NCBI GenBank assembly: GCA_019745575.1
Contig: JAIETA010000149.1
Span: 1 to 52,625 of the forward strand
Length of the DNA stretch: 52,625 bases
Direction of reading: 5' to 3'
DNA from: Reyranella sp.
Lineage (GTDB): Bacteria > Pseudomonadota > Alphaproteobacteria > Reyranellales > Reyranellaceae
In this document: positions 1 to 52,625 of the stretch, piece after piece
How positions within the stretch are numbered: position 1 is the first letter of the stretch
How the letters are laid out: each line of letters begins with the position of its first letter
Position numbers and translations under genes: made by a program
Notes under the pieces: model-generated
Told to the model about the DNA's origin: nothing
Databases searched by the model: none
What the model saw: the letters and a program-made list of their open reading frames with translations, nothing else

Positions 1-80
1 AAACCTCATGGGTTCACTCCCTGGCAGTGTTCACCATGTCTCCGAACACCTGTTACCCATCTCCCCGGTCCATACACAAA
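1..80. mobile_element. Possible end of an insertion sequence (partial)
   Basis: The first 80 bases contain two related 17-base words, TGTTCACCATGTCTCCG at 28-44 and TGTTACCCATCTCCCCG at 51-67, spaced 23 bases apart. Subterminal repeats of this style are common at ends of transposable elements, and the wording looks familiar from alphaproteobacterial IS flanks. No transposase is visible because the window starts here. Identification is recall-based and weak; it could also be an ordinary intergenic repeat. Confidence 0.3.
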
Positions 81-86
81 GCTGGG

Positions 87-111
87 GAGGTGTCGCGAAG
101 CGACGGAGGGG
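87..111. repeat. Dispersed REP-like repeat, copy 1
   Basis: A 25-base word with the palindromic core GTCGCGAAGCGAC occurs here and again, identically, at 40934-40958. Both copies sit between genes. This looks like a genome-wide dispersed intergenic palindrome (REP type), not a pair of attachment sites, since the second copy abuts an unrelated core gene about 41 kb away. Confidence 0.6.
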
Positions 112-146
112 GTCGGGAGTCTCCGACCGAACGACCGCACCACCAG

Positions 147-177
147 CCGGCGGGGGAAACCCCGCCGGTTTTCTTTT
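147..177 (+). terminator. Hairpin with T-rich tail upstream of the toxin-like gene
   Basis: CCGGCGGGG at 147-155 pairs with CCCCGCCGG at 160-168 around a GAAA loop and is followed by a T-rich run. This is a strong Rho-independent terminator shape and would insulate the downstream gene from upstream transcription. A near-identical hairpin recurs at 2817-2845, on the other side of the toxin/immunity pair. Confidence 0.7.
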
Positions 178-198
178 GTCTGAAAGGAAACCCCCAAC

Positions 199-2301
199 AT
201 GGCAGCAACGATCTATCCGACCGTGCCCGTGGCGCAGCCGGAGGCGGAGCCTTGGCCAACCGACGAGCACTCGATCCGCGTCGACGAGATGTTCGCCCGC
301 CAGCTCGACACCGAGTTTTCGGCGGGCGTGCGCACCCTCCTGCACCATCCCGAGACCGGCCTCTCCGCCCTGAAGGGCGAGGCGGCATTGGAAGCCATCG
401 CCGGCGCGCTGCCGGCGCTCAACGATCTCAAGGAGCGCACGCTCGCCCAGGCCATCGGCCCGCGCCAGCGCAGCATCCTCGAACCGATGATCGACACGCG
501 CCTCGACTGGGCCACGGGCACCATCGGCCAGTTGGCGCATCGCGCGACCGTGGAGGTCGACGATGCGAGCGTCGCCGAGCGTCTCGCCGGTCTCGGCCAG
601 GATGCGTCGTCGTCGTGGCGCGACCGCGGCCATCTGCGCAAGCTCGGCCGGACCGCGGTGCAAGAGTTGCGGTACCAGGGCGAGCGCCGCGGCTGGGAGG
701 CGGCCGAGACCGACGCCAAAGTCCGCGCCGGCCTCTCCGATCTCTACGCCGACGCGGTCGAAGCGGCGATCGGCCAGGACGATCTCGACGGCGCGGCGGC
801 GCTCTACGACCACGCCCGTCCGGTCCTCGATCCCGAGCGTCAGGCCGCGATCGACCAGCGTTTTGAGAAGGCCCGCGAGGTCGCCGTCTATCGCGACATC
901 GATCGCGACCTGTCGGGCCTCCCGCTCGATCCCGCCGCACCGCCGAGCCTCGACACCTTCGAGAAGCGGGCGGCCGACCTCATTCCCGAGGATGCGACCG
1001 ACGACGTGCGTGGCCGCATCTCTGAAGTCGCCGCGCACGCCCACCGCCATGCCGAGCGGCAGTGGCACAAGCAGCAAGCCGACGCCGGCCTCGCCGTCCT
1101 CGACTGGTTCCGGAAGAACCCCGAGGCGTCGTTCCTGGCGATCCCGATGGAGGTGCGCGACTGGCTGGCCCCGGACCAGTGGCAGGGCGTCGAAAACCTC
1201 TACATCGAAGGCCGCCTCAGGACCGACCGCGACCTGTTCGAGCGGCTCGACCGGCAGATGGTCCACGAGCCAGAAGCCTTCGCCGCCCTCGATCTCGACC
1301 GGCACCGCCTGTCGCTGGGCGACGCGGACCACACCCGCTTCGCCGCCGCCCAGAAGGCCATCGCCGAGGGGAGGATCGATCCCGATCTTGCCCGCTACGA
1401 CCGGCTGAGACTCGGCATCGACCGGGCGCTCGAGGCCCGGGGCATCGATCTCGACGGTCCTGTCGCGATAAAAGTCCGCGCCGACGCGCGCGACCAACTG
1501 AAGAGCTTCGAGGTCATCGAAGGCCGCGCGCCCAACGGCGAAGATATCGACAGGATCGTGGCCGAAGAGACTGAACGCATCCGGCCCGATGTCCCGTCCG
1601 TTCCGACCGTGGAGCCGGAGGCGCAACCGGACACGCCGCAAGGTCTCCCATCGACCGACGAGGCGATCTTCGACGACGCCGATGAAGGCCCGCCCGGCGA
1701 CCATGCCGGCGATCCCAATATCGTGCAGGCCAACAGTGGCAACACACCGTCGCGTCGGGTCACGGGACGGCGCGAACCAACGGCCACTGAGGAAACGCGC
1801 CAAAGCATCTACAATGTTCACCGCGAAGCTCTGCAGCGACTGGAGCCCAACAATCCCGCGCTGACCACGCTCTCTGTGCCTGGCTGGGTGCCTGATCGTG
1901 AAGCAACTTTGCGGCTTCGGCAGGAATTGCTGGAGGCGCGTGCAAGGGCGGCTGGCGGGCCGCTGCCCTCGCCCGTTGGACCGGGAGCGGCGAGTGGCAG
2001 TGGGCAACTGCCGGGCGGCGGTCAGCTGGAGAGGCCTTTGGGCATTCCCAGGGACTGGCAGGTGATTCTGTCGCGGAAGGGTGGAGGCGTAACCTATGTC
2101 AATCCCAACAACATTAATGACCAAGTCAGAGTGATGCCTGGTGATCCAATTAGTCCCTATCCCAATAGTCAGCGGCCGTATGTCGTTGATCAGAACTGGG
2201 GCGCATACGTAAATCGGGATGGAAGACCCGTCGGGGGAACAAATCCGAAGCGCCATCCGGACGCCCATATTCCCTACGACATTTACTTCTTCTGGAGATG
2301 A
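199..2301 (+). CDS. Phage-like structural protein with C-terminal polymorphic-toxin-like domain
   Basis: A 700-residue protein; the ATG is preceded by AAAGGA at 183-188. Residues 1 to about 450 are charged and helical (Ala, Arg, Glu and Asp rich) and resemble long internal or ejection proteins of alphaproteobacterial prophages. Residues ~500-610 form a low-complexity linker rich in Pro, Gly, Thr and Gln. The last 89 residues (612-700) switch to a compact domain containing SRKGGG, YVNPNN, VRVMPGDP, PYPNSQRPYV and HPDAHIPY. This recalls the C-terminal nuclease-type domains of polymorphic toxins (type 17-like), though that assignment is from memory. AT-richer codons begin near 2080, coinciding with the domain switch. 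The gene 3 bp downstream fits an immunity protein. The phage-like N-terminus is inference; the modular C-terminus is visible. Confidence 0.6.
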   Translation: MAATIYPTVPVAQPEAEPWPTDEHSIRVDEMFARQLDTEFSAGVRTLLHHPETGLSALKGEAALEAIAGALPALNDLKERTLAQAIGPRQRSILEPMIDTRLDWATGTIGQLAHRATVEVDDASVAERLAGLGQDASSSWRDRGHLRKLGRTAVQELRYQGERRGWEAAETDAKVRAGLSDLYADAVEAAIGQDDLDGAAALYDHARPVLDPERQAAIDQRFEKAREVAVYRDIDRDLSGLPLDPAAPPSLDTFEKRAADLIPEDATDDVRGRISEVAAHAHRHAERQWHKQQADAGLAVLDWFRKNPEASFLAIPMEVRDWLAPDQWQGVENLYIEGRLRTDRDLFERLDRQMVHEPEAFAALDLDRHRLSLGDADHTRFAAAQKAIAEGRIDPDLARYDRLRLGIDRALEARGIDLDGPVAIKVRADARDQLKSFEVIEGRAPNGEDIDRIVAEETERIRPDVPSVPTVEPEAQPDTPQGLPSTDEAIFDDADEGPPGDHAGDPNIVQANSGNTPSRRVTGRREPTATEETRQSIYNVHREALQRLEPNNPALTTLSVPGWVPDREATLRLRQELLEARARAAGGPLPSPVGPGAASGSGQLPGGGQLERPLGIPRDWQVILSRKGGGVTYVNPNNINDQVRVMPGDPISPYPNSQRPYVVDQNWGAYVNRDGRPVGGTNPKRHPDAHIPYDIYFFWR

Positions 2302-2304
2302 GAG

Positions 2305-2658
2305 ATGACGTTCATCAAAGAGATTTGGCTCAATGTTACGTGCAGCGTTCTCGATGCAATCGCCGATCGGGATGTCTTGCATGACGCCTGGTCCGGAAAA
2401 AGCAACTACCCGACCTCTCCCGAAGAAATTTACAATGAAGTGTTCAGCGATGCCTTCCTCGGCGAGTACGCGCGCCCTGAGCTCGGTCTCGACGAGGCGC
2501 AGAAAGCGGCTGGAAAGGCGTTCATCGACAGCATGGAGCACTTCGACAGTATCGGTGGCCCCGAATTGCCGTGGCAGGAAGTGATCGACCATCCCGATTG
2601 GGTGAAGGTGCGTGAAGCAGCGGCGAGGTTCCTCGCTCTGCTTCGGCCCACCACCTGA
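2305..2658 (+). CDS. Probable immunity protein for the adjacent toxin domain
   Basis: A 117-residue soluble, acidic protein with no signal peptide or membrane segment. Its ATG lies 3 bp after the stop of the toxin-like gene, and GAGATGAGAG just before it can serve as ribosome binding site. Size, acidity, spacing and the lower GC shared with the toxin tip fit a cognate immunity protein, which would bind and neutralise the C-terminal domain in the cytoplasm of the producing cell or lysogen. I do not recognise the family by sequence. The alternative is an unrelated small phage gene. The terminator at 2680-2746 follows closely, so the pair forms a closed transcription unit. Confidence 0.5.
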   Translation: MTFIKEIWLNVTCSVLDAIADRDVLHDAWSGKSNYPTSPEEIYNEVFSDAFLGEYARPELGLDEAQKAAGKAFIDSMEHFDSIGGPELPWQEVIDHPDWVKVREAAARFLALLRPTT

Positions 2659-2679
2659 CGGCAGCGCCGCCGGGTTCGT

Positions 2680-2746
2680 GCCCGCCCGGCCCTTTCCATC
2701 GAGGGGGCATCGCGCTTCGTTCCAAAGCGCTGAGGCGGGCTTTTTT
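2680..2746 (+). terminator. Branched Rho-independent terminator after the immunity gene
   Basis: GCCCGCC at 2680-2686 can pair with GGCGGGC at 2734-2740, directly followed by six T residues (2741-2746). An inner hairpin, GCGCTT (2712-2717) with AAGCGC (2725-2730), lies inside the long loop. Position right after the immunity gene and the T-run support termination of the toxin/immunity transcript. Confidence 0.55.
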
Positions 2747-2816
2747 ATGCCCGGACTCCGGGAGCAAGGCGAGCGAAGCATCCCTCATTGGAGGGCGAGG
2801 AAGACGAAACCACCAG

Positions 2817-2845
2817 CCGGCGGGGAAACCCCGCCGGTTTGTCTT
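2817..2845 (+). terminator. Second copy of the CCGGCGGGG hairpin
   Basis: CCGGCGGGG (2817-2825), AAA, CCCCGCCGG (2829-2837), then TTTGTCTT. The hairpin and its flank ACCACCAGCCGGCGGGG repeat the element at 147-177 almost exactly; only the loop differs by one base. The two copies bracket the toxin-like gene and its partner. Confidence 0.65.
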
Positions 2846-3072
2846 CAAGAGCTACGACAAGTATCCCGACGACAAGATGTTGAACGGCGAACAAGGCAAC
2901 GACGATGACGTTCGCATATTGCGGGGAGACAGAGCCAAAGCCGAGGCAATCAAGGACTTTAGAGTGAAGTGCGACACCGAAACTCTCCATGGCTTACCTT
3001 GCTTTCTGAGCGACGTGTCCCACTTCCTTTTCGACGGCGATCGTCCAAGTGGGACGTGTCCAGGGAGGAACC

Positions 3073-3291
3073 ATGCCGTTCGTAACTATCCGTTTTATCG
3101 AAGGTCGTTCGCAGCAGCAGAAGGATGAAATTTCGAAGCGTGTCAGCGCTGCGCTCAGCGAAGTGCTGGAGCTGCCGAAGAACGACATCTGGGTTGTGTT
3201 TGAAGATAGCGCGGCCAAGGACTGGTACGTCGGCGGCGTGACAGCCGCAGAGCTTCGAGAGAAAGGACTAATCGCGACAGGTAAACGTTAA
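3073..3291 (+). CDS. 4-oxalocrotonate tautomerase family protein
   Basis: A 72-residue protein beginning MPFVTIRFIEGR. Pro2, which becomes the N-terminal catalytic proline after methionine removal, fixes the start at 3073; GGGAGGA lies 4 bases upstream. Length and the pattern of strand, helix (QQQKDEISKRVSAALSEVL) and second strand (DIWVVFED) match small tautomerases, which interconvert enol and keto forms of unsaturated acids, usually as hexamers. The conserved arginine region seen in true catechol meta-cleavage enzymes is not obvious, so the substrate is unknown. Followed by 272 bases without a recognisable gene before the convergent LysR gene. Confidence 0.85.
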   Translation: MPFVTIRFIEGRSQQQKDEISKRVSAALSEVLELPKNDIWVVFEDSAAKDWYVGGVTAAELREKGLIATGKR

Positions 3292-3563
3292 GACTCGTTC
3301 AAGCCTCAGCCGTTCGATGCCGACGCGTATCGTAGAGGTATGAGTCGCAAGAATCCGGAACGACATGCGCTGACTGTCGAAAGCTTAGGCTGGGTAGTGG
3401 TACCCCAGCGTAGATGAAACTGATAACTACGTTTCCGCTGGAGCGCTGTGATTCCGCATCCGATGGTGGCCCGCACGATCCAATGCTGCGACGGAATTGG
3501 AGATTGCGCTACCTCGGGCAAGACGCGGGGTGGACCGCCTGCGCTGGTCCCGACGCTGCTCGG

Positions 3564-4490
3564 TCATCCTTCCGCTGAAAACCGCCGCGCCAAGTTTTGT
3601 TCGCGGAACGCGGCGGTCACATGGTCGACGAAGGCGCGGGTTTTGGCGGGCAGCAATTTCTGGCCAGTGAAGTAGAGGGATATGGCGCCAAGGTCAGCGT
3701 GCCAACCTGGCAACAGGCGTTGCAACGCCCCGCTTTCCAGGTGCCGCTCCACAAATGGTACGGCGATCATTGCCACTCCCAAGCCCATCAAGGCCGCACG
3801 GCATATCGCCTCGGGATCGTTGGCCACCATGCGCACTTTGTGTTCCAGCGTCGTTTCGGCACCTTTGCGGTTACGCATTCTCCAGACGCGCACGCGACCG
3901 GTGTGAGCCGAGCGCATGGAGATCCCGTCGAGCATAGCCAGCTCATCAGGTTGCCGCGGCGGTCGGCGGCCTCGCAAGTATTCCGGCGAGGCCACTGCGA
4001 CGACGTGCAGCGGCGCCAATCGCCGGGCGACCATGCCAGACGCCAGTTCCATGCCGCCGCCGATGGCGGCGTCGAAGCCCTCGCCGATCAAATCGACCTG
4101 GCGGTTCTCGAAGCTCCAGTCCAACTGAACATCGGGGTAGCGCTCCATGAAGGCCGGCAGCAACGGCAACACATGGTCCAGGCCGAAGGTCAAAGCCATG
4201 CTCACCTTCAGCACGCCGGCGGGCATGCCGGAGTGCGTCGTCACGTTGGCAATGGCCGACTGGATAGACTCCACGCCGTCGGTGACCGACGCCAGGAAAC
4301 GCTCGCCGTCCTCGGTTAGGGTCAGGCTGCGGCTGCTGCGCTGAAACAAGCGAACGCCCAGGTTGCGTTCCAGCATGGCCACGTTGCGGCTGACTGCGGC
4401 AGGCGTCACGCCCAGCCACCGCGCCGCTGCGGAAAAGCTGCCACGCTCCGCGCTACGGATGAAGGATTCCAGATTGGCCAGCGTCTCCAT
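3564..4490 (-). CDS. LysR family transcriptional regulator
   Basis: A 308-residue protein with an N-terminal winged helix-turn-helix (residues ~1-60, with AAVSRNVAMLERNLGVRLF) and a substrate-binding effector domain from about residue 90. It is close in style to the DsdC/AaeR-like subgroup that ends without extra domains. It is divergently placed from the NTF2-like/isochorismatase/binding-protein cluster, with only 43 bases between the two starts, so it most likely controls that cluster and itself from the shared intergenic region. The inducer is unknown; it may be the compound bound or hydrolysed by the neighbouring proteins. Confidence 0.93.
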   Translation of the reverse strand: METLANLESFIRSAERGSFSAAARWLGVTPAAVSRNVAMLERNLGVRLFQRSSRSLTLTEDGERFLASVTDGVESIQSAIANVTTHSGMPAGVLKVSMALTFGLDHVLPLLPAFMERYPDVQLDWSFENRQVDLIGEGFDAAIGGGMELASGMVARRLAPLHVVAVASPEYLRGRRPPRQPDELAMLDGISMRSAHTGRVRVWRMRNRKGAETTLEHKVRMVANDPEAICRAALMGLGVAMIAVPFVERHLESGALQRLLPGWHADLGAISLYFTGQKLLPAKTRAFVDHVTAAFREQNLARRFSAEG

Positions 4491-4533
4491 GCGGCAATCT
4501 TAAACGAATAGTTGAAGTTGGTTCCAGCCATCT

Positions 4534-4992
4534 ATGACTAATTTGAACCGATCTGATGTGCCTTTATCTCCGCGAAGGCACCCAACCCCATGCGAGGCCA
4601 CTGCATTGTCCGACTCACCGGAAGCTTCCATCGATTACGAGCGCCTCATGCAGGCGAACCTCGCGCGGGTGTTCGGCGAGCGCGACGCCCAGCGGCGATC
4701 CGCGGCGATCCGCGAACTCTATGCCGAAGACGCCGCGCTCTATGAACCGCATGCCTCGGCGACGGGCCATGCTGCCATCAATCAGGCGGTGGGTGCGCTC
4801 TTGTCGAGCCTGCCGCCAGACTTCGCCTTCACTGCGATTGGCCCCGCCGTTGGTCACCACGGCGTCGGGCGGCTGCGCTGGCAGTCCGGTCCATCGAACG
4901 GTCCGGTCGCCGTGGCGGGAACCGATGTCGCTCGGATCGAAAGCGGCCGAATTCAAACTCTTCACGTCTTTCTCGACCCCACCGGCGCCTGA
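4534..4992 (+). CDS. NTF2-like/SnoaL-like small protein
   Basis: Up to 152 residues. The region after residue ~30 has the cone-shaped NTF2-like pattern: an N-terminal helix (MQANLARVFGERDAQRRSAA), the YAEDAALYEPH segment, and a final beta strand pair ending in LHVFLD. Such proteins are often hydrolases, isomerases or binding modules for small ligands. The first ~25 residues look poorly conserved, and the true start may lie further in (for example a TTG near 4606); the ATG at 4534 is taken as the first possible start. First gene of the cluster divergent from lysR, 31 bases before the isochorismatase-like gene. Confidence 0.7.
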   Translation: MTNLNRSDVPLSPRRHPTPCEATALSDSPEASIDYERLMQANLARVFGERDAQRRSAAIRELYAEDAALYEPHASATGHAAINQAVGALLSSLPPDFAFTAIGPAVGHHGVGRLRWQSGPSNGPVAVAGTDVARIESGRIQTLHVFLDPTGA

Positions 4993-5023
4993 GCCGCCAT
5001 CAGCACGTCCCAAGGAGTTTCCC

Positions 5024-5671
5024 ATGCCCAAGACCGGCCTCGACGCCCTGCTTCGCCCGAAAGACAGCTTCCTCGTGCTGATCGACCATCAGCCCTATCA
5101 GTTCGCCAACTTGCACAGCCATGAGCCGACGATGATCGTCAACAACGTCATCGGCCTCGCCAAGACGGCGAAGGTCTTCAACGTGCCGACGATCCTGACC
5201 ACGGTGACCGAGGAGCGTGGCGGTTACATCATCAAGGGTCTGCAGGACGTGTTCCCGGACCAGAAGCCGATCGACCGCACCTTCATCAACACATGGGAAG
5301 ACCCGAAGGTTACCGACATCGTGAAGAAGAGCGGGCGCAAGCAGCTCGTGCTGGCCGCGCTTTGGACCGAGATCTGCCTCGCCATGCCGGCGATTCAGGC
5401 GCTCGCCGAGGGATATGACGTCTTCATCGTCACCGATGCTTCAGGGGGCGTCTCGCTGGAAGCGCATGACATGGCCGTGCGCCGCATGGTCGCCGCCGGT
5501 GCGGTGCCGATCACCTGGTTGGCCGTGCTGGGCGAATGGCAGCGTGACTGGGCGCGCGAGAAGACGGCCGCGGCAGTCGCGGGCGTCACGCTCGAACATG
5601 GCGGCGCCAGCGGCGTCGCTTTGGCCTGGGAACTGCAGCTTCTTGCCAACCATGCCAAAGCGGGCGCTTGA
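5024..5671 (+). CDS. Isochorismatase-fold cysteine hydrolase, YcaC-like
   Basis: A 215-residue protein starting at ATG 5024 with AAGGAG at 5012-5017. It has the cysteine hydrolase core: VLIDHQ with Asp21 as catalytic acid, and TEIC with Cys118 as nucleophile. The following FIVTDASGG and WLAVLGEWQRDW blocks match YcaC-type proteins, whose natural substrate remains unclear but which belong to a family of amidases and nicotinamidase-like enzymes. The next gene starts within or just after its stop codon, so the two are co-translated. Together with the ligand-binding protein this suggests handling of an amide or related nitrogen compound, which is inference. Confidence 0.85.
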   Translation: MPKTGLDALLRPKDSFLVLIDHQPYQFANLHSHEPTMIVNNVIGLAKTAKVFNVPTILTTVTEERGGYIIKGLQDVFPDQKPIDRTFINTWEDPKVTDIVKKSGRKQLVLAALWTEICLAMPAIQALAEGYDVFIVTDASGGVSLEAHDMAVRRMVAAGAVPITWLAVLGEWQRDWAREKTAAAVAGVTLEHGGASGVALAWELQLLANHAKAGA

Positions 5672-5673
5672 CC

Positions 5674-6867
5674 ATGCGCACCGCGCCCGCGCCTGTCCGT
5701 ATCGGGTACTGTCTGTCGCTGACCGGTCCGCTGGCGGGCAACAGCCGGTCAGCTCAGCTCGCCCATGACATCTGGCGGGAAGATGTCAACAGCCGCGGCG
5801 GACTGCTTGGGCGGCCTGTCGAGCTTGTCTGCCATGATGATCGTGGGGACGCTTCACTCGTTCCCAGCATCTACAAGCGGCTGATGGACGAGGATAAGGT
5901 CGATCTCGTTATCGGCGGTTATGGCACCAACACCATACTGCCGGCCATGCCGTTGATCATGGAACGGCATCGCTTCTTCGTCGGGTTGATGGGTCTGGGC
6001 GTCAACAACCCGCTCGCCTATCCGAACTACTTCGCCATGATTCCCACTGGTCCTGATCCGAACGCCGCGCTCACCGAAGGATTCTTTGCGCTCGCCGCTG
6101 AACAAACGCCGCGGCCCGAGACCGTAGCGCTCGTGTCGGCGGACGCCGAATTCTCGCGCAATCCCATTCTCGGCGCCAAGGCCAACGCCGAGAGCTACGG
6201 CTTCCGGATCGTCCACGAGGCCAGCTATCCGCTGACGACCGAGGATTTCACACCGATCATCGATGCGGTCGCCAAAAGCAACTGCGACCTGCTGTTTCTC
6301 TGCTCCTATCTCAATGACTCCGTCGGCCTCGTTCGCGCGATTCATGCGCACCCCTATCGCCCGAAGATGGTCGGCGCCGGCATGATCGGTCCGCAGAATA
6401 CGGCGGTGAGAACCACGCTCGGCCCGCTGCTCAACGGCTTCGTGAACTACGAATATTGGGTCCCGGTCCCCAAGATGATGTTCCCCGGCGTTCAGGAATT
6501 TCTGAGCACCTACCGGGCGCGCGCTGGCGATGCCGACGCTGACCTCCTGGGACACTACATGGCGCCGCTGGCCTATGCCCAGATGCAGGTGGTCGCTCAA
6601 GCTGTAGAAGCGACCGGCGGCTTCGAGGACGGCAGCCTCTCGGCCCACGCAAGAGGCGCGACCTTTGAGACGGTCATGGGTGCCGTCCGCTTCGGGGCAA
6701 AGGGCGAATGGCAGGAGACCCGGGTGCTGCAGGTCCAGTTCCGGGGAATCACCGGCAATGAGGTCGACCAGTTCCGCGACGGATCGCGGCAAATCGTGGT
6801 GTCACCTCCGGGCTTCACCTCCGGAGCGTTGCGCTTTCCTTATGCGGAGGCGCTTTCGGCCGGGTGA
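5674..6867 (+). CDS. Type I periplasmic-binding-fold protein (Peripla_BP_6), no signal peptide seen
   Basis: A 397-residue protein from ATG 5674; TTG at 5668 would overlap the previous stop by 4 bases. It opens directly with the first strand, VRIGYCLSLTGPLAGN, followed by NSRGGLLGRPVELVCHDD, typical of branched-chain amino acid and amide binding proteins (LivJ/UrtA/AmiC group). No hydrophobic leader precedes this, so it is probably cytoplasmic unless the true start lies elsewhere; the upstream frame overlaps the hydrolase gene, which leaves no room for a leader. No ABC transporter permease or ATPase gene is adjacent. A cytoplasmic sensor role like that of AmiC in amidase operons is an attractive alternative to transport. 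Confidence 0.82.
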   Translation: MRTAPAPVRIGYCLSLTGPLAGNSRSAQLAHDIWREDVNSRGGLLGRPVELVCHDDRGDASLVPSIYKRLMDEDKVDLVIGGYGTNTILPAMPLIMERHRFFVGLMGLGVNNPLAYPNYFAMIPTGPDPNAALTEGFFALAAEQTPRPETVALVSADAEFSRNPILGAKANAESYGFRIVHEASYPLTTEDFTPIIDAVAKSNCDLLFLCSYLNDSVGLVRAIHAHPYRPKMVGAGMIGPQNTAVRTTLGPLLNGFVNYEYWVPVPKMMFPGVQEFLSTYRARAGDADADLLGHYMAPLAYAQMQVVAQAVEATGGFEDGSLSAHARGATFETVMGAVRFGAKGEWQETRVLQVQFRGITGNEVDQFRDGSRQIVVSPPGFTSGALRFPYAEALSAG

Positions 6868-7448
6868 AGAGCGATTCTCGAGCGCGCTCTGAGGTCTGCC
6901 GAAGGACGATGCGTCGATGTGAACGCCGAACATCGCCCAGCTTACGACAACGAATTTCGCCCACAGTAACCTGGCGAAGCGGATCGCAGGAAATCGTGAA
7001 CTCGGTGGAATCTGGCGCCCCGAGACGGATTCGAACCGCCGCCCCGTCATTGCGCATGATGCAGTGAGGGTCATGCCTGGAGATTCCAATATCCCCATCG
7101 ACAGCGGTCTTCCCGTCCCCGGGGTCTTCGGCTAGACATCGGCCGCAAGCACAAAACGGTCGAGTTCCCTTGCCTACGTAAGCCCCGGTCTCGCAGTTCC
7201 ACCGACTCCACGCGACAACGCAACGCGCGTCGTCGTTTTCTTTGGCGTGGAAGTTCCTCAGGGTGGCGCCGAGACCGGTTTGGCATGGCTCTTCCGTGCC
7301 GGCTCCTCCAGCCGCCACTCCGTCGTTTTCAGTTGCCGACCCTGCCACGCCGCGTCCCCGTGGGTCTCGTCCGAACGGGCTTCGTTCGAGGGGGCCTCGT
7401 CCCATGCCGCCGCCTTGCCGAGCTTCCCGATGGGAAGAGCAAGCCGGC
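6868..7448. other. Long intergenic region with a tRNA-like fragment
   Basis: This 581-base region lies at the junction between the accessory left part and the core genome. Apart from the tRNA 3'-end-like segment at 7013-7040 I find no supported gene. Open frames exist on both strands, but they have no ribosome binding sites, unusual composition (Arg and Cys rich) and no recognisable protein features. It may be the remains of a recombination junction. Confidence 0.5.
7013..7040 (-). other. tRNA 3'-end-like fragment (T-arm plus acceptor strand and CCA)
   Basis: Read on the minus strand, this gives GGCGG-TTCGAAT-CCGTC, a paired five-base T-stem with a canonical T-loop, then an acceptor-like strand ending in GCGCCA. 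No matching 5' acceptor (about GCCCCGA) is found at normal tRNA distance on either side, so it is not a whole tRNA. It is best read as a relic, possibly of an integrase attachment site. A chance match is possible. Confidence 0.4.
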
Positions 7449-8036
7449 ATGTCTCAAGTTCTACGCGTTCGATGGACGATCGTTCCCCAAACGGCACCCC
7501 AGCCCTGGCGGCCCTGCAGCCGCTGCGGCGGGGCCAGACGCTTCCGCACGGGCGGCAAGGCCAGGGTCAATGCGAACGGCAGGCGCGTCGACGCCTGGCT
7601 GATCTATCGATGCACGGCCTGCGACGGCACCTGGAACCGCCCGATCCTGGAGCGTCGGCCGCTGCGGGCGATCGATCCCGCCTTCCTGGGCGCGCTCGTG
7701 GCCAACGACCCGGAGCTGATGCGTCGCCTGGCGTTCGACGTCGAGGCGCTGAGGCGGCGGGGCGGGCGCGTCGAGCTGTTTGACGATGTTGTGGTGACCC
7801 GGGACATGCCCTCGGAGAGCGTCCCGGCGCCGACCGGGCTTCGCCTGGATCGGCTCCTCGGCAACGAGCTGCGGCTGTCGCGAAGCGTCGTCCGGAGACT
7901 GGAGAGCCGCGGCGCCCTCGTCGTGTCGCCGCCGGGATCGCGGCTGCACCGTCAGGTGCGCGACGGGATGGAGGTGGGCATCGATCTGTCGTCGCCGGAC
8001 GCCGCCGGGATTTTTCCGACAGACCCGGATTTTTAG
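7449..8036 (+). CDS. DUF1062 family protein with zinc ribbon and S4-like C-terminus
   Basis: A 195-residue protein from ATG 7449; the frame is open further upstream, but the recognisable start is MSQVLRVRWTIVPQ. A zinc-ribbon arrangement is visible: CSRCGG near residues 23-28 and CTACDGTW about 30 residues later, with VDAWLIYRC before the second pair. This is the DUF1062 signature. The C-terminal part contains LRLDRLLGNELRLSRSVVRR, which resembles an S4 RNA-binding module. An RNA-associated role is therefore possible but unproven. The gene is monocistronic and convergent with the histidine kinase gene; a hairpin lies just after its stop. Confidence 0.75.
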   Translation: MSQVLRVRWTIVPQTAPQPWRPCSRCGGARRFRTGGKARVNANGRRVDAWLIYRCTACDGTWNRPILERRPLRAIDPAFLGALVANDPELMRRLAFDVEALRRRGGRVELFDDVVVTRDMPSESVPAPTGLRLDRLLGNELRLSRSVVRRLESRGALVVSPPGSRLHRQVRDGMEVGIDLSSPDAAGIFPTDPDF

Positions 8037-8048
8037 ACACGCCCGGAT

Positions 8049-8075
8049 TTTTCCGACGCGCGGGTGTCGGAAAAG
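8049..8075. terminator. Symmetric TTTTCCGAC/GTCGGAAAA hairpin between convergent genes
   Basis: TTTTCCGAC at 8050-8058 pairs with GTCGGAAAA at 8067-8075 around an 8-base loop. The A/T ends make it usable as a terminator on both strands, suiting its place between the convergent DUF1062 and histidine kinase genes. The half-sites TTTTCCGACA recur nearby at 8022-8031 and 8113-8121, so the region is locally repetitive. Confidence 0.5.
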
Positions 8076-8160
8076 GACGGGCGAAAAGCCTTGCCGGCCA
8101 AGGACTTGAATTTTCCGACAGGAATTTCCAGACGCCGGGGCGTCGCGAAAATCCCCGGGC

Positions 8161-9417
8161 CTAGGCCGCCGCGGGCAGGTCGACGCGGAAGCGGCTGCCG
8201 CCGCCCTCGGCCGCCAGGCAGGCCGCATCGCCGCCGTGGCGGCGGGCGATGTCGAGCACGAGGGCGAGGCCCAAGCCGCTGCCGCGGCCCGTCTCGGCGC
8301 CGCCGGCCAGGCGATAGAACGGCTCGAAGATGCGCTGCCGTTCGGCCTCGGGCACGCCGGGGCCGCGGTCGGTGACGGTCAGCACCGCACGGCCCTGCTC
8401 GGGTGTGACGGTGACCGAGACGGGGCCCGCGCCGCCATGGCGTCGCGCGTTCTCCACGAGGTTGCGCACCAGCCGGCGAAGCAGCGTGCGGTCGCCCAAA
8501 ACCGTCACGGGCTGGCCGGCGGCTTCGAGGTCGTAGTGCGAGGCTTCTTCGGCGGCCAGCGCCAAGAGGTCGACCGGCTCGCGCCGCTCCAGGGTGGGCA
8601 CGGCTTCGAGGCGGCTCGCCAGCAGGATCTGTTCGATCAGCTGGTCGAGTTCGGCCACGTCCTCCTTCAGCGACTGGCGCGTCTTGGGATCGGCCGCCTC
8701 GCCCAGCAGCGAGGCCGCCACGGAAATGCGGGTAAGCGGCGTGCGCAGTTCGTGGCTGGCGTTGGCCAGCAAGAGGCGGTGCGCCGCCACCAGCTCCTCG
8801 ATGCGCTGGGCCGAGCGGTTGAAACTTTCGGCCAGGGCCGCCACCTCGTCACTGCCCTCGACTTTTACTCGCGCGGAAAGATCGCCGCCGCCCAGGCGTT
8901 CGACGCCGGCTTGCAACCGTTCCAGCCGGCGGCCGAGGCCACGCACCACGGGATAGGCGCCGACCGCCACGGCCAGCGCCACGAGGCCGAGCGCGGCGGC
9001 GATCCACAGGATCGGGTTGGGCCGCTCGCGCACCTGGCGCGCCACCAGCCAGCGGCCGTCGGGCAATTGCAGCGTGAAGTTGGGCCCGCCCGGTCCGCGC
9101 CGCCAGCCGGTGCGCATGCGGCGCGGCTCGAAACGCGGCGGCGGCTTGCCGGCAAAGGCGATCATGTCGCCGTCGGCACGGTAGAGGGCGATGTCGAAGC
9201 GCAGCTTGCGGTGCAGCGCTTCTATCGCCTTCTGCTGGTCCGGCTTCGGCGCGTCGGCGTCCGGCAGCAGCGCGCCGGTGAGCTCGGCCGCGACGTCGAG
9301 ATACTGCGGCGTGCGGTTACTGTCGTCGGCCAGCCACCACAAGAGCGCCACCGCGCCCACGAACACCGCGAGCGCGACCAGAATGGCGGCGTAGAATTTC
9401 AGGTAGAGGCGGCGCAT
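8161..9417 (-). CDS. Sensor histidine kinase, CpxA/BaeS-like
   Basis: A 418-residue inner-membrane sensor kinase. Transmembrane segments are at residues ~10-30 and ~135-157, with a periplasmic sensor loop between them. A HAMP region follows (~158-210), then the dimerisation/phosphoacceptor helix with SHELRTPLTR (His222), the N box NLVENARRHG, and G boxes DRGPGVPEAE and GSGLGLALV. It phosphorylates the response regulator encoded 5 bp upstream. The order Spy-like protein, regulator, kinase on the same strand suggests an envelope-stress circuit like CpxRA, with the periplasmic protein acting as feedback inhibitor or effector. The actual signal is unknown. Confidence 0.92.
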   Translation of the reverse strand: MRRLYLKFYAAILVALAVFVGAVALLWWLADDSNRTPQYLDVAAELTGALLPDADAPKPDQQKAIEALHRKLRFDIALYRADGDMIAFAGKPPPRFEPRRMRTGWRRGPGGPNFTLQLPDGRWLVARQVRERPNPILWIAAALGLVALAVAVGAYPVVRGLGRRLERLQAGVERLGGGDLSARVKVEGSDEVAALAESFNRSAQRIEELVAAHRLLLANASHELRTPLTRISVAASLLGEAADPKTRQSLKEDVAELDQLIEQILLASRLEAVPTLERREPVDLLALAAEEASHYDLEAAGQPVTVLGDRTLLRRLVRNLVENARRHGGAGPVSVTVTPEQGRAVLTVTDRGPGVPEAERQRIFEPFYRLAGGAETGRGSGLGLALVLDIARRHGGDAACLAAEGGGSRFRVDLPAAA

Positions 9418-9422
9418 GGCGG

Positions 9423-10127
9423 CTATCGATCCCGGTCCTTCGCGAAGACGTAGCCCGTGCCGCGCAGAGTCAGGATCCGGCGCGGCTTCTTGGGATCGTC
9501 CTCGATGGCGGCACGGATGCGGCTGACGTGGACGTCGACCGAGCGGTCGAACGCTTCGAGCTTCTCGCCCTTGAGCAGGTCCATCAGCGCGTCGCGCGAC
9601 AGCACGCGGCCGGCGCGTTCCGCCAGCGCCAGCAGGAGCGCGAACTGGTAGGCGGTGATGGCGCGTTCCTCGCCATCGACCCGCACGACGCGGGCGCCCT
9701 TGTCGATTTCGAGGCGGCCGAAGCGCAGGACTTCGGATTTGGCCGTGCCGCCGCCACCACTGCCACTTCTACGACGCAGGATGGCGCGCAGGCGGGCCTG
9801 CAGCTCGCGCGGCTCGAACGGCTTGGCGAGATAGTCGTCGGCGCCGATCTCCAGCCCGACGACCTTGTCCATCGGCTCACCGCGCGCGGTCAGCATCAGG
9901 ATGGGCACATCGCTCGACGCGCGCAGCCTGCGGCAGAGATCCAAGCCGTCGGCGTCGGGCAGCATGAGGTCGAGGATCACCGCGTCGAAGGCCTCGCGCT
10001 TGAGCAGCGTCTCGCCGGCCTGGCCGGTGCCCGCCACGGTGACGCGAAAACCCGCCCCTCCGAGATAGTCTGAAACCATGCCGGCGAGGCGGGCGTCGTC
10101 GTCGATCATCAGGATGCGCTCGGCCAT
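9423..10127 (-). CDS. OmpR/PhoB family response regulator
   Basis: A 234-residue protein from the ATG at 10127 (MAERILMIDDDARL); a GTG 24 bases upstream is also in frame but less likely. The receiver domain holds the acidic pair D10/D11, the phosphoacceptor Asp53 in VILDLMLPDADG, and the conserved Lys in DDYLAKPFEPREL. The C-terminal winged helix ends RILTLRGTGYVFAKD. A Gly/Ser-rich linker separates the two. It is directly followed by the histidine kinase gene, its obvious partner, and preceded by the Spy-like gene it probably regulates. Confidence 0.95.
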   Translation of the reverse strand: MAERILMIDDDARLAGMVSDYLGGAGFRVTVAGTGQAGETLLKREAFDAVILDLMLPDADGLDLCRRLRASSDVPILMLTARGEPMDKVVGLEIGADDYLAKPFEPRELQARLRAILRRRSGSGGGGTAKSEVLRFGRLEIDKGARVVRVDGEERAITAYQFALLLALAERAGRVLSRDALMDLLKGEKLEAFDRSVDVHVSRIRAAIEDDPKKPRRILTLRGTGYVFAKDRDR

Positions 10128-10169
10128 CGTTTCAGTATCGGGCCGGGCCACCCCCCTGTCATTGGCCGG

Positions 10170-10631
10170 TTAGCCGCGCTTGCCGTGGCGCTCGTTCCAC
10201 TTCTTGAAGAAGGCCTGGCGCTGCTCGGCGTTCAGCACGTTGCCGGCGTCGATCAGGGCCCGGGTGAAGCGCTTCGAACTGTCGTCGAGGGTCTTCATCT
10301 GCTCGGCGCGGATCGCCTCGATCCTGGCCGGATCGATGGTGGGCGCGCTCATGGCGTCCTGCAGCGCCTTGCGGGCCTCGGTCCGCTTGTCGCGCAGGCC
10401 GGTCATGTCGGCGGCGGCGGCCTTCAGGATCTCCGTCACCTTCTTTTTCTGCTCCGGCGTGGCGGTGGTGCCGTCGAGCGCCTTGTCGACGCGCTTCTCG
10501 ATGCGCTCCTGGAATTTTGCCGGGTCGAAGCCCGCGCCGTCGCCGCGCGCGAAGGCGGTGCCGCCGGCGGTCATCGCGAGGCTGCCGGCCAGAAGGGCCG
10601 CCACCATCGTCTCCAGGCTGAGGGTCGTCAT
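10170..10631 (-). CDS. Spy/CpxP-like periplasmic protein
   Basis: A 153-residue protein starting at ATG 10631 with GGAGAC upstream. Residues ~1-27 form a signal peptide ending AFARG. The mature part is almost entirely helical and basic/acidic mixed, with repeated segments (TPEQKKKVTEILKAAAADM, DPARIEAIRAEQMKTL and LNAEQRQAFFKKWNERHGK), the last resembling the LTxxQ motif of Spy and CpxP. These bind unfolded periplasmic proteins or dampen a sensor kinase. Location 42 bases upstream of the response regulator supports such a link. Heavy-metal resistance proteins of the CnrR/ZraP type are an alternative. Confidence 0.78.
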   Translation of the reverse strand: MTTLSLETMVAALLAGSLAMTAGGTAFARGDGAGFDPAKFQERIEKRVDKALDGTTATPEQKKKVTEILKAAAADMTGLRDKRTEARKALQDAMSAPTIDPARIEAIRAEQMKTLDDSSKRFTRALIDAGNVLNAEQRQAFFKKWNERHGKRG

Positions 10632-10727
10632 GTTCCGTCTCCATCTGTGTCGGGTGAAAATCCCCGTCCCAGCCATATGGCGCGGCGCGGTTTCGCCGCC
10701 GTCTCGGTCGTGCAAAGTTATGTAAAG

Positions 10728-11225
10728 ATGACGACGCTCCAAACCGACCGCCTGACGCTGCGGCCCCTCGCGCCCGACGACGCCGAGGCCTATCTTGCGA
10801 TCCGCCATCATCCCGACGTGGCGAGATGGGTGCCGCGGCCCCTCGAGGGTGTGATCGGGCGGTTCGCGGCCTCGTGGGAGGAGCGCCGCTATGCGCCCTG
10901 GGGCGTGTTCCGCGACGGTCGGCTGATTGGCCATGGTGGGCTGAACTACGTTCCGGAGTTCGGCGAGACCGAGGTGCTGTGGGCGCTCCATCCCGACGCC
11001 TGGGGTCAGGGCTACGCTACCGAAGTGGCGCGGGCGGCGCTGCACTATGGCTTCGGCACGCTGGGTCTGGAGCTGATCTTCGCCATCACCATGCCGGACA
11101 ATCTCGCCTCGCAAGCGGTGATGAAGCGCATCGGTCTCACTTACCGAAAACGCGAGGTCTACAAAGGTTTCGACGTGGTCTGGTTCGACACGAATAGGGA
11201 GACGTGGGGCAGGGGGGCCGGCTGA
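10728..11225 (+). CDS. GNAT family N-acetyltransferase, RimJ/RimL type
   Basis: A 165-residue protein starting MTTLQTDRLTLRPLAPDDA, the usual opening of RimJ/RimL-like acetyltransferases. The acetyl-CoA binding loop is visible as WGQGYATEVARAAL, followed by the helix/strand with TMPDNLASQAVMKRIG, typical for this subgroup. It transfers acetyl from acetyl-CoA to an amine, either the N-terminus of a ribosomal protein or a small molecule; the substrate cannot be told. Divergent from the Spy-like gene, with 96 bases between starts. Downstream is a 161-base gap with a short hairpin at 11228-11244. Confidence 0.88.
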   Translation: MTTLQTDRLTLRPLAPDDAEAYLAIRHHPDVARWVPRPLEGVIGRFAASWEERRYAPWGVFRDGRLIGHGGLNYVPEFGETEVLWALHPDAWGQGYATEVARAALHYGFGTLGLELIFAITMPDNLASQAVMKRIGLTYRKREVYKGFDVVWFDTNRETWGRGAG

Positions 11226-11386
11226 CAGGTCCGAAGATCGGACCTCGTCGGCAATCGCATGCCGCGGTGTTCGGCACACCCCGCGCAACGGCTTGTGGGA
11301 TCACGGAAATCGGGCGGTGGGCGATCCGCGTTACGAACAGCTGCCGCTGTTTTCGCGGGACACTTCGTGTTCGCAAAAGTTGCCCG

Positions 11387-12157
11387 TCAGCCGCCCAGAA
11401 CCTTCATCGCCGCGCGGTGGGTGGCCGCGTCGCCCGCCGCCAGCACCGAGCCGTCGGAGTGCATGTCGAGCGGGCGGCCGCGCCAGTCTGTGATCAGTCC
11501 GCCGGCGCCTTTTACGACCGGCACGAGGGCGGCGAAGTCGTAGAGTTTCAGGCTCGCCTCGACCACCAGATCGACATGGCCCGAAGCCAGCAGGCCGTAG
11601 GCGTAGCAGTCGCCGCCCCAGCGGAAGAGCTTTACCTTTTTGGTCAGCGCCTCGTGCGGCTTCTCGTAGAGGCCGGGGAACATGAGCGGCGCCGTCGAGT
11701 ACATGTATGCCTTGGCGAGCGCATCGCAGGCGCGGACGGAGATCGGCTGACCATTGAAGGTCGAGCGCTGGCCGTCCGCGCCCAGCCAGCGCTCCTTCAG
11801 GATCGGCTGGTCGATGATGCCCAGCACCGGTGTGCCGCGATGGAGGAGCGCCACCAGCGTGCCGAAGATCGGCAGGCCGGTGATGTAGGCCTTGGTGCCG
11901 TCGATCGGGTCGAGCACCCAGACATACTCCGCATCGGTGCGCACCGCGCCATGCTCCTCGCCGAACACGCCGTGGTCGGGCACGTGGCGGGCCAGCAGGT
12001 CGCGCATCGCCGTCTCGGCCTCGCGGTCGGCGATGGTGACGGGGCTCCGGTCGGACTTGTCGTCGATCGCGACCTGGGTGCGGAAGTAGCGGGCCGAGAT
12101 CGGCCGCGCGGCATCGGCCAGCGCGTTGGCCAGCGCGACGAGGCGGGGCTCGACCAC
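11387..12157 (-). CDS. hisN: Histidinol-phosphatase, inositol monophosphatase family
   Basis: A 256-residue protein with a GTG start. Metal-binding motifs of the inositol monophosphatase fold are present: GEEHG (Glu67/Glu68), DPIDGTKAYITG (from Asp83), and the late Asp in KLYDFAALVPVV. The KAYITG wording after DPIDGT is typical of HisN, the histidinol-phosphatase of actinobacteria and many alphaproteobacteria, which removes phosphate from L-histidinol phosphate in histidine synthesis. An alternative is another IMPase-like phosphatase. It follows the cytochrome c gene by 13 bases on the same strand, although the two have no obvious shared function. Confidence 0.85.
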   Translation of the reverse strand: MVEPRLVALANALADAARPISARYFRTQVAIDDKSDRSPVTIADREAETAMRDLLARHVPDHGVFGEEHGAVRTDAEYVWVLDPIDGTKAYITGLPIFGTLVALLHRGTPVLGIIDQPILKERWLGADGQRSTFNGQPISVRACDALAKAYMYSTAPLMFPGLYEKPHEALTKKVKLFRWGGDCYAYGLLASGHVDLVVEASLKLYDFAALVPVVKGAGGLITDWRGRPLDMHSDGSVLAAGDAATHRAAMKVLGG

Positions 12158-12170
12158 CTAGGCCAACGAC

Positions 12171-12698
12171 CTAGGGGAGCGGCTTGGGCGTGTCCGCCAG
12201 GGTGCGCAGGTAAGCGATCACGTCGGCGCGGTCCTGCTCCTTGGCAAGGCCGGCGAACGCCATCTTGGTGCCACGCACGTAGGCAGTCGGCTTGAAGATC
12301 ATGCTGTTGAGGTTTTCGTAGGTCCACTCGCCGCCCTTGGCCTGCAGCGCGGACGAGTAGCTGAAGCCGGCGTGCGCCGCCTTCTTGGCGTCCACCACGT
12401 TCCACAGGTTGGGGCCGACCTTGTTGGCGCCGCCCTTGTCGACGGTGTGGCAGGTCAGGCACTGCTTGTTGAACAGGGCCTTGCCGGCCTCGACATTGGC
12501 GCCGGCGAGCTTGGGTCCGATCGGCGCCAGCTCGGCCGGGGCGGCGGCGGCAACCTGGGTCGGCGCCTCGTCGGCCACGGCCAGCGCCGGCTTGTCGAGC
12601 TTGTGCGGATGGACCACGGCATTGGAGACCTTGCCGACCACCATCGCGAAGAGGACGGAGGCCAGAACGCAGCCTGCAACCGTGTTGAAATTGGCCAT
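12171..12698 (-). CDS. Membrane-anchored c-type cytochrome, cytochrome c552/cycM-like
   Basis: A 175-residue protein beginning MANFNTVAGCVLASVLFAMVV, an N-terminal signal-anchor. An Ala/Pro-rich linker (~40-60) leads to a class I cytochrome c domain with the heme motif CLTCH at Cys80-Cys83-His84 and the Met146 axial ligand in GTKMAF. The pattern matches CycM-type membrane cytochromes that pass electrons from the bc1 complex to cytochrome c oxidase at the periplasmic face. Start chosen because it gives the complete anchor. It is divergent from pheA, an arrangement seen in several alphaproteobacteria. Confidence 0.9.
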   Translation of the reverse strand: MANFNTVAGCVLASVLFAMVVGKVSNAVVHPHKLDKPALAVADEAPTQVAAAAPAELAPIGPKLAGANVEAGKALFNKQCLTCHTVDKGGANKVGPNLWNVVDAKKAAHAGFSYSSALQAKGGEWTYENLNSMIFKPTAYVRGTKMAFAGLAKEQDRADVIAYLRTLADTPKPLP

Positions 12699-12873
12699 CG
12701 TCGGATCCCAAAGCGGCAATATTTCCGGACGTTGCTGTAGCACGCCCGCAGCGACGCCAGTAGTATCCGATCGCCGCCTCGGGCTCGCGCGGCGGAACGT
12801 CGCAAGTCTCGGAATTTGCGGGGTTTTTCGCCTATCGAAGGGCTTCGGGACGGAACGTGGGGGAGTTTGGCGA

Positions 12874-13773
12874 ATGGCCAGGGGACAGAGCGGCAAGGCG
12901 GCGAAGGCCAGCAATATCATCGCCTTCCAGGGCGAGCCGGGCGCCAATTCCGACATGGCCTGCCGGGCGGCCTTTCCCTACATGACGACCTTGCCGTGCC
13001 CGACCTTCGAGACCGCCATGGCCGCGGTCCAGGCGGGCCGGGCGGAACTGGCCATCATCCCGGTCGAGAATTCGATCGCCGGCCGCGTCGCCGATCTGCA
13101 CAGCCTGCTGCCGCACACCAAGCTCAAGATCGTCGCCGAGCACTTCCAGCGGGTCGAGCATTGCCTGGTCGCCCTGCCGGGCGCCTCGCTGAAATCCATT
13201 CGCACGGTCAAGAGCCACGTCCAGGCGCTCGCCCAGTGCCGCAACTTCCTGAAGAAGCATCGCTTCCAGCCGCTGGTCCACGCCGATACGGCAGGCGCGG
13301 CGCGCGAGATCGCCGAGATCGGCGACAAGAGCGTCGGCGCCATCGCCTCGTCGCTCGCCGCCCGCATCTACAATCTGAAGGTACTCGCCCGCAACATCGA
13401 GGACGCCGACCACAACACGACGCGCATGCTGGTGTTTTCGCGCGAACCGGCCACGCCCGACTGGCGGACCGTGCAGTGCATGACGCCCTTCCTGTTCCGC
13501 GTGAAAAGCCGGCCGGCCGCGCTCTACAAGGCGCTGGGCGGCTTCGCGACCAACGGCGTCAACATCGTGAAGCTGGAAAGCTACCTGTCCGGCGCGCGCT
13601 TCGAGCAGGCGCAGTTTTACGCCGAGGTCGAAGGCCATCCCGAGCAGCGCGCCCTGGCGCTCGCCTTCGAGGAGCTCAGCTTCTTTTCCGAGGAGTTCAA
13701 GCTGCTCGGCTCGTTCCCGATCAATCCGTTCCGGCGCAAGGGCTGGGAAGCACCGACCCGTCCCGGCACCTGA
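12874..13773 (+). CDS. pheA: Prephenate dehydratase
   Basis: A 299-residue monofunctional enzyme (no chorismate mutase domain) that converts prephenate to phenylpyruvate in phenylalanine synthesis. The catalytic part (~12-200) opens IIAFQGEPGANSDMAC and contains VENSIAGRV, and NTTRM in place of the more usual NxTRF. A C-terminal ACT domain (~205-285: LFRVKSRPAALYKALGGF, then NIVKLESYL) gives phenylalanine feedback. ATG 12874 is chosen because the conserved domain begins within 15 residues. It is followed 20 bases on by rpe. Confidence 0.95.
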   Translation: MARGQSGKAAKASNIIAFQGEPGANSDMACRAAFPYMTTLPCPTFETAMAAVQAGRAELAIIPVENSIAGRVADLHSLLPHTKLKIVAEHFQRVEHCLVALPGASLKSIRTVKSHVQALAQCRNFLKKHRFQPLVHADTAGAAREIAEIGDKSVGAIASSLAARIYNLKVLARNIEDADHNTTRMLVFSREPATPDWRTVQCMTPFLFRVKSRPAALYKALGGFATNGVNIVKLESYLSGARFEQAQFYAEVEGHPEQRALALAFEELSFFSEEFKLLGSFPINPFRRKGWEAPTRPGT

Positions 13774-13793
13774 GGCCAACCCCAAGGTAATCC

Positions 13794-14456
13794 ATGCCGC
13801 AACAGCCCGTCCGCATCGCGCCCTCCATTCTGTCGGCCGACTTCGCCGCCCTCGGCCGCGAGATCGAGGCAGTGACCGCGGCCGGCGCCGACTGGATCCA
13901 TGTCGACGTCATGGACGGCCACTTCGTGCCCAACCTCACCATCGGGCCGATGGTCGTGAAGGCGCTGCGCAAGCACAGCCGGCAGCCGTTCGACGTCCAT
14001 CTCATGATCTCGCCGGTCGACCCGCTGGTCCCGGCCTTCGCCGACGCCGGTGCCGACGTGATCTCGTTCCATCCCGAGGCCGGCCCGCATGCCCATCGCA
14101 CGATCCAGCTGATCAAGAGCCTCGGCAAGAAGGCGGGCGCCGTGCTCAATCCGGCGACGCCGCTGGCGGCCATCGAGAGCGTGTTGGCCGATCTCGACCT
14201 CGTGCTGGTGATGAGCGTCAACCCGGGCTTCGGCGGTCAGGCCTTCATAGAAGGCCAGCTCGCCAAGATCGCCGCGCTGCGCCGCGCCATCGATGCGCTG
14301 GGCAAGCCGATCGATCTCGAGGTCGACGGCGGCGTCAATGCCGAGACGGCGCGGCGCTGCATCGAGGCGGGCGCCGACGTCCTGGTCGCCGGCACCGCGG
14401 TGTTCGGCGGCGGCGCCGACAAGTACGCCTCCAACATCAAGGCTCTTCGGGCATGA
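13794..14456 (+). CDS. rpe: Ribulose-phosphate 3-epimerase
   Basis: A 220-residue TIM-barrel enzyme that interconverts ribulose 5-phosphate and xylulose 5-phosphate in the pentose phosphate and Calvin cycles. Landmarks: [11 protein letters not shown] near the N-terminus, metal-binding [37 protein letters not shown] and [11 protein letters not shown]. Length is the family norm. The stop overlaps the ATG of the GST gene by 4 bases (ATGA), which indicates translational coupling. Confidence 0.97.
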
Positions 14457-15376
14457 CCGACATCATCTTCCACCACTACGCCACCTCGCCCTTCTCGGAG
14501 AAGGTGCGCATCGCGTTCGGCATAAAGCAGCTGGCCTGGAAGTCGGTCGAGATTCCCAACATCATGCCCAAGCCGGACCTGATGCCGCTGACCGGCGGCT
14601 ATCGCAAGACGCCGGTGATGCAGGTCGGCGCCGACATCTATTGCGACACCCAGCTCATCATGATGGAGCTGGAGCGCATCGCGCCGGCGCCGACGCTGCT
14701 GCCCAAGGGCCGGGAAGGCGAGGCGCGTGCGCTTGCCACCTGGATCGACCGCAACATCTTCTGGGCCGCCGTCGGCGTCGTCATGGGGGCGATCGGCGAC
14801 AGGCTGCCGGAAGCCTTCCAGAAGGACCGCAGCGAGTTCTCCGGCCGCTCGTTCGATCCGGCGAAGCTCCGCGCCGCGATGCCGGCGGCGCGCGACCAGA
14901 CCTATGCTCAGCTGTCCCTGGCCGAGGAAATGCTGGCCGACGGCCGGGCCTATCTGATGGGCGACACGCCGACGCTGGCCGACTGCGCACTGTACAATCC
15001 CGTGTGGTTCATCAAGGAACGGGTGGGCCAGGGCAAGGCGGTCGGTCCGCTCGACCGGCTGCCCAGGGTCATGGCCTGGTCGGAGCGCATGAAGGCGTTC
15101 GGTGGCGGCAAGCGCTCCAATATCGGATCCACCGACGCCCTCGATGCCGCCCGGGCGGCGACGCCTGCCCGCGCCAGCGTCGACCCCCATGATCCCAGCG
15201 GCTTGAAGGCCGGTCAGACGGTCAGCGTCACGCCCGACGATACCGGCCGGGTGCCGGTGAGTGGCGAACTGGTCGGCCTGTCGGCGGACCGCATTTCGAT
15301 CGCCCGCAACGATCCGCGGGTAGGCGACGTTGTCGTCCACTTCCCGCGGGCAGGTTTCATCGTCCAGCCGCTATAG
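14453..15376 (+). CDS. Glutathione S-transferase family protein with extended C-terminus
   Basis: A 307-residue protein. The N-terminal thioredoxin-like domain shows [17 protein letters not shown] and the cis-Pro region YRKTPVMQV, and a helical GST domain follows to about residue 210. A further ~80 residues after the GST fold ([20 protein letters not shown] onward) form a beta-rich tail that is not part of standard GSTs. It may conjugate glutathione or act as a reductase or isomerase; the substrate is unknown. Coupled to rpe by an ATGA overlap. Its stop overlaps that of the convergent PhzF gene by 6 bases. Confidence 0.88.
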
Positions 15377-16258
15377 CGTGACCTCGCCGCGGAACACGGG
15401 AATGCAGCTGCCGCCGACGGCGGCGCGGATGCCGTCGGCCGCCCGATGCGCCGAGGCGCGCAGCAGGCTCGGCCGGCCCATTTCGACGCCCTGGACGATG
15501 TCGTAACGCTGCTCGCGGTCGCCGCCCAGGGACAGCAGCAGCGCGGCCAGCGGCGTCGCGGCGCTGCCGGTGGCGGCATCCTCGACCGTGCCCGACAGCG
15601 GCGAGAACATGCGCGCGCGCAGACGGAGGCGATCTCCTTCCCGTCCCGCACGGGCATAAAGATAGAGCGGCAGGCGCCGCGGCCCGAGGTCGGGAAAGAC
15701 CGCGACGGCGTCGCGGAAGCGCGCAATGTCGGGCAAGGCGCGGGTGAGCGCGTCGGCCGTCACTTCCGCCAGGACAAAGGAGTTCCCGACCGACGCCATG
15801 ACCGGGCAATGCGCGGTCGTCACGATCTCGCCGGGCGCGAGACCGACGCAGCCGGCCACGAGGTCGGCCGGCATCTCGGCGCCGAGCGACAGCGGCTGGG
15901 GCGCCGCGATCGTCACGCCGCCGTCCTCGACCTTCACCTCGACCAGTCCGGCGATCTCCTCGAAGCGCAGCACGCCGTCCACGGCGCGGCCGCGGCCGGC
16001 CAGAACCCAGCCGGTGCCGACATTGGGATGGCCGGCGAACGGCATCTCGGCCGTGCGGTTGAAGATGCGCACGCGCGCTGTGTGGGCCGGATCGTCCGGT
16101 GGCAGCACGAAGGTCGTCTCGCTCAAATTGAACTCGGTGGCGAGGGACTGCATCTCCGCGTCCGACAGGCCCTGCGCCTCGGGGAAGACGGCGAGCGGAT
16201 TGCCGCCGAAGCGCCGGTCGGTGAAGACGTCGACTGTCACGAACGCGTAGGTCCTCAT
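15371..16258 (-). CDS. PhzF family isomerase
   Basis: A 295-residue two-lobed protein of the diaminopimelate-epimerase-like PhzF fold. Typical landmarks are VDVFTDRRFGGNPLAVF at the N-terminus with LSETTFVLPP (catalytic Glu), AEMPFAGHPNVGTGWVL, and the second-lobe block EDAATGSAATPLAALL. Members isomerise small acids (PhzF acts in phenazine synthesis), but most, as probably here, have unknown substrates since no phenazine genes are nearby. Start ATG 16258. It lies 10 bases downstream of the sugar-phosphate-isomerase-like gene and is probably cotranscribed. Confidence 0.92.
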   Translation of the reverse strand: MRTYAFVTVDVFTDRRFGGNPLAVFPEAQGLSDAEMQSLATEFNLSETTFVLPPDDPAHTARVRIFNRTAEMPFAGHPNVGTGWVLAGRGRAVDGVLRFEEIAGLVEVKVEDGGVTIAAPQPLSLGAEMPADLVAGCVGLAPGEIVTTAHCPVMASVGNSFVLAEVTADALTRALPDIARFRDAVAVFPDLGPRRLPLYLYARAGREGDRLRLRARMFSPLSGTVEDAATGSAATPLAALLLSLGGDREQRYDIVQGVEMGRPSLLRASAHRAADGIRAAVGGSCIPVFRGEVTL

Positions 16259-16268
16259 CGCCGATCCG

Positions 16269-17132
16269 CTAAATGACCTCGGCGCCGATTTCGGCACCGA
16301 TGCGGCGCAAGGCGGCGACGGAGCGCGCCGTGGCGTTGCGGCCATCGTGCGGGCAATGCGTTTCGATGCTGGCCAGCACCTCCGGCGCCTTGACGCCACT
16401 CAGCAGCCGCCTCAGTTCGTCGGCCCAGGGAATGTCGCCGTCGCCCAGCGGCACGGTCCGGTTGGCCGTCATGTCGCGGTCCTTGAGGTGGATGGCGTCG
16501 GTGTGCCTGGCGAGTGCGCCGATGTCGGCATCGGTCGGAGGCGCCCCCATCGACCAGCTGTTCGCGATATCGACCAGCGGCTTCAGCGCCATCGGGCGCG
16601 GGTCCGGATAGCCGTCGAAGAAGGCAGCAAGCTCGGCCACCGAACCGGCGTTGCAGACCGGTTCGTTCTCGATCTCCAGGTCGACGCTGTAGGCGCCGGA
16701 GAGGTCGGCCAAGCGTTCGAATCGGGCCACGAGATCGGCCGGCCGGTAGCCCGCATAGCGCAAATGGGTGAACACCCGCAGCTTGCGGGCTTTCAGCACG
16801 ATTGCCACGTCGAAGGCATGGACCATCGGATCGTCGGCCGGGCAGGTCGCCGGATCGAAGGCGAAGTCGACCTTGCCGGCGGCTGTCTCCTTGCCCGGCA
16901 TCGCCCATTTCAGCAGCGGCGAGACGAAGGTCGGGACGCTCAGCCCCGCCTGCTCGATGGTTCGGGCGATGGTGGCCACCTCGTCAAGGGTCATGCCCAG
17001 CAGATGGCGGCCGCCGACCGTGCGGACGTCGAGGCGGCGGACGTTGTTCTCGGTACAGAACGAGATCATTTCATCGAGGGTGGGGCCGACTTCGTCGCCG
17101 ATCACGGCCAGGGCAAGCTTGGGAAAGGTCAT
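16269..17132 (-). CDS. Sugar phosphate isomerase/epimerase family protein (AP endonuclease 2-like TIM barrel)
   Basis: A 287-residue soluble TIM-barrel protein. Features include an N-terminal strand [10 protein letters not shown], a middle Glu in [13 protein letters not shown] that likely binds metal, HLKDRDM as a conserved His/Asp metal site, and [15 protein letters not shown] near the end. The set is typical for xylose-isomerase-like barrel enzymes acting on sugars, inosose or hydroxypyruvate. Substrate unknown. It is divergent from the HerA-like ATPase gene (64 bases between starts) and upstream of the PhzF gene. Confidence 0.85.
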
Positions 17133-17196
17133 GGCGACAACCTACTATCGGCCGTCGCTTTTGGCTAAGGTCGGGTTTGCAGCGGAGGGAGGCGGC

Positions 17197-18882
<1,686 letters not shown>

Positions 18883-18887
18883 GCGGC

Positions 18888-20009
18888 TCAGACCAGTCGG
18901 TCCAGCTCCTTGACGATGGCGTCGCCCATCTCCTGGGTACCGACCTTGCGGATGCCGTCGGTCTTGCCGCCGACCAGCAGGTCGCCGGTGCGGTAGCCCG
19001 CCGCCAGCACGTTCTCGACCGCCTTCTCGACCAGGTCGGCCTCGTTGCCGAGATCGAACGAGTAGCGCAGCATCATGCCGTAGCTCAGCGTCTGCGCGAT
19101 CGGATTGGCAAGCCCCTTGCCGGCGATGTCGGGGGCGCTGCCGTGGATCGGCTCATACAGCGCCTTGCGCCGGCCGGTGGCGTCGGGCGCCCCCAACGAG
19201 GCCGAGGGCAGGAGGCCGAGCGAGCCGGTGAGCATCGAGGCCTCGTCCGAGAGGATGTCGCCGAACAGGTTGTCGGTCACGATCACGTCGAACTGATTGG
19301 GTGAGCGCAGAAGCTGCATGGCCAGCGCGTCGGCGTACATGTGCTCGAGCTTGACGTCGGCGTACTTCTCCTTGTGCAGCTTCGTCGCCTCCTCGCGCCA
19401 TAGCACGCCGGTATGCATGACGTTGGCTTTTTCCGACGACATCACCTCGTTCTTGCGCTTGCGCGCCAGCTCGAAGGCGACGGCGCAGACGCGGCGGATC
19501 TCGCCGGCCGTGTAGCGCTGCGTGTCGAACGCCTCGACCTCGCCCTGCGCGTTCGTGTGGCGACCGCGCGGCTCGCCGAAATAGACGCCGCTGGTCAGTT
19601 CGCGGATGATCATGATGTCGAGACCTTTTACGATCTCGGGCTTTAGCGAACTGGCGTCGACCAGCGCGTCGAACACCTTGGCCGGTCGCAGGTTGGCGAA
19701 GAGGTCCATTTCCTTGCGCAGTCGCAGGAGCCCACGCTCCGGCTTCTTGTTGAATTCGACGTTGTCCCATTTCGGGCCGCCGACCGAGCCGAACAGCACG
19801 GCGTCGGCCTCCATCGCCGTCTTCATGGCGTCGTCGGAGAGCGGTACGCCGTGCTTGTCGAGGGCCGCGCCGCCCACCAGGTCTTCCTTGATGTCGAAAC
19901 CGACCGCGCGCTTCCGGCCCATCCAGGCGATGATCTTGCGGACTTCGTTCATCACTTCGGGGCCGATGCCGTCGCCCGGTAGCACCAGCAGATTGCGGTT
20001 GGACGCCAT
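18888..20009 (-). CDS. leuB: 3-isopropylmalate dehydrogenase
   Basis: A 373-residue enzyme that oxidatively decarboxylates 3-isopropylmalate, the third step of leucine synthesis. Landmarks: [40 protein letters not shown] with the catalytic Tyr, [17 protein letters not shown] with metal-binding Asp residues, and [13 protein letters not shown] for NAD binding. It lies 17 bases downstream of leuD and is the last gene of the leucine segment; its stop faces the HerA-like gene 5 bases away. Confidence 0.98.
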
Positions 20010-20026
20010 TTTCTACTTTCTTGCGA

Positions 20027-20641
20027 TCAGGTCGCGGTGTGGAGCCAGGGCTGGGAGTCCTTCTGGCGGCTCTCGAAGCCGTCGATGTCGGCCTTCTTCT
20101 CCAGCGTGAGGCCGATGTCGTCTAGCCCTTCGAGCAGGCACTTCTTGCGGAAGGCGTCGATCTCGAAACGGACCGTGCCGCCGTCGGGGCCCCTGATCTC
20201 CTGCTTCTCGAGGTCGATCTCGATGATTGCATTGGAGCCGCGGCTGGCGTCGTCCATCAGCTTGGCGATGATCTCCTTCGAGACCTTGATCGGCAGGATG
20301 CCGTTCTTGAAGCAGTTGTTGTAGAAGATGTCGGCGAAATCCTCAGAGATCACGCAGCGGATGCCGAAATCGAGCAGCGCCCAGGGCGCGTGCTCGCGGC
20401 TCGAGCCGCAGCCGAAATTGGGACCGGCCACGAGGATCTTGGCGTTCTGGTAGGCCAGCTGGTCGAGGATGAAATCCTTCTTCTGGCCATCGGCCGTCCA
20501 GCGCATCTCGTAGAACAGCCCGTCCTTCAGCCCGGTGCGCTTGATGGTCTTCAGGAACTGCTTGGGAATGATCATGTCGGTGTCGACATTGACCATCGGC
20601 AGCGGCGCCGCCACGCCGCGGAGCGTCGTGAATTTTTCCAT
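20027..20641 (-). CDS. leuD: 3-isopropylmalate dehydratase small subunit
   Basis: A 204-residue subunit that pairs with LeuC to isomerise 2- to 3-isopropylmalate. Typical blocks are [40 protein letters not shown], the swivelling-domain substrate loop, and [17 protein letters not shown]. It is separated from leuC by the RDD gene and a terminator, so the two subunits are not strictly on one uninterrupted transcript. A GC-rich hairpin (20681-20702) lies upstream of its start. Confidence 0.98.
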
Positions 20642-20680
20642 GGGAACCCTCGCGAAAACGCCGGAATAAACGGGCTTTCG

Positions 20681-20702
20681 GGCCCCGGGTCAAGCCGGGG
20701 CC
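20681..20702. repeat. GC-rich hairpin between the RDD gene and leuD
   Basis: GGCCCCGG (20681-20688) pairs perfectly with CCGGGGCC (20695-20702) around a 6-base loop. There is no T-run on either side, so it is more likely a REP-type palindrome or an mRNA-stability hairpin in the leuD leader than an intrinsic terminator. Confidence 0.5.
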
Positions 20703-20717
20703 GCCGAGAGGCCGGAT

Positions 20718-21203
20718 TCAGCGGTTCTTGATCACCAGCGTGCTGGCGATCATGTCGTGCAGGCCGCGTTTCCGGTCGGTGAAGGCGATCATGATGAAGC
20801 CGATGCACAGGATGATGGCCGAGATGATCTTGGCGAAATAGCGCCCCGTGGCGTTCAGGAAACTCAGCCTCTGACCCTGGTCGGTCACGACGCGCAGCCC
20901 CATCGCCATCTTGCCGACCGTGGCGCCGCGCTCGGAGCTTTCCAGCAGCGCGAAATAGAGCCAGCCGACGACCAGGGAGATGACGTTGGCCGACATGCTG
21001 AAGGTCTCGATGTCCGGACTGAAGAAGTTGACGCCGACCACAGCGCCAATGACCCCCATGGCGACGCTGAGCAGGATGGCGTCGATGATGTAGGCCACGA
21101 GGCGGATCCAGAAGCCGCCATAGGCGACCTGGGCGGTGCCTGCCGGACGGGCGTCCCAGACCGGCGGCGGCGGCGCGGTGGGACCTGAACTGGGAACGCT
21201 CAT
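20718..21203 (-). CDS. RDD family integral membrane protein
   Basis: A 161-residue protein with a Pro/Gly-rich N-terminus, then GGFWIRLVAYIIDAILL, containing the Arg and Asp residues that define the RDD family, and about three transmembrane segments ending near residue 150. RDD proteins are small inner-membrane proteins, some implicated in ion or proton exchange; the role here is unknown. It is inserted between leuC and leuD, on the same strand, after the leuC terminator. Confidence 0.85.
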   Translation of the reverse strand: MSVPSSGPTAPPPPVWDARPAGTAQVAYGGFWIRLVAYIIDAILLSVAMGVIGAVVGVNFFSPDIETFSMSANVISLVVGWLYFALLESSERGATVGKMAMGLRVVTDQGQRLSFLNATGRYFAKIISAIILCIGFIMIAFTDRKRGLHDMIASTLVIKNR

Positions 21204-21264
21204 GGCAGGTTCTCCCTCGAAATGGGCGGCCCAATCCTACCACAGCCGTCGTGGGTCGATCTCC

Positions 21265-21301
21265 CCGAAAAGAAATCGGGCGGTGCATGACTGCACCGCC
21301 C
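21265..21301 (-). terminator. Intrinsic terminator downstream of leuC
   Basis: GGGCGGTGCA (21278-21287) pairs perfectly with TGCACCGCCC (21292-21301) around a 4-base loop. On the minus strand it is followed by GATTTCTTTTCGG, a T-rich tail. It sits 28 bases after the leuC stop and should end the ribosomal-protein/leuC transcript before the RDD gene. Confidence 0.7.
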
Positions 21302-21328
21302 GCGCTGTCGTTCGGGTATCGGATGCCG

Positions 21329-22774
21329 TTACTGGAAGTCGCGCACGTCGGCCAGCGTGCCCTTGATGGCGGCGGCCGCCGCCATGGCCGGGCTCACGAG
21401 ATGCGTGCGTCCGCCGCGCCCTTGACGGCCCTCGAAGTTGCGGTTCGAAGTCGAGGCGCAGCGCTGGCCGGGTTCCAGCCGGTCGGCGTTCATGGCCAGG
21501 CACATCGAGCAGCCCGGTTCGCGCCATTCGAAACCCGCCTCGAGGAAGATCCTGTGCAGGCCTTCCTTCTCGGCCTCGGCCTTCACCAGGCCGGAGCCCG
21601 GAACGACCATGGCCGACACCGTCGCGGCGACCTTGCGGCCGCGGGCGATCTCGGCCGCCGCTCGCAGATCCTCGATGCGGCCGTTGGTGCACGAGCCGAT
21701 GAAGACGCGGTCGATCGGCACGTCGACCAGGCGGGTGCCTGGCGTCAGGCCCATGTAGGCGAGCGACCGGGCCCAGGCCTCGCGGCGGTTCTCGTCCGGC
21801 GCGTTGGCCGGATCGGGGATCACGTCGGTGATCGGCAACGCGTCCTGCGGGCTGGTGCCCCAGGTGACCATCGGCGGAATGTCGGCGGCCAGCAGGTCGA
21901 TCTGGGTGTCGAATACCGCACCCTTGTCGGTCGGCAGGCGGCGCCACTGGCCGAGTGCCAGATCCCAGGCACCGCCCTTCGGCGCGTGCGGGCGGCCGTC
22001 GAGATACTTGAAGGTCGTCTCGTCCGGCGCGATCAGGCCGGCGCGCGCGCCGGCCTCGATCGACATGTTGCAGACCGTCATGCGGCCTTCCATCGTGAGC
22101 TCGCGGATCGCGCGGCCGGCATATTCGATGACGTAGCCGGTGCCGCCGGCGGTGCCGATCTTGCCGATGATGGCCAGGATCAGGTCCTTGGCGGTGATGC
22201 CGATCGGCAGAGCGCCCTCGACCGCCACGCGCATGTTCCGGGCCGGCCGCTGGATCAGCGTCTGCGTCGCCAGCACGTGCTCGACCTCGGACGTGCCAAT
22301 GCCGAAAGCGAGCGCCCCGAAGGCGCCGTGCGTGGCGGTGTGGCTGTCGCCGCACACGATGGTCGTGCCCGGCAGGGTGAGGCCCTGCTCGGGGCCGATC
22401 ACGTGCACGATGCCGCGGCGGATGTCGGTCGTGCTGTAGTAGGGCACGCCGAACTCCGCCACGTTCTTCTCCAGCGTCTCGACCTGGATGCGCGACTCCT
22501 CGTCGGCGATGCCCTGGCTGATGTCGGTGGTCGGCACGTTGTGATCGGCCACCGCGATGGTGGCGTCGGGCCGGCGCACCTGCCGGCCCGCCATGCGCAG
22601 GCCTTCGAAGGCCTGCGGGCTGGTCACCTCGTGCACGAGGTGACGATCGATGTAGATCACGCAGGTGCCGTCGTCCTGGCGATGGACGACGTGGCTGTCC
22701 CAGATCTTCTCGAACAGGGTGCGCGGCTTGGGCGGCTCAGGGGGCGGCGTGGCCGCCTTCTTGCGGAACGCCAT
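21329..22774 (-). CDS. leuC: 3-isopropylmalate dehydratase large subunit
   Basis: A 481-residue aconitase-family iron-sulfur protein of leucine synthesis. Landmarks: [14 protein letters not shown] near the start, [32 protein letters not shown] and [13 protein letters not shown], which hold the three cluster cysteines. Expected length. Only 7 bases separate its ATG from the rplS stop, so it is the last member of the ffh/rpsP-rimM-trmD-rplS chain. A strong intrinsic terminator follows. Confidence 0.98.
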
Positions 22775-22781
22775 GCTGCAC

Positions 22782-23267
22782 CTACTTCTTGCTGCCGCCC
22801 TTGGCGGCGCGGACGTTGCCCTCGGCCTTGGGCTTCTCCTTCTTGATCTTCTCGCGGCGCGGCCGCTTCGCCGCTTCCTCGGCCTGCTCGGCGATCAGTT
22901 CGCGCTGGGCCTCGGTGTCCTCGGCGATGCGGCTCGCCTTGCCGCGCAGATCGCGCAGATAGTAGAGCTTGGCGCGGCGCACGACGCCCTTGCGGACGAC
23001 CTCGATCTCCCAGATGCCCGGGCCGTACAGCGGGAACACGCGCTCCACGCCTTCGTTGAAGCTGATCTTGCGCACCGTGAACGAGGAATTCACGCCGGCG
23101 TTCTTGCGGCCGATGCACAGGCCTTCGTAGACCTGGATGCGCTCGCGGTTGCCTTCCTGCACCTTGACGTGCACGCGCAGCGTGTCGCCCGGCTCGAAGC
23201 GCGGCACCGGCCGCTCGGCCTGCACCTTGTCGATCGTGGCCTGGCCGACCGTATCGAGAATGTTCAT
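22782..23267 (-). CDS. rplS: 50S ribosomal protein L19
   Basis: A 161-residue protein starting [18 protein letters not shown]. An upstream in-frame ATG at 23276 would add MDA, but AAAGGA directly abuts that codon and is well spaced (8 bases) from the ATG at 23267. The body ([65 protein letters not shown]) is textbook L19, located at the 30S-50S interface. A Lys/Glu-rich tail of about 40 residues is longer than in E. coli, as is usual in alphaproteobacteria. Confidence 0.97.
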
Positions 23268-23283
23268 CGCATCCATCCTTTCG

Positions 23284-24003
23284 TCACTTCTCTTCGGTTT
23301 CCGTCGCAGTCCGGCGTCGGGCCCACAGGTCGGGGCGCCGCCGCCGCGTAATCTCTTCCCGTCTCGTCATCCGCCATTCCGCGACCTTGCCGTGATGGCC
23401 CGAGAGCAGAACCTCCGGCACGCGCCGTTCGATTCCGTCGGGCCCGGTCCACGACGCGGGCCTTGTGTAGTGCGGATACTCCAGCAATCCGTCTTCGAAA
23501 CTCTCCTCGCTCGCCGATTCGGCCGCGCCCATCACGCCGGGCAGCAGCCGCACGCAGCAATCCATCACCGCCATGGCCGCGACCTCGCCGCCCGAAAGCA
23601 CGAAGTCGCCGACCGAAACCTCTTCCAGCGCGTGCGCCTCGATGACGCGCTCATCCACGCCCTCGAACCGTCCGCACACCAGCACCACACCCGGCCCCTC
23701 CGCCAGCTGCCGCGCGCGGGCCTGCGTAAAAGGCGCGCCGCGCGGCGACAGCAGCAGCTTCGGCAGGCCCGGCACGGCAACCGCCTCGATCGCCGCCGAC
23801 AGCACGTCGGGCTTCATCACCATGCCGGCGCCGCCGCCGAACGGCGCGTCGTCGACCGTACGATGGCGATCCGCAGCGAACCGCCGGATGTCGACGGCCG
23901 ACAGCTGCCACACGCCTTCCTTCAACGCCTTGCCGGCCAGGCTCTCGCCCAGCGGGCCCGGAAACATCTCCGGGAAGAGCGAAAGCGCCGTCACGCGCCA
24001 CAC
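23284..24003 (-). CDS. trmD: tRNA (guanine-N1)-methyltransferase
   Basis: A 239-residue SPOUT methyltransferase that makes m1G37 in tRNAs, using a GTG start. Typical segments: [64 protein letters not shown] (trefoil-knot SAM site), [15 protein letters not shown] and the C-terminal [14 protein letters not shown]...[13 protein letters not shown]. It lies between rimM (6-base gap) and rplS (16-base gap) in the classic operon. Confidence 0.98.
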
Positions 24004-24009
24004 GTTGTC

Positions 24010-24543
24010 TCACGCCTCCTTCGTTTCTCCACCCGCCAGCACGCCGGCCGGCGGATCGACTAAAACCCTGCCTCCTTCGACGTCGATCTCGGGCACCGCC
24101 GCGACAGTGAACGGCAGCACCACCGGACTGCGCGAGGCGCTGCCGCCCGAGACCTCCATCGTCCGTCCGGCGCCGAAATCGTGGAAGGCTGTCACCTTGC
24201 CCCAATCCCGTCCGTCCCGGCCGACCGCCGCGAGGCCTACGATGTCGGCCTCGTACCATTCCTGCTCGCCCGTCGCCGGCAGGGCGCTGCGCTCCGCATA
24301 GAGCCGCAATCCCCGCAACGCCTCGGCCGCCGTGCGATCGGCTACGCCCTCGATCCGGGCCAGCACCGCGCCCTTGACGGCGCTCAATGCCTCGACCTGG
24401 TAACGCTTCCTGCCCGTCTCGTCCGATAGCGGGCCGTATCGCGCCACCGCCATCGGGTCTTCCGTATAGCTCCTGATGCGCACCAGGCCGCGTACACCGT
24501 GCGGCGCCGCAACGACGCCCAGCAGGACGCGGCCCTTGCTCAT
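24010..24543 (-). CDS. rimM: Ribosome maturation factor RimM
   Basis: A 177-residue 16S rRNA processing factor that assists maturation of the 30S head. The N-terminal beta-barrel has VLLGVVAAPHGVRGLVRIRSY, and the PRC-barrel part has EWYEADIVGLAAVGRDG and VLPFTVAAVPEIDVEGGRV followed by VDPPAGVL. The start is the ATG at 24543, 13 bases past the rpsP stop. Position in rpsP-rimM-trmD-rplS confirms the call. Confidence 0.96.
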   Translation of the reverse strand: MSKGRVLLGVVAAPHGVRGLVRIRSYTEDPMAVARYGPLSDETGRKRYQVEALSAVKGAVLARIEGVADRTAAEALRGLRLYAERSALPATGEQEWYEADIVGLAAVGRDGRDWGKVTAFHDFGAGRTMEVSGGSASRSPVVLPFTVAAVPEIDVEGGRVLVDPPAGVLAGGETKEA

Positions 24544-24556
24544 CGGGAGAACTCCA

Positions 24557-24922
24557 TCAGGTGGCCGCGGCCTCCTTGGCGGGCTCGGCCGCCGCCGCGG
24601 CGGCCGCCTTCATGCGCTCCTGCGTCTTGGCGCGCGGCTGCGGCTTCTTGCTCTGCTCGCGCCGCTCGCGCGGCTTCATCAGCTCGGCGGTGGCGAGGAA
24701 GCGCGCCACGCGGTCGGACGGCTGGGCGCCGACCTTCAGCCAATGGGCAATGCGCTCCTTGTCGAGCGTGATGCGCTGGGCATGCTCGCGCGGCAGCAGC
24801 GGATTGTAGGTCCCGAGCTTCTCGATGAAGCGGCCGTCGCGCGGGCTGCGCGAGTCGGCCACGACGATGTGGAAGAACGGCCGCTTCTTGGCGCCGTGCC
24901 GGGTCATGCGGATGGCTAGCAT
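24557..24922 (-). CDS. rpsP: 30S ribosomal protein S16
   Basis: A 121-residue protein beginning [20 protein letters not shown], then [20 protein letters not shown], the unmistakable S16 core. The last ~40 residues are a Lys/Ala/Glu-rich extension common in alphaproteobacteria. First gene of the ribosomal/tRNA-modification operon, 50 bases downstream of ffh on the same strand. Confidence 0.97.
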
Positions 24923-24972
24923 TCTGTCGATCCTCTCTTTCGATTCGTCCGATTCACGAGTTCCTGAGTCCT

Positions 24973-26376
<1,404 letters not shown>

Positions 26377-26545
26377 GCCCGTTCCAGAACTCCATTCGCC
26401 CAAACGACAATCGCGCCGATGCGCGAACCTTCGCGGATCAGCGGAGCTCCCCTCTCAGGCAACCAAGGCGGGGGAACCGGTGGAAATCGGCACGACCGAT
26501 TGAGCGGCCGGGGTATAAGGCCTGCCGGGCGCGGAGTCAAAAGAC

Positions 26546-27202
26546 TTGCCGAATGACGATAAGCCATTGATTCAAAAGGGATCTGGATCGATTGGCGGGC
26601 TGCAGATCGTGGCTTTTCTGGCAGCACTGCCCCTGTTCGGCGTTCCCGCCGTTTGGCTGCTGCCCGATCGCAGCATGATGCCGCTTCTGGCGACGTTCTT
26701 CGGGGTGGGCCTGCTGGCCGTCTTGGCGGCGGTTCTGCCGCTGCGGGCGGCAGCGCTGCCGGCCCTCGGCTTTCGCGCCACGGGCTGGCGGCCCATCGTG
26801 TTCGGCACCCTGGGTACCGTGGCCCTGTCGATCGCCGTCAGCCAGATCGGACTCGATCCGCAAGGGGTCAGGCAGGCGGTCGACCTCGCGCGGGAACCGG
26901 CGATGCTGCTGGTCGGTCTGGTGGTGCTGGCGGGTCTGGCGCCGCTGGCCGAAGAGCTGGTCTTTCGCGGCCTGCTTTATGGTTGGCTCGAAGGTCGGTG
27001 GGGCGGTGCCGTCGCCTGGATCGCGAGTTCGCTGGCCTTCGCGGCGGCTCACGTCGAACCGGCACACGCGATCCTCGTCCTGCCGCTCGGCCTGCTGTTC
27101 GGCTGGCTGCGCTGGCGCACCGGCTCGCTGTGGCCCTCGCTGGTGGCGCACACCGCCAACAACGGCTTGGCCGTCGTTGCGGCGGCCTACCTGGCGCGGT
27201 GA
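26546..27202 (+). CDS. CPBP family intramembrane glutamic endopeptidase
   Basis: A membrane protein of about 218 residues with six or so hydrophobic segments. The CAAX-protease/bacteriocin-processing motif 1 is LAEELVFRGLLYG (catalytic Glu pair), motif 2 is FAAAHVEP, and a late conserved Asn/His block is SLVAHTANNG. Members cleave within the membrane, and some confer immunity to bacteriocins or process peptides; here the target is unknown. No in-frame ATG lies near the N-terminus; TTG at 26546 is the best upstream start and TTG at 26567 an alternative. Convergent with the DUF547 gene, 7 bases apart. Confidence 0.85.
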   Translation: MPNDDKPLIQKGSGSIGGLQIVAFLAALPLFGVPAVWLLPDRSMMPLLATFFGVGLLAVLAAVLPLRAAALPALGFRATGWRPIVFGTLGTVALSIAVSQIGLDPQGVRQAVDLAREPAMLLVGLVVLAGLAPLAEELVFRGLLYGWLEGRWGGAVAWIASSLAFAAAHVEPAHAILVLPLGLLFGWLRWRTGSLWPSLVAHTANNGLAVVAAAYLAR

Positions 27203-27209
27203 TCGGCCT

Positions 27210-28070
27210 TCAAGGCAGGTCGTTCAGCTTCCAGTCGTAGAAGTCGCCCTGGATTTTCACACCGGCCGCCAGCGCGGCGGCCAGGTCGCCCGTCGCAAAG
27301 CGGCCGAGGTGGGCCACGACAGACGTGTCCGTGCCGCCGAAATCCTCGCGGAACCAGCGGTAGATGCTGGACACCCAGATGGTGGCGGCCTGACGTCGGA
27401 CGCCGTGCGGACCGTTGACGTATTCGCTGCCCGCCTGATCCATCAGGTTCCACGCGGACGCGGCACCAAAAGCCATGGCTCGCAGGGGCGGGCAGCCGAT
27501 GGAGGCGCAGTTCACGCCGTAGTGGAGGCGGGCATCGCGCCAGATCGGCCGCAGGATGCGATGCTCCATGTCGTTCAACGAGACTTGCTCGCCTTCGATG
27601 CGAACCAGTTTGGCGTCCCACGGTCCGCCGAGGAACGTTGCGGCGACGCTGCCGCCAAGACCGATGTCGCGGATGGATTTGACGGGATAGTGATCGAGGA
27701 CGACCTTCGCCGTGAGGGCGTTGTAGAAATTGATCCAGTAGGCAAGCTGCTCCGCGCGGGCGAGTGACGAGACCGGCGCCGCCTCCAGTGCCGCCACATA
27801 GGCCGCGAGCGCCCGCCGGTCGTCGGCAGCGATGCGACCGTAGGGAAGCCGCACCACGCCGTCGGCGCCAGCCACCGCGTAGCGTGCCAGAAAAGCGCTC
27901 CACGCCGTGTGGTCGATCGCGGCGCGGGTCGCCTCATCGTGACGTGCCCAACGTGGCCAGAGGTCGGGGGCCGGTTGGGCGCGTGCCGCTGCCGCCGGAA
28001 ACATCATGGCCAGCGAACCGGCGATGGCGATGCGCCGACCCGGTGTGTGCAAGGATCGCGAAGGAGTCAT
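27210..28070 (-). CDS. DUF547 domain-containing exported protein
   Basis: A 286-residue protein. A twin-arginine-like start (TPGRRIAIAGSLAMMF) and an Ala-rich stretch ending ARAQ form the signal peptide, so it is periplasmic. The DUF547 domain spans most of the rest, with LAYWINFYNALTAKVVL, SLNDMEHRILRP, HYGVNCASIGCPPL (paired Cys) and VSSIYRWFREDFGG. This domain resembles transglutaminase/papain-like folds, but its function is unestablished. AAGGAG overlaps the last bases before the start region at 28070. Single gene between converging and diverging neighbours. Confidence 0.88.
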   Translation of the reverse strand: MTPSRSLHTPGRRIAIAGSLAMMFPAAAARAQPAPDLWPRWARHDEATRAAIDHTAWSAFLARYAVAGADGVVRLPYGRIAADDRRALAAYVAALEAAPVSSLARAEQLAYWINFYNALTAKVVLDHYPVKSIRDIGLGGSVAATFLGGPWDAKLVRIEGEQVSLNDMEHRILRPIWRDARLHYGVNCASIGCPPLRAMAFGAASAWNLMDQAGSEYVNGPHGVRRQAATIWVSSIYRWFREDFGGTDTSVVAHLGRFATGDLAAALAAGVKIQGDFYDWKLNDLP

Positions 28071-28132
28071 GGACGCAGGATTGCCGCTGCGGCCCAGGCG
28101 GGGAAGCCAAAGCTTCGTGAACTCTTCCGCTC

Positions 28133-28735
28133 CTAGGACGCCAGCTTGGCTTCGACGAAGTCGAGCCGGTCCTGGCCCCAGAAGATCTCACCGTCGATCA
28201 CGAACGACGGTGCGCCGAACACGCCCTGTTCGATCGCGTGCTTGGTGTAGGCCTCGCGTTTGGCGGCGATCTCGGGCGCTTCGCTGGCCTTGATGACAGC
28301 GGGCGCGTCGAGGCCGCAGCCGGTGATGATCGCCTGCAGGGTGGCGGGATCTCCGGTGTTCTTCTCGTCCGCCCACAAGGCCGCTAGCACGGCATGGGCA
28401 AGCTTGATCGCGTCGGCCATCCGGCCCTGTTCGCGCAACGCGATGACGCACCGCGCGGCAGGTGCTTCGTTGGCGGGAAAGAATTTCGGCTCGAGTGTGA
28501 GCTTCACGCCCAGCCGATCGCGCCAGCGCTTCAGCTCCATCATGCGGTAGGCCTGGCGCTGCGGGGCGCGCTTGGGCAGCGGCAAGCCGCCCGAGACGGC
28601 GAACACCGAGCCGAAGTCGACCGGCCAGATGGTGACGCTGGCGCCGTGCTTCTGGGTCATCGCCTCCAGGCGCTTGGACCCGAGATACGTCCAGGGCGAG
28701 TTCAGCGAGACGTAGTAGTCGACGTGCTTGGGCAT
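28133..28735 (-). CDS. 2-hydroxychromene-2-carboxylate isomerase, DsbA-like fold
   Basis: A 200-residue thioredoxin-fold protein. The N-terminal strand and loop VDYYVSLNSPWTYLGSKRL replaces the CxxC of DsbA with a Ser at the glutathione-activating position, as in kappa-class GST-like HCCA isomerases. The cis-Pro region is GVFGAPSFVIDGEIFWGQDRL, the family hallmark. It would isomerise hydroxychromene-carboxylate in naphthalene-type breakdown or act on another glutathione-dependent substrate; no aromatic degradation genes are adjacent, so the native role is open. Start ATG at 28735. Confidence 0.9.
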   Translation of the reverse strand: MPKHVDYYVSLNSPWTYLGSKRLEAMTQKHGASVTIWPVDFGSVFAVSGGLPLPKRAPQRQAYRMMELKRWRDRLGVKLTLEPKFFPANEAPAARCVIALREQGRMADAIKLAHAVLAALWADEKNTGDPATLQAIITGCGLDAPAVIKASEAPEIAAKREAYTKHAIEQGVFGAPSFVIDGEIFWGQDRLDFVEAKLAS

Positions 28736-28790
28736 CGCGTTCCTCCACAGCACCGACTGTGGCGCAATGGCAGGCGACAGCAAAGGGCCG

Positions 28791-29693
28791 ATGCGCCATC
28801 CTGACCACGTGTCGGAACGAACCATCGCGATCACCGGCGGCGACGCCGGCTACTTCGACCTGATGCGCGACTGCATCGGCTCGTTGCGCGCAACACCCGA
28901 GGGGCGGGCACTCGACCTCGGCGTCCTGGATTGTGGCCTGACCGACGATCAGCGCGCCTGGTGCCGCGGCCAGGGGGCCATGCTGGTCGAACCGGTCTGG
29001 GACTTCGACTTCCCCGGCAGTGCCGCCCTCAAGGATGGCTACAAGGCCCTGACGGCGCGGCCGTTCCTGCCGCGCTACTTTCCAGGTTTCGACTTCTATT
29101 TTTGGATCGATGCCGACTGCTGGGTGCAGCAGGGCGACGCGATCGCGCTGTTCCTCGCCGCCGCCCGGACCGGGGCGCTGGCCGTGGCGCCGGAGATCCA
29201 CCGATCGATGCGCCACTACCGCCATGCCTGGGGTGAGTTCTCCGCGGTCTGCGGCGCTGCTTACGAGGCCTGCTTTGACAAGGAGACGGCCGAGCGCCTG
29301 ATCCGCTATCCGATGATCAACGCTGGCGTCTTTGCGCTGGCCGCAGGGGCGCCGCACTGGATGGGCTGGGCCGAGATCTATGGCGCGGCCCTGCAGCGGT
29401 CGACCGATCTCACCGATCAGCTCGCCCTGAACGTTCTGGTCTACGACAAGGGCTTTGCCTGCGAGCCCTTGCCCAGCCGCTGCAACTGGCCGGTGCATCA
29501 TGCCACGCCGGTGTGGGACGCCGGGCGCGGCCTGTTCGTCGAGCCGGCCCTGCCCTACGAGGCGCTCGGTATCCTGCACCTCACCATCTACACCAAACGG
29601 CTTGCCACCCTTGACGTTCGGGAACTGGGCGGCCCCCATGCCGGCCAGGTTCGGGCACGCTCGCTGCGCTGGCCCGGTCGCGCGTTGCGCTGA
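28791..29693 (+). CDS. Putative glycosyltransferase-like protein with DAD motif
   Basis: A 300-residue soluble protein if started at ATG 28791, preceded by AAAGGG; ATG 28767 and GTG 28809 are alternatives. The first recognisable element is TIAITGGDAGYFDLMRDCI. A WIDADCWV segment in the middle resembles the metal/nucleotide-binding DxD motif of GT-A glycosyltransferases, and YPMINAGVFALAAGAPHW followed by LTDQLALNVLVYD resembles the acceptor half of GT8-like enzymes. The donor sugar and acceptor are unknown, and family membership is inference from these motifs only. Divergent from the isomerase gene. Confidence 0.6.
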   Translation: MRHPDHVSERTIAITGGDAGYFDLMRDCIGSLRATPEGRALDLGVLDCGLTDDQRAWCRGQGAMLVEPVWDFDFPGSAALKDGYKALTARPFLPRYFPGFDFYFWIDADCWVQQGDAIALFLAAARTGALAVAPEIHRSMRHYRHAWGEFSAVCGAAYEACFDKETAERLIRYPMINAGVFALAAGAPHWMGWAEIYGAALQRSTDLTDQLALNVLVYDKGFACEPLPSRCNWPVHHATPVWDAGRGLFVEPALPYEALGILHLTIYTKRLATLDVRELGGPHAGQVRARSLRWPGRALR

Positions 29694-29720
29694 CCCCGGC
29701 GAACCGCCATATAGCGCGGC

Positions 29721-30569
29721 ATGACCGGGCTGCCGTTCCTAAAAATGCATGGATTGGGCAACGACTTCGTGGTGCTCGACGCGCGCGCCGCGTCGCTCGA
29801 CCTGCCGTTGGAACGCCGTCGCGCCATCGCCGACCGGCGGCGCGGTGTCGGGTGCGATCAGCTGATCGTGCTCGAACCACCGACCGACGGCGAGGCCGAC
29901 GTATTCATGCGGATTTTCAATCCCGACGGCGGCGAGGCCGGCGCCTGCGGCAACGCCACCCGTTGCGTGGCTTCCGTGGTGATGGACGAGCGCAAGACCG
30001 ATCAGGTCACGGTGCAGACGATTTCGGGCCTCCTGGAATCGCAGAAGACCGGCACGGGCGATAACGGCCTGCCGGTGATCTCCGTCGATATGGGGCTGGC
30101 CCGCCTGGACTGGCGCGACATCCCGGTGCGTGACGCTTGCGACACCAACCACCTGCCGGTCGGCCTGGGGCCGCTGCAGGATCCGGTCGGCACCAACATC
30201 GGCAACCCGCACGCCACCTTCTTCGTCGACGATCTGGCGGCGATCCCGCTCGCCGAACTCGGTCCCCAGCTCGAGCGCCATCGCTTCTTCCCCGAACGCG
30301 CCAACATCGGCGTGGTGCAGGCCCTGGGCGAAGGCAGGCTGCGGCTGCGCGTCTGGGAACGCGGCGCCGGCCTCACGCTTGCCTGCGGCTCGGGCGCCTG
30401 CGCCGCCGTCGTGGCCGCCAGCCGCCGCGGCCTCGTCGACCGCAAGGCCCAGGTCGTCGTCGACGGCGGCACCCTCGAGATGGAGTGGTTGCGCGACGGC
30501 CACGTGCTGATGACCGGCGGCATCGCCGTCGCCTTCAGGGGCGAACTCGACCGGTCGCTGCTGGCATGA
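29721..30569 (+). CDS. dapF: Diaminopimelate epimerase
   Basis: A 282-residue enzyme converting LL- to meso-diaminopimelate for lysine and peptidoglycan synthesis. It opens FLKMHGLGNDFVVLD; the two catalytic cysteines lie in GACGNATRCVAS and ACGSGACAAVVA. Other blocks, FNPDGGEAGACG, NIGNPHATFFVDD and ERGAGLTLACG, fit exactly. Its TGA overlaps the ATG of ftsY (ATGA), so FtsY and cell-wall precursor synthesis are translationally linked, a frequent arrangement in alphaproteobacteria, although a MiaB-like gene often intervenes. Confidence 0.97.
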   Translation: MTGLPFLKMHGLGNDFVVLDARAASLDLPLERRRAIADRRRGVGCDQLIVLEPPTDGEADVFMRIFNPDGGEAGACGNATRCVASVVMDERKTDQVTVQTISGLLESQKTGTGDNGLPVISVDMGLARLDWRDIPVRDACDTNHLPVGLGPLQDPVGTNIGNPHATFFVDDLAAIPLAELGPQLERHRFFPERANIGVVQALGEGRLRLRVWERGAGLTLACGSGACAAVVAASRRGLVDRKAQVVVDGGTLEMEWLRDGHVLMTGGIAVAFRGELDRSLLA

Positions 30570-31498
30570 GCGATGAGAAGGGCTCCTGGCTGTCGCGCCT
30601 GCGCTCGGGTCTCTCAAAGTCGACCCGGCGCGTCACCGAAAGCATCACCGGCCTCTTCACCAAGAAGAAGCTCGACCAGAAAACGCTGGACGATCTGGAG
30701 GACGCGCTGATCCAGGCCGATCTCGGCGTGGCCGTGGCGGCCCGCCTGGTCGGCAAGCTCGGCAAGGAGCGCTTCGGCAAGGAAGTGACCGACGAGGAAG
30801 TGCGCGGGGCCTTCGCCGACGATATCGCCGAGATCCTGCAGCCGGTCGCGGTCCCGCTCGTCCTCGATGCCGCGCTGAGGCCGCATGTCGTTCTGGTCGT
30901 CGGCGTCAACGGCAGCGGCAAGACCACGACCATCGCCAAGCTTGCCAACCTCTACAAGCGCGAGGGCCGCAAGGTCATGCTGGCCGCGGGCGACACGTTC
31001 CGCGCCGCCGCCGTCGAGCAGCTGAAGGTGTGGGGCGAACGGGCCGACGTGCCGGTGGTCGCCAAGGATACCGGCGCCGACGCGGCCGGGCTCGCCTACG
31101 AGGCGCTGGAGCGCGCCCGCACCGAGGGCTGCGACGTGCTGCTGATCGACACCGCCGGCCGCCTGCACAACAAGACCAACCTGATGGACGAGCTGGCCAA
31201 GATCGTGCGCGTCATCCGCAAGCTCGACGCCGCGGCACCGCATTCGTGCCTGCTGGTGCTCGACGCCACGACCGGCCAGAACGCCCACGCCCAGGTCGAG
31301 ACCTTCAAGACGCTGTCGCCGGTCGACTCGCTGGTGGTGACCAAGCTTGACGGCAGCGCCAAGGGCGGCGTGCTGGTGGCGCTGGCCGAAAAGTTCGGGC
31401 TGCCGGTCGTCGCCATCGGCGTCGGCGAGGGTATCGACGACCTGAGGCCATTCGAGGCGCGGGCCTTTGCGCGCGGATTGATGGGATTGCCGGCATGA
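30566..31498 (+). CDS. ftsY: Signal recognition particle receptor
   Basis: A 310-residue receptor GTPase for SRP at the inner membrane. The short N-terminal region is basic (SRLRSGLSKSTRRVTESI), lacking the long acidic A domain of E. coli. G-domain motifs: VVGVNGSGKTTTIAKLAN, GDTFRAAAVEQL, VLLIDTAGRLHNKTNLM, VVTKLDGSAKGGV, and AIGVGEGIDDLRPF at the end. Partner of the ffh product at 24973-26376. It overlaps dapF upstream and yciB downstream, each by 4 bases. Confidence 0.98.
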   Translation: MSDEKGSWLSRLRSGLSKSTRRVTESITGLFTKKKLDQKTLDDLEDALIQADLGVAVAARLVGKLGKERFGKEVTDEEVRGAFADDIAEILQPVAVPLVLDAALRPHVVLVVGVNGSGKTTTIAKLANLYKREGRKVMLAAGDTFRAAAVEQLKVWGERADVPVVAKDTGADAAGLAYEALERARTEGCDVLLIDTAGRLHNKTNLMDELAKIVRVIRKLDAAAPHSCLLVLDATTGQNAHAQVETFKTLSPVDSLVVTKLDGSAKGGVLVALAEKFGLPVVAIGVGEGIDDLRPFEARAFARGLMGLPA

Positions 31499-32091
31499 CG
31501 GAAAAGACGGACGACCAGGGCGGCCTGCGCAAGCTCTACGCCACGGCGCTGGAGCTCGGCCCGCTGGTGCTGTTCTTCATCGCCAACGGCCGCTGGGGCA
31601 TCTTCGTCGGCACCGCGGTGTTCGTCGTGGCGACGTCGGTGGCGCTGCCCTGCTATCGCTGGCTCGAGAAGCGCTGGCCGGTCATGCCGCTGGTCGGCGG
31701 TTTCTTCGTGCTGGTGTTCGGCGGGCTCACGATCTGGCTGCAGGACGAGACTTTCATCAAGCTGAAGCCGACCATCGTGAACTGCCTGTTCGGCACCATC
31801 CTGGGCGGCGGCCTGCTGCTGTTCCGCCGGCCGCTCCTGAAGCCGATCTTCGGCACCGCTTTCCGGCTGACCGACGAGGGCTGGCGCAAGCTCACAATGC
31901 GCTGGGCGCTGTTCTTCTTCGTGCTGGCCGCCGTCAACGAGGTGATGTGGCGGGGTTTCTCGACCGACACCTGGATCGCCAGCAAGATGTTCCTGAGCTT
32001 CCCGCTGACCCTGGTCTTCGCCTTTCTGCAGGTGCCGCTGATCAAACGCTACTGGGACGGCGCCGACAACCCTTTCGCCAAAGAAGGCTGA
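31495..32091 (+). CDS. yciB: Inner membrane-spanning protein YciB (septation protein A family)
   Basis: A 198-residue polytopic protein with about five transmembrane segments. Family hallmarks are ELGPLVLFFIANGRWGIF, KPTIVNCLFGTILGGGLL, LTDEGWRKLTMRWALFFF with AAVNEVMWRGFSTDTW, and FLQVPLIKRYW near the C-terminus. YciB/IspZ proteins take part in envelope maintenance and septation. The ATG overlaps the ftsY stop (ATGA), making it the third gene of the dapF-ftsY-yciB unit. Confidence 0.95.
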   Translation: MTEKTDDQGGLRKLYATALELGPLVLFFIANGRWGIFVGTAVFVVATSVALPCYRWLEKRWPVMPLVGGFFVLVFGGLTIWLQDETFIKLKPTIVNCLFGTILGGGLLLFRRPLLKPIFGTAFRLTDEGWRKLTMRWALFFFVLAAVNEVMWRGFSTDTWIASKMFLSFPLTLVFAFLQVPLIKRYWDGADNPFAKEG

Positions 32092-32092
32092 G

Positions 32093-32704
32093 CTAGACCC
32101 CCGCCGGCTTGCGCGGCGGCCACATGCGGGCGAGATCGCCGGTGGGATTCGAATAGGTCGCGAAATCGGCCTTGCTGCGCGAGTCGTGGAAGTGGGCGAG
32201 CGCCCACACCACAGTGGGGAAGGCGAGCTGATCCCATGGGATGTCGGCCCAGTCGACCAGCGCCACTTCCTCGCTCTCGACGCCGGCCGCGACGTCGGCG
32301 CTCAGCAGTCGGGCGCGGTACATGATCTGCACCTGGCCGATGCGCGCCACGCTGTACATGGCGAGCAGCCGGTCGATCTCGATGGCGGCGCAGGCCTCCT
32401 CGCGGGCCTCGCGCGTCGCTGCCTGCTCCGTCGTCTCGCCCAGTTCCATGTAGCCGGCCGGCACCGTCCAGAAGCCCTTGCGCGGCTCGATGGCGCGCCG
32501 GGCCAGCAGGATCTTGTCCTGCCAGGTGCAGACCGCGCCCGCCACGATCTTGGGGTTCTGGTAGTGGATGAACTCGCAGCGCCCGCACACCAGGCGCTCG
32601 CGGTTGTCGCCCTCGGGCACGCGCTTCTCGAAATGCTCCGGCGGATCCCAGGGCAGGCGCGGGCGGTCGGGTGGCGTGCCAGGCGGTGATATAGGGGCGC
32701 TCAT
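32093..32704 (-). CDS. NUDIX hydrolase with N-terminal zinc-ribbon-like segment
   Basis: A 203-residue protein. Near residue 40, VCGRCEFIHYQNPKIVAGAV is the truncated zinc-ribbon lead-in typical of a NUDIX subfamily related to NudC-like proteins. The NUDIX box is GYMELGETTEQAATREAREE, with its final Gly replaced by Cys-Ala, a variation also seen in relatives. It likely hydrolyses a nucleoside diphosphate derivative such as ADP-ribose or an oxidised nucleotide; substrate undetermined. Its stop faces yciB 1 base away. It lies upstream of no gene on its strand, 10 bases after the pgk stop region. Confidence 0.93.
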   Translation of the reverse strand: MSAPISPPGTPPDRPRLPWDPPEHFEKRVPEGDNRERLVCGRCEFIHYQNPKIVAGAVCTWQDKILLARRAIEPRKGFWTVPAGYMELGETTEQAATREAREEACAAIEIDRLLAMYSVARIGQVQIMYRARLLSADVAAGVESEEVALVDWADIPWDQLAFPTVVWALAHFHDSRSKADFATYSNPTGDLARMWPPRKPAGV

Positions 32705-32714
32705 GCCCCGACTC

Positions 32715-33920
32715 TTAGGCCGCCCGGATCAGCGCCGCAACGCCGGGCAGGGTCTTGCCTTCCATCCACTCCAGGAAGGCGCCGCCGGCCGTGGACACGT
32801 AGGAAAATTTCTCCTCGACGCCGGCCGCGGCCAGCGCCGCCACCGTGTCGCCGCCGCCCGCCACCGACAGCAGCTTTCCCGCCGATGTAAGTTCGGCCAC
32901 CGTCCGGGCCAGCGCCACGGTGCCGGTGTCGAACGGCGGAATCTCGAAGGCGCCGAGCGGACCGTTCCACACCAGGGTGGCGCAGGCGGCCACTTCCGCC
33001 TGGTAGAGCGCGATCGACTTCGGCCCGACATCGAGGATCATCCGGTCGTCGGGGCAGGCCTGGGCGTCGACCACCGTGCTGGCGGCGCCGGCCTTGAATT
33101 CGGCGGCCACCGCGACGTCGACCGGCAGCAGGACCTTGCAGTTGGCGGCCTTGGCCTTCTCGAGAATCTCCAGCGCCGTCGGCGCCAGTTCCTTCTCGCA
33201 CAGCGACTTGCCGACCCTGATCCCTTGCGCGTGCATGAACGTGTTGGCCATGCCGCCGCCGATGATCAACCGGTCGACCTTGGCGACGAGGTTGCCCAGC
33301 AGGTCGAGCTTGGTCGACACCTTGGCGCCGCCGACGACGGCGCAGACCGGCCGCTTCGGGTTGCCCAGCGCCTTGTCGAGCGCCTCCAGCTCGGCCTGCA
33401 TCAGCCGGCCGGCCGCCGCCGGAAGGCGATTGGCGATGCCCTCGGTCGAGGCATGGGCGCGATGCGCCGTGGAGAAGGCGTCGTTCACGTAGAGGTCGCC
33501 CAGCACCGACAGCCGGTCGATGAAGGCCGCGTCGTTCTTCTCCTCCTCCTTGTGGAAGCGGAGGTTCTCGAGCAGCAGCACGTCGCCGGGCTTGAGCGCG
33601 CGCACCGCATCCTCGGCCAGCGGCCCGACACAGTCCTCGGCGAAGGCCACGGGCTTGCCGAGCGCCGCCGAGAGCGGTTCGACCAGCGCTTTCAGCGACA
33701 GTTCCGGCACGCGCTTGCCGTCGGGCCGGCCAAAGTGGCTCAGCACGACGACACGGGCGCCCTTGGCCGCCAGTTCGGCGATCGTCGGCACGGCGCGCTC
33801 GATGCGCGTGGCGTCGGTGACCTTGCCGTTCTTCATCGGCACGTTGAGATCGACGCGCACCAGCACGCGCTTGCCCGCGACGTCGACGCCGTCGATCTTC
33901 CTGAAAGTGACTTTCGGCAT
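32715..33920 (-). CDS. pgk: Phosphoglycerate kinase
   Basis: A 401-residue glycolytic and Calvin-cycle enzyme that transfers phosphate between 1,3-bisphosphoglycerate and ADP. Landmarks: [92 protein letters not shown] and the C-terminal [16 protein letters not shown]. Standard length. Upstream of the NUDIX gene on the same strand; no gap/fba genes are adjacent here. Confidence 0.98.
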
Positions 33921-33949
33921 GGCCTCTCGCTTGTCCGTTGTCCCGGCCT

Positions 33950-34177
33950 CTAGCGTTTCCGGATGACGAAGACCAGTACCTCGCCGTCGCGGCTGCTCGA
34001 CACCAGCTCATGACCGGTCTGGCGGCAGTAGGCGGGAAAGTCCTGCTCGGCCGCGGGATCGGTGGCGCGCACCGTCAGCAGGCCGCCGCTTGGCAGCTCG
34101 CGCAGCTTGCGGTTGGCGCGCAGCACGGGCAGCGGACAGAGCAGCCCCGTCGCGTCGTATTCGAGCGCGTCAGTCAC
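33950..34177 (-). CDS. TusA/SirA family sulfurtransferase
   Basis: A 75-residue protein with a GTG start. The signature [17 protein letters not shown] carries the active-site Cys in the CPxP motif, and [22 protein letters not shown] follows. TusA-like proteins relay sulfur for tRNA thiolation or cofactor synthesis. Its start overlaps the 3' end of the M48 peptidase gene by 8 bases, so the two are translationally coupled, a recurring but functionally unexplained pairing. Confidence 0.92.
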
Positions 34178-34988
34178 GGGGGCGATAGTACTTCATGGCT
34201 TCGGGCAGCCACGCGCGGATATCGGCAATCCGCGTCGACGGCGCGGGATGCGTGCTCAGCCACTCGGCCTGGCTGCCGCGGCCGCTGCCGGCGGCGCGCA
34301 TGCGTTCCCACAGCGGCACCGCCTCGCGCGGGTCGTAGCCGGCCAGCGCCATCAACACCAGGCCGATGCGGTCGGCCTCCGATTCCTGGGCACGCGACAT
34401 CGGCAGGAGATAGCCCACCGTGGCGCCGGCGCCCAGCGCCGCCATCATCGCCGGCAGATAGGTGCGGCTGCGGCCGCTTGCCGTCGTCGCAAGTGCTGCC
34501 GAGGCGGCGGCGACGCCGACCGACGCCACCATCTGGTCGCTCATGCGCTCGGCGCCGTGGCGGGCCAGCGCATGCGCCACCTCGTGGCTGATCACCACGG
34601 CCAGGCCCGTCTCGGTGCGGGTGATCGGCAGCAGGCCGGTGTAGACGGCAATCTTGCCGCCGGGCAGGCAGAAGGCGTTGGGCTCGTCCCGCGCGATGGT
34701 CTTGAATTCCCAGCGGTAGTTCGGCGCCCGCCACATCTCGGCCGGCGGACGTTCGGCCGCCGCGGCGATGCGCCGGCCGACCCTGTCGACCAGGGCCGTG
34801 GCCTGGGCGTTGGTCGACAGCGGCTCCTTGGCCAGCACCTCGCGATAGGCTTGCAGCCCCATCTGCCGCTCCTCGGCCTCGCTCACCAGCATGACCTGCG
34901 AGCGGCCGGTGACCGGCGCGGTCTCGCAGGCGGCGAGCAGGACGAGGGCGCCGCCCAGGGTCAGCAGGGAACGCGTGACGGAACGCAT
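34170..34988 (-). CDS. M48 family metallopeptidase, predicted lipoprotein
   Basis: A 272-residue protein. The N-terminus has a lipoprotein signal with lipobox LLAAC (~residues 17-21), so it should be anchored to a membrane facing the periplasm. The zinc-binding motif VISHEVAHALARHG (HExxH) is followed by the third ligand Glu in QESEADRIGL, and STHPAPSTRIADIR near the end fits the Oma1/BepA-like subgroup. It probably degrades or chaperones outer-membrane or periplasmic proteins. It overlaps the TusA-like gene downstream. Confidence 0.93.
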   Translation of the reverse strand: MRSVTRSLLTLGGALVLLAACETAPVTGRSQVMLVSEAEERQMGLQAYREVLAKEPLSTNAQATALVDRVGRRIAAAAERPPAEMWRAPNYRWEFKTIARDEPNAFCLPGGKIAVYTGLLPITRTETGLAVVISHEVAHALARHGAERMSDQMVASVGVAAASAALATTASGRSRTYLPAMMAALGAGATVGYLLPMSRAQESEADRIGLVLMALAGYDPREAVPLWERMRAAGSGRGSQAEWLSTHPAPSTRIADIRAWLPEAMKYYRPRD

Positions 34989-35014
34989 GCCGCGACTCTA
35001 GGGGCGGGCGCAGG

Positions 35015-35944
35015 TCAGGTCGAGAGGAAGCCCGGGCCGCCGCGGCGCTTGAGTTCGTGGCCGGCCTCACGTCCGATGGCCTCGGCATCGCCCGCCGCGC
35101 CGCGCCGCTCGGTGGCGATCGCCTGTGAGCCGTCGGGCTTCACGATCAGGCCGCGCAGCAGGATCGAGCCGTCGGCGGCGAGCACGGCGTGGCCGGCGAT
35201 CGGCGTGCGGCAGGAGCCGTCGAGCACCGCCAGCATCGCATGCTCGGCGGCCACGCAGGTCGCGGTCGGCGCGTGGTCGATGGCGGCCAGCCAGGCCTGC
35301 GTGCGCGCATCGTCGTCGCGGCATTCGATGCAGACCGCGCCCTGGCCGACGGCGGGCAGCATCTCGTCTTCCGGCACCGGCGTGCCGACATGCGCCATGC
35401 CGAGTCGTCGGAGGCCAGCCAGCGCCAGCAGCGTCGCCTCGACCGTGCCGGCCGCGCGCTTGGCCAGCCGCGTCTCGACGTTGCCGCGCAAATTCACGAC
35501 CTGCAGGTCGGGCCGGCGGTGCAGGAGCTGGGCGCGCCGGCGGAGCGCGGAGGTGCCGACGACGGCGCCCGGCCGCAGGTCGGCGATGCGCTGCACGTCG
35601 CCCGCGATCAGCACGTCGCGCGCATCCTCGCGCGGCAGGAAGGCGCGGATCGCGAGACCGGGCGGCTGCGCCGTCGGCATGTCCTTCATGCTGTGGACGG
35701 CGGCATCGATGCGGCGGGCGAGCAGCGCTTCCTCGATCTCCTTGACGAACAGTCCCTTGCCGCCGGCCTCCGAGAGCGGCCGGTCCTGGATGGCGTCGCC
35801 GGTGGTCTTGATCGCCACGATCTCGATGGCGTCGGGTGCGGCCAGCGCCGGCACGGCCGCCGCCAGCGCGTCGCGCACCAGACCGGTCTGGGTGAGGGCG
35901 AGCTTGCTGCCGCGGGTGCCGAGCCGGAGGAGGGGGGCCGTCAT
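35015..35944 (-). CDS. hemC: Hydroxymethylbilane synthase (porphobilinogen deaminase)
   Basis: A 309-residue enzyme that joins four porphobilinogens in heme synthesis. Features: LGTRGSKLALTQTGLV, KTTGDAIQDRPLSEAGGKGLF, AVHSMKDMP, GTSALRRRAQLLHRRPDL, LRGNVETRL, and the cofactor-binding Cys in LDGSCRTPIAG. It is divergent from tsaD with 45 bases between the starts, a typical alphaproteobacterial pair. Confidence 0.98.
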   Translation of the reverse strand: MTAPLLRLGTRGSKLALTQTGLVRDALAAAVPALAAPDAIEIVAIKTTGDAIQDRPLSEAGGKGLFVKEIEEALLARRIDAAVHSMKDMPTAQPPGLAIRAFLPREDARDVLIAGDVQRIADLRPGAVVGTSALRRRAQLLHRRPDLQVVNLRGNVETRLAKRAAGTVEATLLALAGLRRLGMAHVGTPVPEDEMLPAVGQGAVCIECRDDDARTQAWLAAIDHAPTATCVAAEHAMLAVLDGSCRTPIAGHAVLAADGSILLRGLIVKPDGSQAIATERRGAAGDAEAIGREAGHELKRRGGPGFLST

Positions 35945-35989
35945 GGCGTTGCTCTAGCTTAGGTGGCCCGGCAACGCTAGAAGACACGC

Positions 35990-37054
35990 ATGCGCGTGCT
36001 GGGCATCGAAACAAGCTGCGACGAAACGGCGGTCGCCATCGTCGAGGCGCCGGCCGGCGACGGCCCCGTTACGAGCAGGCCGGTCGGCCGCATCCTGGCC
36101 AACGTGGTTTACAGCCAGCTCGCCGAGCACCGCCGCTTCGGCGGCGTCGTGCCGGAGATCGCCGCCCGCGCCCATCTGGAACGCCTCGACGGGCTGGTGG
36201 GCGAAGCGCTGGCCGACGCGGGCCTTGGCCTCGCCGATCTCGACGGCATCGCCGCCACCGGTGGCCCGGGCCTGATCGGCGGTGTGCTGGTCGGTGTCAT
36301 GACCGCCAAGGCGCTGGCCTTCGCCCACGACAAGCCGTTCCTCGCCATCAACCATCTCGAAGGCCACGCGCTTTCCGTGCGGCTCACGGAGGATGTGGCC
36401 TTTCCCTATCTTCTGCTGCTGGTCTCGGGCGGCCACTGCCAGCTCCTGACCGTGCGCGGGCCCGACAGCCAGGGCGGCGATTTTACGCGCCTGGGCACGA
36501 CCATCGACGATGCGGTCGGCGAATGCTTCGACAAGACCGCCAAGCTGCTCGGCCTCGGCTTTCCCGGCGGCCCGGCGGTGGAGAAGACGGCGATCGGCGG
36601 CGATGCGCAGCGCTTCGCCCTGCCGCGGCCGCTGTGGCGCAAGCCGGGCTGCGACTTCTCCTTCTCCGGCCTCAAGACCGCGGTCCGCCAGATCGCGGAG
36701 AAGCTGCCACCCGACGATCCCCGCGCCGTCGCCGATCTCTGCGCCTCGTTCCAGCGCACCGTGGGCGACGTGCTGGCCGACCGCTGCGCCAATGCGCTCG
36801 CCCTTGCGCCCTCGCCCGTCCTCGTGGTCGCAGGCGGGGTCGCGGCCAATGCCTATCTGCGCGGCCGGCTCGCGACGCTGGCGGCGTCGCACGGCGCCCG
36901 CCTCGTGGCGCCACCGCCAAAGCTTTGCACCGACAATGGCGCCATGATCGCCTGGGCCGGCATCGAGCGCCTGCGGCTCGGTCTGACGGACGGGCTCGAC
37001 TTCCGGCCGCGGCCGCGCTGGCCGCTCGATCCCGGCATCGAGGCGCGACCATGA
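35990..37054 (+). CDS. tsaD: tRNA threonylcarbamoyladenosine synthase subunit TsaD
   Basis: A 354-residue ASKHA-fold protein that transfers the threonylcarbamoyl group to A37 of ANN-decoding tRNAs. Motifs: [16 protein letters not shown], the metal-binding NHLEGH (His at ~122 and ~126), [32 protein letters not shown] and [13 protein letters not shown] with [12 protein letters not shown]. Full length. Its stop overlaps the ATG of the 2OG oxygenase-like gene by 4 bases. Confidence 0.98.
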
Positions 37055-37677
37055 ACCAGGGCTTCGAGGTCGTTCCGCTGTTCGCCACGCCGGTCGTGGT
37101 GTCGGACCTGCCCGACGGCGCCGCGCTCTGCGGCGATCTGCGCCGGGTGATCGAGCAGCGCGAGAAGACGCATCCCGGCACCCAGGCTTCCAACCTCGGC
37201 GGCTGGCAGTCGACCTGGGACATGGACCGCTGGGGCGGCGCGCCGGCGATCAGGCTGCTGGCGCTCGCCCGCAATCTCGCCAACCGCGTCACCACCGACC
37301 GCGAGGGCAAGCCCGTGGCCATCACATGGCGCGCCAACATGTGGGCCAACATCAACCGCACCGGTCACGGCAACGAATTCCACGCCCATCCCGGCAGCTT
37401 CTGGTCGGCGGTCTTTTATGTCGACGATGCCGGCATCGATGGCGATCCGTCGCTGGGCGGCGAGCTGGAATTCATGGATCCGCGCGGCCCTGGCCCCGCG
37501 ATGTACGCGCCGCACCTCGCCTTCGCCATGCCGGGCGGCCTGTCGGTCGGCGCCAACGAGACGGTGCGTCCCAAGTCCGGCCGGCTGGTGATGTTTCCGG
37601 CCTGGGTGCTGCACCAAGTGCGCCCCTATCGCGGCAACGCGACGCGCATTTCCATCGCCATGAATCTCAGCCTGTGA
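37051..37677 (+). CDS. 2OG-Fe(II) oxygenase-like protein (TIGR02466-type)
   Basis: A 208-residue protein. It starts [18 protein letters not shown], and has [20 protein letters not shown] then [18 protein letters not shown], where the first metal His lies. The second is in [20 protein letters not shown], whose Arg probably binds 2-oxoglutarate. This is the pattern of the putative oxygenase family often seen in phages and alphaproteobacteria. Substrate unknown; placement between tsaD and gpsA with 4-base overlaps on both sides suggests obligate co-translation rather than a shared pathway. Confidence 0.85.
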
Positions 37678-38663
37678 CCGGCATCGGCCATATCGGCGTC
37701 GCGGGCGGCGGCGCCTGGGGCACGGCGCTGGCCTGTCTCGCCCGCCGCGCCGGACGGCGCGTCACCCTGTGGTCGCGCGACCCCGCGATTTCGACGGCGA
37801 TCACGCAACAGCGCGCCAATCCCGTCTATCTGCCGGGCCTGGCGCTCGACGCCGGCATCGAAGCCGCGTCCGCTCTCGCGGGCCTCGGCGCCTGCGACGC
37901 GGTGCTGCTGGCCTGCCCGGCCCAGGCCGTGCGCGACGTGGCGGCGAAGCTGCCGGGCGGCAGCCCGGTGCTGATCTGCGCCAAGGGCATCGAGGCGGCG
38001 AGCGGCCTGCTGATGCCCGAGGTGCTGGCCGCGGTGCTGCCCGGCCGGCCGATCGCCATGCTGTCGGGGCCGAGCTTTGCCGAGGAGGCGGTGCAGGGCC
38101 TGCCGACCGCCGTCAGCATCGCCACGTCCGACGCCGGCCTCGGCCGCGATCTTGCCGCGGCGCTCGGCGCCGGCACCTTCCGGCCGTACTGGACCGACGA
38201 CATCACGGGCGTGTCGCTGGGCGGCGCGGTCAAGAACGTGCTGGCCATCGCCGCCGGCATCGTCGAGGGCCGCGGCCTCGGCCACAACGCCGCCGCGGCG
38301 CTGATCACCCGCGGCTTCGCCGAGATGGCCCGCCTCGGCCTCGCCATGGGCGCCCGGCTGGAAACGCTGACCGGCCTCAGCGGCCTCGGCGACATCGTGC
38401 TCACCTGCAACGGCCCGCTGTCGCGCAACCGCTCGCTTGGCCTGGCGCTGGGCCAGGGCACGTCGCTTGCCCGCCACATGGCCGGACGGCGCCAGGTCGT
38501 CGAGGGCGAGGCCACCGCGCCCGCCGTGGTGGCGCGCGCGGCGCGGCACGGCGTCGAGATGCCGATCTGCGCCGCCGTCGATGCTATCCTGCACCGCGGC
38601 GCGGGCCTGGACGAGGCGATCCGCGCCCTGCTGGCCCGGCCGTTGCGTCGGGAGGGCGAGTAG
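37674..38663 (+). CDS. gpsA: Glycerol-3-phosphate dehydrogenase [NAD(P)+]
   Basis: A 329-residue enzyme that makes sn-glycerol 3-phosphate for phospholipids. GTG start overlapping the previous stop (GTGA). Dinucleotide-binding IGVAGGGAWGTALACLARR, then LPGGSPVLICAKGIE, AMLSGPSFAEEAVQGLPTA, the catalytic Lys in GVSLGGAVKNVLAIAAGI, and LTGLSGLGDIVLTC, as expected. Third gene of the tsaD chain. Confidence 0.97.
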   Translation: MTGIGHIGVAGGGAWGTALACLARRAGRRVTLWSRDPAISTAITQQRANPVYLPGLALDAGIEAASALAGLGACDAVLLACPAQAVRDVAAKLPGGSPVLICAKGIEAASGLLMPEVLAAVLPGRPIAMLSGPSFAEEAVQGLPTAVSIATSDAGLGRDLAAALGAGTFRPYWTDDITGVSLGGAVKNVLAIAAGIVEGRGLGHNAAAALITRGFAEMARLGLAMGARLETLTGLSGLGDIVLTCNGPLSRNRSLGLALGQGTSLARHMAGRRQVVEGEATAPAVVARAARHGVEMPICAAVDAILHRGAGLDEAIRALLARPLRREGE

Positions 38664-38687
38664 CCCGGAGAGACAGGGGAGAGTGAC

Positions 38688-39098
38688 ATGGCTCATTGGC
38701 TCATAAAATCCGAGCCCTCGGCCTATTCGTGGCCGCAGTTCGTGAAGGACAAAAAAACGTCGTGGACCGGCGTGCGCAACGCGCAGGCGGCGATCAACCT
38801 CAGGACGATGAAGCCCGGCGACCTCTGCTTCTTCTACCATTCCAACGAGGGCAAGGAGATCGTGGGCATCGCCGAGGTGGTGAAGGCGGCCTATCCCGAT
38901 CCCACCGACAAGGACGGCAAGGCCGTGACGGTCGACGTCAAGGCGGTCGGCCCGGTCAAGACGCCGGTGACGCTCGCCGCCATAAAGGCCGAACCGCGGC
39001 TGAAGGACTTCGGGCTGGTGCGCCAGTCGCGCCTCTCCGTCGTGCCGGTGTCGCCCGAGCAGTGGAAGCTCATCCTGAAGATGTCCGAGACCAAGTGA
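38688..39098 (+). CDS. EVE domain-containing protein
   Basis: A 136-residue single-domain protein. AHWLIKSEPSAYSWPQF, WTGVRNAQAAINLRTMKPGD and FFYHSNEGKEIVGIAEVVK define the EVE (PUA-like) fold, thought to bind modified bases in DNA or RNA. Good ribosome binding site (AGGGGAGAG) before ATG 38688. It is downstream of gpsA by 24 bases and couples to the EamA transporter gene by GTGA. No restriction or methyltransferase gene is next to it, so a housekeeping RNA-related role is more likely than defence. Confidence 0.95.
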   Translation: MAHWLIKSEPSAYSWPQFVKDKKTSWTGVRNAQAAINLRTMKPGDLCFFYHSNEGKEIVGIAEVVKAAYPDPTDKDGKAVTVDVKAVGPVKTPVTLAAIKAEPRLKDFGLVRQSRLSVVPVSPEQWKLILKMSETK

Positions 39099-39955
39099 TC
39101 GACAACACCCGCGGCATCCTCGCGATGTCGGCGGCGGTTCTCGTCTTCATCCTGAACGACGCGCTGATCAAGCTCGCCGCCGAAACCGTGCCGTCGGTCC
39201 AGGCGATCGGCGTGCGCGGCCTGTTCGCCACCCTGTGGTGCGGCCTGGCGCTCCTGGCGACCGGCGCCTGGCGGCGGCTGGGCGATGCGCGCCATCCCGC
39301 GGTGATGCTGCGCGGCGGGCTGGAGGCGGTGGCGGCCATCGTCTACCTGATCGCGCTGTTCCACATCCCCTTCGCCATCGCCACGGCTGTGAACCTGTCG
39401 ACGCCGCTCATCCTCACGGTGCTGGCCGTGCTGATCCTCAAGGAGCAGGTGCGCTGGCGGCGCTGGAGCGCGGTGCTGGCGGGCTTCGCCGGCGTCCTGC
39501 TGGTGATCCAGCCGCGGCCGGGCGATATCGACGTCTGGGCCTGGGTGGCGCTCGCCGCCACCGTCGTCGGCGCCTTCCGCGACATCGTCGCGCGCTGGCT
39601 GCCGCCCGCCGTGCCGACCCTGGTCGTGTCCTTCACGACGGCCATCGTCGTCGCCGTGGTCGGCTGCGGCTGGGCGCTGGCCGAGGGCTGGCAGCCGATC
39701 GATAACCGCGGGCTCGCCTATATCGTGGCCTCCTCGCTCTTGCTGGCGGCCGGCTACCAGTTCCTGGTGGTGGCGCTGCGTTCCGGCGGCGAACTCTCGG
39801 TCATCGGCGCCTTCCGCTACGCCGCGATCCTGTGGGCGCTGCTGCTCGGCTGGGCGGTGTGGGGCGAAGTGCCCAACGCGCTGGCCTTCGCCGGCATCGC
39901 CGTCATCGTGGGCTCGGGCCTCTACATCCTGCACCGCGAGCGGGTGCGCCGCTGA
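39095..39955 (+). CDS. DMT/EamA family transporter
   Basis: A 286-residue membrane protein with ten predicted transmembrane helices in two homologous halves, starting at GTG 39095 (overlap GTGA). Signature segments: LVFILNDALIKLAAE, FATLWCGLALLATGAW, AIATAVNLSTPLILTVLAVL and the second-half LSVIGAFRYAAILWALLLGW. Members export metabolites or amino acids; this one cannot be assigned a substrate. Last gene of the tsaD-gpsA-EVE run; a large inverted repeat follows. Confidence 0.93.
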   Translation: MIDNTRGILAMSAAVLVFILNDALIKLAAETVPSVQAIGVRGLFATLWCGLALLATGAWRRLGDARHPAVMLRGGLEAVAAIVYLIALFHIPFAIATAVNLSTPLILTVLAVLILKEQVRWRRWSAVLAGFAGVLLVIQPRPGDIDVWAWVALAATVVGAFRDIVARWLPPAVPTLVVSFTTAIVVAVVGCGWALAEGWQPIDNRGLAYIVASSLLLAAGYQFLVVALRSGGELSVIGAFRYAAILWALLLGWAVWGEVPNALAFAGIAVIVGSGLYILHRERVRR

Positions 39956-39966
39956 AAGTCGCACAG

Positions 39967-40079
39967 ACCTCACCCTGAGGAGGCTGCGAAGCAGCCGTCT
40001 CGAAGGGTGAGCTACCCGCACATCGCCTGTTGCCCATCCTTCGAGACGCGCCCTTCGGGCGCTCCTCAGGATGAGGTTA
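39967..40079. repeat. Intergenic inverted repeat (REP-type pair)
   Basis: Two long arms, ACCTCACCCTGAGGAG...CGTCTCGAAGGGTGAG (39968-40011) and CATCCTTCGAGACGCGCC...CTCCTCAGGATGAGGT (40036-40078), are imperfect reverse complements separated by about 25 bases; each arm also folds on itself. Such elements are dispersed in many alphaproteobacterial genomes and can act as transcript ends between convergent genes, as here between the EamA and creatininase genes. Confidence 0.75.
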
Positions 40080-40115
40080 GCCTATTGCCACGAGACAAAC
40101 GCTACTTCGCCACCC

Positions 40116-40859
40116 CTATCTGGAAACCCACGCCTCGTAGTCGCGCGCCACTTCCTCGACGGCGGTGTCGTAGAAGCGCTTGCCGTGTTCGGGCGTCGCC
40201 TGGTTGGGGTCGGAGCCGATGCGGCCGTCGGGGAAGGTGCGGCGATAGTCCTCGGCGTCGGCGAAGGAGCCGTTGGGCGCGATCCGGGGCTCCATCTCCT
40301 TGCGCTGGATCGTCTCGGGATACTTGTACCAGGTGAGCGCCACCTCCGAGGCGGTGGCGTGGCTGCCTTCGCCCACCGGATAGAGCTCCTGGCTGAGCTT
40401 TTTTATGCCCGGCCCGTCCCACCAGTTGCGCAGGGCGCACTTGATCGAAGGCTGGTTGCTCATCTTCTCCATCGAGCGCTCGGCGTAGATCTCGGAGAAC
40501 GCCGCCGTCACCGTGGCGATGTTGCCGCCGTGGCCGTTCACGAAAAAGAAGCGGGCAAAACCATGCCGCGCCAGCGACACCACCGTGTCGCGCACCACGG
40601 CGATCAGCGTCGTGGGTTTTAGCGTGATCGAGCCCGCGAAGCCCAGGTGGTGCTGCGCCATGCCGACCGAGATGGTGGGCGCCACCAGCGCCCCCGCCTT
40701 CTCGCCGGCGCCGCGGCCGATCATCTCGGCGGTCAGCGCATCGGTGCCGATCAGGCCGGTCGGCCCGTGCTGCTCGGTCGAGCCGATCGGGATGATGATG
40801 CCGGTCTTGGTTTTCAGATAATCGTCGACGAACTGCCAGGTCTTTAGCTGAAGCTGCAC
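40116..40859 (-). CDS. Creatininase family protein
   Basis: A 247-residue protein from the GTG at 40859 (VQLQLKTWQFVDDYL), chosen because AAAGGAG precedes it at good spacing. Metal-binding segments: IPIGSTEQHGPTGLIGTD (Glu and His), FFVNGHGGN, and GSHATASEVALT (His, Glu). This is the creatininase/FAPy-deformylase/MftE-type fold, a cyclic-amide hydrolase with two metals. Without a creatine or mycofactocin cluster nearby the substrate is unknown. Transcribed alone toward the inverted repeat. Confidence 0.9.
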   Translation of the reverse strand: MQLQLKTWQFVDDYLKTKTGIIIPIGSTEQHGPTGLIGTDALTAEMIGRGAGEKAGALVAPTISVGMAQHHLGFAGSITLKPTTLIAVVRDTVVSLARHGFARFFFVNGHGGNIATVTAAFSEIYAERSMEKMSNQPSIKCALRNWWDGPGIKKLSQELYPVGEGSHATASEVALTWYKYPETIQRKEMEPRIAPNGSFADAEDYRRTFPDGRIGSDPNQATPEHGKRFYDTAVEEVARDYEAWVSR

Positions 40860-40933
40860 GGGGGACTCCTTTGTGACCCGCAACGTAGCCAAGGATGCGG
40901 GCTTCGTCATGTTGCCTCCCCAGCGAAGCAGGC

Positions 40934-40958
40934 GAGGTGTCGCGAAGCGACGGAGGGG
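40934..40958. repeat. Dispersed REP-like repeat, copy 2
   Basis: Identical 25-base copy of the element at 87-111, with the GTCGCGAAGCGAC palindrome. It directly abuts the stop codon of the DUF2267 gene (minus strand), where it could form the 3' end hairpin of that transcript. Confidence 0.6.
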
Positions 40959-41381
40959 TCAGTCGCTGCGCCAGAAGTCGGCGGCGCCGGGCGGCAGCGC
41001 CGCCAGCACGCGCTCCAGCGCCGCCGCGTCGATGTTGCGGCGGAGTGCGGCCGCGACGTCGCCGATGGAGGAGTCGGGCGCGAAATTGTGGTCGGGCCGC
41101 AGCGCCTGCACCTCCCGCGTCATGGTGGCGCGATCGGCGAACGGCAGGCGCGGCGCGTCGATGTCCCAGTCGGCCACGAAGAGGGCGCGCAGCACCGGCG
41201 GCAGCACGTCGGCGAACAGCAGCGCCTCGCGCACGTCGAGGCGGCGCCGGAACGCCTGCAGCACGCCCTGCACCATGGTGTAGGTCTGGTGGGTGGTGGC
41301 GAGACCGGAGATGTCGCGCGCATCGACCATGAACTTGTCGAAGTCGTGCGACGCGCGCTTGTATTCCTGGGGAACTGGCAT
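40959..41381 (-). CDS. DUF2267 domain-containing protein
   Basis: A 140-residue soluble protein, alpha-helical. The start MPVPQEYKRASHDFDKFMVD and TTHQTYTMVQGVLQAFRRRL match the DUF2267 family, whose helical repeats bear some resemblance to DNA- or protein-binding modules; function unknown. It is 10 bases downstream of the diaminopropionate ammonia-lyase gene and probably cotranscribed with it. The REP-like element marks its 3' end. Confidence 0.85.
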   Translation of the reverse strand: MPVPQEYKRASHDFDKFMVDARDISGLATTHQTYTMVQGVLQAFRRRLDVREALLFADVLPPVLRALFVADWDIDAPRLPFADRATMTREVQALRPDHNFAPDSSIGDVAAALRRNIDAAALERVLAALPPGAADFWRSD

Positions 41382-41391
41382 GACGCGTCGC

Positions 41392-42573
41392 TCAGCCCAG
41401 CGGCTCCCCCAGGGGCTCGCCCAGGTCGCCCTCGCTGTTGATCAGCAGCACGCGCGCGTGTTTGCCGAGGCCCAGCGCCTTGAACGCCGCCTCGTCGGTG
41501 CAGACGCGCACGAGGCCGGCGAGGCCGGCGCAGCCCGACGGGCCCGAGACGATCGCGGGATCGCCTTCCAAGGGATGCGCCAGCAGCCGCCGCGCCGGCA
41601 GCACGCTCTCCTCCTCGATGGTCATGAACCAGTCGGCGCCCAAACCGATCACCGGCCAGGTCACGGGCGAGATCTCGCGGCAGGCGAGGCCGCCCATCGC
41701 CGTGTCGGCATTGCCGCTGGCGGGCGCCGGCTTGCCTAACTGGTTGCTCTGGAACCAGCAGTCGGCGCTTCTGGGCTCGACGACGATGAAGGTGGGCCGC
41801 GGCTCGTAGCGCGCCCACAGGTAGCCGAACACGGCGGCGGCGAGGCCGCCCACGCCCGCCTGCACGAACACATGGGTCGGCCCCGGCCGCCACTGTCTTA
41901 TGATCTCTTCGACCAGCACCGTGTAGCCGCGCATCACGCTCCTCGGGATCGACTCGTAGCCCTCCCACGAGGTGTCGGAGATGATCGTCCAGCCCTTGGC
42001 CTCGGCCTGGCGGCGGCACTCGGCCACGGCGGTGTCGTAGTCGCCGTCGACCCGGACCACCTCGGCGCCGCGCGCCCGGATCGCCGCCTCTTTATCGGCC
42101 GACGTGAACTTCGGCAGAAAGATCACGCAGCGATTGCCGAACAGCTTGGCGCCGGCCGCGACCGAGCGGCCGTGGTTGCCCGAGCTGGCGGTGGTGAAGA
42201 CGTACTTGGACGTCACCTCGGCATGGGCGCCGCGCAGCAGGGCGGCGAAGTCGGTGCTGAAATGGTAGGCCTCGCCCACCGCGCCCGACAGCACGTTGTA
42301 GACCGCCAGCACGCCGCCCAGCGCCTTGAAGGCGCCGAAGCCGAAGCGCTGGCTCTCGTCTTTTATCCGCACCTCGCCCAGGCCCAGCCGCGCCGCCAGG
42401 GCGGGCAGGGCATGGAGCGGCGTCACCCGATGGGCCGGGCACTGGCCCAGCTCGTCCAGCAGCTCGGGCACGCCGTTGGGATTGACCACGAACTGCTGCG
42501 CCCGGCCGAACGGGAGCGCGCGGTCGGCCCGCGGATTTTTAGCCAGCCAGGCCGGCGGGGAGGGGGTCGTCAT
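41392..42573 (-). CDS. dpaL: Diaminopropionate ammonia-lyase
   Basis: A 393-residue PLP enzyme of the tryptophan-synthase-beta-like fold. The PLP-binding Lys is in RFGFGAFKALGG; SGNHGRSVAAGAKLFGN, FVQAGVGGLAAAVFGYL and AIVSGPSGCAGLAGLV complete the fold. DpaL splits 2,3-diaminopropionate into pyruvate and ammonia; the specific wording ISDTSWEGYESIPRSVMRGY is characteristic. ATG 42573 gives the conserved N-terminus. Divergent from the DUF6489 gene. Confidence 0.93.
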   Translation of the reverse strand: MTTPSPPAWLAKNPRADRALPFGRAQQFVVNPNGVPELLDELGQCPAHRVTPLHALPALAARLGLGEVRIKDESQRFGFGAFKALGGVLAVYNVLSGAVGEAYHFSTDFAALLRGAHAEVTSKYVFTTASSGNHGRSVAAGAKLFGNRCVIFLPKFTSADKEAAIRARGAEVVRVDGDYDTAVAECRRQAEAKGWTIISDTSWEGYESIPRSVMRGYTVLVEEIIRQWRPGPTHVFVQAGVGGLAAAVFGYLWARYEPRPTFIVVEPRSADCWFQSNQLGKPAPASGNADTAMGGLACREISPVTWPVIGLGADWFMTIEEESVLPARRLLAHPLEGDPAIVSGPSGCAGLAGLVRVCTDEAAFKALGLGKHARVLLINSEGDLGEPLGEPLG

Positions 42574-42618
42574 GCCGGGGTCATAGCATGCTAAAGTCCC
42601 CAAAACGGAGAGCCCGCC

Positions 42619-42876
42619 ATGAAAGTGAACGTCGAAGTGACCTGCACCCCCGAGGAGGCGCGCGCCTTCTTCGGCCTGCCCGACATCAAGCCGATGCAGG
42701 ACCGCATCATGGGCGAGATCGAGGAGCGGCTGAAGTCGAGCCTCAACTCGATGAACCCCGAGCAGGTCTTCAAGACCTGGCTGCCCGCCTCCATGCAGGG
42801 CGTGGAACAGATGCAGCAGATGCAGCAGGTGTTCTGGCAGCAGCTCGCCGGCATCGCCTCGGGCAAGAAGGGCTGA
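42619..42876 (+). CDS. Conserved small protein, DUF6489-like
   Basis: An 85-residue soluble helical protein, Gln and Met rich in the middle (MQGVEQMQQMQQVFWQQ). MKVNVEVTCTPEEARAFFGLPDI is a strongly conserved opening in alphaproteobacteria, also resembling phasin-like helices, but no function is established. It starts after GGAGAG and is followed by the ferredoxin-like gene 7 bases on. Confidence 0.75.
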   Translation: MKVNVEVTCTPEEARAFFGLPDIKPMQDRIMGEIEERLKSSLNSMNPEQVFKTWLPASMQGVEQMQQMQQVFWQQLAGIASGKKG

Positions 42877-42883
42877 GCGGGCG

Positions 42884-43258
42884 ATGAGCGACCGCGAAAA
42901 GCCCGAAGATCCCAAACCCTACTACGACGCCCACGTCTTCTGCTGCACCAACCGCCGGCCCGCCGGCCACCCGCGCGGCTGCTGCGCCGAGCGCGGCGGC
43001 GAGGCGCTGCGCGACCACATGAAGAACAAGGCCAAGGAGCTCGGCCTGAAGAACGTGCGCATCAACGCCGCCGGCTGCCTCGACCGCTGCGAACTCGGCC
43101 CCACCGTGGTGATCTATCCCGAAGGCGTCTGGTATTCCTGCGCCACCAAGGAAGACATCGACGAGGTGTTGCAGACGCACCTGGTGAAGGGCGGACGGGT
43201 GGAGCGCCTGATGTTGAAGACCGCCGACAAGCTGCCGGAGGACAGAGCGAAGGCCTGA
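42884..43258 (+). CDS. Thioredoxin-like [2Fe-2S] ferredoxin
   Basis: A 124-residue protein. FCCTNRRPAGHPRGCCAERG holds the first cysteines of the iron-sulfur site and NAAGCLDRCELGPTVVIYPE the second pair, matching the thioredoxin-fold shethna-type ferredoxin family used as an electron carrier. WYSCATKEDIDEVLQTHL follows as usual. It shares a transcript with the DUF6489-like gene. It is the last core gene before the inverted repeats that open the defence island. Confidence 0.92.
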   Translation: MSDREKPEDPKPYYDAHVFCCTNRRPAGHPRGCCAERGGEALRDHMKNKAKELGLKNVRINAAGCLDRCELGPTVVIYPEGVWYSCATKEDIDEVLQTHLVKGGRVERLMLKTADKLPEDRAKA

Positions 43259-43266
43259 CTCATATT

Positions 43267-43362
43267 CCTCTCCCCCTTGGGGGAGAGGTTAGGTGAGGGG
43301 GTTGCGCACAATCTTCGACGCCCCCTCACCCCACCTCTCCCCAAAAAAAGTTGGGGGAGAGG
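43267..43362. repeat. Inverted repeats at the core/defence-island border
   Basis: CCTCTCCCCC/GGGGGAGAGG forms a tight hairpin at 43267-43288. It is followed by AGGTGAGGGGG and, 30 bases on, its complement CCCCCTCACCCCACCTCTCCCC, then GGGGGAGAGG (43353-43362). The arms can make one large cruciform. Such repeats are common between genes in related genomes; here it separates conserved genes from the toxin-antitoxin region. Confidence 0.65.
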
Positions 43363-43399
43363 AGGGTGAAGAGCAAAACAGCGCACTCCGCCAACGTCG

Positions 43400-43621
43400 T
43401 CAGTCGGTTCCCGTATCTTGGGCAGTGACCTCGAAGGTCGTGATGAACGACCGGCCGATGGCGGAGGGCAGGGGAAACTCTTCCAGGTAGAGCTCCGTCG
43501 CCTCGCGCAGATTGGCCACCGCCTCCTCGATCGTGTCGCCTTGCGAGGTCGTGCCGGTCTCGGGATTGGCAGCGGTGTATCCGCCTTCCGGCGCCGGAAT
43601 GAGGACGGCCGTGAGCAGCAT
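43400..43621 (-). CDS. HicB-like antitoxin (no HicA partner seen)
   Basis: A 73-residue protein. The start ATG 43621 follows GAGGAGA. TAVLIPAPEGGYTAANPETG, then TTSQGDTIEEAVANLREATELYLEE, is the partial RNase H-like fold of HicB antitoxins. It lacks the C-terminal DNA-binding helix-turn-helix of longer HicB proteins. Neither flank holds a HicA-like toxin: 43622-43769 on its upstream side has no candidate frame and 43260-43399 contains only repeats. It may be an orphan antitoxin or a stand-alone regulator. Confidence 0.8.
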   Translation of the reverse strand: MLLTAVLIPAPEGGYTAANPETGTTSQGDTIEEAVANLREATELYLEEFPLPSAIGRSFITTFEVTAQDTGTD

Positions 43622-43769
43622 GGTGAAATCTCCTCAGGCAAGCGCATGATCGCCCGGCCGGGCGGTGAATCCTAGCCGTCTCTCCGATCACCAAAAGCCG
43701 CTCGACCGCGCCCTGGCTTCGCTCCGGAACGTCGGAAGGGGCTTGGGCTTCCGGCTCATGGGTGCCCCC

Positions 43770-44126
43770 TCAGGCCGCCGTCGATGCGCGCACGCCCCGC
43801 CGGTTGCCGGCGCGGGCGCCCTTGCGGACACGGCCGGCCGGCGCCGCGGGGCGGGCCGTCAGCTGGAGCTTCATCGTCCGCAGCACGCTCATGAACGTGG
43901 TGAGCTTCGGATCGCCCTTCAGGGTGAGCGACTTGTAGAGCGCCTCGCGGGTCACGCCGGCGCCGCGCGCCACGCCCGACATGCCGCGGGCCCGGACGAT
44001 GGTGCCGAGCGCGTTGGCGATGTAGGCGGCATCGCCCGTCGCCAGCGCGTCGGTGAGCAGCTCGGCCTGGTCCTCGGGCGAGCGGAGGTGTTCGGCGGGG
44101 TCGAACGGGACGGTCTTGAGGGCCAT
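43770..44126 (-). CDS. Addiction-module antitoxin, HigA/TIGR02684-like
   Basis: A 118-residue DNA-binding protein from ATG 44126; AGGAG lies 8 bases upstream, which is better than the ATG at 44156. TVPFDPAEHLRSPEDQAEL and IANALGTIVRARGMSGVARG lead to the helix-turn-helix VTREALYKSLTLKG, the pattern of the antidote partner of RelE/HigB-like killer proteins. A basic, Arg/Ala-rich tail of ~25 residues (after MKLQLTARP) is unusual and may bind DNA. The toxin gene lies upstream by 26 bases, toxin-first order as in higBA. Confidence 0.87.
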   Translation of the reverse strand: MALKTVPFDPAEHLRSPEDQAELLTDALATGDAAYIANALGTIVRARGMSGVARGAGVTREALYKSLTLKGDPKLTTFMSVLRTMKLQLTARPAAPAGRVRKGARAGNRRGVRASTAA

Positions 44127-44152
44127 GGGGGTTGCTCCTGCGCTGGTCGTTG

Positions 44153-44446
44153 TCATCGGAGATCGGCGGCCATCTGCTGCGCTCGCCTGATGTCCGCCTT
44201 CTGCGTGCCCTTGTCGCCGCCGCACAGCAGGATGACGAGGGCGAGGCCCTGCCGCGCGAAGTAGACGCGATGGCCGGGGCCCCAGTCGACGCGAAGCTCC
44301 GAGACGCCCCCGCCGACCGGCTTCACGTCCCCCAGCAGGCCGGACTGAACCCGGACGATGCGCTGGGCGATCTTCGCGGCGGCCCGCTCGTCCCGGAGCG
44401 ACTTCAGCCACCTGGCGAATTCCTCGGTCTGGCGCACCGTGATCAT
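44153..44446 (-). CDS. RelE/HigB-superfamily toxin (addiction-module killer protein)
   Basis: A 97-residue toxin from ATG 44446 (MITVRQTEEFARWLKSLRD); a further upstream ATG is in frame but not needed. AKIAQRIVRVQSGLLGDVKP, SELRVDWGPGHRVYFARQG and LVILLCGGDKGTQKADIRRA match the TIGR02683 type, predicted to cleave mRNA on ribosomes. It sits upstream of its antitoxin, preceded by an inverted and a direct repeat that look like an autoregulatory operator (44463-44502). Confidence 0.9.
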   Translation of the reverse strand: MITVRQTEEFARWLKSLRDERAAAKIAQRIVRVQSGLLGDVKPVGGGVSELRVDWGPGHRVYFARQGLALVILLCGGDKGTQKADIRRAQQMAADLR

Positions 44447-44462
44447 GAGGCTATGATAACCG

Positions 44463-44502
44463 TAGTTCACAGGCGGCGATCTGTCAACTACAGTTCACAG
44501 GC
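44463..44502 (-). promoter_or_regulatory. Probable operator of the toxin-antitoxin pair
   Basis: TAGTTCACAG (44463-44472) and CTGTCAACTA (44481-44490) form an inverted repeat with one mismatch. AGTTCACAGGC is also repeated directly at 44464-44474 and 44492-44502, 28 bases apart. It lies just upstream of the toxin start, where antitoxin helix-turn-helix proteins usually bind to repress the operon. Confidence 0.55.
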
Positions 44503-44739
44503 CTGTTGGGGGGATCAGACGTGGCCGCGCGATATATACTGAAATTAGCGAGTTTATGTTGGGCGCTTCTCCCCCCGCCTCCTTCTCTGCTCCCGCTTCG
44601 CGGGCGAAGGGGGAAGGCCGCGGGCACGTCTGCCGGCCGGGTCGGGAGGTTCCTTCGGAGGCATTTCCGGTCCGGCGCGGCCCGCGCCGCCGTATTCCCG
44701 CCCGGCGCGATCTGGTACCCTGCGGCCGTCCGGAAGGGG

Positions 44740-45009
44740 ATGGATATCGTGCTCCACGATCGCATCGTTCTCGATCCCGCGATCCTCGCGGGCAAGCCCG
44801 TGATCCGCGGCACGCGGCTCTCGGTCGAGTTCGTCATCGGCCTGCTGGCCGACGGCTGGAGCGAGTCCGACATCGCGGCCAACTACCCCGGCATCGGCCA
44901 CGACGACGTGCTGGCCTGCCTCGCCTATGCCCGCGACCGGCTGCGGGACGAACGCATCTACCCAAGCGCCGCCGAAGTGGAAGCGATGTACGCTGAGGAT
45001 GGCCAATAG
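44740..45009 (+). CDS. DUF433 domain protein (VapB/antitoxin-like), partner absent
   Basis: An 89-residue protein from ATG 44740, with GGAAGGGG upstream. RIVLDPAILAGKPVIRGTRL, SVEFVIGLLADGWSESDIAANYPG and ILACLAYARDRLRDE-like text are the full DUF433 signature, a helix-turn-helix-like antitoxin domain. Normally a DUF5615 (PIN-like) toxin follows; here the next gene is the methyltransferase. It may be an orphan antitoxin or a regulator of the downstream operon, since it is on the same strand. Confidence 0.88.
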   Translation: MDIVLHDRIVLDPAILAGKPVIRGTRLSVEFVIGLLADGWSESDIAANYPGIGHDDVLACLAYARDRLRDERIYPSAAEVEAMYAEDGQ

Positions 45010-45037
45010 GCTTCGGTCCCCGCGAACCTGACGCGGC

Positions 45038-45065
45038 ATGACCGGCGCGCGCGGCACGTTATAGT
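45038..45065 (+). promoter_or_regulatory. Candidate promoter of the defence operon
   Basis: ATGACC (45038-45043) and TATAGT (45060-45065), with a 16-base spacer, resemble -35 and -10 boxes and lie 26 bases upstream of a short leader ORF. Weak by sequence alone; GC-rich spacer. Confidence 0.3.
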
Positions 45066-45090
45066 GGCCTCCATGGCGCAGGAGAGCACA

Positions 45091-45138
45091 ATGAGTCGCG
45101 CGCACCGGCGCAGGGTTGGGCGGGGAACCGACCGATGA
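45091..45138 (+). CDS. 15-codon arginine-rich leader ORF overlapping the methyltransferase start
   Basis: ATG 45091 is preceded by GGAG at 45081-45084 and opens a 15-residue frame, MSRAHRRRVGRGTDR, of which six residues are Arg. Its TGA (45136-45138) overlaps the ATG of the methyltransferase (ATGA). The methyltransferase has only a weak site of its own (GGGGA, 9 bases upstream), so leader translation could control it by coupling or stalling. Too short to prove as a gene; a chance ORF cannot be excluded. Confidence 0.4.
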   Translation: MSRAHRRRVGRGTDR

Positions 45139-47861
45139 ACGCCGTTGAAATCGAACAAGCCATCTCCGCCCTCGCCGAGCAGCCGTTCGATCGCGCCGAG
45201 TTTTCCTTCGCCTTCCTCGAAGCCTTCGGCAACAAGGAGACCACGATCAAGCGCCTGCGCAGCGGTGCCTCGAACAAATCGGACCTGGGCGGCGTTCTTC
45301 AGACCAGCAACATCCACATCGCCGTCGCCGCGCCTGGCGAAGTCACGAAGACGCTCGCCGCCCTGAAAGCCAGCCCGGCGACGAGCCGGGCCAAGGCGAA
45401 GTTCATCCTGGCGACCGATGGCGAGACGTTCGAGGCCGAGGACTTGACGAGTGGCGAGACCGTCGCCTGCGCCTATGCTGACCTCCCCGACCATTTCGGC
45501 TTCTTCCTTCCCCTCGCCGGCATCACGACCGTTTCGCAAATCCGCGAATCCTCCTTCGACATCCGGGCGACCAGCCGCCTGAACCGGCTCTATGTCGAGC
45601 TGCTGAAAGACAACCCGGAATGGGGAACCACCCAGCGTCGTCCCGACATGAACCACTTCATGGCGCGGCTGATCTTCTGCTTCTTCGCCGAAGAGACCGA
45701 TATCTTCAACGGCACCGGCCTGTTCACCGCAACCATCGAGCAGATGAGCGCGCGGGATGCATCAAACACCCATGAGGTGATTGCCGAGCTATTCCGCGCG
45801 ATGAACACCAAGATAGCCGACCGGGCCAATGCTGACATTGCTCGATGGGCAGACGTATTCCCCTACGTGAACGGCGGACTCTTTGGCGGCAGCCCCGACG
45901 CTCCGCGCTTCAGCCGGATCGCGCGCTCCTACCTTCTCCATATTGGCAGTCTCGACTGGAAAAAGATCAATCCGGATATTTTCGGCTCAATGATCCAGGC
46001 GGTCGCGGAAGATGAGGAACGGGGAGCGCTCGGCATGCACTACACTAGCGTGCCGAACATCCTGAAGGTGCTCAATCCGCTGTTCTTGGACGATTTGCGG
46101 GCGCGCTTGGAAGAGGCGGCCGACAATTCTCGCGCCTTGCTGAATCTACGCAGGCGCATGTCGAGAATTCGGGTCTTCGACCCGGCCTGCGGCTCCGGCA
46201 ACTTTCTGGTCATTGCCTACAAGGAAATGCGGGCGATCGAGGCTGAGATCAACCGGCGGCGGGGCGAGCCCGGCCGCCGTAGCGATATCCCGTTGACCAA
46301 CTTTCGCGGAATTGAGCTACGCGACTTCCCCGCTGAGATCGCGCGCCTGGCGCTCATCATCGCGGAGTATCAATGCGACGTGCTTCATCGCGGTCAGAAA
46401 GAAGCCCTGGCCGAGTTTTTGCCGTTGGACGCCCAAAACTGGATCACCTGCGGCAACGCCCTGCGGCTGGATTGGCTCAGCATCTGTCCGCCGACCGGAA
46501 CCGGCGTTAAGCATAGCGCTGGCGATCTTTTTGATACGCCCCTCAGCCAAGCGCAGATCGACTTCGAGAACGAGGGCGGTGAGACATACATCTGCGGGAA
46601 CCCGCCGTATCGAGGAAGCAAGTGGCAAGACGACGGGCAGAAGGCGGATCTCGCGCGTGCCTGGTTCGAACACCCGCAACTCGCCAAGACGACCGACTTC
46701 GTATCGGGTTGGATTGCCGAGTACCTTAAATATGCCCACTCGGTGCCGGATGCGATGGCGGCTTTCGTCGCTACTAACAGCATCTGCCAAGGCCAGCAGG
46801 CATCCGAAATTTGGCCCATAGTGACTCGACAAGGGAGAGAAATTCGCTTCGCTCACACTCCCTTTACGTGGAAGAACCTCGCGAGCCATAACGCCGGCGT
46901 TACTGTGGTCATTATTGGCCTAGGTCCCAGATCATCTCGGTCAAAGCGCTTGTTCGGTGACGATGATCTCGTGCGCGAGTGTGAAGTCATCGGACCGTAT
47001 CTCGTGCCCAATATGCCTGACACCATCACGAAGGCGAATAGACCGCTGGGCCCTCAATCCACTATGCTGTTCGGCAACATGCCTCGAGACGGAGGGCATT
47101 TGTTCCTTACAACGCAAGAGGCACGCGAGCTTCGCCGGAACTCCGCCACCCGCTCCTACGTGCGCCGATTCCTTGGGTCGGACGAACTGATTAACGGTAA
47201 GCTTCGATTTTGTCTCTGGATCAAAGACGGCGACGCCGAAGCGGCTAGGATGGATGCATTTATCGCTGAGCGGCTCGCGCTCGTCGCGGATAACAGGCGC
47301 CGATCTCCGGCCGAATCCACGCGTGCATTCGCGGATTTGCCTCACCGCTTTGTTCAGATTGCGGGCACGGCTGAGAAATCAGCAATCGTCGTGCCGAGGG
47401 TGTCTTCTGAAAACCGTGATTATCTGCCGGTTGACCTCGTGACCGGCGACTGCATCATCGGCGACCGAAATTTCGCTCTATACGATGCGCCCCTCTGGAA
47501 CATGGCGCTGATAGCCTCCCGTCTGCACTGGGTTTGGATAGGAACAGTTTGTGTCCGCATGCGCACTGACTTCTCTTACTCGAACACGTTAGGCTGGAAC
47601 ACTTTCCCGGTCCCACTTCTCACAGAAAAGAACCGGAGCGATCTCAACCGATCGTCGGAAAATATCCTGATCGCGCGTGAACGACATTTCCCTTGCACGA
47701 TTGCTGAGCTTTACGACGCGAATGCCATGCCGGATGACCTGCGCGAGGCGCATCGCCAAAACGACGAGGTAGTCGAAAGAATCTACTTCGGCCGCCGGAT
47801 GAAGAATGACACCGATAGGCTAGAAAGTCTGTTCGCGCTGTACCGTAAGGCAGCAGCATAA
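45135..47861 (+). CDS. MmeI-like class I N6-adenine DNA methyltransferase (no nuclease domain seen)
   Basis: A 908-residue protein. The N-terminal ~330 residues are a helical region starting MNAVEIEQAISALAEQPFDR, like that of MmeI-type enzymes, but without a recognisable PD-(D/E)XK nuclease motif. The catalytic region has motif I VFDPACGSGNFLVIA (Phe348 to Ala362) and motif IV CGNPPYRGSKW (NPPY at 489-492), which indicates adenine-N6 methylation. A target recognition region (roughly 600-800) and a C-terminal tail (FALYRKAAA) follow. From about residue 560 codon use turns AT-richer. Its stop overlaps the ATG of the PLD nuclease (TAATG). It would protect host DNA from the nucleases that follow. 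Confidence 0.9.
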   Translation: MNAVEIEQAISALAEQPFDRAEFSFAFLEAFGNKETTIKRLRSGASNKSDLGGVLQTSNIHIAVAAPGEVTKTLAALKASPATSRAKAKFILATDGETFEAEDLTSGETVACAYADLPDHFGFFLPLAGITTVSQIRESSFDIRATSRLNRLYVELLKDNPEWGTTQRRPDMNHFMARLIFCFFAEETDIFNGTGLFTATIEQMSARDASNTHEVIAELFRAMNTKIADRANADIARWADVFPYVNGGLFGGSPDAPRFSRIARSYLLHIGSLDWKKINPDIFGSMIQAVAEDEERGALGMHYTSVPNILKVLNPLFLDDLRARLEEAADNSRALLNLRRRMSRIRVFDPACGSGNFLVIAYKEMRAIEAEINRRRGEPGRRSDIPLTNFRGIELRDFPAEIARLALIIAEYQCDVLHRGQKEALAEFLPLDAQNWITCGNALRLDWLSICPPTGTGVKHSAGDLFDTPLSQAQIDFENEGGETYICGNPPYRGSKWQDDGQKADLARAWFEHPQLAKTTDFVSGWIAEYLKYAHSVPDAMAAFVATNSICQGQQASEIWPIVTRQGREIRFAHTPFTWKNLASHNAGVTVVIIGLGPRSSRSKRLFGDDDLVRECEVIGPYLVPNMPDTITKANRPLGPQSTMLFGNMPRDGGHLFLTTQEARELRRNSATRSYVRRFLGSDELINGKLRFCLWIKDGDAEAARMDAFIAERLALVADNRRRSPAESTRAFADLPHRFVQIAGTAEKSAIVVPRVSSENRDYLPVDLVTGDCIIGDRNFALYDAPLWNMALIASRLHWVWIGTVCVRMRTDFSYSNTLGWNTFPVPLLTEKNRSDLNRSSENILIARERHFPCTIAELYDANAMPDDLREAHRQNDEVVERIYFGRRMKNDTDRLESLFALYRKAAA

Positions 47862-48871
47862 TGAGTGGCTTCGCCCACAATCTTGTGTCGGGCACGACAA
47901 CGTTGTCTGAGATCGCGCGGGTGCGCGTGGCAATTTCGGCAGACCAGTTCTTCGGGTGTTTTGCCTACGCAACTCAGTCGGGCTTCAGAGTGTTCGAGTT
48001 GAGCGTCGGAAAGGATTTCTGGACAACTAAGTCGCGTTGGCTGTTTGGTATCGACTATGGCAGGACGGACCCGCGCGCATTGCGCGAGATTGCCGATCGC
48101 GCAAACACGGAAGTTCGAATTTTTGACGGGCGTTATGTCGTGGATCGAACTGGCTTTGTGCCGCGTCGCGACTTCCACCCGAAGGTCGCGATGATGGAGA
48201 ACACCGCTTGTAACAAGCAGGGGGTAGTACTCGGCTCCGGCAATTTCTCTTACAATGGTCTTCGGCGCAGTATTGAAGCCGGCTCGGCCACCATAGCGAC
48301 TACCAAAGCCGACTTTAATGAGCACATTAAACCTGTCCGCTCAGTGTTCGAGAAACTGTGGAAGTACGCCTGTCCGTTGGACGACATCGCGAAGAATTAT
48401 GAAAAGCGCCTAGCCGACCTGCTCAATTCAAGAGATTCGAAGAGATCGTTCAAGGCGAAGAGTCCTACTAGGGGCTTTTGGATCGAGGCAGGCTACGTCA
48501 CCAAGAACCGTGGGAAGGACAAGCCGGGAAATCAGATATTTGCTCCTAATGGCTTCCGAAGCTTTTTCGGCCTCAAGAAGGGCAAGAGCAGCTCGACCCA
48601 GATCGGTGAAATCACCTTCGAAACTGAGACGGGTCCAAGGGTCACGCAGAATTATCGAGAGAACGACAATGGCATGGAGAAGTTGACCCTGCCAAAGCCC
48701 GAGGATCATGGATTCGGCGTGTATGATGGCAAGGTTTTGATCTTCAAGCCTAGAGGCAAACGGTTTTTGTTGACCGCAGTTGAGCGTGATGATTTTGAGC
48801 TGGTCTATGGGCATCAGCTGGCGAACGTTAGAAAGATGACCGGGGGAAGACGTTTCGGGGAGCTGACTTAA
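47861..48871 (+). CDS. PLD-fold restriction nuclease, BfiI/NgoFVII-like, with probable C-terminal DNA-binding domain
   Basis: A 336-residue protein. The N-terminal half has one phospholipase-D type active site: FHPKVAMM (His106, Lys108), GSGNFSYNGL (Asn128) and Glu139 in RRSIEAG, spaced like the single-motif site of the metal-independent nuclease BfiI. The C-terminal half, beginning near SPTRGFWIEAGYVTKNRGKD and containing GNQIFAPNGFRSFFG, resembles the DNA-recognition domain of NgoFVII/BfiI-like enzymes (B3-like fold), a call from memory. Codon use is AT-richer than in the helicase gene. It starts 1 base inside the methyltransferase stop and ends 3 bases before the helicase, so it belongs to this operon. 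Confidence 0.82.
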   Translation: MSGFAHNLVSGTTTLSEIARVRVAISADQFFGCFAYATQSGFRVFELSVGKDFWTTKSRWLFGIDYGRTDPRALREIADRANTEVRIFDGRYVVDRTGFVPRRDFHPKVAMMENTACNKQGVVLGSGNFSYNGLRRSIEAGSATIATTKADFNEHIKPVRSVFEKLWKYACPLDDIAKNYEKRLADLLNSRDSKRSFKAKSPTRGFWIEAGYVTKNRGKDKPGNQIFAPNGFRSFFGLKKGKSSSTQIGEITFETETGPRVTQNYRENDNGMEKLTLPKPEDHGFGVYDGKVLIFKPRGKRFLLTAVERDDFELVYGHQLANVRKMTGGRRFGELT

Positions 48872-48874
48872 GCT

Positions 48875-50905
48875 ATGGTCTCTGTCCCATCCGTCTCTGT
48901 CACCTACGCGCGCAACGGTAGCTCCACTAAAACGAACGCGCTTGGCATGCGGCCGATGCAGGAACGCACCTACGAAAGGCGGGGCGAGCAGTATCTTCTC
49001 ATCAAGTCGCCGCCGGCGTCGGGCAAGAGCCGCGCGCTCATGTTCATCGCGCTCGACAAGCTCCACAATCAGGGACTCAAGCAGGCGATCATCGTCGTGC
49101 CGGAAAAGGCGATCGGGGCGAGCTTCAACGACGAGCCTCTGACGGCATCCGGCTTCTGGGCGGATTGGGGCGTCGTTCCGAAATGGAACCTGTGCAACGC
49201 CCCGGGTACCGACGGCGGCAAGGTCAACGCGGTCAAAGCCTTCCTGGAAAGCACGGACAAGGTGCTGGTCTGCACCCATGCTACCTTCCGCTTCGCCGTC
49301 GACAAGTTCGGGGTCGAGGCGTTCGACGACCGGCTGATCGCCGTGGACGAGTTTCATCACGTCTCGGTCAGCCCGGACAACAAGCTCGGCCTGCACCTGG
49401 GGGAGTTCATCGCCCGCGATCGGGTCCACATCGTGGCGATGACCGGCTCCTACTTCCGAGGTGACGCGGAGGCCGTGCTGTCTCCGGCAGACGAGGCCAG
49501 GTTCGATACCGTCACCTATACCTATTACGAACAGCTCAACGGCTACGAGCATCTGAAGCAGCTCGACATCGGCTATTTCTTTTATTCCGGGTCTTATGCC
49601 GACGACATCCAGAAAGTGATCAACCCGGCCGAGAGAACGATCATCCACATTCCGAATGTCAATGCGCGCGAAAGTACGAAAGACAAGATTCGGGAAGTCG
49701 AGCACATCCTCGAGGCGCTGGGGGAGTGGCAGGGAACCGACTCCGCGACCGGCTTCCAGCTCGTCAAGACGGCTGAGGGCCGTATGCTCAGAGTCGCCGA
49801 CCTGGTCGACGACGATCCGTTCAAACGCGAGCGTGTGTCCGCCGCGCTGAAGGATCCGGCGCAAAAGAACAACCGCGACCATGTGAACATCATCATCGCT
49901 CTCGGCATGGCGAAGGAAGGCTTCGACTGGATCTGGTGCGAGCACGCGCTGACGATCGGCTACCGGTCGAGCCTCACCGAGATCGTACAGATCATCGGGC
50001 GCGCCACGCGCGACGCGCCGGGCAAGGTGCGGGCGCGCTTCACCAACCTGATCGCCGAGCCCGATGCCTCCCAGGAGGCCGTCACCGAGGCCGTCAACGA
50101 CACGCTGAAGGCCATCGCGGCCAGCCTGCTGATGGAGCAGGTGCTGGCGCCCCGTTTCGAGTTCAAGCCGAAGAACCCGGGAAATGGGCCGATTGCTGGC
50201 TTCGACTATGGCGAAGGCGGCTATGACCCGCTGAAGTGCAATGTGGGCTTCAACGGCGAAAGCGGGCAGTTCCAGATCGAGATCAAGGGACTCGTCGCGC
50301 CGAAGAGCACGGAAGCGCAGCGCATCTGCCAGCAGGACCTCAACGAAGTCATCGCCGCCTTCGTCCAGGACAAGACCACGATCGAGCGCGGGCTTTTCGA
50401 TCCCGAGCTGGTGCCCGAGGAACTGACCCAGATCCGCATGGGCAAGATCATCAAGGACAAGTATCCCGAGCTGGATGAGGAGGATCAGGAGGCGGTGCGG
50501 CAGCATGCGATCGCCGCCATCAATTTCGTCCAGAAGGCCAAGGAAGTCGCTACGGGAGAGAACACGCCGAACACGGCCTTCGTCGACGGCATTCGCAAGT
50601 TCGCCATGGACGTGCGCGAACTGGACATCGACCTGATCGATCGCATCAACCCCTTCAGCGAAGCCTATGCGATCCTCTCCAAGTCCATGAGCGAAGAGAG
50701 TCTCAGGCAGGTGAAGGAGGCGATCGCCGGCAAGCGGATAGGCTTGACGGTCGAGGAGGCCCGCGACCTTGCCCGGCGAGCCCTGAGGTTCAAGCAGGAG
50801 CGGGGCCGGTTGCCGTCGATCACGTCGCCCGATGCCTGGGAACGGCGGATGGCCGAGGGCGTGGCGTTCCTCGTGCGCATGAAGGCCGAGGCGGAACGTG
50901 GCTAG
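48875..50905 (+). CDS. SF2 DEAD/DEAH-type helicase of a restriction-like operon
   Basis: A 676-residue helicase. Walker A is IKSPPASGKSRAL (Lys51), motif II the unusual VDEFHH (Asp158-His161), motif III AMTGS (190-192 for TGS), and motif VI QIIGRATRD (Gln372 to Arg379). FDWIWCEHALTIGYRSSLTE between them resembles helicases of type III restriction and phage-defence systems. There is no fused nuclease. The last ~50 residues contain FKQERGRLP, similar in style to a helicase-associated module also seen in the next protein. The gene begins 3 bases after the PLD gene and overlaps the GIY-YIG gene by 8 bases. Confidence 0.92.
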   Translation: MVSVPSVSVTYARNGSSTKTNALGMRPMQERTYERRGEQYLLIKSPPASGKSRALMFIALDKLHNQGLKQAIIVVPEKAIGASFNDEPLTASGFWADWGVVPKWNLCNAPGTDGGKVNAVKAFLESTDKVLVCTHATFRFAVDKFGVEAFDDRLIAVDEFHHVSVSPDNKLGLHLGEFIARDRVHIVAMTGSYFRGDAEAVLSPADEARFDTVTYTYYEQLNGYEHLKQLDIGYFFYSGSYADDIQKVINPAERTIIHIPNVNARESTKDKIREVEHILEALGEWQGTDSATGFQLVKTAEGRMLRVADLVDDDPFKRERVSAALKDPAQKNNRDHVNIIIALGMAKEGFDWIWCEHALTIGYRSSLTEIVQIIGRATRDAPGKVRARFTNLIAEPDASQEAVTEAVNDTLKAIAASLLMEQVLAPRFEFKPKNPGNGPIAGFDYGEGGYDPLKCNVGFNGESGQFQIEIKGLVAPKSTEAQRICQQDLNEVIAAFVQDKTTIERGLFDPELVPEELTQIRMGKIIKDKYPELDEEDQEAVRQHAIAAINFVQKAKEVATGENTPNTAFVDGIRKFAMDVRELDIDLIDRINPFSEAYAILSKSMSEESLRQVKEAIAGKRIGLTVEEARDLARRALRFKQERGRLPSITSPDAWERRMAEGVAFLVRMKAEAERG

Positions 50906-52091
50906 GTTCACCGACGAGGACGACGCCCTTCTCGGCGAACTCGGCGTCGAGGCCGAGACGAAGAAGAGTGCCCGCCACACGCCGCGCGAGGAGCGGATCA
51001 TCGCCGGCTTCGAGGAAGTCCAGCGCTTCGTCGACCAGAACGGCAGGGCGCCCCAACATGGCGAAGGGCGCGACATCTTCGAGCGGCTCTACGCGGTGCG
51101 GCTCGACCGGCTGCGCGAGCAGGCCGACTGCCGCGCGCTTCTCGAGCCTCTCGATCATCAAGGGCTCCTCAAGGAGGGGAAACGCGCCCGACCCGGCTTT
51201 TCGGAGGGGATCGACGATGACGCCCTGTTGGAGCAGCTCGGCGTCAACGCATCTGCCCCTTCCGAAATCACGCAGCTGCGCCATGTGCGATCGTCTGTCG
51301 AGAGGCGGGAAGCGGAGGAGATCGCCAATCGCCAGAAGTGCGAGGATTTCGACCGCTTCAAGCCTCTTTTCCAGCAGGTGCAGTTGGAGCTGGAGAGCGG
51401 CGTGCGGCAGACGCGCCCCTTCGAACTCAAGGCCGAGATCGAGCCGGCAAGCTGGTTCATCGTCGGTGGCCAGAAGGCCTATGTCGCGACGGTGGGCGAG
51501 ATTTTCACCAATCCGCAGGGCCGCACCGACGCGCGGCTACGGGTCGTCTTCGACAATGGCACTGAAAGCAACATGCTCCTGCGCTCGCTGCAGCGTGCGC
51601 TCAACAAGGACGAGGCGGGGCGGCGGATCACCGCTCCGGTCGCGGGGCCTCTCTTCGCCGGCGAGTCCGGTGAGGGCGACCAGGCCAGCGGCACGATCTA
51701 TGTGCTGCGCAGCAAGTCCGACCACCCGACCGTGGCCGCACACCGCGAACTCGTCCACAAGATCGGCGTCACCAGTTCGAGCGTCGAGCGCCGCGTCGCC
51801 GGCGCGCGCCTTCAGCCGACCTTCCTGATGGCCGATGTGGAGGTCATCGCGACCTATAAGCTGTTCAATCTGGGTCGGGCCAAGCTGGAAAGCCTGATCC
51901 ACCGCATCTTCGCACCGGCGAGGCTGGACATCGAGATCATGGACCGCTTTGGGCGGCCTATCGTTCCTGAGGAGTGGTTCCTGGTTCCCCTCCAGGCGAT
52001 CGACGATGCCGTCGAGAAGATCAAGGACGGGACGATCGGCGAGTATGTGTACGATCCCAAACAGGCGGCGCTTGTGCGGGATGTGCGCTAG
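50898..52091 (+). CDS. GIY-YIG nuclease family protein with N-terminal repeats
   Basis: A 397-residue protein from GTG 50898, overlapping the helicase stop. The C-terminal nuclease domain (~265-380) has TIYVLRS in the GIY position (Ile267, Tyr268), HKIGVTSSSVERRV with the KIG motif (288-290) and Arg298 or Arg299, and the catalytic Glu331 in AKLESLIHRIF; it resembles the T5orf172/MUG113 subgroup. The N-terminal ~160 residues hold two similar blocks, EDDALLGELGVE (7-18) and DDDALLEQLGVN (106-117), each before a helical segment. It probably cuts DNA unwound or translocated by the helicase. The final gene of the operon. Confidence 0.88.
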   Translation: MARFTDEDDALLGELGVEAETKKSARHTPREERIIAGFEEVQRFVDQNGRAPQHGEGRDIFERLYAVRLDRLREQADCRALLEPLDHQGLLKEGKRARPGFSEGIDDDALLEQLGVNASAPSEITQLRHVRSSVERREAEEIANRQKCEDFDRFKPLFQQVQLELESGVRQTRPFELKAEIEPASWFIVGGQKAYVATVGEIFTNPQGRTDARLRVVFDNGTESNMLLRSLQRALNKDEAGRRITAPVAGPLFAGESGEGDQASGTIYVLRSKSDHPTVAAHRELVHKIGVTSSSVERRVAGARLQPTFLMADVEVIATYKLFNLGRAKLESLIHRIFAPARLDIEIMDRFGRPIVPEEWFLVPLQAIDDAVEKIKDGTIGEYVYDPKQAALVRDVR

Positions 52092-52183
52092 TCGCGGGCT
52101 CCTGCGCTTTGACATGAGGATTTCCAGCCGGTTGTCGATGGACGCTGAACACAGACCTGCGCTGTGAGTGAACGGAGGTTTGG

Positions 52184-52441
52184 ATGAAGTCGAGTTGTGT
52201 AGTCTTGGGGGTCGTTCTTGCGACAGTTGGATGTGGGACTAACGATACCGATCGCGCATATCCGATTGGCTTCAAGCAAAGCGTGACTGGCAACGCCGCG
52301 TACGTGACTATCGGGAATGTCTGGAACGAAGGTGACGCGTTGCCTCTTGCCGAGACGCATTGCGGCAAGTACGGGAAAATTGCGCGATTCAACCGTATGC
52401 AAGGTTATCGGGCGATCTTTGATTGTGTAAAGGACACGTAA
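52184..52441 (+). CDS. Small predicted lipoprotein
   Basis: An 85-residue protein with a good ribosome binding site (GGAGG at 52174-52178). The N-terminus SCVVLGVVLATVGCGT is a signal with a lipobox-like end (TVGC), so it should be lipid-anchored. The remainder (VTGNAAYVTIGNVWNEGDAL, AETHCGKYGKIARFNRMQG) is a small domain I recall from conserved proteins of unknown function, with two Cys that may form a disulfide. Lower GC than the genome average suggests it is part of the acquired island. No link to the defence operon beyond position. Confidence 0.75.
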   Translation: MKSSCVVLGVVLATVGCGTNDTDRAYPIGFKQSVTGNAAYVTIGNVWNEGDALPLAETHCGKYGKIARFNRMQGYRAIFDCVKDT

Positions 52442-52551
52442 CCGCCGACACGCGGCACCTAATCTTTGCCGCTCATCCAGGAGATCGTGAGGGCTCCGTG
52501 AAGAACAAGGGTCGTATTGGCTTGTCCCTGCACAATCTGCAGAAAGAAGAT

Positions 52552-52625
52552 TGACCTGCCCCCGGGTTTTCGGACCGCGGATAAGTTGAGAGAGTGGCCT
52601 CCGTATTGGAGGCAGATATGCGCAA
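52552..52625 (+). mobile_element. Probable left end of an IS element with truncated transposase gene
   Basis: TGACCTGCCCCCGGGTTTTC at 52552-52571 looks like a terminal inverted repeat of an IS3-like element, and 66 bases in, a GGAGG site (52608-52612) precedes an ATG at 52618 that runs off the window (ATGCGCAA). This layout, repeat then short leader then orfA start, is typical of IS3-family ends. Only eight bases of the gene are visible, so the call rests on appearance. Confidence 0.4.

Follow-up and report, generated by a model that had tools for sequence, protein, structure and literature searches.

A probable BfiI-type nuclease gene within a YeeABC operon is inherited with the C-terminal half of the methyltransferase and not with YeeB or YeeC

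The DnmA(YeeA)-YeeB-YeeC proteins of Bacillus subtilis and their homologues comprise an MmeI-like methyltransferase without nuclease motif, an SF2 helicase and a T5orf172/GIY-YIG protein, encoded in this order (PMC9973331, PMC7261158). Enzymes of the MmeI family itself (type IIL/IIG) carry a D-x9-E-x-K nuclease at the N-terminus of the same polypeptide. The PLD restriction enzymes BfiI, BmrI and NgoFVII combine a single PLD motif with a C-terminal B3-like domain, and in the ATP-dependent CglI/NgoAVII enzymes the gene for a PLD-B3 nuclease lies beside an SF2 helicase gene. Here we describe an operon in a Reyranella contig, the whole of which (52,625 nucleotides, ending at position 52625) is hereafter called the window. 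It resembles the B. subtilis operon, as judged from the description of those proteins, but has a BfiI-type PLD-B3 gene between methyltransferase and helicase; like CglI/NgoAVII, it encodes a predicted PLD-B3 protein together with an SF2 helicase. The features are as follows.

45135..47861, + strand: YeeA/DnmA-type MmeI-like DNA methyltransferase, 908 aa (ORF, domains, motifs)
47022..47618, + strand: MmeI_TRD target recognition domain (TRD) of the methyltransferase (domain search)
47861..48871, + strand: probable BfiI-type nuclease gene, 336 aa, one PLD motif (HxK..GSxN) in the N-terminal part, followed by a B3-like recognition domain at the C-terminus (ORF, alignment, fold match)
48176..48244, + strand: PLD motif H106-x-K108 ... 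G125-S126-x-N128 (invariant in an alignment of 10)
48458..48868, + strand: predicted B3-like DNA recognition domain, residues 200-336 (model, fold match)
48875..50905, + strand: YeeB-type SF2 helicase/ATPase, 676 aa (ORF, domains, conserved motifs)
50898..52091, + strand: YeeC-type T5orf172/GIY-YIG protein, 397 aa, GTG start (ORF, domains)

The four ORFs are real, intact and closely packed. The overlapping or near-overlapping genes noted in the first-pass annotation were confirmed by reading the junctions directly: the methyltransferase and PLD genes have TAATG in common, 3 bp separate the PLD and helicase genes, and the helicase and GIY-YIG genes overlap by 8 bp. The same 8-bp overlap was found in 18/21 annotated plasmid loci tabulated; the remaining three showed 11 bp, 14 bp and a 4-bp gap at this junction.

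The methyltransferase matched all five MmeI Pfam domains, TRD included, and was covered over its full length by the PADLOC IIG model (E 8e-265), with motif I DPACGSG starting at residue 349 and NPPY at residue 489. Unlike the MmeI enzymes, it lacks the nuclease motif: D-x9-E-x-K was absent from the window protein and from all rows of the YeeA set (0/54; a loose [ED]-x-K pattern occurred in 12/54), whereas 9/10 further control methyltransferases had it, the tenth being of the YeeA type. This comparison supports a methyltransferase devoid of that nuclease motif. PglX models matched it weakly, and neither PglZ nor BrxC, which accompany PglX in BREX, was found among the four window proteins; none of the four matched DISARM DrmA, DrmB or DUF1998. 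What class 1 DISARM has in common with the window is a PLD relative (28-37% identity), encoded immediately downstream of a DrmMI gene in a DISARM locus of a Methylocystis plasmid. A single TRD-PLD pair common to DISARM and YeeABC was rejected, the window and DrmMI being ~23% identical over that region.

The PLD protein matched PLDc_2 below the curated cut-off (E 0.0054), and the NgoFVII Pfam model gave no match to it and matched its relatives below cut-off. It has the single HxK..GSxN motif of BfiI-type enzymes, and both parts were invariant among the 10 aligned sequences. The C-terminal half was modelled as a BfiI B3 domain, with the BfiI B3 domain as the top fold match, consistent with the C-terminal recognition domain of these enzymes; the N-terminal domain was modelled at low confidence (pLDDT <50 over residues 1-202), and its assignment comes from the motifs. 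The PLD protein is thus probably a site-recognising, BfiI-type protein, as initially suggested. Its partner differs from those of BfiI, BmrI and NgoFVII in being one MmeI-type methyltransferase within the YeeABC operon. No PLD match was found in phage records, and none was confirmed in one viral-contig scan. The possibility that this gene arose by detachment of the YeeB N-terminus was dropped, as helicases span 644-732 aa whether the PLD gene is present or absent.

DEAD, ResIII and Helicase_C matches in the helicase fell below their cut-offs; its GKS, DEFHH, TGS and QIIGR motifs showed conservation of 95% or more across 64 rows. The YeeC-type protein matched T5orf172 and MUG113 above cut-off. 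Its residues G265, Y268, K288, G290, R299, E331 and H335, which we take to be the GIY-YIG core, were at least 95% conserved in 62 rows.

The methyltransferase, helicase and GIY-YIG genes were colinear at 33/33 relatives read from whole genomes, and the colinear core also occurs on plasmids of Alphaproteobacteria, Lactobacillus and Vibrio. The window keeps this YeeABC order downstream of the methyltransferase, with the helicase displaced from its direct neighbourhood by the PLD gene. The composite restriction-like operon of the first-pass annotation is supported, but not as a fixed four-gene system, since the PLD gene was absent at all 33 relatives having helicase and GIY-YIG genes. As evidence against its own reading, that annotation had named the occurrence of these two genes independently of the other two: this proved largely true, in full for the PLD gene and not for the methyltransferase, which accompanied them at 33/33. 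It had likewise named a match of the complete operon to a described system; the three-gene core is already described as DnmA-YeeB-YeeC (PMC9973331, PMC7261158), leaving the PLD gene as the extra. Because the core is colinear in those relatives and its three genes are those already described, the window operon amounts to a known core to which one facultative gene has been added. The available portions of both accounts do not mention a PLD gene, and no paper describing the four-gene arrangement was found in the open-licence literature.

We then considered the slot between methyltransferase and helicase. Among 45 close loci counted from 68 examined, it was empty in 17, held a PLD gene in 6 and held other genes in 22, including RhuM, PDDEXK, toxin and Schlafen-type genes. 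Excluded were 6 loci without a callable slot (L094, L097, L129, L130, L132, L133), 10 without a full methyltransferase match (L020, L024, L028, L068, L076, L078, L079, L086, L088, L134) and 7 with a helicase <60% to the window (L032, L033, L073, L074, L075, L077, L080). L137 and L138 are copies counted as two among the 45; for the tree set L138 was removed and L146 added. Also omitted were two phylum hits that are fragments (G437, G463) and one weak class hit (G216). On one plasmid (L097, Polaromonas E10S), helicase and GIY-YIG genes lie behind a PDDEXK gene, and the methyltransferase is absent from the stretch read.

On quick trees of 45 rows each, the PLD label of the six slot loci changed once for the TRD, once for the catalytic domain and 5 times for the N-domain, compared with 6 changes for the helicase (45 rows) and 6 for GIY (43 rows), six being the random level. 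In 300 shuffles on the TRD tree the mean was 5.74 changes and the lowest 4, vs 1 observed; a single PLD+ clade was rejected by the helicase data (p-AU 2e-64). TRD identity was 68-90% (mean 76.5) in all 15 PLD+ pairs and at most 60.8 in 5,000 random sixes. In other slot families it was 35% (PDDEXK_4 pair), 53% (RhuM pair) and 47% (YhcG), and for a 294+508-aa pair it was 46-49% despite helicases 98-99% identical. Other cargo of the slot thus shows no such tie to the TRD, in contrast to the PLD gene. B3 divergence correlated with that of the TRD (r 0.82 for 6 loci, 0.96 for 7) and not with that of the helicase (r 0.08 and -0.25, respectively); the N-domain also correlated at the 6 loci (r 0.63 with B3, 0.74 with the PLD part), and the catalytic domain tracked PLD as well as the TRD did. 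The PLD gene is thus inherited with the C-terminal half of the methyltransferase, not with YeeB/YeeC, a pattern suggesting one shared recognition word for cutting and methylation. These values describe six slot loci plus L146, found via PLD similarity, set against PLD- loci found mainly via helicase or TRD similarity. The PLD+ loci form one TRD lineage (branch support 78), and a single acquisition that stayed linked could therefore yield part of the pattern. TRDs at 62-64% occur in L140, which has YhcG in the slot and no PLD gene, and one at 68% in viral contig L129, again without PLD and with other genes.

DNA comparison placed a border within the methyltransferase. Between L035 (PLD+) and L022 (PLD-), the helicase-GIY region was 89-100% identical and the methyltransferase C-terminal half 37-65%, with PLD absent from L022; five further PLD+ vs PLD- comparisons gave the same breakpoint. 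Between L035 and L081, both PLD+, the cassette was no more alike than its flanks, and between L162 and L148 the methyltransferase domains were 97-100% and PLD 78% identical. The breakpoints are suggestive of a single exchanged segment that starts near codon 500 of the methyltransferase and includes the PLD gene:

46635..48871, + strand: putative exchange cassette comprising the methyltransferase C-terminal half and the PLD gene (approximate borders, placed with 150-base windows)

PLD relatives also adjoin methyltransferases without YeeBC. In L146 the PLD gene stands at the 3' end of the operon, and the slot itself is therefore not required. In Methylobacterium-type loci the adjacent MmeI-like enzyme retains its own nuclease motif, so PLD is no replacement there; having both weakens the idea that PLD simply replaced the lost MmeI nuclease. 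In L163 a 66% relative is convergent to a different methylase. Partial PLD matches were seen in Roseomonas (H120, H121).

We consider it reasonably probable that the locus is a restriction-modification operon of the YeeABC kind to which a nuclease of matching specificity has been added. Judging from sequence comparison, a BfiI-type nuclease reading the methyltransferase's site is most likely a second restriction arm beside YeeBC. YeeA would mark one non-palindromic site in the host genome, and YeeB (ATP motor) and YeeC (GIY-YIG nuclease) would use this mark to attack unmarked DNA, as already proposed for the three-gene family. The B3 domain would read the same word as the TRD, and the PLD domain may cut as a metal-free dimer, with methylation protecting host DNA and the PLD protein acting independently of YeeB/YeeC. 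The need for cutter and marker to match would keep the specificity half and the PLD gene together as one exchanged cassette, with YeeB and YeeC as a shared chassis. Counting against this scheme, a one-strand methyl mark would give no protection from a simple one-site cutter after replication. Also weighing against it are the small PLD+ sample with its single TRD lineage, the behaviour of the catalytic domain and N-domain, the L035-L081 and L162-L148 comparisons, the L140 and L129 TRDs, the Methylobacterium-type and L163 loci, and the low-confidence model of the PLD domain.

That difficulty would be eased if PLD-B3 were instead the nuclease and recognition subunit of an integrated machine driven by YeeB, as R.CglI uses H.CglI, with cleavage needing ATP and inter-site communication. 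PLD-B3 plus SF2 helicase is the CglI make-up (PMC5737866), the two genes are only 3 bp apart, and MmeI-type protection is hemi-methylation, with a non-palindromic DnmA site (PMC7261158); we nonetheless regard this alternative as fairly unlikely. A wider version, equally doubtful, would see YeeBC as an ATP-driven chassis for restriction in general, given new specificity by cassette swaps at one fixed breakpoint around codon 500 of the methyltransferase; one lineage's cassette would bring a matching BfiI-type nuclease with YeeB as motor, one methyl mark licensing two mechanistically different nucleases.

It is quite unlikely that the PLD gene is ordinary cargo of an insertion-tolerant slot that gathers toxins and nucleases, with location and common ancestry as its sole ties to the TRD. 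The 22/45 slots with other genes fit this, as do known accessory genes linked with, or nested inside, restriction loci (PMC12707154), but those slot genes, equally near the TRD, do not follow it, and the PLD gene of L146, although placed at the operon's other end, has diverged in step with the TRD. Finally, a relic in which the methyltransferase now regulates genes and the rest is non-restricting, as concluded for B. subtilis dnmA-yeeB-yeeC, where deleting single genes did not affect three phages and dnmA loss did not affect transformation (PMC9973331, PMC7261158), is very improbable here, as the four genes are intact with conserved motif residues, the core is colinear on plasmids of Alphaproteobacteria, Lactobacillus and Vibrio, and in V. 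crassostreae the deletion of dnmA and yeeB reportedly makes the host more sensitive to certain phage subclades but not to others (cited in PMC9973331).

If the specificity-matched nuclease reading is true, the recognition word of the nuclease would be predictable from the site of its partner methyltransferase, which modified-base sequencing can read. The operon would be a natural example in which methyltransferase specificity and a separate nuclease move as one unit, and a test case for a one-strand methyl mark protecting against a PLD cutter. The variable YeeABC slot would then be a place to seek accessory defence genes.

The four open reading frames of the first-pass annotation and their junctions were verified by direct reading of the sequence, and all four are intact. 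The window is one complete contig out of 364 in the assembly, with 534 bases remaining 3' of the operon. The operon and its upstream neighbours are as follows:

43773-44470 (-): HigB/HigA-like toxin-antitoxin pair, 5' of the operon; its Gp49-like match is barely above the cut-off and its HigA-side family is an addiction-module antidote
44506-45009 (+): DUF433 protein, immediately 5' of the methyltransferase gene; in a number of plasmid relatives this place is taken by a VapC-type toxin or a HigA antitoxin
45135-52091 (+): operon of MmeI-like methyltransferase (MTase), BfiI-type PLD nuclease candidate, SF2 helicase and T5orf172/GIY-YIG genes

According to PMC9973331 and PMC7261158, DnmA-YeeB-YeeC of B. 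subtilis consists of an MmeI homologue without a nuclease motif, then a helicase, then a T5orf172 protein, an arrangement reported to be common among DnmA homologues. The B. subtilis set had no effect on three phages tested, and deletions in V. crassostreae are said to increase sensitivity to some phages (same papers). Compared with the B. subtilis set as described there, the window operon is the DnmA-YeeB-YeeC core plus one gene, and a search of the B. subtilis control genome hit an MmeI-TRD protein (TRD, target recognition domain). The four-gene composite system proposed initially is thus reduced to a described three-gene core and one added gene, PLD; the accessible parts of the literature searched contained no description of a PLD-B3 nuclease inside YeeABC.

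Among 289 genomes of the class, 16 carry a helicase match (one, G216, weak); for the phylum the count is 24 of 398. The window's own genome is in both counts. All 15 further strong loci from the class search and 18 from the phylum search were fetched. MTase and GIY-YIG genes flank the helicase in identical order in all 33, counting MTases that are split, broken or cut by contig ends; in L068 and L069, about 7 kb of other genes are interposed within the arrangement. The PLD query found only the window's own genome among the 289 of the class. A genome_contigs scan of 84,980 species (one genome each), using short patterns that reach close relatives only, found four PLD genes, each in the order MTase-PLD-helicase-GIY: in Methylocystis silviterrae, an Alphaproteobacteria MAG, Rhodobacterales HKCCE4037 and Erythrobacter NAP1. 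The same operon lies on plasmid pOB3b2 of Methylosinus trichosporium OB3b (two records). The window's PLD is present in 0/33 fetched helicase loci. Among plasmids, the helicase matched 264 records, with 80% or more of its length covered in 153. On a Polaromonas plasmid (L097, 3795-8009), a PDDEXK gene precedes helicase and GIY-YIG, with replication genes upstream and no MTase in the stretch read; the record of L094 begins just 5' of the helicase. At the 33 fetched loci, helicase and GIY-YIG thus occur without PLD but with an MTase; L097 is the one plasmid locus where the stretch read has them without an MTase.

Among 45 loci with helicase more than 60% identical and a full MTase, the slot between MTase and helicase holds PLD in 6, other genes in 22 (two of these loci being copies) and no ORF of at least 70 aa in 17, of which L099 has a 145-base gap. 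Identified contents include zeta toxin, RhuM, PDDEXK_4, YafQ, a PDDEXK of YhcG type (assigned from its annotation and its resemblance to L028), a RelE/ParE set and a Schlafen/AlbA_2 protein; L020, outside the 45, carries BrnT. L091, L093 and L141 share a 294-aa protein plus a Schlafen/AlbA_2-HATPase_c_4 protein (annotated ATP-binding), with nearly identical helicase backgrounds yet differing TRDs.

Domain by domain, the N-terminal domains of near relatives resemble the window's irrespective of PLD. TRD identity to the window is 71-90% in the five other PLD-bearing loci and 30-57% in PLD-lacking rows with a readable TRD, a comparison that, like those below, may be biased since the former came from PLD similarity and the latter mainly from helicase/TRD similarity. 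Over all 15 PLD-bearing pairs, TRD identity is 68-90% (mean 76.5, against a mean of 42.9 and a maximum of 60.8 in 5,000 random sixes). The catalytic domain averages 81.0 (random highest 78.8), the N-domain 77.0 (reached by 1.4% of random sixes) and the helicase 80.5 (reached by 4.6%). On quick trees of 45 rows each, the PLD label changes once for the TRD, once for the catalytic domain, five times for the N-domain and six for the helicase; it changes six times on the GIY tree (43 rows), and shuffled labels average about 5.7. The PLD-bearing branch of the TRD tree has modest support (SH-aLRT 78), and a PLD-bearing clade is rejected by the helicase data (LG+G4). Together, the identities and label changes indicate that PLD follows the whole C-terminal half of the MTase; the TRD is the portion of that half concerned with specificity. 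Against this, PLD is absent from L140 (TRD 62-64%, YhcG in place) and L129 (TRD 68%; a 267-aa gene and a gene read as PIN-like). The 294+508-aa slot pair changes three times on the TRD tree and once on the helicase tree, and no clustering by TRD is seen for RhuM, YhcG and PDDEXK_4, each with two rows, or for a 137-aa slot gene; in this, these slot genes behave differently from PLD.

The borders of this unit are visible in pairs. PLD-bearing L035 (M. silviterrae) and L022, where PLD is absent, show 89-100% DNA identity across helicase and GIY; their MTases are 69-90% identical over the first 1,500 bases and 37-65% thereafter. The break, just past NPPY (residue 489), recurs at the same place in five more pairs: OB3b/Agrobacterium rubi, L037/L023, and the window compared with each of L019, L085 and L086. 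In L086 (3705-6457, Roseomonas mucosa plasmid, without PLD), the first 504 MTase residues are 82% identical to the window and a different TRD half follows; its frame is broken. Between PLD-bearing loci, the proposed cassette (MTase C-terminal half plus PLD) is 78-94% identical for the window and M. silviterrae, above most flank windows, and 59-82% for M. silviterrae and OB3b, not above the flanks. Divergence of B3, the modelled PLD recognition domain, correlates with that of the TRD (r 0.82 with six loci; 0.96 with seven, depending largely on L146). PLD and helicase divergence do not correlate, and PLD and N-domain give 0.63 with six loci and 0.14 with seven. L146, where PLD lies 3' of the GIY gene, is 80% identical to the window in helicase, 83% in N-domain, 52% in TRD and 47% in B3, values that fit divergence of PLD with the TRD.

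PLD relatives also occur elsewhere. L148, L149 and L162 pair them with MmeI-like enzymes that retain their own nuclease motif; L148 and L162 are 97-100% identical in MTase domains but 78% in PLD, which counts against the link. These three are two-gene units on Methylobacterium/Methylorubrum plasmids. The plasmid search also returned a DISARM-linked relative, 3' of the DrmMI gene (L082), and a remnant adjoining an IS element. The latter, a C-terminal PLD-B3 fragment on a Paracoccus plasmid (L083, 8001-8264; 95% to L146), lies beside an IS1380 element and sul2. In L147 (2942-9456), a 724-aa methylase and a 1084-aa IIG-like protein precede the relative; a PDC-S06 candidate defence gene adjoins. 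In L163, it is convergent to a different methylase. An MTase lies within the operon or directly adjacent in 13/13 intact PLD-family loci examined, so the wider rule for the family is, on gene neighbourhood, nearness to an MTase. Since that MTase often already bears a nuclease, PLD looks like an added second cutter, not a replacement.

MmeI-family protection is described as hemi-methylation (PMC7261158); the unmarked sites that arise on replication would then be open to attack by a simple cutter that needs a single site. BfiI has one catalytic site and binds two recognition sequences simultaneously (PMC4081073), and CglI has a PLD-B3 subunit coupled to a helicase (PMC5737866); a two-site demand, BfiI-like or CglI-like, could spare host DNA. 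Because YeeB and YeeC do not group by PLD and PLD loci without YeeB exist, we favour the interpretation that PLD would act independently of YeeB/YeeC.
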